Shown here piece by piece: positions 1 through 32,541 of a DNA stretch of 32,541 nucleotides. The DNA is from a virus: positions 1-32,541 of IMG/VR virus record IMGVR_UViG_3300036671_000180, one strand, 5' to 3'. Position 1 is the stretch's first letter. The number at the start of each line of letters is the position of its first letter. The translations under genes were made by a program, and so were the position numbers. Below the pieces are notes generated by a model that worked only from the letters and a program-made list of their open reading frames with translations, was not told where the DNA came from and did not search any database.

Positions 1-31
1 CTCAGGTGGAATATTTTTATTTATACAGATG

Positions 32-65
32 CAAACTGTTGAACAATAGATAGCAGTTTGTTTTT
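32..65 (+). terminator. Rho-independent terminator (rightward)
   Basis: Arms CAAACTGTT and AGCAGTTTG form a 9-bp stem (one G-U), with an 11-nt loop, followed directly by TTTTT. It would end rightward transcription entering from left of the window, facing the leftward operon. Confidence 0.6.
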
Positions 66-158
66 CTCTGCAGTTACAATAGGGTCAAATCCTGATGCAC
101 TTGCAAGGATACCCTCGCTATTACCATCTCACTTCTAATATCTTAACACCACCCCTTA

Positions 159-175
159 CCTAAAAAATTTACAAA
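159..175 (-). repeat. 17-bp dispersed repeat, copy 1
   Basis: CCTAAAAAATTTACAAA, the full consensus, at the far left end of the leftward arm beyond the last terminator, so not tied to a downstream promoter here. Confidence 0.7.
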
Positions 176-205
176 TTGAAAAAAAAAAAAAAAAAAAAAA
201 AAAGA

Positions 206-239
206 AAAAAATTTAGTTGAAAATTAAATTATTGAAAAT
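206..239. repeat. 34-bp AT-rich direct repeat, copy A
   Basis: Identical to 1280-1313 as read by eye. Both copies lie just downstream (in the leftward sense) of a GC-rich terminator hairpin. Copy A abuts a run of more than 20 A residues at about 180-203. Confidence 0.7.
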
Positions 240-256
240 TAAATTAAAAGTCCGCG

Positions 257-272
257 CCCCCCTTTCGGGGGG
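257..272 (-). terminator. Terminator of the leftward arm
   Basis: Six C, TTTC, six G on the plus strand; leftward RNA forms CCCCCC-GAAA-GGGGGG and then an AT-rich tract. It follows the stop codon of the 285-737 gene by 12 nt. Confidence 0.6.
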
Positions 273-284
273 AACGGCTTTCGG

Positions 285-737
285 CTATCCTCGCTCCTCT
301 TGGATCTTTTCAATAATGGCTTTCATTTCCACCATTCGTGAGTCAGAGTATGTGTAGCCTTTATCTAAGAACCTAGTAATCCCAAGCGCCGTAGTAGTTG
401 TTCCCCCACCAAGGTTGATCTTGTAATCAGCAGGTAACTCGTAAAAGAAATTTAGAACTGGGTTCTTTGCAAGAAATTGTTTTTTGATTTCTGCTACCAC
501 TATTGCTTCTGCTGCCTTATTGCTTTTAGTGATTGCCTTAAATTCAGCAATATCAATCTGATTAACCTCCACAACGGCAGTCGGTTGGTTTCCATAAACT
601 ACCTTGCCTGCTAGTTCGAGACGCGATGTAAAAGTTGGAATACCAATTTCGTAGAAGGTAGCAAATTTATATTCACCACTCTTGCTTGAGCGTAAATATG
701 TATTTCCTTCTAACTCTACTTTGAAGTAGTTAGTCAT
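285..737 (-). CDS. Hypothetical protein, 150 aa
   Basis: Family not recognised. Start ATG at 737 follows a good ribosome-binding site (GAGGAGAGG) behind a promoter-hairpin cassette. The protein is mixed alpha/beta with no Cys-rich motif or membrane segment. It has a glycine/threonine stretch (GGGTTTT, about residues 111-117) and a charged C-terminal helix (VEMKAIIEKIQEERG). It is the last gene of the leftward arm and has its own promoter and terminator, so it is a single-gene unit. Confidence 0.8.
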   Translation of the reverse strand: MTNYFKVELEGNTYLRSSKSGEYKFATFYEIGIPTFTSRLELAGKVVYGNQPTAVVEVNQIDIAEFKAITKSNKAAEAIVVAEIKKQFLAKNPVLNFFYELPADYKINLGGGTTTTALGITRFLDKGYTYSDSRMVEMKAIIEKIQEERG

Positions 738-751
738 TTCTTACCTCTCCT

Positions 752-802
752 CAACCTGCTCCCTGCAACTTGATACCCTAAGGGTAACACACCTTCCTGA
801 CA
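752..802 (-). promoter_or_regulatory. Promoter-hairpin cassette for 285-737
   Basis: Read leftward: TGTCAGG (802-796), 9 nt, TACCCT as -10 (786-781). A 5-nt-loop hairpin at the mRNA 5' end follows (arms CAAGTTGC and GCAGGTTG, loop AGGGA, 752-772), then the ribosome-binding site. Confidence 0.7.
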
Positions 803-856
803 TTTGCAAATCGAGTGTTCCATAATGTGGAACTCTGGAAAATTTTTTTCCCTATA

Positions 857-873
857 CTTAAAAAATTTACAAA
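857..873 (-). repeat. 17-bp dispersed repeat, copy 2
   Basis: Variant CTTAAAAAATTTACAAA, between the terminator of 955-1161 and the next promoter. Confidence 0.7.
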
Positions 874-915
874 CTTTATCCGCGCATATTTTAATTTTTT
901 TGAAACCCAAGAAAG

Positions 916-939
916 CCCCCAGCCTCTGCGCACTGGGGG
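916..939 (-). terminator. Terminator of 955-1161
   Basis: CCCCCAG and CTGGGGG arms around a 10-nt loop; leftward RNA continues GCTTTCTTGGGTTTC. Confidence 0.6.
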
Positions 940-954
940 ACTAACTCGGTGGGG

Positions 955-1161
955 CTAAGCCACTAAGCGGTAAAGGTAAAGCCCGCTGTGGTGTGGGCGG
1001 TAGTCCCTGCAATCCTCTAAGCACGGCTCACACACCTCCACGAGAGACTTAAGCGGGCGTGTTGTATTGTAACTAATGCGCTCGTATCCCTGTAATTCAT
1101 AAGTTGCTACTACAACTTTTGCAGAATCTCCGCAAGTCTCGCAAGTCTCTAATTCATTCAT
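955..1161 (-). CDS. Small zinc-ribbon-like protein, 68 aa
   Basis: Start taken at ATG 1161 (MNELETCETCGDS), preceded by GAGGGAGAGG. The longer ORF to 1275 runs back through the leader hairpin and promoter and cannot be translated from the predicted mRNA. Two CxxC pairs, CETC near the N-terminus and CEPC about residue 46, could bind one zinc ion. Function unknown. Its own cassette precedes it and its own terminator follows. Confidence 0.75.
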   Translation of the reverse strand: MNELETCETCGDSAKVVVATYELQGYERISYNTTRPLKSLVEVCEPCLEDCRDYRPHHSGLYLYRLVA

Positions 1162-1175
1162 TATTGCCTCTCCCT

Positions 1176-1226
1176 CAACCTGCTCCCTGCAACTTGATAA
1201 ATCAAGCATACCACACTTTCCTGACA
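1176..1226 (-). promoter_or_regulatory. Promoter-hairpin cassette for 955-1161
   Basis: TGTCAGG (1226-1220), 9 nt, TATGCT (1210-1205). Hairpin 1176-1196 has arms CAAGTTGC and GCAGGTTG with loop AGGGA, the same as the cassette at 752. Confidence 0.7.
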
Positions 1227-1254
1227 TTTTTAACATTTCAAGAAAACCTGTAGC

Positions 1255-1271
1255 ACTAAAAAATTTACAAA
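1255..1271 (-). repeat. 17-bp dispersed repeat, copy 3
   Basis: Variant ACTAAAAAATTTACAAA, upstream of the cassette for 955-1161. Confidence 0.7.
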
Positions 1272-1279
1272 TCAAATCG

Positions 1280-1313
1280 AAAAAATTTAGTTGAAAATTA
1301 AATTATTGAAAAT
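1280..1313. repeat. 34-bp AT-rich direct repeat, copy B
   Basis: Second copy of the segment at 206-239, again between a 17-bp repeat and a terminator, as if the whole intergenic module had been duplicated. Confidence 0.7.
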
Positions 1314-1318
1314 AAGTA

Positions 1319-1348
1319 AAGCCCCCCCACCTTTTAGTGAAGGGACTT
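1319..1348 (-). terminator. Terminator of 1364-1627
   Basis: About 12 pairs including several G-U between AAGTCCCTTCAC and the G-rich arm ending in CTT, read leftward, then TTACTTATTTTC. Confidence 0.55.
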
Positions 1349-1363
1349 CCTTATTTGTGAAAC

Positions 1364-1627
1364 TTAAACCGCGTACTCGAGGTACTCGTACTCAAATGTA
1401 TCAGAGACATTCTTGTAGATCTCCTCGCCAGTAGTCTCGTCATAATTATCAAGTTCACGCATAATTATTTCTAAACCGCTGTCATTTAGTTCAACCGAGA
1501 CTACGTCACTCTTATCCGCTCCCGTAATGAAATTAAAAGGTGCTTCGGTAGCCCATTTAATTAGTGAGTCGGTGGTTGCGAATAGTTGATTCTCGCACTT
1601 GATAATGTCTGCCCAGTAGACTGCCAT
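1364..1627 (-). CDS. Hypothetical protein, 87 aa, acidic
   Basis: Start taken at ATG 1627 (MAVYWADIIKC), 7 nt after GGGAGGA. The longer ORF to 1699 overlaps the hairpin and promoter. The protein is acidic, especially toward the C-terminus (ELDNYDETTGEEIYKNVSDTFEYEYLEYAV), which is typical of small phage proteins that bind a host protein or mimic DNA charge, but that is only a guess. No recognisable domain. Confidence 0.75.
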   Translation of the reverse strand: MAVYWADIIKCENQLFATTDSLIKWATEAPFNFITGADKSDVVSVELNDSGLEIIMRELDNYDETTGEEIYKNVSDTFEYEYLEYAV

Positions 1628-1641
1628 TTTGTGTCCTCCCT

Positions 1642-1692
1642 CAACCTGCTCCCTGCAACTTGATAAATATATTGTCTCACACTTTCCTGACA
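1642..1692 (-). promoter_or_regulatory. Promoter-hairpin cassette for 1364-1627
   Basis: TGTCAGG (1692-1686), 9 nt, GACAAT (1676-1671, a weak -10 that overlaps AATATA). Hairpin 1642-1662: arms CAAGTTGC and GCAGGTTG, loop AGGGA. Confidence 0.65.
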
Positions 1693-1734
1693 TTTGCAAA
1701 TTAGAAATCTCATAATGTGGAACATCAACTCGTA

Positions 1735-1751
1735 CCTAAAAAATTTACAAA
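1735..1751 (-). repeat. 17-bp dispersed repeat, copy 4
   Basis: Full consensus CCTAAAAAATTTACAAA, 5 nt past the stop codon of 1756-1911 in the leftward sense. Confidence 0.7.
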
Positions 1752-1755
1752 CTAT

Positions 1756-1911
1756 TTATCTAGTCTTGAAAAATTTTCTAAGTTTGATTATTAAAATAAC
1801 CGCGAGTGAAAGATATATAGTCCGCGCTGGTAATTCTAAATCTATCCAATAAGTCTCAAGTTCAAATCCATTATTGTTCAGCGTAAACTCTAACCATAAT
1901 AAATATTCCAC
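1756..1911 (-). CDS. Small membrane protein, 51 aa (GTG start)
   Basis: Begins MEYLLWLEFTLNN. The GTG start overlaps the TAG stop of the preceding gene by one base (TAGTG), with GGGG upstream as a ribosome-binding site. One C-terminal hydrophobic helix (about residues 31-43, TIYLSLAVILIIK) is followed by a basic tail (LRKFFKTR). This is the last of four coupled genes that start from the promoter at 2467. Too short to classify; coding status rests on the overlap architecture. Confidence 0.55.
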   Translation of the reverse strand: MEYLLWLEFTLNNNGFELETYWIDLELPARTIYLSLAVILIIKLRKFFKTR

Positions 1912-2006
1912 TACTTACCCCTATTCACAAAACAGTATTGACAAACCCAACCAAAATCCTGTAAGTCAGTATCCAAATCCTCACAAGTGCAAATTAAATT
2001 CATCAT
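1911..2006 (-). CDS. Tiny zinc-knuckle-like peptide, 31 aa
   Basis: Begins MMNLICTCEDLD and ends VCQYCFVNRGK. A CxC pair and a CxxC pair about 16 residues apart suggest one bound zinc. ATG overlaps the upstream TAA by one base (TAATG) and its stop overlaps the next GTG, so it sits in a translationally coupled chain. Function unknown. Confidence 0.55.
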   Translation of the reverse strand: MMNLICTCEDLDTDLQDFGWVCQYCFVNRGK

Positions 2007-2113
2007 TAGTTTTCCTTGTACCAATTATCTTGCTTTAATATTGTTAAGTTAAGTGCTACACCTACACAAACTATCCCGAATATAAATCCTGCAATAAAAC
2101 TAATCAAGTTCAT
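2006..2113 (-). CDS. Single-pass membrane peptide, 35 aa
   Basis: MNLISFIAGFIFGIVCVGVA forms one transmembrane helix (about residues 3-23) with a short polar tail (KQDNWYKEN). Its ATG shares the A of the upstream TGA, and CAGGGG upstream serves as the ribosome-binding site. It could be a small inner-membrane accessory protein; no family recognised. Confidence 0.6.
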   Translation of the reverse strand: MNLISFIAGFIFGIVCVGVALNLTILKQDNWYKEN

Positions 2114-2460
2114 CACCCCTGCGTAACTTCCCATTGCTCCATAGGGGTTGGGTCATAACTATCAAAGCACCTACCGCAGACTAGGTGCTGTATGCCCCGT
2201 GCGTAAGAGTTACCTGCATTAAGGTCTTTCAACTCCTCGGCAAGGAAATCAGATTGACATACATTACAAGTATCGTAGGAAATCTTAAATCCCATTTCAC
2301 CTGCTAGTTTTTCTACAATTACTGATAAGTCGAATAAGTTTTGCGCGTGGGATTCACGCTTTTCAGATTCAATAGGGTCACTACTTAATTGCTGTGCCCA
2401 GTAGTTAGCATCAGTCCAAGCGATGCTAAGTGCGGTAACCATTTCTGTTGTTAGATTCAT
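2113..2460 (-). CDS. Zinc-ribbon protein, 115 aa, leaderless
   Basis: Start taken at ATG 2460 (MNLTTEMVTALSIAW). The -10 box TATGCT ends only 6 nt before it, so the mRNA probably begins at or next to the start codon; the longer ORF to 2478 includes the promoter itself. The N-terminal half is helical; the C-terminal half has CNVC (about residues 65-68) and CGRC (about 96-99), spaced like a zinc ribbon. It heads the four-gene overlapping operon down to 1756. Confidence 0.75.
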   Translation of the reverse strand: MNLTTEMVTALSIAWTDANYWAQQLSSDPIESEKRESHAQNLFDLSVIVEKLAGEMGFKISYDTCNVCQSDFLAEELKDLNAGNSYARGIQHLVCGRCFDSYDPTPMEQWEVTQG

Positions 2461-2466
2461 AGAGAT

Positions 2467-2488
2467 AGCATACATCACTACCCTGACA
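2467..2488 (-). promoter_or_regulatory. Promoter (leaderless type) for 2113-2460
   Basis: TGTCAGG (2488-2482), 9 nt, TATGCT (2472-2467), then 6 nt to ATG. The sequence from promoter to start codon is the same as at 2858. Confidence 0.65.
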
Positions 2489-2526
2489 TTTGCAAATCCA
2501 CCCGCGCTTACTTAAAAACCCGGTCC

Positions 2527-2543
2527 CCTAAAAAATTTACAAC
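2527..2543 (-). repeat. 17-bp dispersed repeat, copy 5
   Basis: CCTAAAAAATTTACAAC, between a terminator and the 2467 promoter. Confidence 0.7.
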
Positions 2544-2559
2544 TCCCAGATAAAAAGAA

Positions 2560-2577
2560 AGAGGCGCGAACGCCCCT
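2560..2577 (-). terminator. Terminator of 2591-2851
   Basis: Leftward AGGGGCG-TTCG-CGCCTCT followed by TTCTTTTTATC; a classic UUCG tetraloop hairpin with U tract. Confidence 0.75.
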
Positions 2578-2590
2578 GACTTTTAGGTTC

Positions 2591-2851
2591 TTATGCGTCC
2601 CAACCAACCAGTTCGCCCTCAAACGCAGCGTCCTCGTGTAGAGGCGCGCTTGCGGACTCGCAGCAGCATTTAATGAAATTGCAGTCGTCACAGCCTTCCT
2701 CATAGTCAAAGTCAAAGTCAGCCGCGTGACGCAGATCAAGCACGCGATCGTAGAAATTGGCATTCTCCAAATCTGCATTCCAAAGGGTTGGGGCAGAAGC
2801 GGACTGGACGTACGAGATTTGGCTCTCGCTGGCGACTGTGGTTGTAATCAT
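2591..2851 (-). CDS. Cys-rich small protein, 86 aa, leaderless
   Basis: Start taken at ATG 2851 (MITTTVASESQIS), 6 nt after the -10 box, not at 2908, which lies upstream of the promoter. An acidic centre (DFDFDYEEGCDDC) leads into a cysteine cluster CDDCNFIKCCC (about residues 54-64), a possible metal site. Function unknown. Confidence 0.7.
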   Translation of the reverse strand: MITTTVASESQISYVQSASAPTLWNADLENANFYDRVLDLRHAADFDFDYEEGCDDCNFIKCCCESASAPLHEDAAFEGELVGWDA

Positions 2852-2857
2852 AGAGAT

Positions 2858-2879
2858 AGCATACATCACTACCCTGACA
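2858..2879 (-). promoter_or_regulatory. Promoter (leaderless type) for 2591-2851
   Basis: TGTCAGG (2879-2873), 9 nt, TATGCT (2863-2858), 6 nt to ATG. A second TGTCAGG at 2899-2893 lies 13 nt further upstream without its own -10, so this promoter carries two boxes. Confidence 0.65.
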
Positions 2880-2941
2880 TTTTCAAAACTACCCTGACAA
2901 TGCGCCACACCTGATCGCTAAACAGAATCACACCCCATAGG

Positions 2942-2958
2942 GTTGTAAATTTTTTAGG
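2942..2958 (+). repeat. 17-bp dispersed repeat, inverted copy
   Basis: TTGTAAATTTTTTAGGG on the plus strand; the only copy found in the opposite orientation, between a terminator and the 2858 promoter. Confidence 0.65.
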
Positions 2959-2980
2959 GAAATAAACCCAAAACCAAAAA

Positions 2981-3001
2981 CCCCCTGAGATTTTCAGGGG
3001 G
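2981..3001 (-). terminator. Terminator of 3022-3195
   Basis: CCCCCTGA and TCAGGGGG arms; leftward RNA continues TTTTTGGTTTTGGG. Confidence 0.7.
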
Positions 3002-3021
3002 CTTGGGGTAATTTTTATGGG

Positions 3022-3195
3022 TTAGTAGTTCTCGTTCACCCATTCAATAATTTCGCTCATTGTGTCCGCGCTACGAGCGACCGCGATAAAGTCCGCGTCC
3101 TCTAGTAGTAGATTACCTGAAACCGTAGTTTCGCCCTCTACAACACTAAGTACGACTCTTAAGTTCAGGGTAGATAATAGTTGTCCTGTGTTCAT
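3022..3195 (-). CDS. Hypothetical protein, 57 aa
   Basis: MNTGQLLSTLNLRVVLSVV..., ATG 4 nt after the upstream stop, with GAGGGGG as a strong ribosome-binding site inside the end of the upstream gene. Amphipathic, ending SEIIEWVNENY. Second gene of a two-gene unit with 3200-3556. No family recognised. Confidence 0.65.
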   Translation of the reverse strand: MNTGQLLSTLNLRVVLSVVEGETTVSGNLLLEDADFIAVARSADTMSEIIEWVNENY

Positions 3196-3199
3196 TTTC

Positions 3200-3556
3200 T
3201 CACACCCCCTCTACTACGGCTTTAACGTAATTAACCGCGTCTATTGAGTAACCGCCAATGTGCCAATCGTATTGCCCGAAAGGCGTGCCCATTTCGTATT
3301 GTTTCCAATCGTAAATAGTTGCGTAAGTAAGTTTGTAAGTGTTCACGTCCATAAATTCAATAACCCATTCCGCAGAAACTTTTCCGTCAGAAACGGTGTG
3401 ATCATTAATATCAATTAGGTACGGTAGCCCGAACTTTTCTACAAGTGTGTCGTATGTAGTTACTACAACACCGCGTAGCCCACTACCGTTACAAGTACTT
3501 TCGTTATCTGTTTTGTAAGATAGTTCCGAACCATCTACTGTAATTGTTGAAATCAT
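3200..3556 (-). CDS. Hypothetical protein, 118 aa
   Basis: Start taken at ATG 3556 (MISTITVDGSELSYK), 6 nt after GGGAGGGG; the ORF to 3634 covers the hairpin and promoter. Beta-rich composition with a Trp/Tyr-rich C-terminal half (YDWKQYEMGTPFGQYDWHIGG), suggesting a compact beta fold. Function unknown. Confidence 0.75.
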   Translation of the reverse strand: MISTITVDGSELSYKTDNESTCNGSGLRGVVVTTYDTLVEKFGLPYLIDINDHTVSDGKVSAEWVIEFMDVNTYKLTYATIYDWKQYEMGTPFGQYDWHIGGYSIDAVNYVKAVVEGV

Positions 3557-3579
3557 TTTGTCCCCTCCCAGAAACTGTC

Positions 3580-3623
3580 GCCCTATTTGGGCTATGGATA
3601 CATTGTACCACACTAACCTGACA
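3580..3623 (-). promoter_or_regulatory. Promoter-hairpin cassette for 3200-3556
   Basis: TGTCAGG (3623-3617), 9 nt, TACAAT (3607-3602); hairpin GCCC-AAATA-GGGC at 3580-3592. Confidence 0.7.
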
Positions 3624-3645
3624 TATTTAACCATAACCTAATACA

Positions 3646-3775
3646 AGTGTGTTAGCGAGCCTTGGTCTGCAATCATTGTTAGTTATTTGTAGTCAGGCTG
3701 GCTTGCCTTTTCCGTTCACTAACGACCCGTTACCCGTTTATCCTCGGCACTCGCTAACTCACTCTATTTAGTTAC
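3646..3775 (-). ncRNA. Candidate structured RNA with its own promoter
   Basis: The promoter at 3782 points leftward into about 130 nt with no credible ORF. The predicted transcript, starting near 3775, is closed by a stem of 13 pairs plus one mismatch: AGTG-A-GTTAGCGAG (3763-3750) with CTCGCTAAC-A-CACT (3659-3646). A small internal hairpin, TAACG-GGT-CGTTA, is visible near 3724. No U-rich tail follows, so it may read into 3200-3556 or be processed. No known RNA family recognised; alternatives are a long leader or a decayed gene. Confidence 0.5.
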
Positions 3776-3781
3776 AAAACC

Positions 3782-3803
3782 ATTGTACCACACTAACCTG
3801 ACA
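3782..3803 (-). promoter_or_regulatory. Promoter for the 3646-3775 RNA
   Basis: TGTCAGG (3803-3797), 9 nt, TACAAT (3787-3782). Nearly the same sequence as the promoter at 3602, but no start codon with a ribosome-binding site follows. Confidence 0.65.
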
Positions 3804-3806
3804 TTT

Positions 3807-4001
3807 TTAGACAGGCATTAAACTAATGTCATAAGTGTCTAAGCGTTCACGAAAGTTAGCCCCATGTACCTTGTAGCCAACTTCTATTGCTTGATCTATA
3901 ACCTGATCAGCAGTTACCGCATCAAGTTGTTCTACCAAACTTAGTAGTTCTACTTCGGCATTTCCATTAAAACCATAAAAAGTTACTTTGTATTTTTTCA
4001 C
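3807..4001 (-). CDS. Hypothetical protein, 64 aa (GTG start)
   Basis: Start taken at GTG 4001 (MKKYKVTFYGFNGNAEVELL), 8 nt after GAGAGGAGAG. The longer ORF to 4079 crosses the promoter. Predicted beta strand, helix, beta. Function unknown. Its stop lies just beyond the next promoter. Confidence 0.65.
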   Translation of the reverse strand: MKKYKVTFYGFNGNAEVELLSLVEQLDAVTADQVIDQAIEVGYKVHGANFRERLDTYDISLMPV

Positions 4002-4029
4002 TTTGTTTTCTCTCCTCTCTGTTAAAACC

Positions 4030-4051
4030 ATTGTAGCATATCTCCCTGACA
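4030..4051 (-). promoter_or_regulatory. Promoter for 3807-4001
   Basis: TGTCAGG (4051-4045), 9 nt, TACAAT (4035-4030). Short leader with no clear pentaloop hairpin before GAGAGGAGAG. Confidence 0.65.
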
Positions 4052-4088
4052 TTTTTAACCTAGGTAGAAACCGCGCCAACTATGTACC

Positions 4089-4105
4089 CCTAAAAAATTT
4101 ACAAC
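4089..4105 (-). repeat. 17-bp dispersed repeat, copy 6
   Basis: CCTAAAAAATTTACAAC. The flank continues CAATTTG and resembles the flank at 4921 closely. Confidence 0.7.
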
Positions 4106-4119
4106 AATTTGGAAATGAA

Positions 4120-4153
4120 ATATCCCCCCGGCCAAGTTAGCGCGGGGAGATAT
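4120..4153 (-). terminator. Terminator of 4163-4330
   Basis: ATATCTCCCC pairs with GGGGGGATAT around a 14-nt loop, then TTCATTTCC, read leftward. Confidence 0.65.
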
Positions 4154-4162
4154 CTCTCTTAA

Positions 4163-4330
4163 CTACTCGGCGTTAAAGTAGTTAATAGTTATTGCCTCGA
4201 TACGGTGTTGCGCGTGCCCGCCTAAAATGTCTGCAACTTTCTGCAAACTGTGTGCTTCGAAAGTGTAGGTAGTTTCACTAATCGTTACTGATACGCCCGC
4301 GATATTGCTATCTGAAATATTTACTAGCAT
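4163..4330 (-). CDS. Hypothetical protein, 55 aa
   Basis: Start taken at ATG 4330 (MLVNISDSNIAG) after AAGGGAGAG; overlaps the end of 4324-4590 by 7 nt, so probably coupled. Third gene of the unit begun by 4595-4816. Ends HRIEAITINYFNAE. No family recognised. Confidence 0.65.
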   Translation of the reverse strand: MLVNISDSNIAGVSVTISETTYTFEAHSLQKVADILGGHAQHRIEAITINYFNAE

Positions 4331-4590
4331 TTTATATTCTCTCCCTTTTCTGCTGTGTTCCAAGAATTTATTGACAATAAACTCCACTCTGAATTACTTA
4401 GGTCAAGCGTGATCTCCTCCGCGCTATCAACGTGAAAGAATATCTGATCGTCAGGCACTCCACTAGGCGTGTACTCAAACTCGCCTTCGTCGTCCCAGTC
4501 CGAGCCCTCGCAGGAAATATATACTTCCTCTACCTCGCTACCTTCGTAATTAAAAGATATTGTGCAGTACGCGCCAACTAGATAACTCAT
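4324..4590 (-). CDS. Hypothetical acidic protein, 88 aa
   Basis: Start taken at ATG 4590 (MSYLVGAYCTISFNYEG), with GGAAGGTGAG as ribosome-binding site in the end of the upstream gene; GTG at 4602 is an alternative. Strongly acidic middle (EGSDWDDEGEFEY). Function unknown. Confidence 0.65.
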   Translation of the reverse strand: MSYLVGAYCTISFNYEGSEVEEVYISCEGSDWDDEGEFEYTPSGVPDDQIFFHVDSAEEITLDLSNSEWSLLSINSWNTAEKGENIKC

Positions 4591-4594
4591 AGGG

Positions 4595-4816
4595 TTACTC
4601 ACCTTCCTTTGCTAAATAGTCTGCTAGTTCTGTGATCAAGCCACTAGTCAGTATGTCAAAACGATTTTGAATTTCGTCAAGGCTAAGCCCAAACTCAACG
4701 CTTACTGAAAGCACCGCAATAACGTGTTCGTTGGCGGTGTTATTCAGGTTTGGGTACTTAGCATTATCTAGTGCCGTGTATGCCTTTACAAAATCTTGTG
4801 TGTTTAGGTTTCCCAT
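4595..4816 (-). CDS. Hypothetical protein, 73 aa
   Basis: MGNLNTQDFVKAYTALDNAKYPN, helix-rich. ATG preceded by GAGGAGAGG. First gene of a three-gene unit (4595, 4324, 4163). The middle (SVEFGLSLDEIQNRFDILTS) could be a small helix-turn-helix, but this is weak. Confidence 0.7.
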   Translation of the reverse strand: MGNLNTQDFVKAYTALDNAKYPNLNNTANEHVIAVLSVSVEFGLSLDEIQNRFDILTSGLITELADYLAKEGE

Positions 4817-4829
4817 TCTTACCTCTCCT

Positions 4830-4880
4830 CAAGTTACTCCCTGTAACCTGATAAAACCATTGTAGCACACTAACCTGACA
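4830..4880 (-). promoter_or_regulatory. Promoter-hairpin cassette for the 4816 unit
   Basis: TGTCAGG (4880-4874), 9 nt, TACAAT (4864-4859). Hairpin 4830-4850: arms CAGGTTAC and GTAACTTG, loop AGGGA. Relative to the cassette at 752, both arms change together and all 8 pairs are kept. Confidence 0.75.
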
Positions 4881-4920
4881 TATTTACATAAACTATAAAA
4901 CCGCGATATATATTTCCGCG

Positions 4921-4937
4921 CTTAAAAAATTTACAAC
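4921..4937 (-). repeat. 17-bp dispersed repeat, copy 7
   Basis: CTTAAAAAATTTACAAC, between a terminator and the 4816-unit promoter. Confidence 0.7.
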
Positions 4938-4949
4938 AATTTGAAAATA

Positions 4950-4987
4950 AAATATCTCCCTACCTGTCTTAGCGTAGGGAGATATTT
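4950..4987 (-). terminator. Terminator of 4998-5342
   Basis: Perfect 14-bp stem (AAATATCTCCCTAC with GTAGGGAGATATTT), 10-nt loop; leftward RNA runs into TTATTTTC. Confidence 0.75.
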
Positions 4988-4997
4988 ATTAGGGAGA

Positions 4998-5342
4998 TTA
5001 CTCGGTAATAAGTTTTACATATTCATTCTGGTAAGAACACGCTAGCCAAGCCTCGCTATAATCCTTCTTAAGGATATCCCTGTCAATGTCGGTACGAGTA
5101 ATAGTTTTTACTTTCACTCTATCCGCGCCATTGATAGTGCCTGTCTCGGCTTCTCCTAGCAATTCAAGAATTGCTTTCTTAGCCTCTTGTTCTTGTTCTT
5201 TAAGTACCGCGATAGCCTTACGCGATTCTTTAAGTGTTGCAATTAGTTCCTCAACGTTAGTGCCGTCAAGAATTGCAACGTTGCTTGTAACAACAACTTC
5301 CGTTGTTACCTTTCGAGTAATGGTGCTGGTCATAGTAACCAC
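4998..5342 (-). CDS. Hypothetical protein, 114 aa; paralogue of 12528-12860
   Basis: Starts at GTG 5342, or at ATG 5333 (MTSTITRKV), both after AGAGAGG. It has a coiled-coil-like centre (KESRKAIAVLKEQEQEAKKA), then GEAETGTINGADRVKV and DYSEAWLACSYQNEY. The same pattern, G-x-A-x-x-GTI-x-G followed by Y-x-EAWLA, occurs in 12528-12860. The helix plus GTI-x-G core recalls the accessory tail segment of phage YqaJ-type recombination proteins; that link is from memory and tentative. Confidence 0.7.
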   Translation of the reverse strand: MVTMTSTITRKVTTEVVVTSNVAILDGTNVEELIATLKESRKAIAVLKEQEQEAKKAILELLGEAETGTINGADRVKVKTITRTDIDRDILKKDYSEAWLACSYQNEYVKLITE

Positions 5343-5361
5343 TTGCCTCTCTGTGTCTCTC

Positions 5362-5406
5362 GCCCTATCTGGGCTTGTAAAATCATTGTAGCATATTAAC
5401 CTGACA
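5362..5406 (-). promoter_or_regulatory. Promoter-hairpin cassette for 4998-5342
   Basis: TGTCAGG (5406-5400), 9 nt, TACAAT (5390-5385); hairpin GCCC-AGATA-GGGC at 5362-5374. Confidence 0.7.
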
Positions 5407-5434
5407 TATTCTAATCGAGATAAGCGAGCGAGTT

Positions 5435-5463
5435 GCCCCCCTACTTAAAGTAAGCAAGGGGGC
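5435..5463 (-). terminator. Terminator of 5473-5637
   Basis: GCCCCCTT opposite AGGGGGGC, about 14-nt loop. No strong U tract, so of moderate quality. Confidence 0.5.
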
Positions 5464-5472
5464 TTCTCCGCG

Positions 5473-5637
5473 CTAGTTACTTAAACCGTGCCCAACGTGA
5501 ACAAGTCTTGTTTCAACTTCGCCTGTCTCTATCCCCCAGCCATTGGCTAGAAACTCGCGTGCTTGTTCCTCGTCGCCAACGTTTAAGTGTGTTGAGTCAA
5601 TGGCTACTGTTTTAATTACCTGAAACTCGTATCTCAT
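5473..5637 (-). CDS. Hypothetical protein, 54 aa
   Basis: Start taken at ATG 5637 (MRYEFQVIKTVAID), after GATAGGAGAG; the longer ORF to 5724 includes promoter and hairpin. Pattern of strand, helix (DEEQAREFLANGWGIE) and strand is seen. Single-gene unit. No function assigned. Confidence 0.7.
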   Translation of the reverse strand: MRYEFQVIKTVAIDSTHLNVGDEEQAREFLANGWGIETGEVETRLVHVGHGLSN

Positions 5638-5656
5638 AATCTCTCCTATCTGATAA

Positions 5657-5704
5657 TTGCTATCTGCAACTTCATTAAAATCATTGTAGCACACTAACCT
5701 GACA
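5657..5704 (-). promoter_or_regulatory. Promoter-hairpin cassette for 5473-5637
   Basis: TGTCAGG (5704-5698), 9 nt, TACAAT (5688-5683); hairpin TTGC-AGATA-GCAA at 5657-5669. Confidence 0.7.
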
Positions 5705-5744
5705 ATATTTAATCGGTGCCCCACATTGTGGGATCGAGCCTCTA

Positions 5745-5761
5745 CCTAAAAAATTTACAAA
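5745..5761 (-). repeat. 17-bp dispersed repeat, copy 8
   Basis: CCTAAAAAATTTACAAA; a degenerate second copy (GTAAAAAATTAACAA) follows about 10 nt to the right. Confidence 0.7.
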
Positions 5762-5795
5762 CGTTAGCCGTAAAAAATTAACAAGAATATAAAAA

Positions 5796-5823
5796 AGCGA
5801 GTGTGCCCGTAGGCACACCCGCT
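5796..5823 (-). terminator. Terminator of 5829-6071
   Basis: Leftward AGCGGGTGTGCC-TACG-GGCACACTCGCT then TTTTTATATTC; 12-bp stem (one G-U), strong. Confidence 0.8.
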
Positions 5824-5828
5824 AATTT

Positions 5829-6071
5829 TTAACCTAGTTCGCAGGGTTCGAGATGTCCTGATCCATTAAGTTCTGCGTCCATTGAGGCGATTAACCCGTG
5901 CCCGTTATCGAATATCATAATTGGCGCAAAGTTATTTCCCTCCCAACCTAGTATCTCTAGTTCAGAATCGGTAAGGTGACGAACCTCAATGAGGCGCGCA
6001 CCGATAACGTCTTTACAAAACTCCGCATAAAGCACGAACGGAGATTCAGTCTTGTCGTCTAGTGCCGTCAT
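5829..6071 (-). CDS. Hypothetical protein, 80 aa
   Basis: MTALDDKTESPFVLYAEFCKDVIGARLIEVRHLTDSE... The core (IGARLIEVRHLTDSELEILGW, then IMIFDNGHGLIASMDAELNGSG) resembles a small protein common in phages in which a strand, helix and strand lead to an FDDG-type turn and a closing DxExNGxG motif. Function unknown there too. It follows 6074-6514 with a 2-nt gap and is probably co-translated. Confidence 0.7.
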   Translation of the reverse strand: MTALDDKTESPFVLYAEFCKDVIGARLIEVRHLTDSELEILGWEGNNFAPIMIFDNGHGLIASMDAELNGSGHLEPCELG

Positions 6072-6073
6072 AA

Positions 6074-6514
6074 CTACACCTCTACTCTTTCTTTTAGCGG
6101 GTTGTCAGCGGTTAAACCAGTCGCGTTGCGATATAACTTCGCGCCGTCTCTCCAGTCTACCCAAAAGCCGTCCGAGGTAATCTCTACTAGATCTCTGTAA
6201 ACATCTTTCATATGGATAAGGCACGCCGTAACCACCGCGTCATAAGGCTTACCCGCGGTCTTGCAAAAGTTAAAGCCTTGATCTCCACTAGCCATATAAA
6301 AGGTTTCGTGTGAGTCTTTTCCGTACCCGTTAAAACTGACCACAAAGTTATCTGCAATCCAGCCGTTTAATTTCTTGCCGTGACCGTCTGCAATTTTGTA
6401 ACCCTCGCGAATTGCATTTTCAATAATGCGAACCACGCCTAAAGAAAACATTTCAAAAAGTAATGCGTCATCACGGCTTGATTCTACTTGTGTATAATAA
6501 TGAGTATATCCCAT
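6074..6514 (-). CDS. MGYTHY-type phage protein, 146 aa
   Basis: Start taken at ATG 6514 (MGYTHYYTQVESSRDD), after GGAGAGGATT; the ORF to 6577 crosses the hairpin. Many phages and plasmids carry proteins beginning MGYTHYW with the same central features (NGWIADNFVVSFNG, ETFYMA, FNFCKTAGKPYDAVVTACLI), and their function is unknown. Here FCKTAGKPYDAVVTA matches that family's conserved block. First gene of a two-gene unit. Confidence 0.75.
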   Translation of the reverse strand: MGYTHYYTQVESSRDDALLFEMFSLGVVRIIENAIREGYKIADGHGKKLNGWIADNFVVSFNGYGKDSHETFYMASGDQGFNFCKTAGKPYDAVVTACLIHMKDVYRDLVEITSDGFWVDWRDGAKLYRNATGLTADNPLKERVEV

Positions 6515-6527
6515 TGGTAATCCTCTC

Positions 6528-6576
6528 CGTAAGTCTCTCTGACCTACGTTGTAAACATTACACCATAACCCTGACA
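6528..6576 (-). promoter_or_regulatory. Promoter-hairpin cassette for 6074-6514
   Basis: TGTCAGG (6576-6570), 9 nt, TAATGT (6560-6555). Hairpin 6528-6548: arms CGTAGGTC and GACTTACG (8 pairs, one G-U), loop AGAGA. Confidence 0.7.
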
Positions 6577-6636
6577 TTTGTCAAATTGAACGCAAAACTA
6601 TTTTTTCCAAGTATCTAAAAATTTTATTTTTTCCTA

Positions 6637-6653
6637 CCTAAAAAATTTACAGA
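6637..6653 (-). repeat. 17-bp dispersed repeat, copy 9
   Basis: CCTAAAAAATTTACAGA. It overlaps the TAA stop codon of 6647-6952. Confidence 0.65.
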
Positions 6654-6952
6654 TCGGATATGTCTGTGGATATTGATAAAACCAATTGGTTATTAACAAG
6701 ATCTAAAAAATAATTTTTAGGTAATTCCTCGTTGAGATATTGGATTGAGAAATCAGCCAAAACGTAAAGATCATCTAACAGTTCCTGACTAGCACCGTTA
6801 AGAAACTTTGGCTTATCAGCGTTCCATACATCTATAAGAATATCGTATCCGTGCTTAATTGCTAACTCGACTATCGATATATCAAACTCGACAGGACTAG
6901 ACAGGTTACCGTCTAACCAAACTCCGCAACTTGAGTCCGTTACCTCTATCAA
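6647..6952 (-). CDS. Hypothetical protein, 101 aa (TTG start)
   Basis: MIEVTDSSCGVWLDGN...; start TTG at 6952 is chosen because AGGAG sits 6 nt upstream and no ATG is near. Leucine/isoleucine-rich alpha/beta protein, ending LVLSISTDISDL. Last gene of the unit begun at 7727. No terminator hairpin follows; the stop lies inside a 17-bp repeat. Confidence 0.6.
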   Translation of the reverse strand: MIEVTDSSCGVWLDGNLSSPVEFDISIVELAIKHGYDILIDVWNADKPKFLNGASQELLDDLYVLADFSIQYLNEELPKNYFLDLVNNQLVLSISTDISDL

Positions 6953-6991
6953 AACTAACTCCTAGTCCTAACCTTATCCGTGCCGTTAATG

Positions 6992-7408
6992 CTACAAGAC
7001 AGACTTTAGTAACTCTTTAGCGGTCTCTATCGCGTCGTCAAGTGTGTCGCACACTACGCCGTCAGGAATGTCGTCATTGTAAACTTCGAACCAGTTATTG
7101 TTGTGGTAAATCTGGTAACCTAAGTTTACGCAGACTTGCTTTAGTAAAACGTGCAAGTCTCTATCCGTTTGGATACCTGCCTCCTCTAGTCTATCCGTGT
7201 ATCGGATAACCGTTGCACCGCGTTCTACTAACTCACCGTCTACAATTTCGGGGATAGATAAATACATCTCGCCGTTAGCCACAACGTAGAGAGTATTCTC
7301 GCCGTTCGTGACCCTTGCTATGTGTGTTTCCCCTTCTCCGTAGCAGTAGAACTCTGAACTTTGACGGGTGGTATCCACGCCCTTTTCCCAAATAACTTTA
7401 GTTTTCAT
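6992..7408 (-). CDS. Hypothetical protein, 138 aa
   Basis: MKTKVIWEKGVDTTRQSSEFYCYGEGETH..., ATG sharing a base with the upstream stop (TAATG); AGGACG upstream. Beta-rich N-terminal half, then a DLHVLLKQVCVNLGYQIYHNNNWFEVYND block and a C-terminal helix (DALDDAIETAKELLKSVL-like). The pattern NNWFEVYND...DTLDDAIE resembles small DUF1653- or PH-like folds, but I cannot place it. Confidence 0.75.
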   Translation of the reverse strand: MKTKVIWEKGVDTTRQSSEFYCYGEGETHIARVTNGENTLYVVANGEMYLSIPEIVDGELVERGATVIRYTDRLEEAGIQTDRDLHVLLKQVCVNLGYQIYHNNNWFEVYNDDIPDGVVCDTLDDAIETAKELLKSVL

Positions 7409-7578
7409 TATTGCGCGTCCTCTGCAAAATAATGCCCTGCGGTAGCCACGCCATTAAAAGTGCTAACCACAATGTCGCATACAAAATCCATTTCTTGCTC
7501 TGGAAGGTGGTCAGAGAGATAAGTAATTAAATTACTTTGTAACTGTTCCTTAAGTTCGTTTAGTGTGTTTAATCCCAT
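7408..7578 (-). CDS. Hypothetical protein, 56 aa
   Basis: MGLNTLNELKEQLQSNLITY..., ATG overlaps the upstream TAA by one base and its own TAA overlaps the next ATG. Two helices (NELKEQLQSNLITYLSDHL and EQEMDFVCDIVVSTFNGVA). Small helical protein of unknown role in a four-gene coupled chain. Confidence 0.65.
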   Translation of the reverse strand: MGLNTLNELKEQLQSNLITYLSDHLPEQEMDFVCDIVVSTFNGVATAGHYFAEDAQ

Positions 7579-7727
7579 TACGCCACTTCCTCAATGACAC
7601 AAGCCGAGAGAATGTCTGACCGAATTAGGTCTGACAATTCATCATAAACAATGTCCTCTAGACTTTCTCCGAGGTCGTAATTGTTCCAGTCGATTACTAA
7701 CTCAATTACTACTTTAGTTTTTTTCAT
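7578..7727 (-). CDS. Hypothetical acidic protein, 49 aa
   Basis: MKKTKVVIELVIDWNNYDLG..., strand then helix (EDIVYDELSDLIRSDILSA), acidic. ATG after GAGAGGTAGAAA. First gene of the chain 7727-7578-7408-6952 behind a promoter cassette. No family recognised. Confidence 0.65.
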   Translation of the reverse strand: MKKTKVVIELVIDWNNYDLGESLEDIVYDELSDLIRSDILSACVIEEVA

Positions 7728-7742
7728 TTTCTACCTCTCCGC

Positions 7743-7802
7743 GCAAGTTACGATTTGTACCTTGCCCACTTAATAAATTCATTGTAGCATATTAGCCTGA
7801 CA
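7743..7802 (-). promoter_or_regulatory. Promoter-hairpin cassette for the 7727 chain
   Basis: TGTCAGG (7802-7796), 9 nt, TACAAT (7786-7781). Hairpin 7743-7765: arms GCAAGGTAC and GTAACTTGC (8 of 9 paired), loop AAATC. Confidence 0.65.
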
Positions 7803-7817
7803 TATTTTGTCTATTTG

Positions 7818-8012
7818 TTAAATCTCTTTAACAATTTCTTGAAACATAGAATCTAAAACCTTTTCGTAAAGATCTAATAGTTCCTCATTAGTTAAGCCGT
7901 GCTCAACTTTAGGTAGCGTGTAGGTCTCTGGCTTACTCTCTGGCTGGTAACCGCCAGTAGCCCACGCAAGTCCTGCATATCCTTTTTTAATTTCATCATT
8001 GTAGTTAGTCAC
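7818..8012 (-). CDS. Hypothetical protein, 64 aa (GTG start)
   Basis: Start moved to GTG 8012 (MTNYNDEIKKGYAGLAW), 6 nt after GGAGAG. The first ATG (8063) overlaps the -10 box, and the codons between it and 8012 encode the leader hairpin. Ends in an acidic amphipathic helix (LLDLYEKVLDSMFQEIVKEI). Single-gene unit of unknown function. Confidence 0.6.
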   Translation of the reverse strand: MTNYNDEIKKGYAGLAWATGGYQPESKPETYTLPKVEHGLTNEELLDLYEKVLDSMFQEIVKEI

Positions 8013-8036
8013 TACGCACTCTCCAGTTTCTCTAAA

Positions 8037-8083
8037 GTCACTCTCTGCAACTTCATAATTCATTGTAACATATTAACCTGACA
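8037..8083 (-). promoter_or_regulatory. Promoter-hairpin cassette for 7818-8012
   Basis: TGTCAGG (8083-8077), 9 nt, TACAAT (8067-8062); hairpin GTTGC-AGAGA-GTGAC at 8037-8051 (5 pairs, two G-U). Confidence 0.6.
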
Positions 8084-8097
8084 TATTCTAATCCGAC

Positions 8098-8131
8098 TAG
8101 CCCGCACACCTGAGACCAGATATGCGGGCTA
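8098..8131 (-). terminator. Hairpin after 8141-8482, probable terminator
   Basis: TAGCCCGCA and TGCGGGCTA arms (9 bp), about 16-nt loop; no U tract follows, so termination is uncertain. Confidence 0.45.
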
Positions 8132-8140
8132 AAGGCTTGG

Positions 8141-8482
8141 CTAATCAATAACTATCGACCAACTGCCGTAATAATCAGAAATTATCTGACCTTTATAAAT
8201 CTCTAAAACTTCCTCCATAACTTTCGCTACGCGTGCATGCACTCTGTATGCATAAGCATAATCGTTACGGTCATAGCAATCACTCATTCTGTCGTTGCAC
8301 AGATCAATTTCAGTATGAGCGCAACCCAGAAACAGAGCCGCACCCTTTGCGTTATTTATAATAAGTGTGTTGCCCTCAAGATCCCATAAGTCTTTTTCAT
8401 ACTCTGGTTCATTATTGTAGTTATCACATGCTCCGTCTAAGTCTTGTGCGGTTCTCTTTGTTACCTTAATTAGTTTCTGCAT
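8141..8482 (-). CDS. Hypothetical protein, 113 aa
   Basis: MQKLIKVTKRTAQDLDGACDNYNNEPEYEKDLWDL..., ATG after GAGGGGTAGATA. Four cysteines, an acidic N-terminal half and a helical C-terminal half (YAYAYRVHARVAKVMEEVLEIY). Single-gene unit with its own cassette. Function unknown. Confidence 0.75.
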   Translation of the reverse strand: MQKLIKVTKRTAQDLDGACDNYNNEPEYEKDLWDLEGNTLIINNAKGAALFLGCAHTEIDLCNDRMSDCYDRNDYAYAYRVHARVAKVMEEVLEIYKGQIISDYYGSWSIVID

Positions 8483-8501
8483 TATCTACCCCTCAACCTC
8501 G

Positions 8502-8545
8502 AGCCAACTTGGCTACAAGAAAGATATTACACTATCTCCCTGACA
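8502..8545 (-). promoter_or_regulatory. Promoter-hairpin cassette for 8141-8482
   Basis: TGTCAGG (8545-8539), 9 nt, TAATAT (8529-8524); hairpin AGCC-AAGTT-GGCT at 8502-8514. Confidence 0.65.
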
Positions 8546-8576
8546 TTTGTCAAATAGAGTTAATTTTTAATAAATA

Positions 8577-8593
8577 CCTAAAAAATTTACAAC
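8577..8593 (-). repeat. 17-bp dispersed repeat, copy 10
   Basis: CCTAAAAAATTTACAAC, between the 8620 hairpin and the 8524 promoter. Confidence 0.7.
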
Positions 8594-8619
8594 AGGGGTT
8601 TTAGAAGGAAAGATAAATC

Positions 8620-8683
8620 CTGTCGGGTGCGGTTGGAACACTCGCTGGAAGGACGAACCCTACGAAAGGGACGCACCCGACAG
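8620..8683 (-). ncRNA. Structured 3' element after the VWA gene
   Basis: Perfect 12-bp closing stem (CTGTCGGGTGCG with CGCACCCGACAG) around 40 nt that includes a smaller CCCT-TTCGT-AGGG hairpin. It starts 15 nt past the stop of 8699-10480. It could be a terminator, although no U tract follows directly, or a stabilising or processed 3' RNA element. Confidence 0.5.
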
Positions 8684-8698
8684 AAACTTATCGGTTAA

Positions 8699-10480
8699 CT
8701 AACGGCTTGCATTAGTTAGAGCAGTAGCACACGCCTTACCAATCTCGGTTGAGGCTTGCGCTGGTTCTAAGATACCACCTAGAACAATGGCTTTACTATT
8801 GGAACACAAAAGTCTTGCCGTTGATGAATTACCAAAAGGTATCCACAGAACAGCCACGCCGTTCTTGTTGCAACTATCAAGTGCCCGTTGAACTTCCTTC
8901 TGTTCTTGCCCTACGTACTCACCGTCAGATACAATGACAAGGAGTCTTGCCCCCCTACCGTTCAGCAAATTGAGGCTTCCGTCAAGTGCTTTAAAACCCT
9001 TGCCGAATACTTCCGTGCCGTCTTGTGCAGAATAGACTCGAACACTCTCCAAGTGCTCTCCGGGCTTAAGGGTAGCAAACACGTCGTTACCGTAATAAAC
9101 CATTGCGCACTTGCCTTGAACACGGCGAACCGCTTCCGACATAACCCATGCCGTTGTTGCCATCGGTTCCATTGCCCCAGACATTGAACCGCTGATGTCT
9201 ACCATCACGCCGACCGTTAACGTTGGATCATCGGTATGCTTTCTTACCGTCCGTTGCCAAGGCTCTATCGGAGTCATCACGCCTTTACTTTTCATAGCCG
9301 TGCCTTGAACTAATGCGCGAGTCCGCAATCGGCCGGGTGGCAGTGAACTTTTTATCTCCACCGCATCGCGCTCACGGTACTTTGCACGCTCTAGCATCTG
9401 AGAGATTTTAACTGAGGCACGCCGTTCATCTGCCGTAGCCCTACGCTCATTTAATAACCTACTACTAGTCTTTGAATCTGCAGGCCCCGTAGACTTACTA
9501 AAAACTTCTGAGGCTATCTCTTCATTACGCTTCTGATCTTTTGCTGTCTTTGATCTATTGTCAACAACTTCTTTCCACTCTTCTTGCTCCTCGGCATCAG
9601 AGATCTCATCGTTAATAGAGACTGCAACCGTGCCTGCAACTTCTTCTAAAGCATCTAACATTTTTTCTAAGAAATCAGGACTTGCCCCTGAAGAAGTTTT
9701 ATCTTTTTCTGGCTCTCCTTCTTCATCATTCTCTGCACCCTTAAGTAGTTCTACCCACTCTGTTAGTAATGGATACACCGCACTCAAATCTGAGTGGATG
9801 CTGTGACTTTGAAACCTACGAGCAATGTCTTCTAACTTTTCTACAAGTTCATAACCTAAAAATTCTTGAACTAATAAATAAAGTTCTTCCACTTCAGAAT
9901 ATTTTAAGACTCCTGTAGTAACACGAGCATTGACTAAAGCAACTAACGCTGATGCAGACTCGATATCAGACGATGTAGCAAAAATTTCTTTTACATCTTT
10001 AAGAACAATTTCCATAATGCAACTACGTAATAACAGTATTGAGTCAGGGTTAGTTATTAGTCCAAATGACTCAATGCGCGACTCTTCTAGCAGTATAAGA
10101 ACTTTAAACTCTTCTGGGGTCATCTCTTTACTAACTTTTTCCATATTGTCTGACCACTTAGAGAATCGAGCATGGAATGCCTCGTGCAATACCGCGCCTA
10201 CACCTTTAGCGTAAGCATACTGAGTACTTTTTTTAGTTAAGTCACCAATCATTTCTGGTGTTGTTCCTTTACCAAAAGCAATCTCTACGTTTACTTCAAT
10301 TTCTGAAAGACTAGGTATGTAACATGCTGGATGATCTCCACCTGCTCCCGGTCCTACATAAGAAACTAAGTCAAAACGACCTGCCCAGATGTTTGCTAGT
10401 TCTGAAATCTGAGAACCAACTCGTAACCATTCACGAGAGGTAGTCCCACTTCTGTGTTCTGTATTTTTAAAATGTCCCAT
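8699..10480 (-). CDS. VWA-domain protein with HExxH motif (CobT/MoxR-partner type), 593 aa
   Basis: N-terminal region carries HEAFHARFS (H99, E100, H103), a zinc-metalloprotease-like HExxH, with EESRIESF about 30 residues later that could give the third ligand. The middle is acidic and low-complexity. From about residue 425 a von Willebrand A domain has a MIDAS motif (DISGSMSG) and a later DGE (VSDGEYVG). In bacteria and phages such proteins work with a MoxR/CobS-type AAA+ ATPase, which is the adjacent upstream gene. The pair may remodel or insert a metal into a protein target. ATG follows AGGAAGGAC. Domain call firm, substrate unknown. Confidence 0.85.
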   Translation of the reverse strand: MGHFKNTEHRSGTTSREWLRVGSQISELANIWAGRFDLVSYVGPGAGGDHPACYIPSLSEIEVNVEIAFGKGTTPEMIGDLTKKSTQYAYAKGVGAVLHEAFHARFSKWSDNMEKVSKEMTPEEFKVLILLEESRIESFGLITNPDSILLLRSCIMEIVLKDVKEIFATSSDIESASALVALVNARVTTGVLKYSEVEELYLLVQEFLGYELVEKLEDIARRFQSHSIHSDLSAVYPLLTEWVELLKGAENDEEGEPEKDKTSSGASPDFLEKMLDALEEVAGTVAVSINDEISDAEEQEEWKEVVDNRSKTAKDQKRNEEIASEVFSKSTGPADSKTSSRLLNERRATADERRASVKISQMLERAKYRERDAVEIKSSLPPGRLRTRALVQGTAMKSKGVMTPIEPWQRTVRKHTDDPTLTVGVMVDISGSMSGAMEPMATTAWVMSEAVRRVQGKCAMVYYGNDVFATLKPGEHLESVRVYSAQDGTEVFGKGFKALDGSLNLLNGRGARLLVIVSDGEYVGQEQKEVQRALDSCNKNGVAVLWIPFGNSSTARLLCSNSKAIVLGGILEPAQASTEIGKACATALTNASR

Positions 10481-10507
10481 TTGTTTAAGTCCTTCCTGAC
10501 TAAGATT

Positions 10508-10529
10508 ATTGTATCTTACGCCCTAACTA
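10508..10529 (-). promoter_or_regulatory. Possible degenerate promoter for 8699-10480
   Basis: TACAAT (10513-10508) at the standard 9-nt distance from TAGTTAG (10529-10523), which matches TGTCAGG at only 4 of 7 positions. No pentaloop hairpin; AGGAAGGAC follows. Confidence 0.35.
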
Positions 10530-10544
10530 AATGCAAATCGAGGG

Positions 10545-10610
10545 GAGCATCTTGTGAATGCTCACCCCCGACCTGCTCAACCAAGATCAGGGAGAGGTTA
10601 GATCTTGGCT
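10545..10610 (-). terminator. Two hairpins after the AAA+ gene
   Basis: CCAAGATC-loop-GATCTTGG (10581-10610) overlaps the end of the AAA+ gene, and GAGCAT-loop-ATGCTC (10545-10563) follows. Neither has a strong U tract; partial termination or processing is possible. Confidence 0.4.
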
Positions 10611-11647
10611 GGTCTGCACTCGTCTCCATACGCACGAGTCAGAATGTCCGCAACAACGGGACGATCCATCTCGGGAGATGCAGCGAGTAAGTTAGAGATA
10701 GCAAACTGTGTACCGAACACAGTTGCGATGTCGCGGAATGCTAGAAGTTCACGCATCTGTGGGGCCCATGAGGTCTCTCCAGATAGTTGCTTCTTTGCTA
10801 AATTCTGCGATGCAGTTACTAGAGTTGTTGGTACTCCAAGTTTGCGCGCTAAGTTCCAGTCAGTTGTCATCTCTGCCTGAACTGTAAAGCGAGATAGCAA
10901 TGCTTCTGATAACCGAACTCCCGGAGCATTTGGATTAGTAGCCGCAATTACGTAGAAATCTGGGTGAGCCTTGACAGTTCCGCGCTCTGGGTTAGCAGTC
11001 ACGTTTATCTCTCGTCTACCATCCATCAATCCATAAACTACTGATAGAACTTTAGGATCAATCAACCCAACTTCATCGATGAAATATACTCCACCAGATT
11101 CTGCTGACTTAACTAGATCTCCATCTACCCATTCAAAACCACCTGAAGGGGTCTGAACATATCCACCAATAAGATCTGATACTTCTGTATCTCCAGTTCC
11201 CATAATTGTGTATAGGTCTTTGTTAAAAGCAGCCTCGACTAGTGCAGTCTTTCCACAGCCGGGAGCGCCATACAAAAGTGTAAACATAGGTGAACCACTA
11301 TTTGTTGCTACAGCCTTAGTTGTATTTTCACGAGCCATACGTAAAGCCATAACATCTTTATGGTCACCCCACGCACGAGCGTGATATAGATCCCCGTTGG
11401 GACGTAGGTACGTATCTTCACTATCCAAAACTACTGCTCCCACTACATCTTTTGGTTTACGAGGAGCACGTGCTGAACCTGATGCTCTTTCCACAAATCG
11501 CCCTTGAGGCAATACCTTAGAGTTTAATCGAAGACTTGCATCCTCTATTCCAATTTGGTTAATTGTGTCGTAAATATAATCTGCTGGACTTTTATCACTA
11601 CCTTCTATTGGTAGATCTATAAAAGGATATGTTTCTTTAAAATTCAT
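10598..11647 (-). CDS. MoxR/CobS-type AAA+ ATPase, 349 aa
   Basis: Walker A GAPGCGKT near residue 131, Walker B in GGVYFIDEVGLID near 190, and sensor-1 IAATNPN near 236 define an AAA+ ATPase of the MoxR/CobS family. Arginine-bearing SEALLSRFTVQAEM follows, as expected for the arginine-finger region. The N-terminal 90 residues are a linker with a basic patch (SARAPRKPKD). Immediately upstream of the VWA/HExxH gene, so the two almost surely form a complex. ATG after TAGGGAGA. Confidence 0.9.
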   Translation of the reverse strand: MNFKETYPFIDLPIEGSDKSPADYIYDTINQIGIEDASLRLNSKVLPQGRFVERASGSARAPRKPKDVVGAVVLDSEDTYLRPNGDLYHARAWGDHKDVMALRMARENTTKAVATNSGSPMFTLLYGAPGCGKTALVEAAFNKDLYTIMGTGDTEVSDLIGGYVQTPSGGFEWVDGDLVKSAESGGVYFIDEVGLIDPKVLSVVYGLMDGRREINVTANPERGTVKAHPDFYVIAATNPNAPGVRLSEALLSRFTVQAEMTTDWNLARKLGVPTTLVTASQNLAKKQLSGETSWAPQMRELLAFRDIATVFGTQFAISNLLAASPEMDRPVVADILTRAYGDECRPAKI

Positions 11648-11657
11648 TAGTTTCTCC

Positions 11658-12131
11658 CTAAACTACTTCTTTAACATTGATTAATTTTGTAGGAAATTTC
11701 ATAGCAATGCGCGATTGATTGATCCTATGGATCACCTTGGTAGGTGTTTTACGTGAGGCAATGTCATCTAAATCTTTTTTAGATACTTCGACAACTACTA
11801 CTGTATTGACTAATTTATATTTACTATGTAACTCTGAATATTTTTGAAGATGTTTAAAAGTGTTGTCACTAATATACTTAATTCTGTCAGTGACATAAGT
11901 ATCTGTATCAGTAATAGTCTCTGTGGCGCTGGTAGTTGCCTTTAGGCGCATAGTCACCCAACGGCGCTTTTCCTTGTGGGTATATATTTGACGGCGCAAC
12001 ACGCAGGCAGGAACGTAACTTCCATATGTTGTGTACCCATCAGGTGTAAAAATGATTTGAATAGTCTCGCCACTACGCGCATACTCGTAGTATGTGGCGT
12101 AGCCTTGAATTGTCTTAGTTGAATCTAACAT
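11658..12131 (-). CDS. Hypothetical protein, 157 aa, linked to the AAA+/VWA pair
   Basis: Start taken at ATG 12131 (MLDSTKTIQGYATYYEYARSG), after AGGGAGAGAGGA. Its stop is 10 nt before the AAA+ start, so the three genes form one operon. Beta-rich N-terminal half with basic patch (RRQIYTHKEKRRWVTMRLK), then a helical part and KTPTKVIHRINQSR. It may be a specific partner or substrate of the AAA+/VWA machine; no homology recognised. Confidence 0.7.
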   Translation of the reverse strand: MLDSTKTIQGYATYYEYARSGETIQIIFTPDGYTTYGSYVPACVLRRQIYTHKEKRRWVTMRLKATTSATETITDTDTYVTDRIKYISDNTFKHLQKYSELHSKYKLVNTVVVVEVSKKDLDDIASRKTPTKVIHRINQSRIAMKFPTKLINVKEVV

Positions 12132-12187
12132 TGGGTCCTCTCTCCCTAGTGCCACTCTGACACTAAATTTATTATCTCATATAACTG

Positions 12188-12427
12188 CTACTTATGCAAG
12201 TCCTCTTGTTTTATACCTAAACGATTGAAATGTTCGATGAATTCATCAGTAAGATCTCTACCCTGCTCTATGCAGTCCGAGATAACCCGCGCACACAGTG
12301 GCTTGTTAATCTCTTCAACTAGATCCAGTAGCGCCCAATCAGAATCAATCCACTCTTGTGTATCGATAATTGTTAGTCCTGATGCATTACCAAAATTTCC
12401 ATCTTTTGCAAAATAACTTAATTCCAT
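12188..12427 (-). CDS. Hypothetical protein, 79 aa
   Basis: Start taken at ATG 12427 (MELSYFAKDGNFGNASG). The ribosome-binding site AGGAG is formed by the end of a 17-bp repeat read leftward (TTTTTTAGGAG). Helical C-terminal half (FIEHFNRLGIKQEDLHK). No TGTCAGG promoter precedes it; expression may come from the repeat region itself. Function unknown. Confidence 0.7.
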   Translation of the reverse strand: MELSYFAKDGNFGNASGLTIIDTQEWIDSDWALLDLVEEINKPLCARVISDCIEQGRDLTDEFIEHFNRLGIKQEDLHK

Positions 12428-12433
12428 TTTTCT

Positions 12434-12450
12434 CCTAAAAAATTTACAAA
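12434..12450 (-). repeat. 17-bp dispersed repeat, copy 11
   Basis: CCTAAAAAATTTACAAA. Read leftward it ends in TTAGGAG and so supplies the ribosome-binding site of 12188-12427. Confidence 0.7.
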
Positions 12451-12458
12451 TCAACTTA

Positions 12459-12475
12459 CTTAAAAAATTTACAAA
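12459..12475 (-). repeat. 17-bp dispersed repeat, copy 12
   Basis: CTTAAAAAATTTACAAA, 25 bp from copy 11; the only tandem pair of near-perfect copies. Confidence 0.7.
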
Positions 12476-12491
12476 AACTGTAAAAGTTTGA

Positions 12492-12509
12492 GTGGGGGTT
12501 TCCCCCCAC
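12492..12509 (-). terminator. Terminator of 12528-12860
   Basis: GTGGGGG with CCCCCAC around GAAA (leftward), then TCAAACTTTTAC. Confidence 0.65.
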
Positions 12510-12527
12510 CCTTGCCCCTAAGGGCTC

Positions 12528-12860
12528 TTAGACTGTCTGCAAGAAATCGTAACTGCTGGATGTCTGAGTGGCTAACCACGCTTCAGTATAGAGATTCTTT
12601 AGCATCTCCATATCAGTTCCAGTGCGACCACGAGTCACCAAGCGTAGTCTTTCGACACCCTCGATCGTGCCAACCTGAGCGTCCCCTAGGACTTCTCGTA
12701 GTTGAGAGTCGATCTCTGCCTGAGCAAGTTTCAGGGTCTTAATGGTCTCCTTTATGGAGTTGAACTCTTGCATTAGCCCTAGCGCATTAGTTGCGTCTAG
12801 TTCCTTTGCAAGTTGAGTACTTTCGATTGTAGTTACAGTTGTAACTTTTGCAGTTTTCAC
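12528..12860 (-). CDS. Hypothetical protein, 110 aa (GTG start); paralogue of 4998-5342
   Basis: MKTAKVTTVTTIESTQLAKELD..., GTG at 12860 after GAGAGGAG. Like 4998-5342 it has a Thr/Val-rich N-terminus, a central helix, then GDAQVGTIEGVERLRLVTRGRTGTD and YTEAWLATQ. The shared order GTI-x-G, TR-x-x-D and Y-x-EAWLA indicates an old duplication. Function unknown; possibly an accessory of phage recombination. Confidence 0.7.
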   Translation of the reverse strand: MKTAKVTTVTTIESTQLAKELDATNALGLMQEFNSIKETIKTLKLAQAEIDSQLREVLGDAQVGTIEGVERLRLVTRGRTGTDMEMLKNLYTEAWLATQTSSSYDFLQTV

Positions 12861-12890
12861 TGGTGGGTAGTGCTCCTCTCGCCTTACTGC

Positions 12891-12936
12891 GTTGATGACT
12901 TATCAACTACATTTATTGTAACATATTAGCCTGACA
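12891..12936 (-). promoter_or_regulatory. Promoter-hairpin cassette for 12528-12860
   Basis: TGTCAGG (12936-12930), 9 nt, TACAAT (12920-12915); hairpin GTTGAT-AAGTC-ATCAAC at 12891-12907, 6 perfect pairs. Confidence 0.7.
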
Positions 12937-12976
12937 TATTTGAATCCTAAGATTCGTGACTATCCATCCCCTCGAC

Positions 12977-13144
12977 TCACGTCGAAGGTGATGTAGTCGA
13001 GGCAGTCGATAACCGCCCTGAAACCTTTTCCTCAAGCCACTCTACAAATTCTGACAGGTACTGATCTATAAGATCGTCATCATGAGCCTCTTTCTCAAAG
13101 TCATCGCGAACTGTCTCTTTGAATTCCTCCCACTCCTGCAACAT
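12977..13144 (-). CDS. Hypothetical acidic protein, 55 aa, leaderless
   Basis: MLQEWEEFKETVRDDFEKEA..., ATG 13144 lies 5 nt after the TAATGT -10 box, so the mRNA is predicted to be leaderless. Highly acidic helical protein (EEFKETVRDDFEKEAHDDDL, then EFVEWLEEKV) with a Ser/Thr tail. Function unknown. Confidence 0.6.
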   Translation of the reverse strand: MLQEWEEFKETVRDDFEKEAHDDDLIDQYLSEFVEWLEEKVSGRLSTASTTSPST

Positions 13145-13149
13145 GTGTA

Positions 13150-13171
13150 ACATTACACCACCTCCCTGACA
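13150..13171 (-). promoter_or_regulatory. Promoter (leaderless type) for 12977-13144
   Basis: TGTCAGG (13171-13165), 9 nt, TAATGT (13155-13150). The -10 contains the TAA stop codon of the upstream gene (13153-13155). Confidence 0.65.
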
Positions 13172-13356
13172 TTTGCCAAATTGAACTCGGAGTACATGTT
13201 GTAGAAGTCATATGCCATTTCATCAAAGGATTGAAGGTGGCTATTGATTCCAAGGGAATCAAAGGTTCCTTGATTCTCATCGGTCCAGCCAACGGCCAAC
13301 TTTGTTAAAAGTTCGAATACTTCCAGTAGAGTATTTTCTATTTCTAAATTTTTCAT
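13153..13356 (-). CDS. Hypothetical protein, 67 aa
   Basis: MKNLEIENTLLEVFELLTKLAVGWTDENQ..., helical and acidic, C-terminal half DEMAYDFYNMYSEFN. ATG follows GCAGGAGAGG. Its last codons encode the TGTCAGG box of the next gene's promoter, so gene end and promoter are interlocked. Function unknown. Confidence 0.7.
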   Translation of the reverse strand: MKNLEIENTLLEVFELLTKLAVGWTDENQGTFDSLGINSHLQSFDEMAYDFYNMYSEFNLANVREVV

Positions 13357-13377
13357 GGTGTTTGTTATTTCCTCTCC

Positions 13378-13426
13378 TGCGGATGTCTCTCACCCACATG
13401 TAGTACATTACACTACTTCCCTGACA
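13378..13426 (-). promoter_or_regulatory. Promoter-hairpin cassette for 13153-13356
   Basis: TGTCAGG (13426-13420), 9 nt, TAATGT (13410-13405). Hairpin 13378-13398: arms TGTGGGTG and CATCCGCA (8 pairs, two G-U), loop AGAGA. Confidence 0.7.
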
Positions 13427-13434
13427 AAAGCAAA

Positions 13435-13477
13435 TTGGACCCAACACCGTGTCTCAGCACGGAATTATTGGATCCAA
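13435..13477 (-). terminator. Terminator of 13493-13759
   Basis: Two-part stem read leftward: TTGGATCCAA with TTGGGTCCAA outside and CCGTG with CACGG inside, then TTTGCTTTTG. Confidence 0.6.
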
Positions 13478-13492
13478 ATTTGTATTTAGTTA

Positions 13493-13759
13493 TTACTTAA
13501 GAACTACTAACTTTTCTTTTGACTTCTTTATGGTATTTCCACTAACTGGCAAATCCGTTGCGGATAGTTCTTTTAAAATGTCAAAAGCGTTTTGAAACTC
13601 TTCAATAATTTCTTCGTAACCTTGTTGATCAAACAACTCATCGGTTTCATATCTGTAAACACTCTTCATGTTAATTACTTTCATTACTGCTAAAAAGGTC
13701 AGGCCGATAATTGCCACCGTGGTAATCACGCCTGCCGTAAAGATAATCGTCTCATTCAT
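13493..13759 (-). CDS. Small membrane protein, 88 aa
   Basis: Start taken at ATG 13759 (MNETIIFTAGVITTVAIIGL), after AAAGGACAC. One N-terminal transmembrane helix (about residues 5-27), then an acidic cytoplasmic part (DELFDQQGYEEIIEEFQNAFD) and a Lys-rich end. Probably an inner-membrane anchored phage protein; no family recognised. Unlike its neighbours it has a conventional -35/-10 promoter. Confidence 0.7.
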   Translation of the reverse strand: MNETIIFTAGVITTVAIIGLTFLAVMKVINMKSVYRYETDELFDQQGYEEIIEEFQNAFDILKELSATDLPVSGNTIKKSKEKLVVLK

Positions 13760-13796
13760 TTTGTGTCCTTTCATCTACAGCCGAGGCCGTTTGGTC

Positions 13797-13826
13797 ATCG
13801 TACTATCTTCCGTCACGCCGTGTCAA
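13797..13826 (-). promoter_or_regulatory. Sigma-70-like promoter for 13493-13759
   Basis: TTGACA (13826-13821), 18-nt spacer, TACGAT (13802-13797). No TGTCAGG box; a small hairpin ACGGC-CTCG-GCTGT follows in the leader. Confidence 0.55.
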
Positions 13827-14146
13827 CTTTTCTTGCCGAAGTTACCGTGGATGATCTGAGCAAAGGTCTCATCTACTTCCTCATCGTCTTCCGTTAACCG
13901 TTGAAGTGTTTCGACAATGTGCTCGCCTTCATGACCTTCTGGGTTCTCGGAAAACTCCTCTAACTCGATATCACCGTTGTCATTAACAGTTCCTATCATG
14001 GTGTAGTAACGGCAGCCGTTACTAACGGTGTATGAGTGCTTGCCCTCTTCGTTTATAAACATGCATCCGTCTTGGAGTACTGCGTGTAGAAGCGAGCCGT
14101 TCTTTATTATGTGTGACTCTCCGTCATCAAAGTTAAAAGTAAACAT
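13823..14146 (-). CDS. Hypothetical acidic protein, 107 aa, leaderless
   Basis: Start taken at ATG 14146 (MFTFNFDDGESHIIKNGSLL), 7 nt after the -10 box. The GTG at 14164 overlaps the promoter. Beta-rich first half (TVSNGCRYYTMIGTVND), acidic second half (EDDEEVDETFAQ). Its end overlaps the -35 of the next promoter. Function unknown. Confidence 0.65.
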   Translation of the reverse strand: MFTFNFDDGESHIIKNGSLLHAVLQDGCMFINEEGKHSYTVSNGCRYYTMIGTVNDNGDIELEEFSENPEGHEGEHIVETLQRLTEDDEEVDETFAQIIHGNFGKKS

Positions 14147-14153
14147 GAAAGTA

Positions 14154-14174
14154 TTATTACACACCGTACTGACA
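14154..14174 (-). promoter_or_regulatory. Promoter (leaderless type) for 13823-14146
   Basis: TGTCAGT (14174-14168), 8 nt, TAATAA (14159-14154); one base off in box and spacing. Confidence 0.5.
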
Positions 14175-14195
14175 TTTCCAACACTGGCCCCGTTA

Positions 14196-14212
14196 CCTAA
14201 AAAATTTACAAG
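14196..14212 (-). repeat. 17-bp dispersed repeat, copy 13
   Basis: CCTAAAAAATTTACAAG. The surrounding 200-nt gap also has a 12-bp palindrome ATTGGATCCAAT near 14224 and two copies of GCCCGCTGCG; no gene is seen. Confidence 0.65.
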
Positions 14213-14349
14213 CCCGCTGCGATTGGATCCAATTTATCTTTTAGTTAATACTTCCAGGCCCGCTGCGTGATTATTTATACACGGTTAATTCTAAGTATGT
14301 ACGGTTGAGGATTTATGTGAACATTACTGGCTATTGGTCTTGCCGTTCT

Positions 14350-14604
14350 TTACCCTTGCTCACGCATCATTTCGTCTAGTTCCCTAAGGTTAAGTGCTGG
14401 GTCATTCCAGAGAACACCATCACCAGTTGCACCGACTAAGTGATTCTTTGCAAACGCTTTGTACGGACTTGCCTTTGAGCCGTGCTTACTCATAAACATA
14501 ACCACCTCTCGATGTGATCGCTCGTCATTATCTATCCACAAGGACACATTCCAAGTTTCGTAATTGGCCCAGCCGTTGTACCCGTTGTTGTCGTGATCGC
14601 TCAT
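14350..14604 (-). CDS. NGWANYETW-type small protein, 84 aa
   Basis: MSDHDNNGYNGWANYETWNV...; the block NGWANYETWNVSLWIDND matches a widespread small family in phages, plasmids and archaea recognisable by the N-G-W-x-N-x-x-T-W-x-V-x-L-W signature; its function is unknown. ATG after CGGAAGGAG. Single-gene unit with cassette. Confidence 0.75.
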   Translation of the reverse strand: MSDHDNNGYNGWANYETWNVSLWIDNDERSHREVVMFMSKHGSKASPYKAFAKNHLVGATGDGVLWNDPALNLRELDEMMREQG

Positions 14605-14618
14605 TGTTGCTCCTTCCG

Positions 14619-14667
14619 CTTAGCCCCTTGCTAAGTCACTTGCTCATTGTACGGTACTAACCTGACA
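14619..14667 (-). promoter_or_regulatory. Promoter-hairpin cassette for 14350-14604
   Basis: TGTCAGG (14667-14661), 9 nt, TACAAT (14651-14646); hairpin CTTAGC-AAGGG-GCTAAG at 14619-14635, 6 perfect pairs. Confidence 0.7.
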
Positions 14668-14736
14668 ATGCTCGACATTGACCATGACAAATCGGGCAAC
14701 CGAGCCGTTTATGAACCTTATAAAAAGGCAAAGAAA

Positions 14737-14775
14737 AGACCCCCCGAAAATACTCTAAAATATCTTGGGGGGTCT
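14737..14775 (-). terminator. Terminator after the Mom-like gene
   Basis: AGACCCCCC with GGGGGGTCT, 9 bp, then TTTCTTTG read leftward; strong intrinsic terminator about 60 nt past the stop. Confidence 0.8.
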
Positions 14776-14832
14776 CCGCATCAGAACGGAGAGGTAGTGA
14801 TGAGTACATGCTAGCGAAAAGGCAAGCCGTTG

Positions 14833-15495
14833 TCAAACTCCTAAGGTGTCAGCCTTCGGGTAACTCTTTGCCGTTAGTCTTAATAACTTAAGTAGTTCTC
14901 TCTTATGCTTCTTGTCATCTGGCATTATGTACAAATACCTGTGCTTGCCTTCCCGTTTAACGGGTTTCCAGTTTTTGCTTGCCGCTATTGCTGGTGTAGT
15001 GTTCACGCCGTTTTGTCTTGGGTGGCGCAAGCGGTTGGTCTCATCTAGGTAGAAGGTCGCCTTACCAGACATGCCCGTGTATAGCGCATTAGTAGCCTGA
15101 TAGATCACGCCGATATGCCCTTGAGTCGCATCGGCAAAAGAAATTACAGCGTTGTAGTAAGGCCTGTCTATTTTCAGTTGCTTCAGGGCTCTTACAATAA
15201 ACCAAGATTCCGCGTTTTTTGGTATCCGATCCAGTAAAACAAGCCTATGTAGTTCGGTTACAGACCTTTTATACTCGATTCCAAAGATACTTGCGCACAC
15301 ATTTTCGCTACAAGGGGTGGCAAATGCACATACTCCGACTAGATCCAAGCCGTCAAAGAGCCCGTAACACATCGGGCCGTTGTGGATTCCGTGGGAATAG
15401 TGGTGTTCTTTGACAAATTCCTTACCAACAGAGGAGTTTATCTTCTGGACAGTGTAGTTGGCCGTAGCCTTTCGCATGACTACGTCGGATTCCAT
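14833..15495 (-). CDS. Mom-like DNA-modification protein (GNAT-related), 220 aa
   Basis: Motifs match the phage Mu Mom family, which adds a carbamoylmethyl-type group to N6 of adenine in phage DNA and blocks restriction. They are HHYSHG (31-36), CYGLFDGLDLVGVCAFATP (43-61), ELHRLVLLDRIPKNAESWF (81-99) and VISFADATQGHIGVIYQATN (117-136). The C-terminal region is basic (KRELLKLLRLTAKSYPKA). Start ATG 15495 has only a weak ribosome-binding site; TAACAT 6 nt upstream suggests a leaderless mRNA. Its own terminator follows. Two other modification-type genes lie at 28.3-30.2 kb. Confidence 0.8.
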   Translation of the reverse strand: MESDVVMRKATANYTVQKINSSVGKEFVKEHHYSHGIHNGPMCYGLFDGLDLVGVCAFATPCSENVCASIFGIEYKRSVTELHRLVLLDRIPKNAESWFIVRALKQLKIDRPYYNAVISFADATQGHIGVIYQATNALYTGMSGKATFYLDETNRLRHPRQNGVNTTPAIAASKNWKPVKREGKHRYLYIMPDDKKHKRELLKLLRLTAKSYPKADTLGV

Positions 15496-15535
15496 GCCTA
15501 GATGTTATCAAATAACTATCCGTTTGCACAGGCCA

Positions 15536-15552
15536 CCTAAAAAATTTACAAA
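15536..15552 (-). repeat. 17-bp dispersed repeat, copy 14
   Basis: CCTAAAAAATTTACAAA, upstream of the Mom-like gene and after the 15572 hairpin. Confidence 0.7.
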
Positions 15553-15571
15553 AATCAGGATTTGACTTTAC

Positions 15572-15618
15572 GTTAATTGTTTAATAGGCTAGTCACACTT
15601 GCCTATTAAGCAATTAAC
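15572..15618 (-). terminator. Long hairpin ending the terminase unit
   Basis: An 18-position stem with one mismatch (GTTAATTG and TTAATAGGC with their complements) that overlaps the last codons of 15606-15758. An AT-rich sequence follows, but no clean U tract. Confidence 0.55.
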
Positions 15619-15758
15619 TGTGCCTTGCCAAGAATTTCGGCGGCTTTGTTTGCCCGTGCCGTTACTCTAACATGTTCTTCACGGTTAGAGGCTTTGGCTA
15701 TGTCTGCGTAAAGTTCTTCAGTAAGTTCCTTTAGCGCATTGATTATGTCTTTATTCAT
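15606..15758 (-). CDS. Hypothetical helical protein, 50 aa
   Basis: Start taken at ATG 15758 (MNKDIINALKELTEELYADI), overlapping the end of the preceding gene by 8 nt. All-helical, charged, ending in KAAEILGKAQLIA. Coupled to the putative small terminase, so possibly a packaging accessory; no family recognised. Confidence 0.65.
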   Translation of the reverse strand: MNKDIINALKELTEELYADIAKASNREEHVRVTARANKAAEILGKAQLIA

Positions 15759-16656
15759 CTTTTTTACCACTATCCGTTGAATCTTCAACTATGTGAGCCT
15801 CTTCTATGTCGTTATTCTCAAAGGCTGATGTAAGGCTTGCCGCTCCTGCTGCGAGCCGTTCTAATCTTTCTGCAATAACTACATGTGATGGGCGCAAGCC
15901 TTCAAGATCTAATGAAACATCTAGTTCCACGCCGCCTCGGACTCCAGCACGGTCAAGGATCTCGGTCGCAGCCTTGAGTCTTACTGGCTCAGACACAGCC
16001 GTTTCCATCATTTCTTCTAGTACATCAACTGCGAATGGGGCAGCCTGAATGATCCTGCGTCTTGCCCGTTCAATATCTTCCCCAGACTTACGCTGAGTCT
16101 TAAGATGTATCCGACATAGGCCGTCATCTTTCTTTCTCCCAGAAAACCACAACTGGCAGCGCAAGCCGTCGGACTTAACAATTCGGCAGCGGTTTGGTTG
16201 ACCAAGCGGTTGCCGCTTATCACTCTTGGGTCCTCCATTTTCCTGCTCTTTTATGTAGGCTCTTGTCGCGCCGATAACCCAAGGGGGCACAATTCGGCAG
16301 GCCTCTTCATCAATTATTAAATCCAAGCCCGTTAAGTAATCAGAGTTATTATTTCTGGGATCCGTCAACAGTGGCTTCTTCTCAGACAAAGATAGGAGTC
16401 TGCGCTCTTTAGTTGATTCTTTGGATCGAGCCGATATCAACCCAGTTGGGTTTCCCGTCTGGTCATAGACCGCGTCCCAGTTAAGTTCACCCCGACGCAG
16501 GATTTGACGGTTTTCAAAAGTATCCTCACAGACACCGCGTTCGTGCTCCATGATGCCGATTGCAGAAAGGTCAGGACGAAGGTCTAGGGGGGTATCGAGA
16601 CGAGGTTCTAAATCCTCTGGATCTCCCTCTAATTTCTTCTTAAAAATGTCTGACAT
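15751..16656 (-). CDS. Putative terminase small subunit with zinc-binding motif, 301 aa
   Basis: The C-terminal third (about residues 205-262) has the helix pattern ARRRIIQAAPFAVDVLEEMM, then SEPVRLKAATEILDRAGVRG, typical of phage small terminase oligomerisation regions. The middle has C-x7-C-x12-C-x3-H (CRIVKSDGLRC, then CRIH, about 158-185), a probable zinc site. The N-terminal 40 residues are acidic and flexible. ATG follows AGGAG supplied by a 17-bp repeat. The large subunit is not in this window, so the assignment is moderate. Confidence 0.5.
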   Translation of the reverse strand: MSDIFKKKLEGDPEDLEPRLDTPLDLRPDLSAIGIMEHERGVCEDTFENRQILRRGELNWDAVYDQTGNPTGLISARSKESTKERRLLSLSEKKPLLTDPRNNNSDYLTGLDLIIDEEACRIVPPWVIGATRAYIKEQENGGPKSDKRQPLGQPNRCRIVKSDGLRCQLWFSGRKKDDGLCRIHLKTQRKSGEDIERARRRIIQAAPFAVDVLEEMMETAVSEPVRLKAATEILDRAGVRGGVELDVSLDLEGLRPSHVVIAERLERLAAGAASLTSAFENNDIEEAHIVEDSTDSGKKDE

Positions 16657-16672
16657 TTTGCTCCTAAAAAAT

Positions 16673-16689
16673 TTACAGAAAATCCCGCC
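16673..16689 (-). repeat. 17-bp dispersed repeat, copy 15
   Basis: CCTAAAAAATTTACAGA. It joins the U tract of the upstream terminator to the AGGAG ribosome-binding site of 15751-16656. Confidence 0.65.
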
Positions 16690-16704
16690 GCTCTCACGAC
16701 GGGA
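16683..16704 (-). terminator. Terminator after the holin unit
   Basis: TCCCGTCG with CGGCGGGA (8 pairs, one G-U), 6-nt loop, then TTTTC, read leftward. Confidence 0.65.
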
Positions 16705-16722
16705 CTTAACTGATAGTTATTA

Positions 16723-16887
16723 CTACTGGCTAATCATTTGACCTGGGCAACCTTGAAGAGTACAAGACATTCCGCCCGTACTTAAAGACAGGTTCTTGAT
16801 CATCATTCTCTTGCCGCAGAACTTACAAGGCTTCTGTTCATCCTCTGGGATGCTGCGGTCTGGGTTTACTCCTGGTGTGATTGCCAT
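16723..16887 (-). CDS. Small zinc-ribbon protein, 54 aa
   Basis: MAITPGVNPDRSIPEDEQKP, then CKFC (21-24) and C-x5-C (SCTLQGC, 42-48), a four-cysteine ribbon. ATG 7 nt after the holin stop, with AAAGAAG upstream. Co-transcribed with the holin; function unknown. Confidence 0.65.
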   Translation of the reverse strand: MAITPGVNPDRSIPEDEQKPCKFCGKRMMIKNLSLSTGGMSCTLQGCPGQMISQ

Positions 16888-16894
16888 GCTAGTT

Positions 16895-17224
16895 TTACTT
16901 CTTTGGCGCAGCCTTTTTGGCTGCTACTTTCTTAGCAGGTGCTGCCTTCTTTGCGGCGGGGGCCTTAACTTCTGAAACCACAATCTGTAGATCTGGGGCG
17001 ATTGATTCTGAGGCTAGGGAAGGTCCGCTGCGAGATCCCATCGAGGCTGAGCCTATCGAGGTAAGGACAGACATCACTGATGCGAATAGCGCAACAGCCA
17101 TTGCGTTGACAAAACTTGCATCTAACATGCCAACTTGATTGGCTCCTACCATTGCAACAGTTGTCTGTGCAAATGTCTTTACTGCTCTTTCAAGAACAGC
17201 CATTAGGAAATCTTTTTCCAACAT
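16895..17224 (-). CDS. Holin, r1t type, 109 aa
   Basis: MLEKDFLMAVLERAVKTFAQTTVAMVGAN matches the start of r1t-type holins of actinophages (FxxAVLERAxKTFAQT). Two hydrophobic segments (about 19-33 and 38-57), then SIGSASMGSRSGPSLAS as in the family. Holins form the membrane lesions that release lysis enzymes. The unusual C-terminal tail (residues about 88-109) is almost only Lys, Ala and Pro. Start ATG 17224 is preceded by GAGAGAGA. The predicted lysis hydrolase at 27.7-28.1 kb is far away. Confidence 0.8.
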   Translation of the reverse strand: MLEKDFLMAVLERAVKTFAQTTVAMVGANQVGMLDASFVNAMAVALFASVMSVLTSIGSASMGSRSGPSLASESIAPDLQIVVSEVKAPAAKKAAPAKKVAAKKAAPKK

Positions 17225-17420
17225 ATGTATTTCTCTCTCTGTTTGTATTTTTGCCAGAAGTTATATTTTCTGACATACAACATGTTACGGAACATTTTAT
17301 TGGGCGTGCAGAGACACTCCGCGTCATTTTTTACCTTTCATAAACAACAGGTAGATTCAAAAGTTGACATTAAACCTTTTAATCAATAAGTAATATGATG
17401 GTTTATTATAGAGAAAACAG
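17225..17420. other. Non-coding gap upstream of the holin
   Basis: Contains a hairpin GCAGAG-ACA-CTCCGC followed by TTTTTT on the plus strand near 17312-17336, and TTGACA at 17363 on the plus strand. A 45-codon leftward ORF with a fair ribosome-binding site overlaps the holin start but has poor composition. No gene is called. Confidence 0.4.
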
Positions 17421-17422
17421 AA

Positions 17423-17446
17423 GGCGATAGTTAAAAAACTACCGCC
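17423..17446 (-). terminator. Terminator of the 18.8-17.5 kb unit
   Basis: GGCGGTAGTT with AACTATCGCC (10 pairs, one G-U) around TTTT, then TTCTGTTTTCTC. Confidence 0.75.
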
Positions 17447-17467
17447 CGACAAACTGTTTCTAGGAGA

Positions 17468-17743
17468 CTAAGATTCATCCTCTTTAAGTGAGTCATGATT
17501 TTCTATTAAATCGATCGCTTGGCGCAGACCTAAGGTGTAAAGAGTCTCATCGGAACCTTCATTCATTTTGTCCCAGAAGAGTCTTTTGTCTACTAGTTGA
17601 TCGACTACAGAATTTTTCCACTCGGTCAAAGCCAGATCAATGACATCGACTACGTCATCAAAATTGATATTATCTTTAAGCATTGGTTCAAGGTTGGCAT
17701 AAATCTTTGCAACCGTTTTACTCTTTGAATGTTTAAATTCCAT
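17468..17743 (-). CDS. Hypothetical protein, 91 aa
   Basis: MEFKHSKSKTVAKIYANLEPML..., all-helical and acidic (INFDDVVDVIDLALTEWKNS; LRQAIDLIENHDSLKEDES). ATG lies 4 nt after the upstream stop, with GTAGGATAG as a weak ribosome-binding site. Last gene of a coupled chain from 18832. Function unknown. Confidence 0.7.
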   Translation of the reverse strand: MEFKHSKSKTVAKIYANLEPMLKDNINFDDVVDVIDLALTEWKNSVVDQLVDKRLFWDKMNEGSDETLYTLGLRQAIDLIENHDSLKEDES

Positions 17744-17747
17744 TATA

Positions 17748-18206
17748 CTATCCTACTTCAGACGTGCGACAGATTCCACAGAGTAGGGCATCAAACCCAG
17801 TTGCGTAATCCACTGCAATTTTATTTTCGGTGACAGGTACAGGTGAGAGATTGTCAGTTCCGCCACAGACATCACATTGGATATCAACTAACCATCTGGC
17901 AGTTTGATACTTATCTTGGGGCATGGCAGCGAGTCCTCGCATTAATGCATGAAGGGGTCCTGCACCAGTAGTTTTACGAAGGAAAGTTCTCGTATCCTCT
18001 ACTTCTAAAACTGGACGAAAAGCCTTGCATGGACATTTCATACGAGAGGGTTCACAGAAATTATGACCAGCGTAGATCTTATGTCTGTAGGTACCATGAC
18101 CACAGATACAAATTCGACCATCTCTGGGTCTTTTACTTATTAAGTCCTCATCGACCTTCTGGACTTCTTCCTTAGAAATACCAAAGGCTTCCAACGGGTC
18201 ATTCAT
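17748..18206 (-). CDS. Double zinc-finger protein, 152 aa
   Basis: First site: CICGHGTYRHK (33-43) with CEPSRMKCPCKAF (51-63), the CxCGH...H...C...CxC pattern of a small zinc-binding module common in actinophages. Second site: CDVCGG (111-116) with CGICR (144-148), a classical ribbon. It may bind nucleic acid or act as an adaptor. Overlaps the upstream gene by ATGA, so translationally coupled. Confidence 0.7.
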   Translation of the reverse strand: MNDPLEAFGISKEEVQKVDEDLISKRPRDGRICICGHGTYRHKIYAGHNFCEPSRMKCPCKAFRPVLEVEDTRTFLRKTTGAGPLHALMRGLAAMPQDKYQTARWLVDIQCDVCGGTDNLSPVPVTENKIAVDYATGFDALLCGICRTSEVG

Positions 18207-18406
18207 GGACGATCTCCATCTTCTTCGTATTTAGATACAATGTCTATAAATTGATTTTCCGTGGCTATTCTTTTCTCGATCTCCTCGATGAATGTCTCTG
18301 CCATCTCTTTTCTACGTGTCGCATCGATGCGCCTCACCGTTGTCATTGCCAAGCCAACCGAGATGTAGATAGTAAGAAACAGGAAGATGTAGTCATACCA
18401 ATTCAT
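18203..18406 (-). CDS. Small membrane protein, 67 aa
   Basis: Start taken at ATG 18406 (MNWYDYIFLFLTIYISVGLA), 4 nt after the upstream stop. One N-terminal transmembrane helix, then a basic RRIDATRRK stretch and a long charged cytoplasmic helix (AETFIEEIEKRIATENQFID). A longer ORF to 18463 would overlap the upstream gene. Function unknown. Confidence 0.65.
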   Translation of the reverse strand: MNWYDYIFLFLTIYISVGLAMTTVRRIDATRRKEMAETFIEEIEKRIATENQFIDIVSKYEEDGDRP

Positions 18407-18410
18407 GGGA

Positions 18411-18557
18411 TTAAGAGTCTTTCTTTTCGCTAGCAAAAGAAGAGATAATAAGTAATCCTCCAATAGTATTTAGTACGTACTTAGGCCAAGTCTCTACTAG
18501 CATCCCTTGAATAATAAAAAGCATTCCAATAACAAACCAATTATTTCTATTTCCCAT
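18411..18557 (-). CDS. Small membrane protein, 48 aa
   Basis: MGNRNNWFVIGMLFIIQGML..., two short hydrophobic segments (about 7-21 and 28-41) and a polar end SEKKDS. ATG overlaps the end of the preceding gene by 11 nt. Part of a chain of coupled small genes; no family recognised. Confidence 0.6.
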   Translation of the reverse strand: MGNRNNWFVIGMLFIIQGMLVETWPKYVLNTIGGLLIISSFASEKKDS

Positions 18558-18744
18558 GATACTCATCCTCAATCTTTAATTCCTCTTGCTGAAGAATTTC
18601 CCCAACAGTATTCCATAATTGAATAACACTTAGGCTCTCCTCAAGAAAATCCTCCAGAGGCATGTCTTTAACTTTATCTGGATCCATCCCACCTTGAGCG
18701 ACCATAAGGTCTGCAAGTTTTCCTATACTTCCTTTATAATACAT
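18547..18744 (-). CDS. Hypothetical protein, 65 aa
   Basis: MYYKGSIGKLADLMVAQGGM..., helix-rich, acidic C-terminus (EILQQEELKIEDEYHGK). AGAGAAGGAG lies just upstream of the ATG, inside the end of the preceding small ORF. Could be a tail-chaperone-sized or regulatory protein; not recognised. Confidence 0.7.
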   Translation of the reverse strand: MYYKGSIGKLADLMVAQGGMDPDKVKDMPLEDFLEESLSVIQLWNTVGEILQQEELKIEDEYHGK

Positions 18745-18832
18745 TGAGAACTCCTTCTCTCAAATCTACACCCGTAAGTGTGTATAAAACCGTACTTATC
18801 ATTATGTCTTTTCCTCTCATTTCCTTCTCCAT
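18734..18832 (-). CDS. Micro-protein, 32 aa, leaderless
   Basis: MEKEMRGKDIMISTVLYTLT, ending GVDLREGVLNVL. ATG 18832 is 8 nt after the -10 box of a consensus sigma-70 promoter, and its end overlaps the next gene by 11 nt, so translation would couple them. Too short to classify; might act as a leader peptide. Confidence 0.5.
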   Translation of the reverse strand: MEKEMRGKDIMISTVLYTLTGVDLREGVLNVL

Positions 18833-18840
18833 TTGAGCCC

Positions 18841-18869
18841 AGATTACTGCCTTAGAAAACTATTGTCAA
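18841..18869 (-). promoter_or_regulatory. Sigma-70-type promoter of the 18.8-17.5 kb unit
   Basis: TTGACA (18869-18864), 17-nt spacer, TAATCT (18846-18841). Textbook -35 and spacing; no TGTCAGG box at the standard distance. Confidence 0.65.
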
Positions 18870-19091
18870 ATATAGTACTACTAACTATACCACTATACTA
18901 TGATTAACGATATCAAACTTAATTTCCAGTTAGCGCTGACACGAAAACTCTATATATAGACTTAATAATAGTTTCAACTTATAACTAGTGTATATAGTTT
19001 TTTAGTTATACTATCCAATTTTTCTCGCTCAAAACACATTTTCCCCGATAGTATACCCTCTTTTAACCCTTTCCCTGCATTTTCAAAACAG

Positions 19092-19140
19092 CCCCAAAAA
19101 ATTCCCTTTTTTCGATACAATAACCCAAAATCTCCCCTCT
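19092..19140 (+). repeat. ~50-bp imperfect direct repeat, copy A
   Basis: Shares with 19171-19221 the order CCCAAAAAA, then ATACAATAAC, then AAAATCTC and CCTCT. Confidence 0.65.
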
Positions 19141-19170
19141 TTTTCGTCTCATTCTTCTACCTTAAAAGAG

Positions 19171-19221
19171 CCCAAAAAACTCCAATTTTCCTATACAATA
19201 ACTCCCTAAAATCTCTCCTCT
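19171..19221 (+). repeat. ~50-bp imperfect direct repeat, copy B
   Basis: Partner of 19092-19140. Both contain a plus-strand TATACAAT- or GATACAAT-like -10 sequence, so tandem rightward promoters are possible. Confidence 0.65.
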
Positions 19222-19389
19222 AAAGGTCACACAATCCATACACTCTTAGTTTAAACTTCAACTACTTTTAGACTCAAAATACCCCCCTTTTCTCCCCCCA
19301 CCGCCTCCTCAATTAGGGGGCGCGATTCCTTAAGGAGACAAAAGCAGGTAAGGGGTTTATGATAGGTATCTAGAATAGAGGTGACAAAA

Positions 19390-19536
19390 ATGTCAATGAT
19401 CAATTTTACGTCTTCAGATATGCCTAAAGCATATGCAGTAAAGAAGCCCGAAGAATCTGTTGCAGTTAGCCCTGTAGCAAAGAAGGCTCCAGCCAAGAAG
19501 AAGGCACCAGTTAAGAAAGTTCAAGTAAGTGAATAA
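19390..19536 (+). CDS. Lys/Ala/Pro-tailed small protein, 48 aa
   Basis: MSMINFTSSDMPKAYAVKKP..., with a C-terminal half of AKKAPAKKKAPVKK type that resembles the tail of the holin at 16895 and histone H1-like tails. ATG after GAGGTGACA. First gene of the rightward arm. It may bind nucleic acid or membrane phosphates by charge; that is inference. Confidence 0.65.
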   Translation: MSMINFTSSDMPKAYAVKKPEESVAVSPVAKKAPAKKKAPVKKVQVSE

Positions 19537-19612
19537 GGATTCTTTAGTAGTACTTCTTATCCCCGCAGTAATTTTTCTTACTTACATAATTCTTATGCTA
19601 ATTATCCGATGA
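19529..19612 (+). CDS. Single-pass membrane peptide, 27 aa (GTG start)
   Basis: MNKDSLVVLLIPAVIFLTYI, then ILMLIIR: a bare transmembrane helix with a charged start. GTG overlaps the preceding gene by 8 nt and its TGA overlaps the next ATG (ATGA). Coding status rests on this double overlap and hydrophobicity. Confidence 0.5.
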   Translation: MNKDSLVVLLIPAVIFLTYIILMLIIR

Positions 19613-19782
19613 GTCATGATCCGATGAGACACCAGCACTCCTATGACGAGATTGCATACAAGCAACTTATAGATACTTATTTTTTTAGATGTAATAATTG
19701 TCTATTTCAAAAATCAATAAAAGGTGACATAGTTAGGGCAATACAGTCTGCATACAAAAACAAGGTTAAAAATGAAAACTAG
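19609..19782 (+). CDS. Small CxxC protein, 57 aa
   Basis: MSHDPMRHQHSYDEIAYKQL..., with His-rich N-terminus and CNNC (28-31) in FFRCNNCLFQKS; HxH plus CxxC could bind a metal. Basic C-terminal helix (SAYKNKVKNEN). Coupled to the preceding membrane peptide. Function unknown. Confidence 0.6.
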   Translation: MSHDPMRHQHSYDEIAYKQLIDTYFFRCNNCLFQKSIKGDIVRAIQSAYKNKVKNEN

Positions 19783-19797
19783 AGACACAGAGAAATA

Positions 19798-20082
19798 ATG
19801 GAATTTATAAAAGAACACGAAGTTGATAGAGGTCCCATCATTAGATGGTTTGCTAATAAAGCAATGAACGTATCAAGTTGGCTTATAGATAAATCAGAGC
19901 CATATGCAGACATGTACACAGCCGTGTGGGATGAATACGAAAATGACATCTTATCTACCCCTCAGAATCAGATGGGCATATCTGATTCCTACACTGAGAG
20001 CAGTCCGTACAGGACTAGAAAAGAGATAAAAGAATCACTCTCTCTACCACAGTTTGATCACCTAACAGATGATCTACTTTAG
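19798..20082 (+). CDS. Hypothetical protein, 94 aa
   Basis: MEFIKEHEVDRGPIIRWFANKAMNV..., helical with aromatic residues, then a polar tail rich in Ser/Thr/Pro (TESSPYRTRKEIKESLSLPQ). ATG after CAGAGAAATA. Not recognised. Confidence 0.7.
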   Translation: MEFIKEHEVDRGPIIRWFANKAMNVSSWLIDKSEPYADMYTAVWDEYENDILSTPQNQMGISDSYTESSPYRTRKEIKESLSLPQFDHLTDDLL

Positions 20083-20097
20083 TTTAGAAGGATCTAA

Positions 20098-20298
20098 ATG
20101 CTAAATATTCATGACGCATTAATTGAACTGACATTAGCAGAGCAAGCTATTAGAAGAGTGCGCGATTTACATCAACCTAATTACGACAACGAATGCTCTT
20201 CATGTATAAGATGTCTTGACTATGACACAAGCGATCCAATTTGGGAACCTTATCCGTGTCCTACTATTAAAGCTTTAGATAATCTTAAGGAGTATTAA
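20098..20298 (+). CDS. Small zinc-binding protein, 66 aa
   Basis: MLNIHDALIELTLAEQAIRR..., then H-x8-CSSC-x-x-C and YPCPTIKAL. The H...CxxC...YPCPTI-x-AL order is seen in small actinophage and Streptomyces proteins thought to bind zinc. ATG after GAAGGATC; its stop overlaps the next ATG (TAATG). Confidence 0.7.
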   Translation: MLNIHDALIELTLAEQAIRRVRDLHQPNYDNECSSCIRCLDYDTSDPIWEPYPCPTIKALDNLKEY

Positions 20299-20540
20299 TG
20301 ATTGAACGCAAATCTATGGCATACTACAACGCACTAAATGATCAAGAGCGGTTTCTTGTTGATTCGGGGTGGAAAGATGCAGTTAAATCTGTTCTTACAT
20401 ATTGCGAAGATAAGTTAGATTACTGTGAAAAATTTCTTAATGAGTTTGAAGATGATGGTTTAGAAATAGATTTAACTAAAGTTCAAATCACAACTGCTCA
20501 TCAAATATTCTCAGAATTAATAAAGGAGCTAACTAACTAA
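20298..20540 (+). CDS. Hypothetical helical protein, 80 aa
   Basis: MIERKSMAYYNALNDQERFL..., helical, acidic, with two Cys (YCEDKLDYCEKFLNEFE). Coupled at both ends by TAATG overlaps; AAGGAG upstream lies in the preceding gene. Function unknown. Confidence 0.7.
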   Translation: MIERKSMAYYNALNDQERFLVDSGWKDAVKSVLTYCEDKLDYCEKFLNEFEDDGLEIDLTKVQITTAHQIFSELIKELTN

Positions 20541-20710
20541 TGAGTAAAAAATCTAAGCACGATAAGTTGTGCCCAAACTATGTTTGGCCATGTTGCTCAT
20601 GGATTAATAACTGTCAGTGTCAATGCTTATGCAATTTTATAAAAGAAGTAAGATCCGATGAAAGAAAAAAACAAAAAGACAAAAAAGGAAAAACAAAAAA
20701 TGATAACTAA
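20540..20710 (+). CDS. Cys-rich basic protein, 56 aa
   Basis: MSKKSKHDKLCPNYVWPCCS..., with eight Cys in the first 31 residues (C, CC, CxCxCxC) and then a Lys-rich tail (DERKKQKDKKGKTKNDN). Metal-binding or disulfide-rich head with a nucleic-acid-like tail. ATG overlaps the preceding TAA; AAAGGAG upstream. Family not recognised. Confidence 0.65.
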   Translation: MSKKSKHDKLCPNYVWPCCSWINNCQCQCLCNFIKEVRSDERKKQKDKKGKTKNDN

Positions 20711-20852
20711 TTTTATCTCAGTAGGTACTCAGCAATTACTAATAGAGTTATTTAACGATAAAGATAATAAAGAAGTTCTCCATGATTTATCTAAATTATC
20801 CGAAGCAGAGCAGTGCGCAATTAGAGAACTGTTAGATGAGTCAGGGTGTTAG
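20700..20852 (+). CDS. Hypothetical helical protein, 50 aa
   Basis: Start taken at ATG 20700 (MITNFISVGTQQLLIELFND), overlapping the preceding gene by 11 nt, with AAGGAAAAAC upstream. The longer ORF from 20658 begins inside the Lys-rich coding of the other frame and is less likely. Ends ECAIREL-like helix and a Cys. Function unknown. Confidence 0.6.
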   Translation: MITNFISVGTQQLLIELFNDKDNKEVLHDLSKLSEAEQCAIRELLDESGC

Positions 20853-20963
20853 GGATAAAGATGAGCGTTTAGTATTATTTTTATATAAGTTGTTTCTTCA
20901 TTTGGATTTACTTCTTTAGGTTGTCTTTTAGAAGTAGAACGTGGATATAGGATATAGATTTAT

Positions 20964-20991
20964 TTGACAGAGTTGAGATAAGTTTTAGTTA
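20964..20991 (+). promoter_or_regulatory. Sigma-70-like promoter before 21011
   Basis: TTGACA (20964-20969), 16-nt spacer, TAGTTA (20986-20991). The preceding 110 nt hold no gene. Confidence 0.5.
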
Positions 20992-21010
20992 TGTTTAGGA
21001 AATTAAATTA

Positions 21011-21256
21011 ATGGTTGCATCAAACTTGTCAGATATTCCTGAATCTAAAGTTGATTTCTGTCCTTGCAATAGATGCTCGGTGGCAAGAAAACAAGGTAAA
21101 CAAGAAGCAGAAGTTAGAGTCACAGAACTACTAAATAAGATTTCTCGGCTAGAAAAACAAATTTACAATGCTGAAGGCTATTGCGAGATCTCAAAGAAAA
21201 CCTGCGGAATATGTCCAATGAAGCAACTTTGCATAAAGACAGGGCAAACAAGTTAA
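21011..21256 (+). CDS. Cys-rich coiled-coil protein, 81 aa
   Basis: MVASNLSDIPESKVDFCPCN..., CPCNRC (17-22) near the start, a central helix (EAEVRVTELLNKISRLEKQI), then C-x6-C-x2-C-x4-C (CEISKKTCGICPMKQLC). Two metal sites joined by a coiled coil are plausible. Stop overlaps the next ATG (TAATG). Function unknown. Confidence 0.65.
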   Translation: MVASNLSDIPESKVDFCPCNRCSVARKQGKQEAEVRVTELLNKISRLEKQIYNAEGYCEISKKTCGICPMKQLCIKTGQTS

Positions 21257-21684
21257 TGCTAAAAAATAAAGCAATTATTGTTGATATTGATGGCACTATA
21301 GCTCATTATGACCCAGAAGTTAGAGATCCATATGACACAGACTTTGAGAAGATTATCCAAGATTCTCCAGACAGAACAGTAATTAAAGTGATTGAATCAC
21401 TCTTCCACCAAGGACATACAATAATCTATGTAACTGGTAGAAATGAAGAAACTGAAGAGGCAACTAGAGAATGGTTGCGTCTGTTTGCTCCTCCTTACGC
21501 TTATCTATATATGAGAAAACGTAATGACTACCGTCAAGACTCCGAGGTAAAGAAAGAAATATATGAAACGCATATTGTCAATCACTTTGATGTGCTTTGT
21601 GTTTTTGATGATCGTCAGCAAGTCGTAGACATGTGGCGCGAGATCGGACTTGTTTGTATGCAAGTTGCTCCAGGAGATTTTTAG
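21256..21684 (+). CDS. HAD phosphatase, Pnk 3'-phosphatase type, 142 aa
   Basis: Start taken at ATG 21256 (MLKNKAIIVDIDGTIAHYD), overlapping the upstream stop; the ORF from 21181 reads through that gene in another frame. Motif I DIDGT (D10, D12), motif II VTGRNEE, and motif IV VFDDRQQVVDMWREIGLVCMQVAPGDF match the phosphatase half of phage T4 polynucleotide kinase. This enzyme removes 3' phosphates and prepares RNA or DNA ends for ligation. No kinase half and no ligase are in this window. Confidence 0.85.
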   Translation: MLKNKAIIVDIDGTIAHYDPEVRDPYDTDFEKIIQDSPDRTVIKVIESLFHQGHTIIYVTGRNEETEEATREWLRLFAPPYAYLYMRKRNDYRQDSEVKKEIYETHIVNHFDVLCVFDDRQQVVDMWREIGLVCMQVAPGDF

Positions 21685-21747
21685 TGGATAGAAAAAACGT
21701 AAGTCCTAAGTAAAATAAAGTAATTTTAAACAGGAATAGGTATTTAT

Positions 21748-21981
21748 ATGCAGTCTGAATTTAATCAATACGCCTACCCATACTCAGTAGATCAGAGTAT
21801 TTCTCAGAACGAAAAATTGTTTCAAATTTTAGAAAAACTTCAGAGTATTATTGATAGCATCAAAGTACGAAAAGAATCTGAACAGTTTATTTATGGAGTA
21901 CGAGCAAGTATGGATGTCATACTTATTGAAATTAAAGGGAAAAGTAATCCAAATCAAGAGAGTATTTCTTACTCCGAGTAA
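21748..21981 (+). CDS. Hypothetical protein, 77 aa
   Basis: MQSEFNQYAYPYSVDQSISQ..., then a long coiled-coil-like helix (EKLFQILEKLQSIIDSIKVR). ATG after AGGAATAGG. Sits just before the RNR gene; relation unknown. Confidence 0.65.
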   Translation: MQSEFNQYAYPYSVDQSISQNEKLFQILEKLQSIIDSIKVRKESEQFIYGVRASMDVILIEIKGKSNPNQESISYSE

Positions 21982-22051
21982 ATACCCCTAGCGTTCTACT
22001 GCTAGTATTCTAAATCTAACGCAAATACCCCCTATCAAAAAAGGTAAACCT

Positions 22052-24103
22052 ATGTCTAATTCAATGTTCTCATTCCGTCTAAACGAAGAATTTGTATCTT
22101 CTTACAAAGATAAAAAAGCTCCGTTTGGTTATAGAGATGCAGCCGGGAACTCAGTAGGCGAGATTACTTTCTTACGTACTTACTCACGTATTAAAGAAGA
22201 TGGCACCAAAGAAACATGGGTGGATGTCTGTGTGCGCGTTATCAATGGCATGTACTCGATTCAAAAAGATCATTGCAAAACATCGCGTCTTCCTTGGTCG
22301 GATACTCGCGCAGCAGCTTCAGCTAAAGAAGCATTTGATCGCCTATTTAATTTGAAGTGGACACCTCCAGGTCGTGGACTCTGGGTTATGGGAACTCCAC
22401 TAGTTAACGAGCAAAAGAACTCTGCAGCACTTCAAAACTGCGCGTTTGTTTCAACGCGAGAGATGACAAAAAATGATCCAGCAAAACCATTTGCATTCCT
22501 TATGGAAGCATCAATGCTTGGCGTTGGTGTTGGATTTGATGATCTTGGAGCAGATAAAGACTTTATTATTTATAAGCCAAAAGAAGATGTGACAACTGTA
22601 GTAGTTGCAGATACTCGCGAAGGTTGGGTAGAGACAACTTCACAGCTTATTAATTCTTACCTAAAAGCAGATCAACCAACATTTGAATTTGATTACTCGC
22701 TTGTTAGACCAGCTGGCGCACCAATTAAAATCTTTGGTGGAACTGCAGCAGGTCCAGAACCGCTAATTAGACTTCATAACTACATTAGAAATCTTTTTGT
22801 TGGAAGAGAGAACCAGAAGGTTACTCGTACTGACATTGCTGATATTGGTAATCTTATTGGCGTTTGCGTAGTTTCTGGAAACGTTCGTAGATCAGCTGAA
22901 TTATTAATTGGTCGCTTAGATGATGAAACATTCCTTAACTTAAAGAATGCAGAAGTATTTCCAGAACGTAACTCTTACGATCCAAAAGCTCCTGGCTGGG
23001 GATGGATGTCTAACAATTCTGTATCAGCAGAAGTTGGTCAAGACCTTTCAGGAATTGTTGAAGGTATTGCACTTAATGGAGAGCCAGGTGTTGTTTGGCT
23101 TGACCTATCAAGAAAGTATGGTCGCTTAATAGATCCACCTAATAATAAAGATCATCGCATCATGGGCTACAACCCTTGTGCAGAGCAATCTCTTGAGTCA
23201 TATGAAATGTGTACCCTTGTTGAAACATATTTAAATCGTCACGATGATATTGATGACTTTAAGCGAACTCTAAAGTTTGCATACCTCTACGCAAAGACTG
23301 TAACTCTTCTTCCAACTCATTGGGAAGAGACCAACGCAATCATGCAACGTAATCGACGCATTGGTACATCGATTTCTGGAGTTGCTAACTTTGCAGATCG
23401 TATTGGATTACCAGTAATGAAAGAGTGGATGAATCAGGGATATGCAGTAGTTAAGGGCTACGATGTCACTTACTCAGAGTGGTTAGGTATTCGCGAGTCA
23501 ATTAAAACAACAACCGTTAAACCATCAGGAACTGTTTCAATTCTTGCAGGTGAATCCCCAGGAGTTCATTGGACTCCAGGTGGTAAGTACTTTAATCGTG
23601 CTATTCGCTTTGCTAACTCAGATCCAATGCTTCCACTATTTAAGATGGCAAACTACAGAGTTGAACCAGCATCAGAATCTCCTGACACAACCTCTGTAGT
23701 CTTTTTCCCAATTAGGTCAGATGCAGAGCGTGCAGAAAAAGATGTAACAATCTTTGAGAAAATGGCCCTTGCGGTCACTGCTCAGCGTTACTGGTCAGAT
23801 AATTCTGTATCTGTAACTATCTCTTTTGATCCTGAGACAGAGAAGCAACATGTTGGCACAGTTCTTCATATGCATGATGGACAGCTTAAGACAGTTTCAT
23901 TCCTACCTTCAGGAAACTTTACATATCCTCAAATGCCATACACCCAGATCACAGAAGAAGAGTATGAGCAAGAGGGTTCTATGAAGCTATTCCCAATTGA
24001 CTTCTCTGGTGTCTACGCAGGTATGGCTTCTGATGCTATTGGCGAGGCGTACTGCACAACAGATGCTTGCGAAGTTAAACTAATCTCAGAAAATACCAAA
24101 TAA
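22052..24103 (+). CDS. nrdJ: Class II adenosylcobalamin-dependent ribonucleoside-triphosphate reductase, 683 aa
   Basis: Reduces ribonucleotides to deoxyribonucleotides using adenosylcobalamin, with no oxygen need. Key residues fit the monomeric Lactobacillus-type enzyme: QNC (C130), NPCAEQ (C376) and MCTLVE (C387, 11 residues later, as for C408/C419), KPSGTVS phosphate loop, and C-terminal pair C668/C673 (YCTTDAC). Length is near the family's. ATG follows AAAAAAGG. It would supply dNTPs for phage replication and depends on host B12. No frameshift or intein seen. Confidence 0.95.
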   Translation: MSNSMFSFRLNEEFVSSYKDKKAPFGYRDAAGNSVGEITFLRTYSRIKEDGTKETWVDVCVRVINGMYSIQKDHCKTSRLPWSDTRAAASAKEAFDRLFNLKWTPPGRGLWVMGTPLVNEQKNSAALQNCAFVSTREMTKNDPAKPFAFLMEASMLGVGVGFDDLGADKDFIIYKPKEDVTTVVVADTREGWVETTSQLINSYLKADQPTFEFDYSLVRPAGAPIKIFGGTAAGPEPLIRLHNYIRNLFVGRENQKVTRTDIADIGNLIGVCVVSGNVRRSAELLIGRLDDETFLNLKNAEVFPERNSYDPKAPGWGWMSNNSVSAEVGQDLSGIVEGIALNGEPGVVWLDLSRKYGRLIDPPNNKDHRIMGYNPCAEQSLESYEMCTLVETYLNRHDDIDDFKRTLKFAYLYAKTVTLLPTHWEETNAIMQRNRRIGTSISGVANFADRIGLPVMKEWMNQGYAVVKGYDVTYSEWLGIRESIKTTTVKPSGTVSILAGESPGVHWTPGGKYFNRAIRFANSDPMLPLFKMANYRVEPASESPDTTSVVFFPIRSDAERAEKDVTIFEKMALAVTAQRYWSDNSVSVTISFDPETEKQHVGTVLHMHDGQLKTVSFLPSGNFTYPQMPYTQITEEEYEQEGSMKLFPIDFSGVYAGMASDAIGEAYCTTDACEVKLISENTK

Positions 24104-24126
24104 TAAAGGATTTTCTATATTTAAAT

Positions 24127-24163
24127 AAGCGGGCGGTTTCGTATACAACCGTCCGCTTTATTT
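24127..24163 (+). terminator. Terminator of nrdJ
   Basis: AAGCGGGCGGTT with AACCGTCCGCTT (12 pairs, one G-U), 8-nt loop, then TTTATTT; strong. Confidence 0.85.
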
Positions 24164-24164
24164 A

Positions 24165-24316
24165 GTAACCTAGATCATATATATGTAGAAGAACGTCCTA
24201 TTACAGAGGATCAAATAGTTACTAAGTGTCCTAAATGTAATAGCGCACTGACTAGAGTATTTAGTGACACACCTGTACTATTTAAGGGTAGAGGTTTCTA
24301 CTCGACTGGAGGATAG
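24165..24316 (+). pseudogene. FmdB-type zinc-ribbon remnant, no start codon
   Basis: The frame ending at TAG 24316 reads DHIYVEERPITEDQIVTKCP, then KCNSALTRVFSDTP and VLFKGRGFYSTGG. The CPKC and the FKGxGFYST ending are the hallmark of FmdB-family regulatory zinc ribbons. The usual N-terminal half (MPxYEYxC..CG) is missing, and no ATG, GTG or TTG lies in frame before the upstream TAA; the frame runs back into the nrdJ terminator. Read as a decapitated remnant. A non-standard start or a base error in ATATATATG are alternatives. Confidence 0.6.
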
Positions 24317-24862
24317 ATGTCTAGACATAAAAACTTTGATTCTAGTACTACATTAACTTTAAATAAAGAAGACAGTGGTGTTACGGTTAGGAGTCTTAGG
24401 TTTTCTGATATTACTTCTCTATTTTATGTAAAAAATCTAAACAAAGAACACATAAAACCTTATGAAAAACTAGTAAACCAAGAAAGCATAGACTCTTCAG
24501 CATTTTCAATTGTATATAAAAAAAGAATGAAAAAAGAAAAACTTGTTGGAGAGATTGTACTTTCTGAGTTTGATGAGATTGATCAGTCATGTTTCCTAAG
24601 TATTTGGGTAGACAAAGATTTTAACAACTTAGGTATTGCTACAAAAGCAATAAAGATAGTTAAAGATCACTCTTTCAATACTTTAGGAGTTTACGAGATA
24701 AGAGCAGTAGTGCAACAAGGAAATAGTGTAAGTAAGAGAGTTTTAACTAAAAACGGTTTTAAACTTAAAGATTCATCAGAAGTAGTAAACTATCTTATTG
24801 ATGGAACCTTAAAGTCTCACAACATTTACAAAGTATTTAAACAAGATCAGGAAGTAAAGTAA
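24317..24862 (+). CDS. GNAT acetyltransferase, RimJ/RimL type, 181 aa
   Basis: Fold pattern of RimJ-like GNATs: VTVRSLRFSDITSL at the N-terminus, LVGEIVLSEFDEIDQSCFLSIWVD strands, then FNNLGIATKAIKIVKDHSF (acetyl-CoA loop and helix) and VYEIRAVVQQGNSVSKRVLTKNGFKL (the NxxSxxVxxKxGF signature). ATG directly follows the FmdB-like stop with CTGGAGG upstream. Substrate unknown. First of four closely packed genes; the next ATG overlaps its stop. Confidence 0.8.
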   Translation: MSRHKNFDSSTTLTLNKEDSGVTVRSLRFSDITSLFYVKNLNKEHIKPYEKLVNQESIDSSAFSIVYKKRMKKEKLVGEIVLSEFDEIDQSCFLSIWVDKDFNNLGIATKAIKIVKDHSFNTLGVYEIRAVVQQGNSVSKRVLTKNGFKLKDSSEVVNYLIDGTLKSHNIYKVFKQDQEVK

Positions 24863-25056
24863 TGCTAAATAAAGGAAAAGGCGGCAAGTCCGTAGCACCA
24901 GTACAAACATCTGGTCGTAAAAACAATAAACCTTCTAAGAAGTACCCACGCACTGCCCCAGCAGCAAGTGGTAGAGGTAAGGCAACAGGTAGAACTGTTG
25001 GCGGATACTCTCCAGCAAAGTTAGCAATTAGGGCAGAAAAGCGTAGAACAAATTAG
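24862..25056 (+). CDS. Small very basic protein, 64 aa
   Basis: MLNKGKGGKSVAPVQTSGRK..., about one quarter Lys/Arg with Gly/Ser/Pro, no hydrophobic core, so probably disordered and nucleic-acid binding. Starts by TAATG overlap with the GNAT gene. A DNA- or capsid-associated role is inference. Confidence 0.65.
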   Translation: MLNKGKGGKSVAPVQTSGRKNNKPSKKYPRTAPAASGRGKATGRTVGGYSPAKLAIRAEKRRTN

Positions 25057-25058
25057 AG

Positions 25059-25847
25059 ATGCTCAGCGATCCTCATAAAGGCATTGATAGAGATTTAGAT
25101 GTTTTTATGTCATCTTTGATTGACCCTGATGATATCTACCATAAGGGTCACTTTAGAAGACTTGCTAGAACAGTAGAAGTTTTACTGAAACAAAAACCAG
25201 AAGGAAGCCTATTAGAGGTAGGTACTAGCAAGATAGTTCCTATTACTCTTGCAAAGTTTAGTCCTGACTTAAAAGTTTCAGTTACCGATTTTGATTTAAC
25301 TAAACCTAAAAAAGGTTCGACAATACTTTCTTTAAATGGCCAAGAAGTAAAAGTTCCCTGTTTTAGAGTAGATTTAGAAAATACACCGATACCAGTTCCT
25401 GATGAAACTTTTGATTACGTTCTTTGCTGCGAAGTACTAGAACATATGGAAATAGATCCTATGTTTATGCTTGCAGAACTAAATAGAGTACTAAAACAAA
25501 ATGGAACTTTAATTCTAACTACACCAAATGTAGTCAGCAGTAGAGGCATTACAAAAATGCTTAATGGTATTGAGCCGTACTTTTATATGCACTATACAAA
25601 GAATAGAGAGTTGCATCGACACAACTACGAGTACAGCATATACTCTCTAACAAAACTTATTAAGGCTGCTGGATTTGATGGAAGCGCTTGGACTGAAGAT
25701 ACTTTTGAAGATCCTATACATAAAGATATAGATAGACTAAAAACTGCAGGATATAACCTTCAACACCTTGGTGATAATTTATTTACTGTTGCTAGAAAAG
25801 TATCTAAAGTTTTAGACATGCAACCAGATTGGATGTACTCAGACTAA
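25059..25847 (+). CDS. Class I SAM-dependent methyltransferase, 262 aa
   Basis: Motif I region LLEVGTSKIVPITLAKF (about 47-63), acidic D in SVTDFD, and motif IV FDYVLCCEVLEHMEIDPMFM followed by ELNRVLKQNGTLILTTPN are typical of Methyltransf_11/25-type enzymes acting on small molecules or sugars. A C-terminal EYSIYSLTKLIKAAGF segment also fits. Target unknown. Coupled to the next gene by TAATG. Confidence 0.8.
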   Translation: MLSDPHKGIDRDLDVFMSSLIDPDDIYHKGHFRRLARTVEVLLKQKPEGSLLEVGTSKIVPITLAKFSPDLKVSVTDFDLTKPKKGSTILSLNGQEVKVPCFRVDLENTPIPVPDETFDYVLCCEVLEHMEIDPMFMLAELNRVLKQNGTLILTTPNVVSSRGITKMLNGIEPYFYMHYTKNRELHRHNYEYSIYSLTKLIKAAGFDGSAWTEDTFEDPIHKDIDRLKTAGYNLQHLGDNLFTVARKVSKVLDMQPDWMYSD

Positions 25848-26788
25848 TGTTTATTAAAGAACATCCAAATATTACAGAACTAGGTGGAAGAGTTACTGAT
25901 CTACGTAGACTTGTAGACCCAGAAGATAAGACTTGGTCAGCCACTAATCCCTCAATTGCCATGGCTCCTAAGAATAGATATGCAATTGCAGTACGTTCAA
26001 GTAACTACGTCATACTTCCTAATGGCACTTATCACGTTACTACTGGTGGTTTAATTCAGTCTCAGGTGTGGTTCTCTGAATTAGATAAAGAGTTTAAAAT
26101 TAAAAACTTAAAAAAAGTAGATCTATCTAATGTAGGAGTAGAACTAAAAAGAGGACTAGAAGATCCTAAACTTTTTTGGAGAGATGGTACTTGGCATTTT
26201 ACTGCAGTAATGCTGGAGAAAAGTCATACCCCATACGCTCGAATGGTAACTTGTGAATTAGATTCTAGAGGTTCAAAAGTTGTGTCTTTAGAGAAACATA
26301 GCGGGATGGAAGAAAAGAAACCAGAAAAAAACTGGATGCTTACTTCCGAAAGAAGTCCTAACTTTGATTTTGTATACGGACCAAATGCAATAATTAAAGA
26401 CAACATCATGACTACCAAGATGGAAGATAGCCCTAAATTATCTGCACTAAGAGGTAATAGTAATCTTTTAGATTTACGTGATGATACCTACTTAGCGGTT
26501 ATGCATCAAACTTTTCATAAGTCAGACATGATTAATTCAGCAAATTCTTTTGGAATGATTAAAGCCACTCTTAGGAACTACATTAGTTATTTTGTTAGGT
26601 TTGATTCTTATGGTTTTCCTATTGGTATAACTAAAGGATTTTATTTTTCCCGCCCGGGAGTTGAGTTTGCTGCAGGACTAACTCAGAATAAAAAGGACTT
26701 TATAGTCAGTTTTGGTAGAGAAGATGTATCGTCTCACCTTGCGTTTATAGATAAACAAATTATATTGGACGGTCTTCAAGGAGTCTGA
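25847..26788 (+). CDS. Beta-propeller glycosidase-like protein (GH43/GH130-like), 313 aa
   Basis: Start taken at ATG 25847 (MFIKEHPNITELGG), overlapping the upstream stop. Contains NPSIAMAPKNRYAIAVRSSNY, GLEDPKLFWRDGTWHFTAVML, NSNLLDLRDDTYLAVMHQTF and a C-terminal YFVRFDSYGFPIGITKGFYF with VEFAAGLTQNKKDFIVSFG. The repeated E/DDP-x-LF and DD-Y-LAV blades are those of five-bladed propeller glycoside hydrolases/phosphorylases. With the adjacent GNAT and methyltransferase it suggests sugar metabolism or surface-glycan modification. Catalytic residues not proved. Confidence 0.55.
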   Translation: MFIKEHPNITELGGRVTDLRRLVDPEDKTWSATNPSIAMAPKNRYAIAVRSSNYVILPNGTYHVTTGGLIQSQVWFSELDKEFKIKNLKKVDLSNVGVELKRGLEDPKLFWRDGTWHFTAVMLEKSHTPYARMVTCELDSRGSKVVSLEKHSGMEEKKPEKNWMLTSERSPNFDFVYGPNAIIKDNIMTTKMEDSPKLSALRGNSNLLDLRDDTYLAVMHQTFHKSDMINSANSFGMIKATLRNYISYFVRFDSYGFPIGITKGFYFSRPGVEFAAGLTQNKKDFIVSFGREDVSSHLAFIDKQIILDGLQGV

Positions 26789-26815
26789 ATAAATGCAGGA
26801 ATATAGTATTAATAG

Positions 26816-27307
26816 ATGTTTAAAAAACTTATTCTTGCAGTTGTTATAATTTCACTCATCCTATTAGGCGCTAATACACCTTCCAAAGCATCAGGCATTA
26901 ATGTCTGGAAGACAGAGAAGGATCAAACAATATCTAAAGATCGTTGGACTACCATGATCTTTGGGGATAGAAAAGAGATGGCTCCTATAGGACCAGGAAG
27001 AACTCTTTACTGTTCGCAGATCCATATGTACTTCCCTAATAAAAAACCTCGCTGGGTAAAATTACGTTTAGGTAGAGAACTTCCAAATGGAAAATTAGAC
27101 ACTACTGGCACTAACACATGGACCCTAGGTAAGAATGCCCCAGAGAAGTGGCAGGGAGCGGTCTGTTGGCCAATTAATACCGAGTACCCAATGACTATTC
27201 AAGTCAAGTTTGGCGGAGGTCCTAGTAAAGTAGTAATTACTCAAAAGCAGTACAAAGCATGGAATCCTGGAGTTGACATCCCAGACGAGGTACTTGTCTT
27301 TGATTAG
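26816..27307 (+). CDS. Secreted protein with signal peptide, 163 aa
   Basis: MFKKLILAVVIISLILLGAN is a signal sequence, with probable cleavage after SKA (TPSKASG). The mature part is about 135 residues, beta-rich with two Cys (YCSQIHMYF and AVCWPINTEY) that could form a disulfide. Could act in the cell wall or as a secreted superinfection-exclusion factor; no family recognised. It is convergent with the leftward gene at 27313. Confidence 0.7.
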   Translation: MFKKLILAVVIISLILLGANTPSKASGINVWKTEKDQTISKDRWTTMIFGDRKEMAPIGPGRTLYCSQIHMYFPNKKPRWVKLRLGRELPNGKLDTTGTNTWTLGKNAPEKWQGAVCWPINTEYPMTIQVKFGGGPSKVVITQKQYKAWNPGVDIPDEVLVFD

Positions 27308-27312
27308 TCCAG

Positions 27313-27633
27313 TTAAAATTTACTTTCTTGTTTATCTAACTTACGTTCCTTGATTAAATTGCTAGCAGTTTTGTTTTTGTAGTGGACAGTTTTAATTTGT
27401 TCAATCTTAAATGAGCGCCAAATTTCGTGACCTCTAGGTCCACCAATGACATCAATCCATTCAGCCTTAGAAGTTTTTACATGTTTTATAAATCTGTATC
27501 TTCCTCTATGCCCACAGATAGATACCTCAGTTCCAGATTCCACGTTTCTATTGTTAACACTAATAGAGTAAGTCTCTACCCACGAAGGGTTAGGATTTTT
27601 CTTAACTACTTTAGATATCTTTTTAGTTGCCAT
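27313..27633 (-). CDS. Hypothetical basic protein, 106 aa, leaderless
   Basis: Start taken at ATG 27633 (MATKKISKVVKKNPNPSWVE), 6 nt after TATAAT; the ORF to 27705 runs through the promoter into the next gene. Lys-rich N-terminus, then a small beta-barrel-like core (SGTEVSICGHRGRYRFIKHV, WIDVIGGPRG). May bind nucleic acid; similar small basic proteins occur in actinophages. Confidence 0.7.
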   Translation of the reverse strand: MATKKISKVVKKNPNPSWVETYSISVNNRNVESGTEVSICGHRGRYRFIKHVKTSKAEWIDVIGGPRGHEIWRSFKIEQIKTVHYKNKTASNLIKERKLDKQESKF

Positions 27634-27639
27634 AAAACC

Positions 27640-27660
27640 ATTATACCACACTCTATGACA
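27640..27660 (-). promoter_or_regulatory. Promoter (leaderless type) for 27313-27633
   Basis: TGTCATA (27660-27654), 8 nt, TATAAT (27645-27640). A diverged relative of the left-arm promoter, and the only one right of 15 kb. It overlaps the end of the hydrolase gene. Confidence 0.55.
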
Positions 27661-28102
27661 TTCTGCCATACGAGACATTACTAGACCAAATCTTTTCATA
27701 CTCAACAGAGCGGTTTGGTTTAGGGGAATGAATTATTTTATTATCCCCAGCATATATCCCCACATGATAAACATATCCAGATTTGCTTCTAAAAAACACT
27801 AAATCTCCCAGAAGACGATCTTCACGAGAGATTTTATTTATTACTTTGTATTGACTGTTTGCTGATCTAGGTAACTCAATACCAACCTGTTTATAAACAT
27901 ATGTTGTAAATCCAGAACAATCAAAACATGTTCCGTTAGATCCTCCTCTGCAATAAGGTGTACCTATCTCACCTAGTGCGACTTCAAAAATTTCACTTAC
28001 AACTTCTTCAGATACAACTCTTGCACTTGCTTGAGTGGATACTAAAAGTAAAGCACCAATTGTAACTACAACGGATATTAATATTCTTAGTAAAGCGCCC
28101 AT
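27653..28102 (-). CDS. NlpC/P60 peptidoglycan hydrolase, 149 aa
   Basis: Start taken at ATG 28102 (MGALLRILISVVVTIGALLL), with AAGGAGG 12 nt upstream. Signal peptide cleaved near TQASA-RV. NlpC/P60 cysteine peptidase: C62 in FDCSGF, H113 in YVYHVGIYAGD, and H125 in IIHSP form the triad; these enzymes cut peptide stems of cell-wall peptidoglycan. With a signal peptide it can leave the cell without a holin. Possible endolysin or wall-entry enzyme. Confidence 0.85.
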   Translation of the reverse strand: MGALLRILISVVVTIGALLLVSTQASARVVSEEVVSEIFEVALGEIGTPYCRGGSNGTCFDCSGFTTYVYKQVGIELPRSANSQYKVINKISREDRLLGDLVFFRSKSGYVYHVGIYAGDNKIIHSPKPNRSVEYEKIWSSNVSYGRMS

Positions 28103-28318
28103 AAAATAAAAAACCTCCTTATGGGGAGTTGTTAATATTTTACCATACAAGTTATTGAAATCTTAAAAAATCAGTGTTAGATAGTAAATAGTACTACTTA
28201 TCCACAGGTCAACGTCCACAAGTAAAACTATTAATAATAAACAAAAAACTAAACAACTATAAAACATAAATAACCTATAGCCTGGACTTTTTTATACTTT
28301 TAGTGTAGGTTCTCTTTT
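28103..28318. other. Divergent intergenic region
   Basis: About 215 AT-rich nt between the NlpC/P60 gene and the rightward methyltransferase. Leftward TAAAAT near 28138 and rightward TATACT (28293) and TAGGTT (28306) can serve as -10 boxes. CTGGAC at 28282 is 18 nt before TAGGTT, which would make the GTG at 28319 leaderless. Confidence 0.45.
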
Positions 28319-29167
28319 GTGAGTAAAAAACTAGGAAACACTCGTGTCACTGGTAAAGAACAGTTTTATACGCCTCAGGGTCTTGCTGACAGAGTTGTAT
28401 CTGATGCAATAGAAGTATTTGGATCAATCACTGATCTAGTTTTTATAGAGCCTGCAGGAGGCACTGGAGCGTTTGTAAATGCAGCAATTAGTAACTCCTT
28501 TAAAGAAATTATTAGTTACGACATCGAACCAAAACATTCAATGGTTATACAAGGAAACTTTCTAGAGCAGAGTCTAAATGTCTCTCGAGCAGTGACAATA
28601 TCAAATCCACCGTTTGGAAGAAATAACTCTCTATCTGTAAAGTTTTTTAATCATGCTGCTTTGTACTCTGATTACATTGTTTTTATTGTGCCTCGTTCAT
28701 GGCGCAAGTGGTCAGTTATGAATAAGTTAGATCCCTACTTTGAACTTAAAAAAGATGAAGAACTCACAATTAACTATGTAGATGATCAAGGTGTAAGTAA
28801 CTACACGTCAAATAACTTACGTACTTGCATCCAATATTGGCAAAGAACTTCTAGTCCTAGAAACCCGTACGATGTAACCGACATGAGTGTAGTAAAGAAA
28901 ACAGATCATAATAATGCTGATGTTGCCTTAACTATATTTGGCTACAGTTGCGGGACCTTACTAACCGAGTTTGAACGTAAACCAAATACGACAAAGATGT
29001 TTCTTAAGTTAAATCATGAAAAAGCACTAGAGGCTTTACAAAGTGTTGACTACTCAAAATTCTCTATGAACACCGCCTATACACAAGCATTATCTTTAAA
29101 AGAGATTAACTATTTAATTAACGAATACATTTTTGAATCCCCGCTAATGATTGGAGAGGTCACATGA
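28319..29167 (+). CDS. N6-adenine DNA methyltransferase-like protein, 282 aa (GTG start)
   Basis: Motif X-like QFYTPQGLADRVV (15-27), motif I FIEPAGGTGAF (42-52), acidic D in SYDIEP, and motif IV NPPFG (96-100) are those of amino-methyltransferases acting on adenine in DNA. The C-terminal half lacks an obvious target-recognition domain. GTG 28319 lies 7 nt after a -10-like TAGGTT. It overlaps the next gene by ATGA and is probably translated with it as a modification unit. Confidence 0.8.
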   Translation: MSKKLGNTRVTGKEQFYTPQGLADRVVSDAIEVFGSITDLVFIEPAGGTGAFVNAAISNSFKEIISYDIEPKHSMVIQGNFLEQSLNVSRAVTISNPPFGRNNSLSVKFFNHAALYSDYIVFIVPRSWRKWSVMNKLDPYFELKKDEELTINYVDDQGVSNYTSNNLRTCIQYWQRTSSPRNPYDVTDMSVVKKTDHNNADVALTIFGYSCGTLLTEFERKPNTTKMFLKLNHEKALEALQSVDYSKFSMNTAYTQALSLKEINYLINEYIFESPLMIGEVT

Positions 29168-30231
29168 CATCTTGGAATTCACTAGAGAGATCTAAAACTC
29201 CTTTAACGTCTCACGTAGAGATGGATGAGATAACACGAGATCTAATACGTCCATTTGATTATCAATCAGAAGGAGAAGGAAAGTTTTATCCATATTTAAT
29301 TCCTTCAGATATTCCAAAAGACTTCGGTATTGGAGTAGTAGTCGGCGCATCTGGAACTGGTAAATCAACTCTTCTAAAACATTTTGGAAAACATGAGCAA
29401 CCTAGTTGGACGCAAGGATCAATTGCATCTAATTTTAAAGATGCTGTAGATGCTAATGAACGTTTATCAGCCGCTGGTCTAATGAGTGTCCCCGAATGGG
29501 TAAAGCCTTACAGCGTTCTTTCTACTGGTCAAAAGTTTCGCGCAGACCTTGCTAGATCACTTAAAAGCGGAGCAGTCATAGATGAGTACACATCTGTAAT
29601 AGATAGAAACGTTGCTAAAGCAGCATCAACCTCCATGTCTAGGTATGTACGTAAAAATGGAATTAAAGGAATAGTCTTAGCAACTGTACATAGAGACATA
29701 CTTGAGTATCTAGAACCAGATTGGGTGATTGATACAGATCGTGGCGAGTGGTCTAACGGGAGGTGGCTTTGTAGACCAGAACTGGTACTCGAAGTATATC
29801 CTGTCCACAACTCCATTTGGAGCCACTTTGCTTCGCACCACTATCTTTCAGAATCGCTCAATAAAGCCTCACACAACTACTTGGCTATCTGGGAAGGACA
29901 AGTAGTAGGTTTTGTTTCTTCTATGACTTACCCTTCGGGAACAGTTAAAAATGCATATAGAGAGCATCGTTTAGTAGTCCATCCTGATTATCAAGGATTT
30001 GGATTTGGACCACGTCTATCTGAGATTGTTGCACAGCATTATGTTAGTAATGGCAAACGTTACTACTCAAAAACATCGCATCCAAGGCTGGGTGGATATC
30101 GTGACAGTTCTCTTTTATGGAAACCAACATCAAAAAACCATATGAAACGCAAAGATGGACAAGACCCAGATAAAACACGCTGGACAATTAACCCAGAACG
30201 CTGGAGTTTTTCTCACGAATACCTAGGTTAA
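29164..30231 (+). CDS. ABC-type ATPase fused to a GNAT acetyltransferase, 355 aa
   Basis: N-terminal ABC ATPase: Walker A GASGTGKST (61-69), signature LSTGQKFRADLARSL (119-133), Walker B AVIDEY (137-142), H-loop H176. There is no membrane domain. C-terminal GNAT domain from about 205: NYLAIWEGQVVGFVSSM, HRLVVHPDYQGFGFGPRL (acetyl-CoA loop, 268-285). This order matches the ABC-ATPase/acetyltransferase architecture of COG2401. The GNAT fold is also that of Mom, so a DNA or RNA modification role beside the methyltransferase is plausible but not shown. Confidence 0.8.
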   Translation: MTSWNSLERSKTPLTSHVEMDEITRDLIRPFDYQSEGEGKFYPYLIPSDIPKDFGIGVVVGASGTGKSTLLKHFGKHEQPSWTQGSIASNFKDAVDANERLSAAGLMSVPEWVKPYSVLSTGQKFRADLARSLKSGAVIDEYTSVIDRNVAKAASTSMSRYVRKNGIKGIVLATVHRDILEYLEPDWVIDTDRGEWSNGRWLCRPELVLEVYPVHNSIWSHFASHHYLSESLNKASHNYLAIWEGQVVGFVSSMTYPSGTVKNAYREHRLVVHPDYQGFGFGPRLSEIVAQHYVSNGKRYYSKTSHPRLGGYRDSSLLWKPTSKNHMKRKDGQDPDKTRWTINPERWSFSHEYLG

Positions 30232-30342
30232 AACAGCCCACACAAATTTTTTCCCCTCACTTACCCCTCCTCCTCTTAGTTAATGGAATGAGAGCCCGGA
30301 CAAAAGCAAATCACTAAACTACCGCAGTGATATGGTTTTTGT

Positions 30343-30705
30343 ATGGATGATTACGATAACGAAACAGAGTTCATAGACTCGCTGGTAGAAATTGGCGCGC
30401 TTGAAATTATCTCCATAGACAGCAACGGGGAACCAGTCTATAAAGTAACTTCAATCTGTAAAGACGTATTTCCAGAACTGTATAAGTCTCACATAGAAGA
30501 TGTAAATCAACTAGCGTTTGAATTATGGTTACTTGATGTAGTTGACATTGATTTTTCAGAAGAGGGAGAGAAAGTCTCCTTTAGACAGCACAACCATAAA
30601 AAGTTCCTAGAAAAAGAAAGCACACTCACTAAAGAACAGGTGGGCCTTGTAAACGTCCTAATGGACAAAAACCTAAGAGACATGGCTCAAAAATATCTTG
30701 ACTAA
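30343..30705 (+). CDS. Hypothetical acidic protein, 120 aa
   Basis: MDDYDNETEFIDSLVEIGAL..., acidic N-terminus, then EPVYKVTSICKDVFPELYKS, which reads like a winged-helix wing and helix, and a C-terminal helix (VGLVNVLMDKNLRDMAQKYL). It could be a small DNA-binding or anti-host protein. TATGGT ends 6 nt before ATG, so leaderless expression is likely. The preceding 110 nt hold no gene. Confidence 0.7.
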   Translation: MDDYDNETEFIDSLVEIGALEIISIDSNGEPVYKVTSICKDVFPELYKSHIEDVNQLAFELWLLDVVDIDFSEEGEKVSFRQHNHKKFLEKESTLTKEQVGLVNVLMDKNLRDMAQKYLD

Positions 30706-30725
30706 CGGCTTCTTACCCTAGGACA

Positions 30726-30770
30726 AACCGTCCCTAGACTCCTTACGGGTTTAGGGGCGGTTCTTTTTAT
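30726..30770. terminator. Bidirectional terminator
   Basis: AACCGTCCCTA with TAGGGGCGGTT (11 pairs, one G-U) around 15 nt, then CTTTTTATT rightward. It lies between converging genes and ends at the stop codon of 30770-31009. Confidence 0.75.
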
Positions 30771-31009
30771 TAAAGAAGATTTACTTTCTTATCTAAATAT
30801 CCTTGAATAACTCTTGGTGTTATGTAGAAAAGAATTTCGCGAACTTCACAAACGTTACAGGCACAGAACGGTAAACCACTCTCTGTCTCAAAATCAGAGT
30901 CTTCTTCTTGCTCAACATCAATAGACTCATAAACATCTTGCATGTAAGACTCAAAACCCTTTTGAAGTTCCTCTGCCCAGTCACCATCTAAAATTTCAAA
31001 TTTTCTCAT
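30770..31009 (-). CDS. Hypothetical acidic protein with Cys cluster, 79 aa
   Basis: Start taken at ATG 31009 (MRKFEILDGDWAEELQKGFE), 6 nt after TATTGT, so leaderless; the ORF to 31096 is less likely. Acidic middle (EQEEDSDFETES), then FCACNVCEVREILFYITPRV with C-x-C-x2-C. Metal-binding or regulatory role possible; not recognised. Confidence 0.6.
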   Translation of the reverse strand: MRKFEILDGDWAEELQKGFESYMQDVYESIDVEQEEDSDFETESGLPFCACNVCEVREILFYITPRVIQGYLDKKVNLL

Positions 31010-31171
31010 AACAGTACAATACCCCAAACACCCACAAATTTCTACCCGGCTCTCCCTTGTCTTTTTCTTCTTTAGTGGGATGAGAGCCCGGACCATTTCC
31101 CTTTATGTAGTTAGTCAAATAGGGTAATTGGATCTATCCATGCTAGACTTTTGCAAGTAGGGTCCCCCTCC

Positions 31172-31242
31172 GCGAGTGTTGCATAATGGTAGTGCACCAT
31201 CCTTCCAAGTTGGTAGTGCCAGTTCGATTCTGGTCACTCGCT
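31172..31242 (+). tRNA. tRNA-Gly (anticodon TCC)
   Basis: 71 nt. Acceptor GCGAGTG with CACTCGC, discriminator T, no encoded CCA. D arm TGCA...TGCA with GGT in the loop. Anticodon arm CCATC-CTTCCAA-GTTGG (one T-T mismatch), anticodon TCC for GGA codons. T arm with TTCGATT loop. GGA is a common glycine codon in the rightward genes, which fits codon compensation. Confidence 0.9.
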
Positions 31243-31268
31243 CTAGATAGTAATTAAAAGGAGATTAA

Positions 31269-31493
31269 GTGTCCTACTCAAGATTTATTATTAGTGACGT
31301 TTATGTATTTGCAAGTTCAGACGGTGTTCATTGCTGTGCGTGTACTCTTATCGAGTCAATGGACGGGGCTTCTTTTGTAGCCAAATCAACTCAACAAATA
31401 GTTGATCATCTGACTATTCATAAATCCCTAGGACATAATGTGCCAGAAGATGTCTTTGATAATCTTTGGCAAGACGACAGCAAAAACTTTTAA
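31269..31493 (+). CDS. Small Cys/His protein, 74 aa (GTG start)
   Basis: MSYSRFIISDVYVFASSDGV, then HCCACTLIE, and QQIVDHLTIHKSLGH. The DVYVF-x-S-x-x-G-x-x-C-C-x-C start and a later H-x3-H-x4-H suggest a zinc finger of a type often seen in actinophage genomes. Start GTG 31269 after AAAAGGAG, 26 nt past the tRNA. Confidence 0.7.
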   Translation: MSYSRFIISDVYVFASSDGVHCCACTLIESMDGASFVAKSTQQIVDHLTIHKSLGHNVPEDVFDNLWQDDSKNF

Positions 31494-31627
31494 AGTTAAA
31501 CATCAGATAAAAATTTCGCCATTCGAGTTTTAGTACTAACTTTCACCTTGGCTCCTTTACAAACAATGTGCGCTTACGATGCTCTGTACAGTAACTTTTA
31601 AGACACTTAATGCGCGTTATATGGTGG

Positions 31628-31690
31628 TATAGTGAAGTTATAGACCCGCCAAGGCTATGTGCGAAAGCATATCCTCAAACTGGCGGGTCA
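31628..31690 (+). ncRNA. Candidate small RNA with 5'-terminal hairpin
   Basis: Extended -10 TGGTATAGT (TATAGT 31628-31633) predicts a start near 31641. Two nt later a hairpin begins: GACCCGCCA with TGGCGGGTC (9 bp), AGG with CCT (3 bp), ATGTGC with GCATAT (6 pairs, one G-U), closed by a GAAA tetraloop. No ORF or U tract follows. Could be a small RNA, a leader or a processing site. Confidence 0.45.
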
Positions 31691-31751
31691 CTCATAGGTA
31701 ATCCACTATTTCCATATTCCTTGAACTGTTCGGTATTTCCGTACAGTTGTG

Positions 31752-31790
31752 TACACAATGTACACAATGTACACAATGTACACAATGTAC
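31752..31790. repeat. 9-bp tandem repeat, 4.3 copies
   Basis: Unit TACACAATG. Each junction forms the palindrome TGTACA, so it offers evenly spaced protein-binding sites, or it arose by slippage. Confidence 0.8.
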
Positions 31791-31796
31791 AAGTGG

Positions 31797-31922
31797 TCAG
31801 CATAGTTCGTTTGTTGTTTCAACTGGCATGGCGAGCGGGAACTGTGGCTCACTGCAGTATGGACAAAGCCAACGAGTCGCGGTTGAGTCGAACTCTTGAC
31901 CACAACTGTCGCACTCATTCAT
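31797..31922 (-). CDS. Small zinc-ribbon protein, 41 aa
   Basis: MNECDSCGQEFDSTATRWLC, then PYCSEPQFPL. CDSCG (4-8) and CPYC (20-23) are a classical ribbon half. ATG after AGAAAGGAAAC. Oriented leftward into the tandem-repeat region. Rightward and leftward shadow ORFs here are longer but have poor composition. Function unknown. Confidence 0.65.
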   Translation of the reverse strand: MNECDSCGQEFDSTATRWLCPYCSEPQFPLAMPVETTNELC

Positions 31923-32110
31923 TTTGTTTCCTTTCTTGGCATTTCTTAATCAGTTGGGGGATTAGTCGCATAGTTCATGGGGATTTAGTCGGTTTGATTC
32001 TTATTCTAGCCTATAGTCTCATTTTGGAAAGATTAAGAACAGTTATCGGGCTAAGAATCACTTTCTAAATAGTAAGATAAAATATATCTAACTTCATAGA
32101 AGGCACTCTT
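31923..32110. other. Intergenic region before the right-end gene
   Basis: Pyrimidine-rich with TAAAAT near 32077 as a possible rightward -10. Nothing else seen. Confidence 0.35.
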
Positions 32111-32541
32111 ATGCCCAACAACGTACCTACTTATAGAGTCATTGCAGATACCCTAACTGCTAGTGTTGACAACATTGTTGTTACTGGCGCTGACATGTAC
32201 ATGGACTCAGTTACCACCGATAACAAAGTTGCAACCATTGGCGATGTTAACGCTGGCCTTAATGCTGATGGTAGTGTTAATATATCCGCTACTGAGCCCT
32301 CAGTAGAAATTACAGCCTTAGCAAGAGCTGGTTCTACTCAAGACATTCTTGTATTCGCATATGTACCTTCAAATCCTGAAGTGTATTTTGACACCGTAAA
32401 CACCGAGACTAACCCAGTTAGTATTGCTATTATTTCGTCTGAAGTAGTAGGAGATGAGTATATCGTTACAGCTGGTGCTACTGGAGTACTTTTTGCTGTA
32501 GGACAGTCATATACCATAAATACAATATCATTCACTAATAC
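32111..32541 (+). CDS. Probable structural protein, 5' part (runs off the window)
   Basis: MPNNVPTYRVIADTLTASVD..., 143 codons open to the right edge. Beta-rich, Val/Thr/Asn/Ala-rich, almost no Lys or Cys, with periodic hydrophobic strands (GEYIV-like VVGDEYIVTAGATGVLFAVG). This composition is typical of head, decoration or tail proteins, and codons include more C-ending triplets than the accessory genes. ATG after GAAGGCACTC. Family not recognised. Confidence 0.6.
   Translation, partial: MPNNVPTYRVIADTLTASVDNIVVTGADMYMDSVTTDNKVATIGDVNAGLNADGSVNISATEPSVEITALARAGSTQDILVFAYVPSNPEVYFDTVNTETNPVSIAIISSEVVGDEYIVTAGATGVLFAVGQSYTINTISFTN

Follow-up and report, generated by a model that had tools for sequence, protein, structure and literature searches.

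The small RNAs of bacteriophage T4, RNA C and RNA D (rnaC and rnaD; species 1 and 2 RNA), are of unknown role (PMC3014915, PMC9697503). RNA C is 139 nt and RNA D 119 nt long, and both are encoded beside the T4 tRNA genes. The structured phage RNAs GOLLD and ROOL, often located near tRNA islands, have no known role either, and GOLLD members are often longer than 800 nt (PMC12286853). Additionally, a replication-linked non-coding RNA is encoded beside parABS in extrachromosomal mycobacteriophages, which are temperate (PMC7157519).

The window analysed in this study is the whole of a 32.5-kb viral record (IMGVR_UViG_3300036671_000180, 32,541 nt). Its left part is a row of small minus-strand gene cassettes with promoters between them, and the original prediction was that one slot in this row is filled by an RNA. 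The slot does lie between two coding cassettes, being flanked by genes 3807-4001 and 3200-3556. From sequence comparison, it is fairly likely to be a separate gene, with its own promoter, encoding a small non-coding RNA (~105-135 nt) that would act in trans in its folded form. The best reading of this RNA is a new family of small structured phage RNA, known in kind and previously undescribed; its 5' end is predicted near 3775, and its 3' end would fall near 3646-3641. The slot is laid out as follows:

3641-3775, minus strand: putative small structured RNA gene, aligned with full-length homologues in two other phages (G020 and G076)
3782-3803, minus strand: promoter core of the RNA gene, a TGTCAGG element plus a TACAAT -10 box (TGTCAGGTTAGTGTGGTACAAT), one of ten copies in the window
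3601-3623, minus strand: promoter of the next cassette (gene 3200-3556) and downstream bound of the slot, identical in its 23-nt version to the promoter of the RNA gene

T4 RNA C and RNA D are like the slot RNA in kind, and its conserved length would fit their range of ~120-140 nt. The T4 RNAs adjoin tRNA genes, as do two of the three copies of the slot RNA (those of G020 and G076), but the window copy does not; furthermore, a single tRNA cluster contains both T4 RNAs, and the three copies here are each preceded by a promoter of their own. Models R1 and R2, run against the T4 tRNA region, revealed no homology to rnaC or rnaD (nothing with R1, chance scores of at most 6.5 bits with R2, filters off). 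GOLLD and ROOL are much larger than the conserved unit of ~105-135 nt, which is without an Rfam match. An Rfam search of the window at gathering score returned nothing for the slot, and a search of positions 3560-3860 at E values up to 10 found neither GOLLD nor ROOL, only chance matches far below the gathering scores. The G020 and G076 copies likewise gave only chance matches far below the gathering scores. None of the three is therefore a match for 6S RNA or other Rfam small RNAs, so that the Rfam/Infernal check proposed with the original prediction yielded no credible match for any of the three copies. By these tests, the slot RNA belongs to none of T4 RNA C/RNA D, GOLLD and ROOL. The mycobacteriophage RNA is likewise a non-coding transcript of actinobacterial phages, the slot RNA being a predicted one, but it adjoins parABS; no partition genes were noticed, in passing, next to the slot.

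A freshwater actinobacterium is the probable host of the window virus: the viral AAA ATPase shares 67-69% identity with its counterpart in a 129-kb lake phage, Actinomycetia phage DSL-LC01, and the gene after the ATPase is the same in both. Many relatives of the window ATPase were found among IMG/VR contigs. Elsewhere in the window, positions 14833-15495 (minus strand) encode a Mom-like DNA modification protein (phrog_1384, E 1e-56).

The promoter at 3782 had been described as equal to those of the coding units. The pattern TGTCAGGN{8,16}TACAAT matches exactly at 10 minus-strand sites of the window and at none on the plus strand, against an expectation of 0.02; the RNA promoter is one of these ten alike copies, and its 23-mer recurs unchanged before the next gene, in agreement with that description. 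The distance from promoter to start codon is mostly 29-55 nt for the other copies and 226 nt for the RNA promoter. With 4-6 stops in each of the three minus-strand frames of 3775-3641, the ~135 nt that follow the promoter contain no credible reading frame, which also had been claimed. No terminator-like site was found in 3600-3800, including at the 3' end of the element, and a discrete 3' end would therefore probably be made by processing. An intrinsic terminator would have a GC-rich stem with a short loop and then a run of T, whereas the closing stem here encloses ~90 nt.

Several recurrent features were observed around the promoters of these phages. A 5' leader, TAAC[AT]AAATA, directly follows promoters of tRNA, RNA and protein genes (L155, L162, L145, L082 and L083; window 3774-3765). 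A TTGTAAATTTTTTAGG-type element, possibly an upstream promoter element or an end signal, lies ~40-45 nt upstream of many cassette promoters (family D4; ten minus-strand sites in window 158-8593) and is absent at promoters 3782 and 3602. A recurring 5'-leader hairpin (families D6 and D8), for example CAGGTTAC-AGGGA-GTAACTTG, has stems that vary between copies and are mostly still paired; its window copies are:

757-780, 1181-1204, 1647-1670, 4835-4858, 5658-5681 and 8041-8062, minus strand: 5'-leader hairpins

In G020 and G076, the -10 box of the stable-RNA gene promoters (L155:1657-1639, L180:5531-5513 and promoters close by, minus strand) is overlain by the inverted repeat CTAGT-N7-ACTAG; its outer bases vary between copies while the symmetry is kept, and it is a possible operator. 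A cassette promoter variant with a full -35 box forms the palindrome TTGACAAATGTCA (window 6557-6589 and 8526-8558; L009:6050-6080), pointing to the TGTCAGG element as one half of an operator.

Taken from the window alone, the fold of the element was unusual only modestly, and the case from one sequence would have stayed open. The predicted stem pairing 3763-3750 with 3659-3646 was present as described, with 13 of 14 positions forming Watson-Crick pairs and one mismatch, and the inner hairpin was also predicted in the fold. However, stems of this quality arise ~0.6 times per shuffled whole window, so the closing stem by itself is weak evidence. The fold of 3640-3776 has an energy of -36.6 kcal/mol (z -2.45; 3 of 200 shuffles as good), and the opposite strand gives the same fold score.

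The decisive evidence came from homologues. A first covariance model, built from the window sequence alone, matched only itself in the first set of loci and gave one chance match in 80 more loci; the copy in G020 (IMGVR_UViG_3300009163_000073) lay outside the flank of these locus sets and surfaced only once whole viral records were searched, as a full-length match of 92 bits (E 1e-20). The copy in G076 (IMGVR_UViG_3300044630_002434) was found with the pattern of bases common to the window and G020 and then scored by the model, again as a full-length match (119 bits, E 1e-26). When model R1 or R2 was run over the full length of ~130 viral records, the RNA turned up only in the window, G020 and G076; this is a lower bound, because many of the records are fragments and the collections may lack near relatives of the window. 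Searches elsewhere were negative: blastn of named phages with the window or G076 sequence gave nothing beyond short chance words, the RNA was not found in 395 Actinomycetes genomes, and a 20-base exact probe had no match in IMG/VR. Candidates set aside were 15 loci with the stem-arm pattern (judged unrelated by eye), L161, which matched the shared-core pattern besides G076 and G020 and was unsupported by the model, 15 bacterial and archaeal loci with the shared-core pattern (none matching the model), and weak matches at L158-L160 and L182, which were taken as chance; L158 looks protein-coding.

Core identity among the window, G020 and G076 is 92%, 86% and 85% for the three pairs. In a comparison of the first 8.7 kb of the window with the G076 and G020 stretches, the RNA is the strongest nucleotide match (86% identity over 142 nt and 81% over 144 nt), the best coding match reaching 76%; recent exchange between phages, and not selection, could account for part of this high identity. 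The immediate flanks of the RNA do not match among the three phages. In all three, the similarity sets in 6 nt past the -10 box and stops at the closing stem, as would be predicted for a transcription start and an RNA end.

One alternative that had been named as refuting an RNA gene is that a protein gene once stood in the slot and has decayed, the stem being there by chance. The modest folding z-score and the frequency of equal stems in shuffled windows would suit it, but the 85-92% core identity in three phages stands beside one-base indels inside the core and stops in every sense frame of the three copies, which break the frames and leave no shared protein. Two of the three copies have one open antisense frame, though it is not the same frame after the indels, and protein-level matches to related contigs were not beyond chance. 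A decayed gene is accordingly not supported and is considered extremely improbable.

The neighbours of the RNA differ between the phages. In G076, the order is homologues of genes 3200-3556 and 3022-3195, tRNA-Tyr, the RNA and a further apparently non-coding stretch; in G020, tRNA-Tyr and a further apparently non-coding stretch lie upstream of the RNA and a 49-aa reading frame lies downstream. The upstream tRNA gene of these two phages has no counterpart near the window copy, where the only tRNA is ~27 kb away. The RNA was not found in L009, L010, L011 and L036, which carry a 57% identical homologue of gene 3200-3556; L009 has a different upstream neighbour before this homologue, and the homologue of gene 3807-4001 in these four contigs is located elsewhere, in opposite orientation. 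The RNA therefore behaves like a cassette that can move, not like a leader tied to a single gene.

These arrangements bear on a cis-acting reading, in which gene 3200-3556 would be transcribed from promoter 3782 as well as promoter 3602, and the fold would be a 5' leader that regulates or stabilises the longer mRNA. Since no terminator lies between the element and gene 3200-3556, transcripts probably run through, and other leaders in the window phage carry small hairpins. The downstream genes are different in G020 and G076, however, where a riboswitch or leader would be expected to keep to one gene or family; the G076 homologue of gene 3200-3556 sits upstream of the RNA, and the L009 homologue has no such element before it. 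A leader role is thus judged unlikely.

Other apparently non-coding stretches were observed in the same set of phages. In G020, a promoter-led stretch of ~300 nt lies between tRNA-Tyr and the RNA (L155 ~1990-1660, minus strand), with a promoter and 5' leader that resemble those of the RNA gene. Additionally, a second conserved non-coding element, GGTCTTGCACTAGGTAAGAC...ACTGGAGTGCGGTGC, was detected in seven contigs. It consists of two hairpins with complementary loops (GCACT/AGTGC), the second stem varying between copies and staying paired; its L180 copy had no Rfam match, and it looks like a leader element or another small RNA. Its copies are:

L180 ~5375-5320, minus strand: GGTCTTGCACTAGGTAAGAC...ACTGGAGTGCGGTGC element
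L009:7657-7699, L010:5724-5766 and L011:10801-10843: the same element
L036:2572-2614, L089:5732-5783 and L088:8354-8394: further copies

A consensus structure was derived with RNAalifold from the three-sequence alignment of the window, G020 and G076. The predicted rod comprises the closing stem P1, a 5'-heavy internal loop, a 3-pair helix (GGU/ACC), the stem P4 with a 3-nt bulge and the hairpin P5, placed in the window as follows:

3749-3757, minus strand: P1 closing stem, 5' arm, paired with 3652-3660; both-sided changes at three pairs; extended outwards to 3763 in the window
3652-3660, minus strand: P1 closing stem, 3' arm in the alignment fold; extended outwards to 3646 in the window
3728-3742, minus strand: invariant internal-loop sequence GATAAACGGGTAACG, identical in all three phages
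3718-3726, minus strand: P4 stem, 5' arm, paired with 3672-3674 and 3678-3683; G-U to C-G and U-A to C-G changes
3672-3683, minus strand: P4 stem, 3' arm with the 3-nt bulge, in the alignment fold
3695-3708, minus strand: P5 hairpin, AGGC-loop-GCCT; stem kept in all three phages, loop varying in length and sequence

Five pairs show both-sided changes, including U-A to C-G in P1 and both U-A to C-G and G-U to C-G in P4. With the window-specific outer pairs left out, 97% of cells are standard pairs, against 24-40% in slid controls with partners shifted by one to three columns. The observed covariation was reached in 5 of 500 shuffles, for three sequences and a structure fitted to the alignment on which it was scored. 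Neither homologue has an unusual fold energy (z +0.44 and -0.87). The comparison divides the long closing stem of the original prediction: ~7 pairs are common to the three phages, while the rest of the 13-pair stem is largely specific to the window phage, and the terminal arms are the least conserved part of the element. The single-sequence fold contains a helix, GGUC/GACC, that the G020 sequence disrupts, and the alignment fold was adopted instead. A retron-like reading of the TTAGCGAG arm was dropped, as the arm is not conserved and no reverse transcriptase was noticed nearby.

The inverted arms at the ends, the changing contexts between phages and the equal fold z-score on both strands could also describe a DNA element with an inverted repeat, such as a recombination, replication or packaging site or a small mobile element. 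Against this, conservation starts a fixed 6 nt past the -10 box in three phages with different promoter sequences (the -10 box is TACAAT in the window and TAGACT in G020 and in G076), the inner stems also change compensatorily, and the terminal arms are the least conserved; a DNA element is very unlikely. Combined, the two homologues, the matching borders, the compensatory changes, the missing shared frame and the different neighbours support the original claim of a gene slot filled by an RNA. The wider suggestion made with it, a possible regulation of host or phage functions, reaches beyond these comparisons.

The pattern of conservation also suggests how such an RNA would be read. It is doubtful that the RNA is a base-pairing regulator whose unpaired seed would silence a single mRNA, or a few, of the host or phage. 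Some unpaired stretches are invariant, the 5' leader TAACNAAATAGAG among them, and minus-strand window sequence contains two 13-nt complementary matches, counted without a chance control. However, a seed would be expected as a single conserved stretch, and conservation here extends across stems and several loops; the TAAC[AT]AAATA leader is not specific to the RNA, as it also follows other promoters, and one of the two matches falls in a plus-strand gene region. With compensated stems, invariant loops and conservation spread over both, the slot fits an RNA that would be read by its shape, most likely by a protein or ribonucleoprotein.

For the preferred reading of a trans-acting RNA gene, the phage would start the RNA from its own promoter, of the same family as those of the small protein cassettes. 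The transcript would fold into the rod of closing stem P1, internal loop with the invariant GAUAAACGGGUAACG, middle stem P4 and hairpin P5, and the folded RNA would then act in trans, its near-invariant internal loops exposed for contact with some protein or ribonucleoprotein in the infected cell. The proposed mode is such a contact, rather than seed pairing with an mRNA or a switch for a downstream gene. Transcription of the slot, a discrete 3' end, action in trans and a partner of protein type are all inferred from the nucleotide sequences. The tRNA-Tyr gene near the RNA in two phages would be compatible with a role linked to translation, though it does not demonstrate one; comparisons with E. 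coli rRNA, used as a proxy, gave no sign of mimicry or antisense pairing beyond shuffles. More speculatively, the RNA may represent a new compact class that travels from phage to phage as a promoter-led cassette and, during infection, binds a host machine or defence protein through the invariant GAUAAACGGGUAACG loop as contact face, blocking or redirecting it; this is put forward as a tentative possibility.

Phage small RNAs without a known role are an old open question, and T4 RNA C and RNA D are still unexplained. With its near-invariant loops, sharp borders and portable one-promoter cassette, the putative family described here would provide a short, testable RNA. It could serve as a probe for lake metatranscriptomes, as bait for partner capture and as a covariance model for further members. 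An RNA gene may thus fill a slot in a row of small phage cassettes, and such genes are missed by protein-based annotation.
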